A stretch of DNA of 9,656 bases from Deltaproteobacteria bacterium (GTDB taxonomy: Bacteria > Bdellovibrionota_F > JAHFAK01). A model generated the notes under the pieces. It had not been told where the DNA came from. It saw only the letters and a list, made by a program, of their open reading frames with translations, and did not search any database. Below, piece after piece: positions 1-9,656 of this stretch; positions within the stretch are counted from its first letter, which is position 1; each line of letters begins with the position of its first letter. Location: the NCBI GenBank assembly GCA_023250585.1, contig JAHFAK010000094.1:1-9656 (forward strand), given 5' to 3'. A program made the position numbers and the translations under genes.

Positions 1-5
1 ACTCC

Positions 6-59
6 GCAATCTTGAATATTTAAGAAGAGATTGCTTCAAACCCTTCAGGTTTTCGCAAT
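6..59. repeat. REP-like palindromic intergenic element
   Basis: The core is an imperfect hairpin: ATTGC (30-34) pairs with GCAAT (55-59) and AAACC (38-42) with GGTTT (48-52), around a 5-nt loop. A further GCAATCT at 6-12 is complementary to AGATTGC at 28-34, so the strand can fold in two alternative ways. Read on the minus strand it starts TGTCATTGCGA and ends GAAGCAATCTC. From memory this is the outline of a dispersed palindrome common between genes in many bacterial genomes. The window holds one copy and its left border may lie outside, so membership of a repeat family is inference. Confidence 0.5.
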
Positions 60-137
60 GACAGTCGATTTGGACATTTCAGTTTCCTATCGCTCTTTTT
101 CAGAAAATGGAGCCCTCTCTTGATTTTTTCACACCTT

Positions 138-230
138 CTCAGTAAATGGGAAAAATGAAGATGGATCCCGCGGCTTGACCGCGGGATCCATCTTCATAGA
201 GAAATTACTTAATCTCTCCCATTAACTGAG
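138..230. repeat. composite palindrome with nested inverted repeats
   Basis: The inner part is a perfect 19-bp inverted repeat (155-173 against 179-197) with loop CTTGA and a GC-rich core CCCGCGG. Outside it lies a second inverted pair, CTCAGTAAATGGGA (138-151) against TCCCATTAACTGAG (217-230), matching at 13 of 14 positions. The two arms differ by a length asymmetry: about 19 nt (198-216, itself ending in AGAGA and TCTCT) separate the pairs on the right but only 3 nt on the left. It is therefore an inverted duplication centred on the GC palindrome. It resembles dispersed GGATCCCGCGG-type palindromes I have seen in other genomes, but copy number cannot be judged here. Confidence 0.65.
151..197 (-). 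terminator. probable intrinsic terminator downstream of chrA
   Basis: Read on the minus strand, the 19-bp perfect stem with loop TCAAG is followed immediately by a run of T (complement of 151-155) and then CCC. This is the form of a Rho-independent terminator. It lies about 137 nt beyond the chrA stop codon and nothing else on that strand intervenes except a short possible gene remnant. The stem is longer than a typical terminator and belongs to a repeat-like palindrome, so termination may be a secondary use. Confidence 0.5.
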
Positions 231-306
231 CTGGTACTAAAATTAATATTACACTACGCCTATTCTCACCTTTTCTTATTTGCTCATGAATATCTGGATG
301 AAAGTA
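205..306 (-). pseudogene. possible remnant of an OmpA-like C-terminus
   Basis: A 33-codon open stretch directly preceded by an in-frame TAG (307-309) and ended by TAA (205-207). It has no start codon near its beginning. It reads YFHPDIHEQIRKGENRRS followed by VILILVPAQLMGEIK. The charged turn plus NRR followed by a hydrophobic strand recalls the last beta strand of OmpA/MotB peptidoglycan-binding domains, where an NRRVEI-like motif is usual. This is a weak resemblance over a short stretch. Its last codons form the right outer arm of the composite palindrome. It could equally be chance open sequence. Confidence 0.18.
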
Positions 307-333
307 CTATTTGAGTGAAAGTATTCATAGTTT

Positions 334-1482
334 TTAGATATCCCCATACGTTTTTAATATATAGCCAAGCAGTGCACATATTCCTATAAGAATTGGTTCT
401 CTCATTCTTTTGAAATATAATAAAATGAGCGCTGATAATGTTCCAATAGCTATGGTGGGAAGATCGGTCAATTGTCGATAAGCAATAATCATCACTGCCC
501 CGACAAGAGCTCCAATAGCAGCAGCTGTTAATCCCTCAACAAATGCCTTAATAATTTGGTTCTTGGCGTATTTTTTTAAATAGGGCGCAGGAATTATGGT
601 ACATACATAGCAGGGAAGAAAAGTTGCAAAAGCCGCGACACATGCGCCGGGAAATCCAGCAATAAGATAACCCATAAATCCCACGGTAATGAGAATTGGG
701 CCAGGTGTTATCATTGATACTGCAACGGCATCCAAAAACTGTTGTTCAGTAAGCCAATGAAATTCTTTGACAACATCACCATATAAAAAAGGAAGAATAG
801 CAAGCCCCCCTCCAAAGACAAATGCGCCGGCTTTCATAAACACCACAGCGATTTGTTCTAACTGAGTGGACAAAAAAATAGTCGGAGGAATAGAAAAGAA
901 GAAGGGAGTAAAAATTAATGTTTTTGGGCCAATTGAAAATTTTGTTTTGTACAAACAATAGAGTATGCCTGCTGAAAGGAGCAGCACAATATTTTCTTTC
1001 CCAAACCAAAATGTTATACAAACAAAAGTCGCAAAAATAATCCATTGACCCCTATCACCTATCGTTTTCTTTGTAAGTTTATAACTACTTACTGCAATGA
1101 TACCTAATACACCAGCACTCACTCCATAAAAAACAGCGTGTATCCAACGTAATCCACCATATACAACGTAGACCCAACCAAGTATTAAAACTATTAAGAA
1201 AGAAGGTAGGATAAAACAAATTCCTGCAAGCGTAGCACCGATTATACGGTAGTGTACATAACCTATATAAATGGCAAGCTGTGCGGCTAAAGGCCCCGGC
1301 GTCAGCTGAGCAAGAGCCAGCCCTTCTTTATAATCGTCTTCTGAAATCCATTGTCGTTTTTCAACTAAATCGCGATGCATGTAGCTTACAAGAGCTACTG
1401 GGCCACCAAAGCCGGTAGCGCCAAGTTTAAGAAAATACAAGATTAAATCTCGTAAAGAATATTTTGGAGGCGTTATGCGCAT
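334..1482 (-). CDS. chromate transporter family (CHR) membrane protein, two-domain type
   Basis: A 382-residue inner-membrane protein of the CHR superfamily, whose characterised members export chromate, probably in exchange with sulfate. The actual substrate here is inferred from family only. It is the long form with two homologous halves. The N-terminal half has GFGGP (24-28), the tryptophan W45 after a charged loop and QLTPGP (59-64). The C-terminal half repeats these as FGGG (223-226), W243 and ITPGP (258-262). The rest is mostly hydrophobic, with roughly ten membrane segments. Length is close to the usual 380-450. The start is forced: an in-frame TAG lies 9 bases upstream of the ATG and the next methionine (M35) is inside the conserved GFGGP region. 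The ribosome binding site is weak (AGAG). A 76-bp gap separates it from the lipoprotein gene upstream on the same strand, so co-transcription is possible. No chrB-like regulator is visible. Confidence 0.9.
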   Translation of the reverse strand: MRITPPKYSLRDLILYFLKLGATGFGGPVALVSYMHRDLVEKRQWISEDDYKEGLALAQLTPGPLAAQLAIYIGYVHYRIIGATLAGICFILPSFLIVLILGWVYVVYGGLRWIHAVFYGVSAGVLGIIAVSSYKLTKKTIGDRGQWIIFATFVCITFWFGKENIVLLLSAGILYCLYKTKFSIGPKTLIFTPFFFSIPPTIFLSTQLEQIAVVFMKAGAFVFGGGLAILPFLYGDVVKEFHWLTEQQFLDAVAVSMITPGPILITVGFMGYLIAGFPGACVAAFATFLPCYVCTIIPAPYLKKYAKNQIIKAFVEGLTAAAIGALVGAVMIIAYRQLTDLPTIAIGTLSALILLYFKRMREPILIGICALLGYILKTYGDI

Positions 1483-1524
1483 TCGGCTCTACACACTACA
1501 TACATTGAATTCGAAACTCAAGGA

Positions 1525-1550
1525 CCCTCTGAAAAACTTATATTTCAGGG
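1525..1550 (-). other. imperfect hairpin between the lipoprotein gene and chrA
   Basis: CTGAAA (1529-1534) pairs with TTTCAG (1543-1548), and CC/GG extends the stem past a bulged base. It sits 11 nt after the stop codon of the minus-strand lipoprotein gene. No clear T-tract follows on the minus strand, so this could be a weak attenuator, a processing site or chance pairing. Confidence 0.25.
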
Positions 1551-1558
1551 AACCTCTA

Positions 1559-4432
1559 CTATAGACCTAATTGAAATGGCGTTTGAGTTCCCGTTGCTCC
1601 GCTACTACCTAATTTTCCGTAAAAATTATCTCCCCAAACCCATAAGGTACCATTACTCTGCAATCCAAGTGAATGTGATGAACCAGTAGAAACAGCACTC
1701 CATGTTGTCCCACTTCCAATCTGAACGGGGCTACTTCTATTTGTCACTGTACCATCACCTAACCGATAGCTAATGCCATTTTGTCCCCATGCCCATAGTG
1801 TACCGTCATTCTTTATCGCGAGGGTATGATTCGCTAGAGGACCAATAACTCCAATAATACTCCACGTTGAGCTTCCGATCTGAACTGGACTCGTCCTTTG
1901 TGTCGTTGTACCATCGCCTAACTGTCCATAAGTATTATCGCCCCAAGCCCATAGTGTACCGTCACTCTTTATCGCTAATGTATGACTTGTTCCAGCCACA
2001 GCAAGACTCCATGTTGCAGATCCAATCTGTACTGGACTTGTCCTATCAGTACCCGTTGTTCCATCACCTATTTGACCATAGCCATTATATCCCCATGCCC
2101 ATAACGTACCATCACTCTTTATTGCCATGCTATGTGCATACCCTCCAGAAATCTTACTCCAATTCGTTCCACTTCCAATTTGGACTGGACTCAATCTCGA
2201 AGATGTTGTTCCGTCACCTAATCGTCCATTACCATTATTACCCCATGCCCACAATGTACCATCGCTCTTTAACGCAAGGGAATGTTGACGACCTGCAGAA
2301 ATAGCACTCCATGTTGTCCCACTTCCAATCTGTATTGGACTACTACTATCGTTAGTTGAACCATCGCCTAATTGACCATAGTTGTTTCTTCCCCATGCCC
2401 ATAACGTACCGTCGCTCTTTAACGCAAGCGTGCTTTCATCACCAGCAGAAATAGCAATCCACGTTGTTCCACTTCCAATCTTTTTTGGAGTACTTCTAGT
2501 TGTCGTTGAACCATCACCTAATTGACCATAGTTGTTTCTTCCCCATGCCCATAACGTACCGTCATCTTTAAGCGCCACTGTATAATCACCACCTCCATCA
2601 ATTTTACTCCATTTTTCTGTGTCACATATATCGCCAACTCCATCAGCATCGGTATCGGTCTGCGTTGCATTCACAACGAGCGAACAGTTATCGCTCGTAT
2701 CTAGAATTCCATCTCCATCATCATCCGTATCGCAGCTATTTCCCGTTCCATCACTATCGGTATCTGTTTGTGATGCATTCGAAACTAATGGACAATTATC
2801 AGTGACGTCAAGAACTCCATCAGCATCGTCATCAAGATCACATACGTTACCAGATCCATCGCTATCTGTATCAAGCTGATCAGCATTGGCTATTAATTGG
2901 CAGTTATCGCTCGTATCTAGAATTCCGTCTCCATCATCATCCGTATCACAGAGATTACCTATTCCATCATTATCTGTGTCTAAAAGAATAAGATCAAAAA
3001 TTTTCGGACAATTATCTGATGCATCCGAAATTCCATCGCCATCGTCATCGCTATCACACTCATCTCCTAATCCATCACTATCAGTATCTAACTGATTTGC
3101 ATTTATCGTTAATAAACAGTTATCTCCTGAATCACTTATTCCATCACCATCGTCATCGCTATCGCAAACATCTCCTGACTTATCACCATCTGTATCAGTT
3201 TGATTTGCATTCGCCGCTAATGGACAATTATCTGATCCATCAGCTATTCCATCACCATCGTCATCTGTATCGCAAGCATCTCCAGATTTATCAGCATCTG
3301 TATCGACCTGGTCTGCATTCGCTACTAATGGACAATTATCCAATGTATCTGCTTTCCCGTCGCCATCATCGTCAGTATCGCAGGCATCTCCTGACTTATC
3401 ACCATCCGTGTCAGTCTGATTTGCATTCGCTACCAATGAACAATTATCTGATCCATCGGCTATTCCATCACCATCGTCATCGGTATCACAGGCATCTCCT
3501 GACTTATCACCATCTGTATCGACCTGGTCTGTGTTTGCGACATTTAAACAATTATCTATATCATCAGCTACTCCATCACTATCCTCATCATTTGTTCCAT
3601 CTCCTTCATCCACATCGCACGCGTCACCGATTCCATCTTCATCATTATCAGCTTTTGTTATATTGATTACCGTGGGACATTTATCATCTTCAAGCTCATC
3701 ACAAATATTATTGTTATTTGTATCACTACAACTCAATACTGTATCAATTGCATCGCCTAAGTTTGCTTCTACTTCATTGACATTGATTATCCTATAAGGG
3801 TTATTTTCTGTTGTAATTAAATAAACATACCCATCTCGATTCATGAGGACTTTTCCCAGATCAAGAGTATTTCCACTTTTCTGCCATAGATATTGTTTAT
3901 TATCCCATTCAAATGTTGCAAGGATATCACTTACTACTCCTTCATCAGTAGTGACTTCTACGACAAATTGTAAACTCGCTAAATACTTTAATGCTACGGT
4001 AATATTTATTTTTCCTTCGCCGAGTGACACTGTTCCTAAATCAACTACTGTATCTTTTTTTTCTATTTGATTCTTAAAGAGTAAAGATCCTTCTAGAGCG
4101 AATTCCGTACCGGCAGCATGCACTCCCAATACAACATCGCTTCGAGAAATGATTCCTGCTTTACTTGTATCATCGCCAATTTCATACTGAGTCTTTGTTA
4201 CCCCTTCTTTGTAGAGCCTTTCGAAAAGTACATTGTATTCATAATCTGAAAACTCTGCTGCTACTTTTGATCCGTCAAATGTAATTGAATAGGATATTTC
4301 ATCATCGGCTTTAAAATTTGAATCAGAAGACGAAGTTGGAGGGGCTTCATTATTACCTACATTATCTTCCAAATTACACGCTGCCAAGGTAATAAAGCAT
4401 AATAATATTAATATGTTAAGTAACCTTTTCAT
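1559..4432 (-). CDS. lipoprotein with thrombospondin type 3 repeats fused to a seven-bladed RCC1 propeller
   Basis: A 957-residue exported lipoprotein. Residues 1-19 are a signal peptide with a canonical lipobox LAAC, the lipidated cysteine being C19. A Ser/Pro/Asp-rich tether (20-45) leads to an unrecognised, probably beta-rich domain (about 46-230). Residues about 235-604 are TSP3-type repeats: the cysteine of each DNC motif falls at 294, 331, 367, 403, 439, 475, 511, 547 and 583, a 36-residue period, with DTDxDxxGDxCD and DDDGDG acidic loops that bind calcium in known family members. Residues 605-957 carry seven DGTLWAWG-type RCC1 motifs at about 50-residue spacing (tryptophans 628, 678, 728, 778, 828, 880, 931), enough for a complete seven-bladed beta-propeller. 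The start is backed by a purine-rich ribosome site (GAGGGGG, complement of 4435-4441) five or fewer bases from the ATG. The likely role is calcium-stiffened presentation of a binding propeller on the cell surface; the ligand is unknown. The gene stands 76 bp upstream of chrA with no obvious functional link. Confidence 0.88.
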   Translation of the reverse strand: MKRLLNILILLCFITLAACNLEDNVGNNEAPPTSSSDSNFKADDEISYSITFDGSKVAAEFSDYEYNVLFERLYKEGVTKTQYEIGDDTSKAGIISRSDVVLGVHAAGTEFALEGSLLFKNQIEKKDTVVDLGTVSLGEGKINITVALKYLASLQFVVEVTTDEGVVSDILATFEWDNKQYLWQKSGNTLDLGKVLMNRDGYVYLITTENNPYRIINVNEVEANLGDAIDTVLSCSDTNNNNICDELEDDKCPTVINITKADNDEDGIGDACDVDEGDGTNDEDSDGVADDIDNCLNVANTDQVDTDGDKSGDACDTDDDGDGIADGSDNCSLVANANQTDTDGDKSGDACDTDDDGDGKADTLDNCPLVANADQVDTDADKSGDACDTDDDGDGIADGSDNCPLAANANQTDTDGDKSGDVCDSDDDGDGISDSGDNCLLTINANQLDTDSDGLGDECDSDDDGDGISDASDNCPKIFDLILLDTDNDGIGNLCDTDDDGDGILDTSDNCQLIANADQLDTDSDGSGNVCDLDDDADGVLDVTDNCPLVSNASQTDTDSDGTGNSCDTDDDGDGILDTSDNCSLVVNATQTDTDADGVGDICDTEKWSKIDGGGDYTVALKDDGTLWAWGRNNYGQLGDGSTTTRSTPKKIGSGTTWIAISAGDESTLALKSDGTLWAWGRNNYGQLGDGSTNDSSSPIQIGSGTTWSAISAGRQHSLALKSDGTLWAWGNNGNGRLGDGTTSSRLSPVQIGSGTNWSKISGGYAHSMAIKSDGTLWAWGYNGYGQIGDGTTGTDRTSPVQIGSATWSLAVAGTSHTLAIKSDGTLWAWGDNTYGQLGDGTTTQRTSPVQIGSSTWSIIGVIGPLANHTLAIKNDGTLWAWGQNGISYRLGDGTVTNRSSPVQIGSGTTWSAVSTGSSHSLGLQSNGTLWVWGDNFYGKLGSSGATGTQTPFQLGL
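1562..2620 (-). repeat. seven tandem RCC1 blade repeats (about 150 bp each)
   Basis: Each unit encodes about 50 residues with the pattern H/TLALKSDGTLWAWG, then YGQLGDG, then SPVQIGSG. At DNA level two neighbouring units are identical for about 47 bases (2367-2413 and 2517-2563, exactly 150 bp apart), pointing to recent duplication or gene conversion. The last unit is the most divergent (NGTLWVWG, no GDG), as often seen at the closing blade of a propeller. Confidence 0.85.
2621..3700 (-). repeat. tandem 108-bp thrombospondin type 3 repeats
   Basis: Nine full units of 36 codons (one of 37), preceded by a degenerate unit beginning KCP. Each encodes DNCxLxANANQxDTDxDxxGDxCDxDDDGDGI or close to it. 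Several units share long identical stretches at DNA level, for example around the GGCATCTCCTGACTTATCAC segments near 3382 and 3492. Unit 6 (cysteine 475) has lost the NANQ segment in favour of KIFDLILL. Because the unit is a whole number of codons, gain or loss by recombination keeps the frame and the downstream propeller. Confidence 0.85.
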
Positions 4433-4434
4433 AT

Positions 4435-4475
4435 CCCCCTCATGCTTAATAAGTCTCTACACTGTTATTCTAGCA
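4435..4475 (-). promoter_or_regulatory. candidate promoter and ribosome site of the TSP3-RCC1 lipoprotein gene
   Basis: On the minus strand TGCTAGAAT (complement of 4467-4475) is a good extended -10 element; no convincing -35 is seen 17 bp further up, which extended -10 promoters tolerate. Transcription would start near 4460, giving a leader of about 27 nt. The ribosome site GAGGGGG (complement of 4435-4441) follows just before the ATG. Confidence 0.4.
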
Positions 4476-4589
4476 TATTATTTAAACAATTACTAGTGCC
4501 CTATGTCACATAACAACCTAACATCATGATTTAATTCAATATTATACCCAATTAAACTGTTTGTAACAGCTCAATAAATGGGGGGAGTA

Positions 4590-4702
4590 AGGGTGAAGGT
4601 ATGTTCTAAAAAAGAATTTCTATCGACGTCGCTTCCATAATACTATTAAGAACAGGAAAGCGCGTTCGATATAAATACTTTTTTAGAACATACCTTCACC
4701 CT
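4590..4702. mobile_element. MITE-like element with perfect 25-bp terminal inverted repeats
   Basis: The arms at 4590-4614 (starting AGGGTGAAGGTATGTTCT) and 4678-4702 are exact reverse complements over 25 bases. Inside them, 4616-4636 continues to pair with 4655-4676 with one mismatch and a few bulges, leaving a loop of about 18 nt (4637-4654). Nearly the whole 113 bp can therefore form one long hairpin. Size, terminal repeats, intergenic position and lack of coding capacity fit a miniature inverted-repeat transposable element. I find no clear target-site duplication: flanks GGGGGAGTA and CATAACTTG do not match. A bidirectional terminator is less likely because the stem is AT-rich and the flanking genes point away from it. 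Confidence 0.6.
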
Positions 4703-4753
4703 CATAACTTGAGGGATTACAACAGTTTTTTATTGATATAAAGGTTATTGCTC

Positions 4754-4777
4754 AAGGAGGTATATTTTTGGTATAAT
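4754..4777 (+). promoter_or_regulatory. strong Shine-Dalgarno, two-codon mini-ORF and TATAAT ahead of the 827-residue protein
   Basis: AAGGAGG (4754-4760) is a near-perfect ribosome site but ends 21 bases before the first in-frame ATG (4782). At an ideal 7-nt spacing sits TTG GTA TAA (4768-4776), a two-codon frame followed by another TAA in a row. TATAAT at 4772-4777 is also a perfect -10 box, with a poor -35 (TTGCTC, 4748-4753, 18 bp spacing). A second -10 candidate, TATAAA, lies at 4737-4742. Whether this stretch is promoter, leader or both cannot be settled from sequence. Confidence 0.35.
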
Positions 4778-4781
4778 AACT

Positions 4782-7265
4782 ATGGAATTGTATATGTACA
4801 TGAAGTATCCTCTACGACATCTCTCTATAATTTTTATTTTTTCAGTAGTATCCATTCACTGTAGTATATTTGATCCTATAACAAGAATTGGAAATACAAA
4901 AAATACCATCCAAGAAGTACCTGGAACAAACCCAGACGATGAAATACCTGTGCAGTTGAGCGTACGTTCAACTTCCGAGGAAGTAATCCCCGGATTATTA
5001 GGGAAACGTCCACTATGGAATTCAAGTGGCACCGATGATCTTTATATTGGTTTAATCCAAGAAAAATATTTAATCGAATCATCCTTTGGATCAAGTATTC
5101 CATTCGATCCAAGCACCTGCGATCCATTTATCTTTTCAAAACTAGTGTATGATGAAACAATTCCTGTCTCAGTTTGTCCGGGAAGTTATTTTTTCGCTTT
5201 AGTTCAGAGAGGAGAAGCACAAGACTTTTCCAATTATACTATTATATCTTTGAGCGCAACACCCATTGAAATAGTCACGCCATTAAGCGACAGCATATTT
5301 CAATTAGATATAAGTAAAAATGGCATTATGTATATTTTAAATTATACCGATCTTGTAAATGCTCATGTAATTACTGCTGTTGGAGAAGGTAAAAACTTAG
5401 AACGTACTTTAGATGGGGAATATGATGCAACGATAGATTTTGAAGAATATGCAGGAAATAAATCCGACTATAGTTCATTTGTGATGGACATCATTCAAGA
5501 GACAAATATCTATGGTGAACTTGATCATGGATTACGGGCAGAATCTTCTTTTACGAGTTCGATAATGCGAGGGACTATTGATCCTTTAAGTGAGGATAAT
5601 TGTTTCAGATTCAATCTTGAATACCGCACTCCTTGGGGAGGAAATTATTCCTGCGAAAAAATGATAATGCTCAATGCTCCCTTTGCCTGTTTTGCTGACA
5701 CATTAGATTATGATGCACAAGGAGCCGATATTATCGGATATGTACATGTTATAGAAACAATTTCCGGAAAGAACTGTCCCTTGATGTTAGAAAATCAATT
5801 TCTTAACACAACAGGAATTTTAAAATTAACTCAAAAAGGATCTATCGATAAAAATTATACCGAGGCAGAATCTCTTATAAGTAAAGTAAGCACCCCTATA
5901 CAAGTAGCAATGGATACAAAAACATTTACGGTACCATACGACAACCTTAAACTTTCAAGCTGGTGCTATGATTCACACAATCACTTCAAAAATATGTCGA
6001 CAAAAAAACTTCAAGACCTGCTTTACAATGCAGGCTTATCAGAAAGCCCTGCCGCCTTTGAATTAAAAGGCGAAGTAGGTGTCATGGATGGAGTTGTCTC
6101 TCTACATTTTGGATCCCATACCCAAACGCTTACGTTAAAAGGCAACTTAGGATACGCTTCTGCGTGGAAAGAAGTACCAGGGGATAGATATAAAATCGCA
6201 TTTGGAGCTTATACTTCAGAGAGCGTTAATGATCTACCTCTTATCAATATATATATGGATGTTTCTGATACTGCAGAAGATACTCTCCCTTATTGTGTAT
6301 CATATATAGCCATTACGAATGATCCGCTCGTACAAAAAGATATTTCAACCGAGCATCCTCCAACCGGCGAACTCTTAAAAGATAAACTTATTGATGTAAC
6401 AAAATGGAAAGAAAGCGCTGCTTTCACTATAAGTGGAGATTGTAGCGCTTATTCCGATCTTCTCAATCTTTACAATAGCTCGACTGTGTATGTTAATGCT
6501 CAGAAAGATACCAAAGGATATATACAACTTTCATTTAAAGACACAAATGGAAATACGCTATTTCAAGATAGTCGCTTTATTGGAGATACCTATCAATACA
6601 ATGCACGAGAGGGAAATAATTTATATACGATCGCATATACGAAGGATTATTTTTCGTATAGTCTTCGCATTCATGATTATTATACCCAAACGAATGGATG
6701 TAATCTTTCGCTCACGATAGCATCTCCTTATCAATTTGACTACACTCCTCTATCCCTTTCTGACTTACATTACACAGCGGCAGTTGTACCAAGCACCGAA
6801 AGTGATTATCCAGACTATTGGATTGATTCGCATTGTACTAAAGAAGACTTTCAGGCTTTAATCGGCACCGATACATTCTCAGAAGATATCATCTTAGATA
6901 TTTATATGTATGCAGAAACTAAAACTGCGTCTGTTGTTATTGCCATAAATACAAGCGATGATGACGTTACCAATGACAAAATTATTGGAGACAGCGCAGC
7001 GATTACTTTAAATAGTCATGATATACTTGAAGGCAAAACGACATACAGCTTTGAAAATTTTGATTCCCCTTTGACTTTGTCTTTAACATTATCGGATGGA
7101 ACTGAAAGCACAGGAGATGTGAGTATATTTGGATTAGCCACAATTGACAGTCAATCTTCTACAGAAAATAAACAATCATTTTTTATTGCCTATAATCGCT
7201 ACGATACGATCTATAACAATTACTGTTCTTTGTATGTATATCCTTCTCTCATTACAAAAGAATAA
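4782..7265 (+). CDS. large putative lipoprotein of unknown function with cysteine-bracketed modules
   Basis: I do not recognise a family. The protein has up to 827 residues. The hydrophobic stretch LSIIFIFSVVSIHC (ending at C27) looks like a lipoprotein signal peptide with a loose lipobox. Starting at the third methionine (4800) gives the more typical MKYPLRH N-terminus and a 20-residue signal; the first ATG is used here as the outer limit. The mature protein is secreted in character, rich in Ser, Thr, Asp and Tyr, and probably mostly beta. From about residue 380 it shows three similar modules, each with one cysteine near its start and one near its end: C395-C505, C554-C640 and C685-C815. Each pair brackets a hydrophobic-strand pattern with YxIAY/F shortly before the second cysteine. 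Earlier cysteine pairs (113/132, 274/291, 303/332) suggest further disulfides. It faces fusA tail to tail with one base between the stop codons. Function unknown; surface or periplasmic location is inferred. Confidence 0.75.
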   Translation: MELYMYMKYPLRHLSIIFIFSVVSIHCSIFDPITRIGNTKNTIQEVPGTNPDDEIPVQLSVRSTSEEVIPGLLGKRPLWNSSGTDDLYIGLIQEKYLIESSFGSSIPFDPSTCDPFIFSKLVYDETIPVSVCPGSYFFALVQRGEAQDFSNYTIISLSATPIEIVTPLSDSIFQLDISKNGIMYILNYTDLVNAHVITAVGEGKNLERTLDGEYDATIDFEEYAGNKSDYSSFVMDIIQETNIYGELDHGLRAESSFTSSIMRGTIDPLSEDNCFRFNLEYRTPWGGNYSCEKMIMLNAPFACFADTLDYDAQGADIIGYVHVIETISGKNCPLMLENQFLNTTGILKLTQKGSIDKNYTEAESLISKVSTPIQVAMDTKTFTVPYDNLKLSSWCYDSHNHFKNMSTKKLQDLLYNAGLSESPAAFELKGEVGVMDGVVSLHFGSHTQTLTLKGNLGYASAWKEVPGDRYKIAFGAYTSESVNDLPLINIYMDVSDTAEDTLPYCVSYIAITNDPLVQKDISTEHPPTGELLKDKLIDVTKWKESAAFTISGDCSAYSDLLNLYNSSTVYVNAQKDTKGYIQLSFKDTNGNTLFQDSRFIGDTYQYNAREGNNLYTIAYTKDYFSYSLRIHDYYTQTNGCNLSLTIASPYQFDYTPLSLSDLHYTAAVVPSTESDYPDYWIDSHCTKEDFQALIGTDTFSEDIILDIYMYAETKTASVVIAINTSDDDVTNDKIIGDSAAITLNSHDILEGKTTYSFENFDSPLTLSLTLSDGTESTGDVSIFGLATIDSQSSTENKQSFFIAYNRYDTIYNNYCSLYVYPSLITKE

Positions 7266-7266
7266 A

Positions 7267-9345
7267 TTATTTCTTTTCTGCTAGTTTTCGTTCAGCAACT
7301 TCAGCCAAGACTTTTTCTTGAACACTGCGAGGAAGTTCTTGATATTGGAAAAATTCCATACTGTAGTTAGCTCTTCCACTGGATAAGTTTCGTAGCGTGC
7401 TTGAGTATTGGAACATTTCTCTCAAAGGAACTTTTCCCGCAACTTTCTGTGATCCTTTACGGAATCGTCGCATGCTTTCGATCTTCCCTCGACGTCGGTT
7501 AAGATCAGCCATAACATCACCCAAATATTCGTCAGGAGAACTAATTTCAATTTTCATAATCGGCTCAAGAAGCGTTGGATTAGCCTTACGAACTGCTTCT
7601 TTAAAGCAAAGAGATCCGGCTATTTTAAAAGCAATTTCAGATGAATCAACATCATGATAGCTTCCATCGTAGAGAATTACTTTTACATCAACGACAGGAA
7701 AACCTGCGTATTCACCTTTTTGACAAGCCTCTTCCACACCTTTACGAACTGCAGGAATAAACTCGCGAGGAATAGCTCCGCCTTTAATCTGATCAACAAA
7801 TTCAAAACCTTTCCCCGTATTTGGTTCGATGCGAAGTAAGCAATGTCCATATTGTCCACGACCACCGGATTGTTTTGCATATTTTTTCTCAGCATCGGCT
7901 TCTTTCAATATAGTTTCTTTATATGCAACTCGTGGTTTACCTATTTCTGCTTCAACTTTAAATTCTTCTTTCAAACGATCAATAATAATTTCAAGATGAA
8001 GCTCTCCCATACCTGAAATAATTGTTTCTTGAGTTTCATCGTCATATTTTACCGAAAAAGAAGGATCTTCAAGAGCAAGTTTATTTAATGCAAATCCTAA
8101 TTTTTCGTCTTCTTTTTTGCTTGCAGGCTTGATACTTGCACTAATAACAGAGGTAGGAATAAATATTTTTTCAAATAACAAGGGATGAACAGAATCAGAA
8201 AGAGTGTCTCCTGTTGTCGTATACTTAAGACCAATGAGCGCAGCAATATCGCCTACAGCTACCTCGGTCATTTCTTCACGATCCTTTGCACGAATTCTTA
8301 AAATTCGTCCCACGCGCTCTGGTTCACTTTTGGTTACGTTTAGGATCTTATCCCCTGAAGTAATTTTTCCCGAGTAAACTCTAATAAAGGTTTGTTGCCC
8401 AACGAAGGGGTCATGAATAATTTTAAATGCGAGTGCTGAAAATGGTTCTGTTACAGCAGGGCTACGACCAACAACTTTTTCAGGATCTCTAACATCCGTG
8501 CCGTTTACCTTACCCTTATCAATTGGTGAAGGTAAATAATCAACAACTGCGTTGAGAAGTGTTTGAACTCCTTTATTAGTAAATGCAGAACCGCAAAATA
8601 CGGGTGTGATAAAAGATTTGATTACCGCTGCACGCGCTACTTTTTTAATAAAATCGGCTTCAATAGTTTCGCCCCCTAAATATTTCTCAGCCATTGTATC
8701 ATCAAAATCAGCTAAATGCTCAAGGAGTTGATTTCTATATTTGTGAGCTTCCTCTTTATATTCATTGGGAACGGGAAGAATTTCCATTTTATCATTTTCA
8801 AAACAAACATATTCCATATTGACTAAATCAATCATGCCTTTAAAGTTCTCCTCGCTTCCTACAGGTAATTGAAATGGTACAGCAGTAGTTCCAAGATTTT
8901 TTATCATTCCATTGATACAATCGAAAAAGTCTGCGCCAACTCTGTCCATCTTATTGATAAATGCTATGCGAGGAACATGATAGCGTTCTGCTTGATTCCA
9001 TACTGTTTCTGATTGCGGTTCAACACCGCCTACGGCACAAAATACGACAATCAACCCATCAAGAACACGAATAGATCGTTCAACTTCAATGGTAAAATCA
9101 ACATGTCCGGGGGTATCAATGATGTTAACTTGGTGATCAAGCCATTTTGTCGTAATAGCCGCAGAGGTAATCGTAATACCACGTTCTTGTTCTTGCTTCA
9201 TGAAGTCCATAGTGGCTTCTCCGTGGTGGACTTCTCCTATTTTATAATTAAGTCCGGTGAAGAAAAGAATTCTTTCCGTCGTCGTCGTTTTGCCTGCATC
9301 TATATGAGCTGCAATTCCTATATTTCGTATTTTTTCTAAACTCAT
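7267..9345 (-). CDS. fusA: translation elongation factor G
   Basis: A 692-residue EF-G, the cytoplasmic GTPase that drives tRNA and mRNA translocation on the ribosome and, with RRF, ribosome recycling. Length and all domains are normal. The G domain shows the P-loop AHIDAGKT (13-20), switch I ERGITIT (54-60), DTPGH (77-81, with H81 the catalytic histidine), NKMD (131-134) and GSAF (252-255). Domain II starts near 298 ([11 protein letters not shown]), domain III contains GMGELHLEI (445-453), domain IV has the tip-region motif [10 protein letters not shown] (561-570, H564 conserved), and domain V begins at LLEPIMKIE (592-600). The ATG gives [18 protein letters not shown], the expected N-terminus; AAAGG lies upstream at a rather long spacing of 14. 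The gene is not beside rpsL, rpsG or tuf, so it is either a relocated single copy or one of two EF-Gs. It overlaps nothing but ends one base from the convergent gene. Confidence 0.97.
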
Positions 9346-9388
9346 AAATATCTTTTATACCTTTCTCTACATGAATTTGAAGCCATAT

Positions 9389-9417
9389 TCAATAATACTT
9401 CTGGGACGTTATGTCAA
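9389..9417 (-). promoter_or_regulatory. candidate sigma-70-type promoter of fusA
   Basis: On the minus strand a perfect -35 TTGACA (complement of 9412-9417) is followed after 17 bp by TATTGA (complement of 9389-9394), a poor -10. TATTAT with better sequence lies at a short 14-bp spacing. Transcription would start near 9382, leaving a leader of about 37 nt. Confidence 0.4.
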
Positions 9418-9448
9418 GAGAGCATTTATTTATTAAAACAAACGTTTC

Positions 9449-9464
9449 TGGCATGGAATTTGCT
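9449..9464 (+). promoter_or_regulatory. sigma-54 (RpoN) promoter of the downstream lipoprotein gene
   Basis: TGGCATG, four bases, then TTGCT matches the sigma-54 consensus TGGCACR-N4-TTGCW at every conserved position except one C to T. The invariant GG (9450-9451) and GC (9462-9463) are exactly 12 bp apart, as required for the -24/-12 pair. The predicted start is near 9475, followed by GAGGAGG (9487-9493) and the ATG at 9504. The placement strengthens the call. Such promoters need an enhancer-binding activator; no activator site could be identified. Confidence 0.65.
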
Positions 9465-9503
9465 TGATTTATTAAGTGAGTTGATAGAGGAGGAAACCGA
9501 GTC

Positions 9504-9656
9504 ATGAAAAAAATATATACCCTGGGGTTATTTTCTATAATAGTTTTAAACATTTCTTGTCTTAGTAGTGAAGATGATAAAATTCCAGAAAATTCTCTAG
9601 GCACAACAAGTTCTGAAGAGACTCTCGACTCCCTGAATTCACCAGACATCGAGGTG
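9504..9656 (+). CDS. putative lipoprotein, N-terminal 51 codons (cut by window end)
   Basis: The gene runs off the right edge with no stop. Its product begins MKKIYTLGLFSIIVLNISC, a classic basic n-region plus hydrophobic core ending in a cysteine (C19) with a loose lipobox (LNISC). Then comes a Ser/Asp/Glu/Thr-rich stretch (LSSEDDKIPENSLG onward) typical of the flexible tether of an exported lipoprotein. The start is well supported: GAGGAGG lies 10 bases before the ATG and a sigma-54 promoter lies just upstream. It is divergent from fusA across a 158-bp gap. The mature domain lies outside the window, so its function cannot be guessed. The signal resembles that of the 827-residue protein (both -I-x-C before the lipid cysteine), which hints at a shared export style. 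Confidence 0.7.
   Translation, partial: MKKIYTLGLFSIIVLNISCLSSEDDKIPENSLGTTSSEETLDSLNSPDIEV

Follow-up and report, generated by a model that had tools for sequence, protein, structure and literature searches.

Several groups of bacterial repeats resemble the element described here, which we call family A. Correia/NEMIS, ERIC, RPE and QMITE2 are, like it, 100–200 bp long and mostly intergenic, with terminal inverted repeats, target duplications and a long stem-loop (PMC2229807, PMC10969869). REPINs, too, form hairpins scattered between genes, and their stems carry compensatory changes (PMC3116915). Insertion sequences of the IS66 family, together with the MITEs derived from them, have in common with family A an 8-bp target duplication and termini that start with GTAA, the ends of IS66 starting with GTAAGCG (PMC11946415). 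Finally, homogenisation of the arms and inversion of the spacer, both of which are found in family A, have been described in quasipalindromes, where they arise when replication switches template from one inverted repeat to the other (PMC8604942, PMC8794818).

The hairpin and the element that carries it

Our window, the whole stretch of 9,656 nt that was analysed, contains an inverted repeat with arms of 45 nt each (4590–4634 and 4658–4702) that are 89% complementary and separated by a 23-nt spacer. Pairing is perfect over the outermost 24–25 bp. The RNA fold of the hairpin has an energy of −62.7 kcal/mol, compared with a mean of −26.95 for shuffled sequences (z −9.4), and none of 200 shuffles equalled it. 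The hairpin is thus real and hard to explain by chance, as the initial annotation had argued for a 113-bp hairpin with perfect 25-bp inverted ends. It was also correctly placed in the gap of a divergent pair of lipoprotein-like genes, with ATG codons at 4432 (minus strand) and 4782 (plus strand). The gene to the left (1559–4432, minus strand) codes for a lipoprotein-like protein of 957 aa with nine thrombospondin type 3 (TSP3) repeats and an RCC1-type propeller; a TSP3-rich protein resembling it is found on C60 (L090 777–2240). The 827-aa lipoprotein-like product of the gene to the right (4782–7265, plus strand) had no match in Pfam.

The 113 bp (4590–4702) make up only the hairpin core of a larger repeated unit. 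Alignment of the copies defines a unit of left end, hairpin core and right end, about 157–158 bp long. In the window it spans 158 bp (4563–4720, plus strand), with bounds given by an 8-bp duplication and by where the similarity of the 40 copies to one another stops, starting with GTAACAGCTCA and finishing with GAGGGATTAC. It consists of a left outer end that is common to the copies (4563–4588; GTAACAGCTCAATAAATGGGGGGAGT, family consensus GTAAYRGCTCAGTTAATGGGGGAGT), a left hairpin arm (4590–4625), an inner segment with the loop (4626–4666; CCATAATACTATTAAGAACAGG), a right hairpin arm (4667–4702) and, from the alignment of copies, a right outer end (4703–4720; family consensus ATAACTGAGGGATTAC), all given on the plus strand. 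The two arms are inverted repeats that covary with each other across copies, and the inner segment, which occurs in both orientations in the family, is in the ‘+’ orientation here relative to the outer ends. On either side lie the target-site duplications AACTGTTT (4555–4562) and AACAGTTT (4721–4728), identical at seven of eight bases with one mismatch.

Across the 40 copies, 247 of the 320 letters in the 8-bp flanks match, compared with at most 135 in 20,000 shuffles. Left and right flanks match at 77% of positions within a copy and at 28% between unrelated copies, and the signal peaks clearly at a length of eight, with little or none at other lengths. Terminal inverted repeats are present as GTAAYNNCTCAGTTA at both ends; they are imperfect, with 71% identity over 15 bp within a copy. 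At 157–158 bp, the element is below the length of any transposase gene. Short, without coding capacity and present in dispersed copies with terminal inverted repeats and a target duplication of fixed length, family A is almost certainly a MITE with 8-bp duplications and, because these duplications are unambiguous, one moved by a DDE-type transposase. By its size, its GTAA ends, its duplications and its 40 intergenic copies, it is a non-autonomous transposable element of the DDE type. The original suggestion of a MITE thus stands on the 40 copies with their 8-bp target duplications, although its ends had been misplaced: the 25-bp inverted sequences taken for transposon termini are the hairpin stem, the true ends lie outside the 113 bp and, because of this mistake, the duplication was overlooked and reported as not visible. 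An integron attC site was also considered, but the 8-bp duplications and the scattering of the copies, which form no arrays, spoke against it.

Distribution of the family and its possible transposase

The host genome (2.24 Mb in 164 contigs; assembly 97% complete) contains the 40 copies of family A at about 82–100% identity over the aligned part, so that the further copies expected of a mobile element are present. They are intergenic or lie at gene ends, and in no case is a long reading frame clearly disrupted. By type of gap (divergent, tandem or convergent), the copies are distributed 15:15:6. The divergent gaps, with 15 of 36 copies, account for 42% of intergenic bases, and an apparent excess of copies in them, considered as a promoter bias, was gone after weighting by intergenic length. 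An effect on either of the neighbouring promoters, as had been proposed, is therefore unsupported.

No copy of the element was found in 40 other genomes; in the set searched, the phylum is represented by the host genome and by one more, from a different family. Searches with the hairpin core in genome-contig and viral-contig collections, and with the element in plasmid and phage collections, gave no match, although these scans may not cover the genome from which the window comes or a very close one. As no collection yielded a match, no relative of the element was found outside the host genome. A single copy conserved in distant relatives, which the initial annotation had named as the outcome that would speak against a MITE, was not what was observed. 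Its conjecture that the family could be new also holds: family A is a MITE family that is new but of a known type, found in this one genome. The EF-G of the host is closest to that of Spirochaetota MAGs (about 65%), a loose placement.

We searched the genome for the source of the transposition activity. The 97%-complete assembly lacks PF03050 (IS66), and no transposase of PF00665 (rve-type), PF00872 (IS256-type) or PF12762 (IS1595) was found in it. Two genes with PF01609 (DDE_Tnp_1) are present, on C116 (intact) and on C103. The intact element on C116 was rejected as the source, as its ends (CCTAGCGTGAGTTTATT) differ from those of family A, and so was the gene on C103, which has no flanking matching ends. 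Allowing up to two mismatches, we found the MITE end sequence at about 119 sites in this genome (control, 10). These belong to family A, to a second family (B) and to remnants of 29–82 bp, several of them with duplications, which are described below. Among 100 of these 119 ends, none bounded a long element, and a transposase gene flanked by the same termini, which had been suggested as a possible find, was not found in this genome. Two facing ends 2.1 kb apart (C60:2730–4876) looked autonomous; they enclose ordinary genes, rplU-like and rpmA-like (by eye) and lipoprotein-like, and the right end is part of a 43-bp remnant. We infer that an IS66-like transposase, since lost or missing from the assembly, acted on the element in trans; we do not assign family A to IS66.

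Other repeats in this genome are related to family A or adjoin it. Family B, a second MITE family of about 35 copies (mostly 87–98% identity), shares the GTAA/CTCAGTTA ends of family A as well as 8-bp duplications, and its own interior consists of two palindromes around GGATCCCGTGGTCAAGCCACGGGAT; its copies include window positions 138–237 (internally deleted) and, for example, C14:27182–27342 (L091 583–743). A third repeat, D, has about 30 copies (mostly 93–99% identity), at about 1–138 in the window and also at L238–L249. One of its ends nearly always adjoins the CTCAG/CTGAG at the end of a MITE, as though insertion were specific to MITE tips or to sites beside them. In addition, remnants of 29–82 bp (C60:4834–4876, C101:6376, C27:4797, C34:7237 and C42:14332–14413) keep the MITE ends and, for the most part, undamaged 8-bp duplications but have no complete hairpin core, a state that would fit palindrome deletion.

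Homogenised arms and inverted inner segments

Arm identity in family A is 98.0% within a copy versus 76.7% when arms are shuffled among copies, and the arms match perfectly in 28 of 37 copies. Even indels are matched in both arms (C66, C22:19984, C56:11344 and C158). The inner stem, normally asymmetric (CGTCGC/GCGCGC), has become symmetric towards one form in C58 and towards the other in C66 and C87:3112. As an internal control, the outer ends of these copies, compared over 15 bp, are 70.7% identical within a copy versus 69.5% shuffled. Ten arm mismatches remain, counted without C140, C61, C122 and C40; on the loop-forward strand none of them forms a G-U pair, on the opposite strand five would do so, and the remaining five are non-wobble, numbers that are too few to weigh.

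The inner ~39 bp can point either way with respect to the outer ends, which are fixed: ‘+’ in 23 and ‘−’ in 17 copies (binomial p 0.43). In the closest pair of copies (C7:3732 and C146:3278), which are 0.8% apart in ends and arms and have different target duplications, the inner segments are exactly inverted. On a tree of ends and arms, orientation changes 14 times versus a mean of 12.8 for shuffled labels and is not clustered, a count that is indicative only, because support for the tree is weak (3 of 36 inner branches starred). The well-supported branches alone force at least four changes. The inner segment has turned repeatedly along the family tree.

Target duplications provide a clock, being identical at insertion and then expected to drift freely. 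They differ at 4.6–5.9% of sites, compared with 0.8–1.0% in the arms of the same copies, a five- to six-fold lower divergence (Fisher p 2e-4 and 6e-6); the figure for duplications is biased down, against post-insertion correction, by the choice of copies with recognisable duplications, and a few duplications that may be misplaced by a base bias it in the other direction. Since the arms have diverged less than the duplications, they appear to have been corrected after insertion.

Both products expected of template switching, and described for template-switched quasipalindromes, are seen in family A: copy-specific matched arms, indels included, and an inverted inner segment. We propose that, after insertion, the hairpin core would evolve through template switching by DNA polymerase. 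As a replication fork crosses the palindrome, the nascent strand may fold back or jump to the opposite strand and, having switched, would copy one arm from the other. We favour this process over recombination between the arms with moderate confidence; no host function is needed to explain the hairpin core. The length of the flipped segment, about 39 bp, counts against template switching, as the spacers reported for yeast are 2–5 bp.

It is rather unlikely, although deserving of some weight, that homologous recombination or gene conversion, between arms or between dispersed copies, homogenised the arms of this MITE and turned its loops. The same products could come from gene conversion or from RecA-type recombination between the arms, and the palindromic core can be aligned with another copy in either orientation. 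Moreover, C140 and C61 have arms unlike each other within the copy, as if from exchange between copies, which suggests that such exchange, or misassembly at repeats, does occur. However, arms of only about 36–45 bp are short for RecA pathways, and inter-copy exchange alone leaves unexplained why arms match each other in a copy-specific manner.

Selection on a transcript, with the hairpin kept as an mRNA-stabilising hairpin, RNase III site or terminator and with compensatory changes in its arms, is very improbable. The covariation is indeed very strong and the fold stable, stem-loop transcripts recur among bacterial MITEs (PMC2229807, PMC10969869), and the compensatory changes reported in REPIN hairpins were read as selection (PMC3116915). 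Yet under such selection one would expect wobble intermediates, a loop that stays constant and no indels matched between the arms, and none of these three expectations is borne out. In 28 aligned, gap-poor copies with 36 stem pairs (1008 cells), 21 of the 36 pairs have changed on both sides, with 110 double-changed cells, versus 0 of 1008 cells with a one-sided (G-U) change, so that the stepwise compensation of structured RNA is not seen. A control with a slid structure gave 2–4 double-changed pairs, compared with the 21 of the true structure. Indels are matched in both arms, and the loop is inverted about half the time. Furthermore, there is no terminator-like site, no bias towards convergent gaps and no match in the window to a structured regulatory RNA family in Rfam, and the window element, because it lies between divergent genes, is probably outside both transcripts. 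We are confident that the arms were homogenised at the DNA level and not through selection on RNA.

Least probable of all is that the MITE is mobilised or replicated via a hairpin or snap-back intermediate, with core inversion and arm remaking built into its life cycle rather than being accidents of host replication: new copies would be born with perfect arms and random loop orientation, in keeping with the near 50:50, unclustered orientation and the near-perfect arms of most copies, but the fixed outer ends take no part, the 8-bp duplications indicate ordinary DDE integration, and the arms, which on this view would diverge after insertion as fast as the duplications, have not done so.

Family A among known hairpin elements

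Covariation in a stem is commonly read as strong evidence that an RNA structure is under selection. Family A, with its ~40 copies, is an example to the contrary from nature: here DNA copying by itself is the most likely origin of the strong covariation. The two cases can be told apart by matched indels, inversion of the loop, target duplications as a neutral clock and the lack of wobble intermediates. These same signs could be applied to other repeat families, such as REPINs, ERIC and Correia, in which covariation may have been interpreted as selection. If template switching is indeed the process, the copies of family A constitute a natural record of replication slipping between DNA strands. 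Our search of the literature found no report of such a DNA-level record of arm copying in MITEs, which is weak evidence of its absence.

Family A differs from Correia/NEMIS, ERIC, RPE and QMITE2 in having asymmetric outer ends around a palindromic core that evolves separately. Set beside the described features of these hairpin MITEs, it also stands apart by its homogenised arms and a loop inverted across copies. REPINs are composed of two REP sequences and are associated with RAYT tyrosine transposases, whereas family A has the 8-bp duplications and GTAA ends of DDE elements, and the duplications argue against a REPIN. Of the terminal sequence of IS66 it shares only the GTAA, which is followed by CAG, TGG, TCC or TGC and not by the remainder of GTAAGCG; it carries no passenger gene, and its host genome is without PF03050. 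Lastly, studies of quasipalindromes have dealt with separate events in unrelated inverted repeats, whereas here ~40 copies of one mobile element are compared. What is unusual in family A is the clarity of this record, in which the copies come with an internal control, their outer ends, and with a clock, their target duplications.
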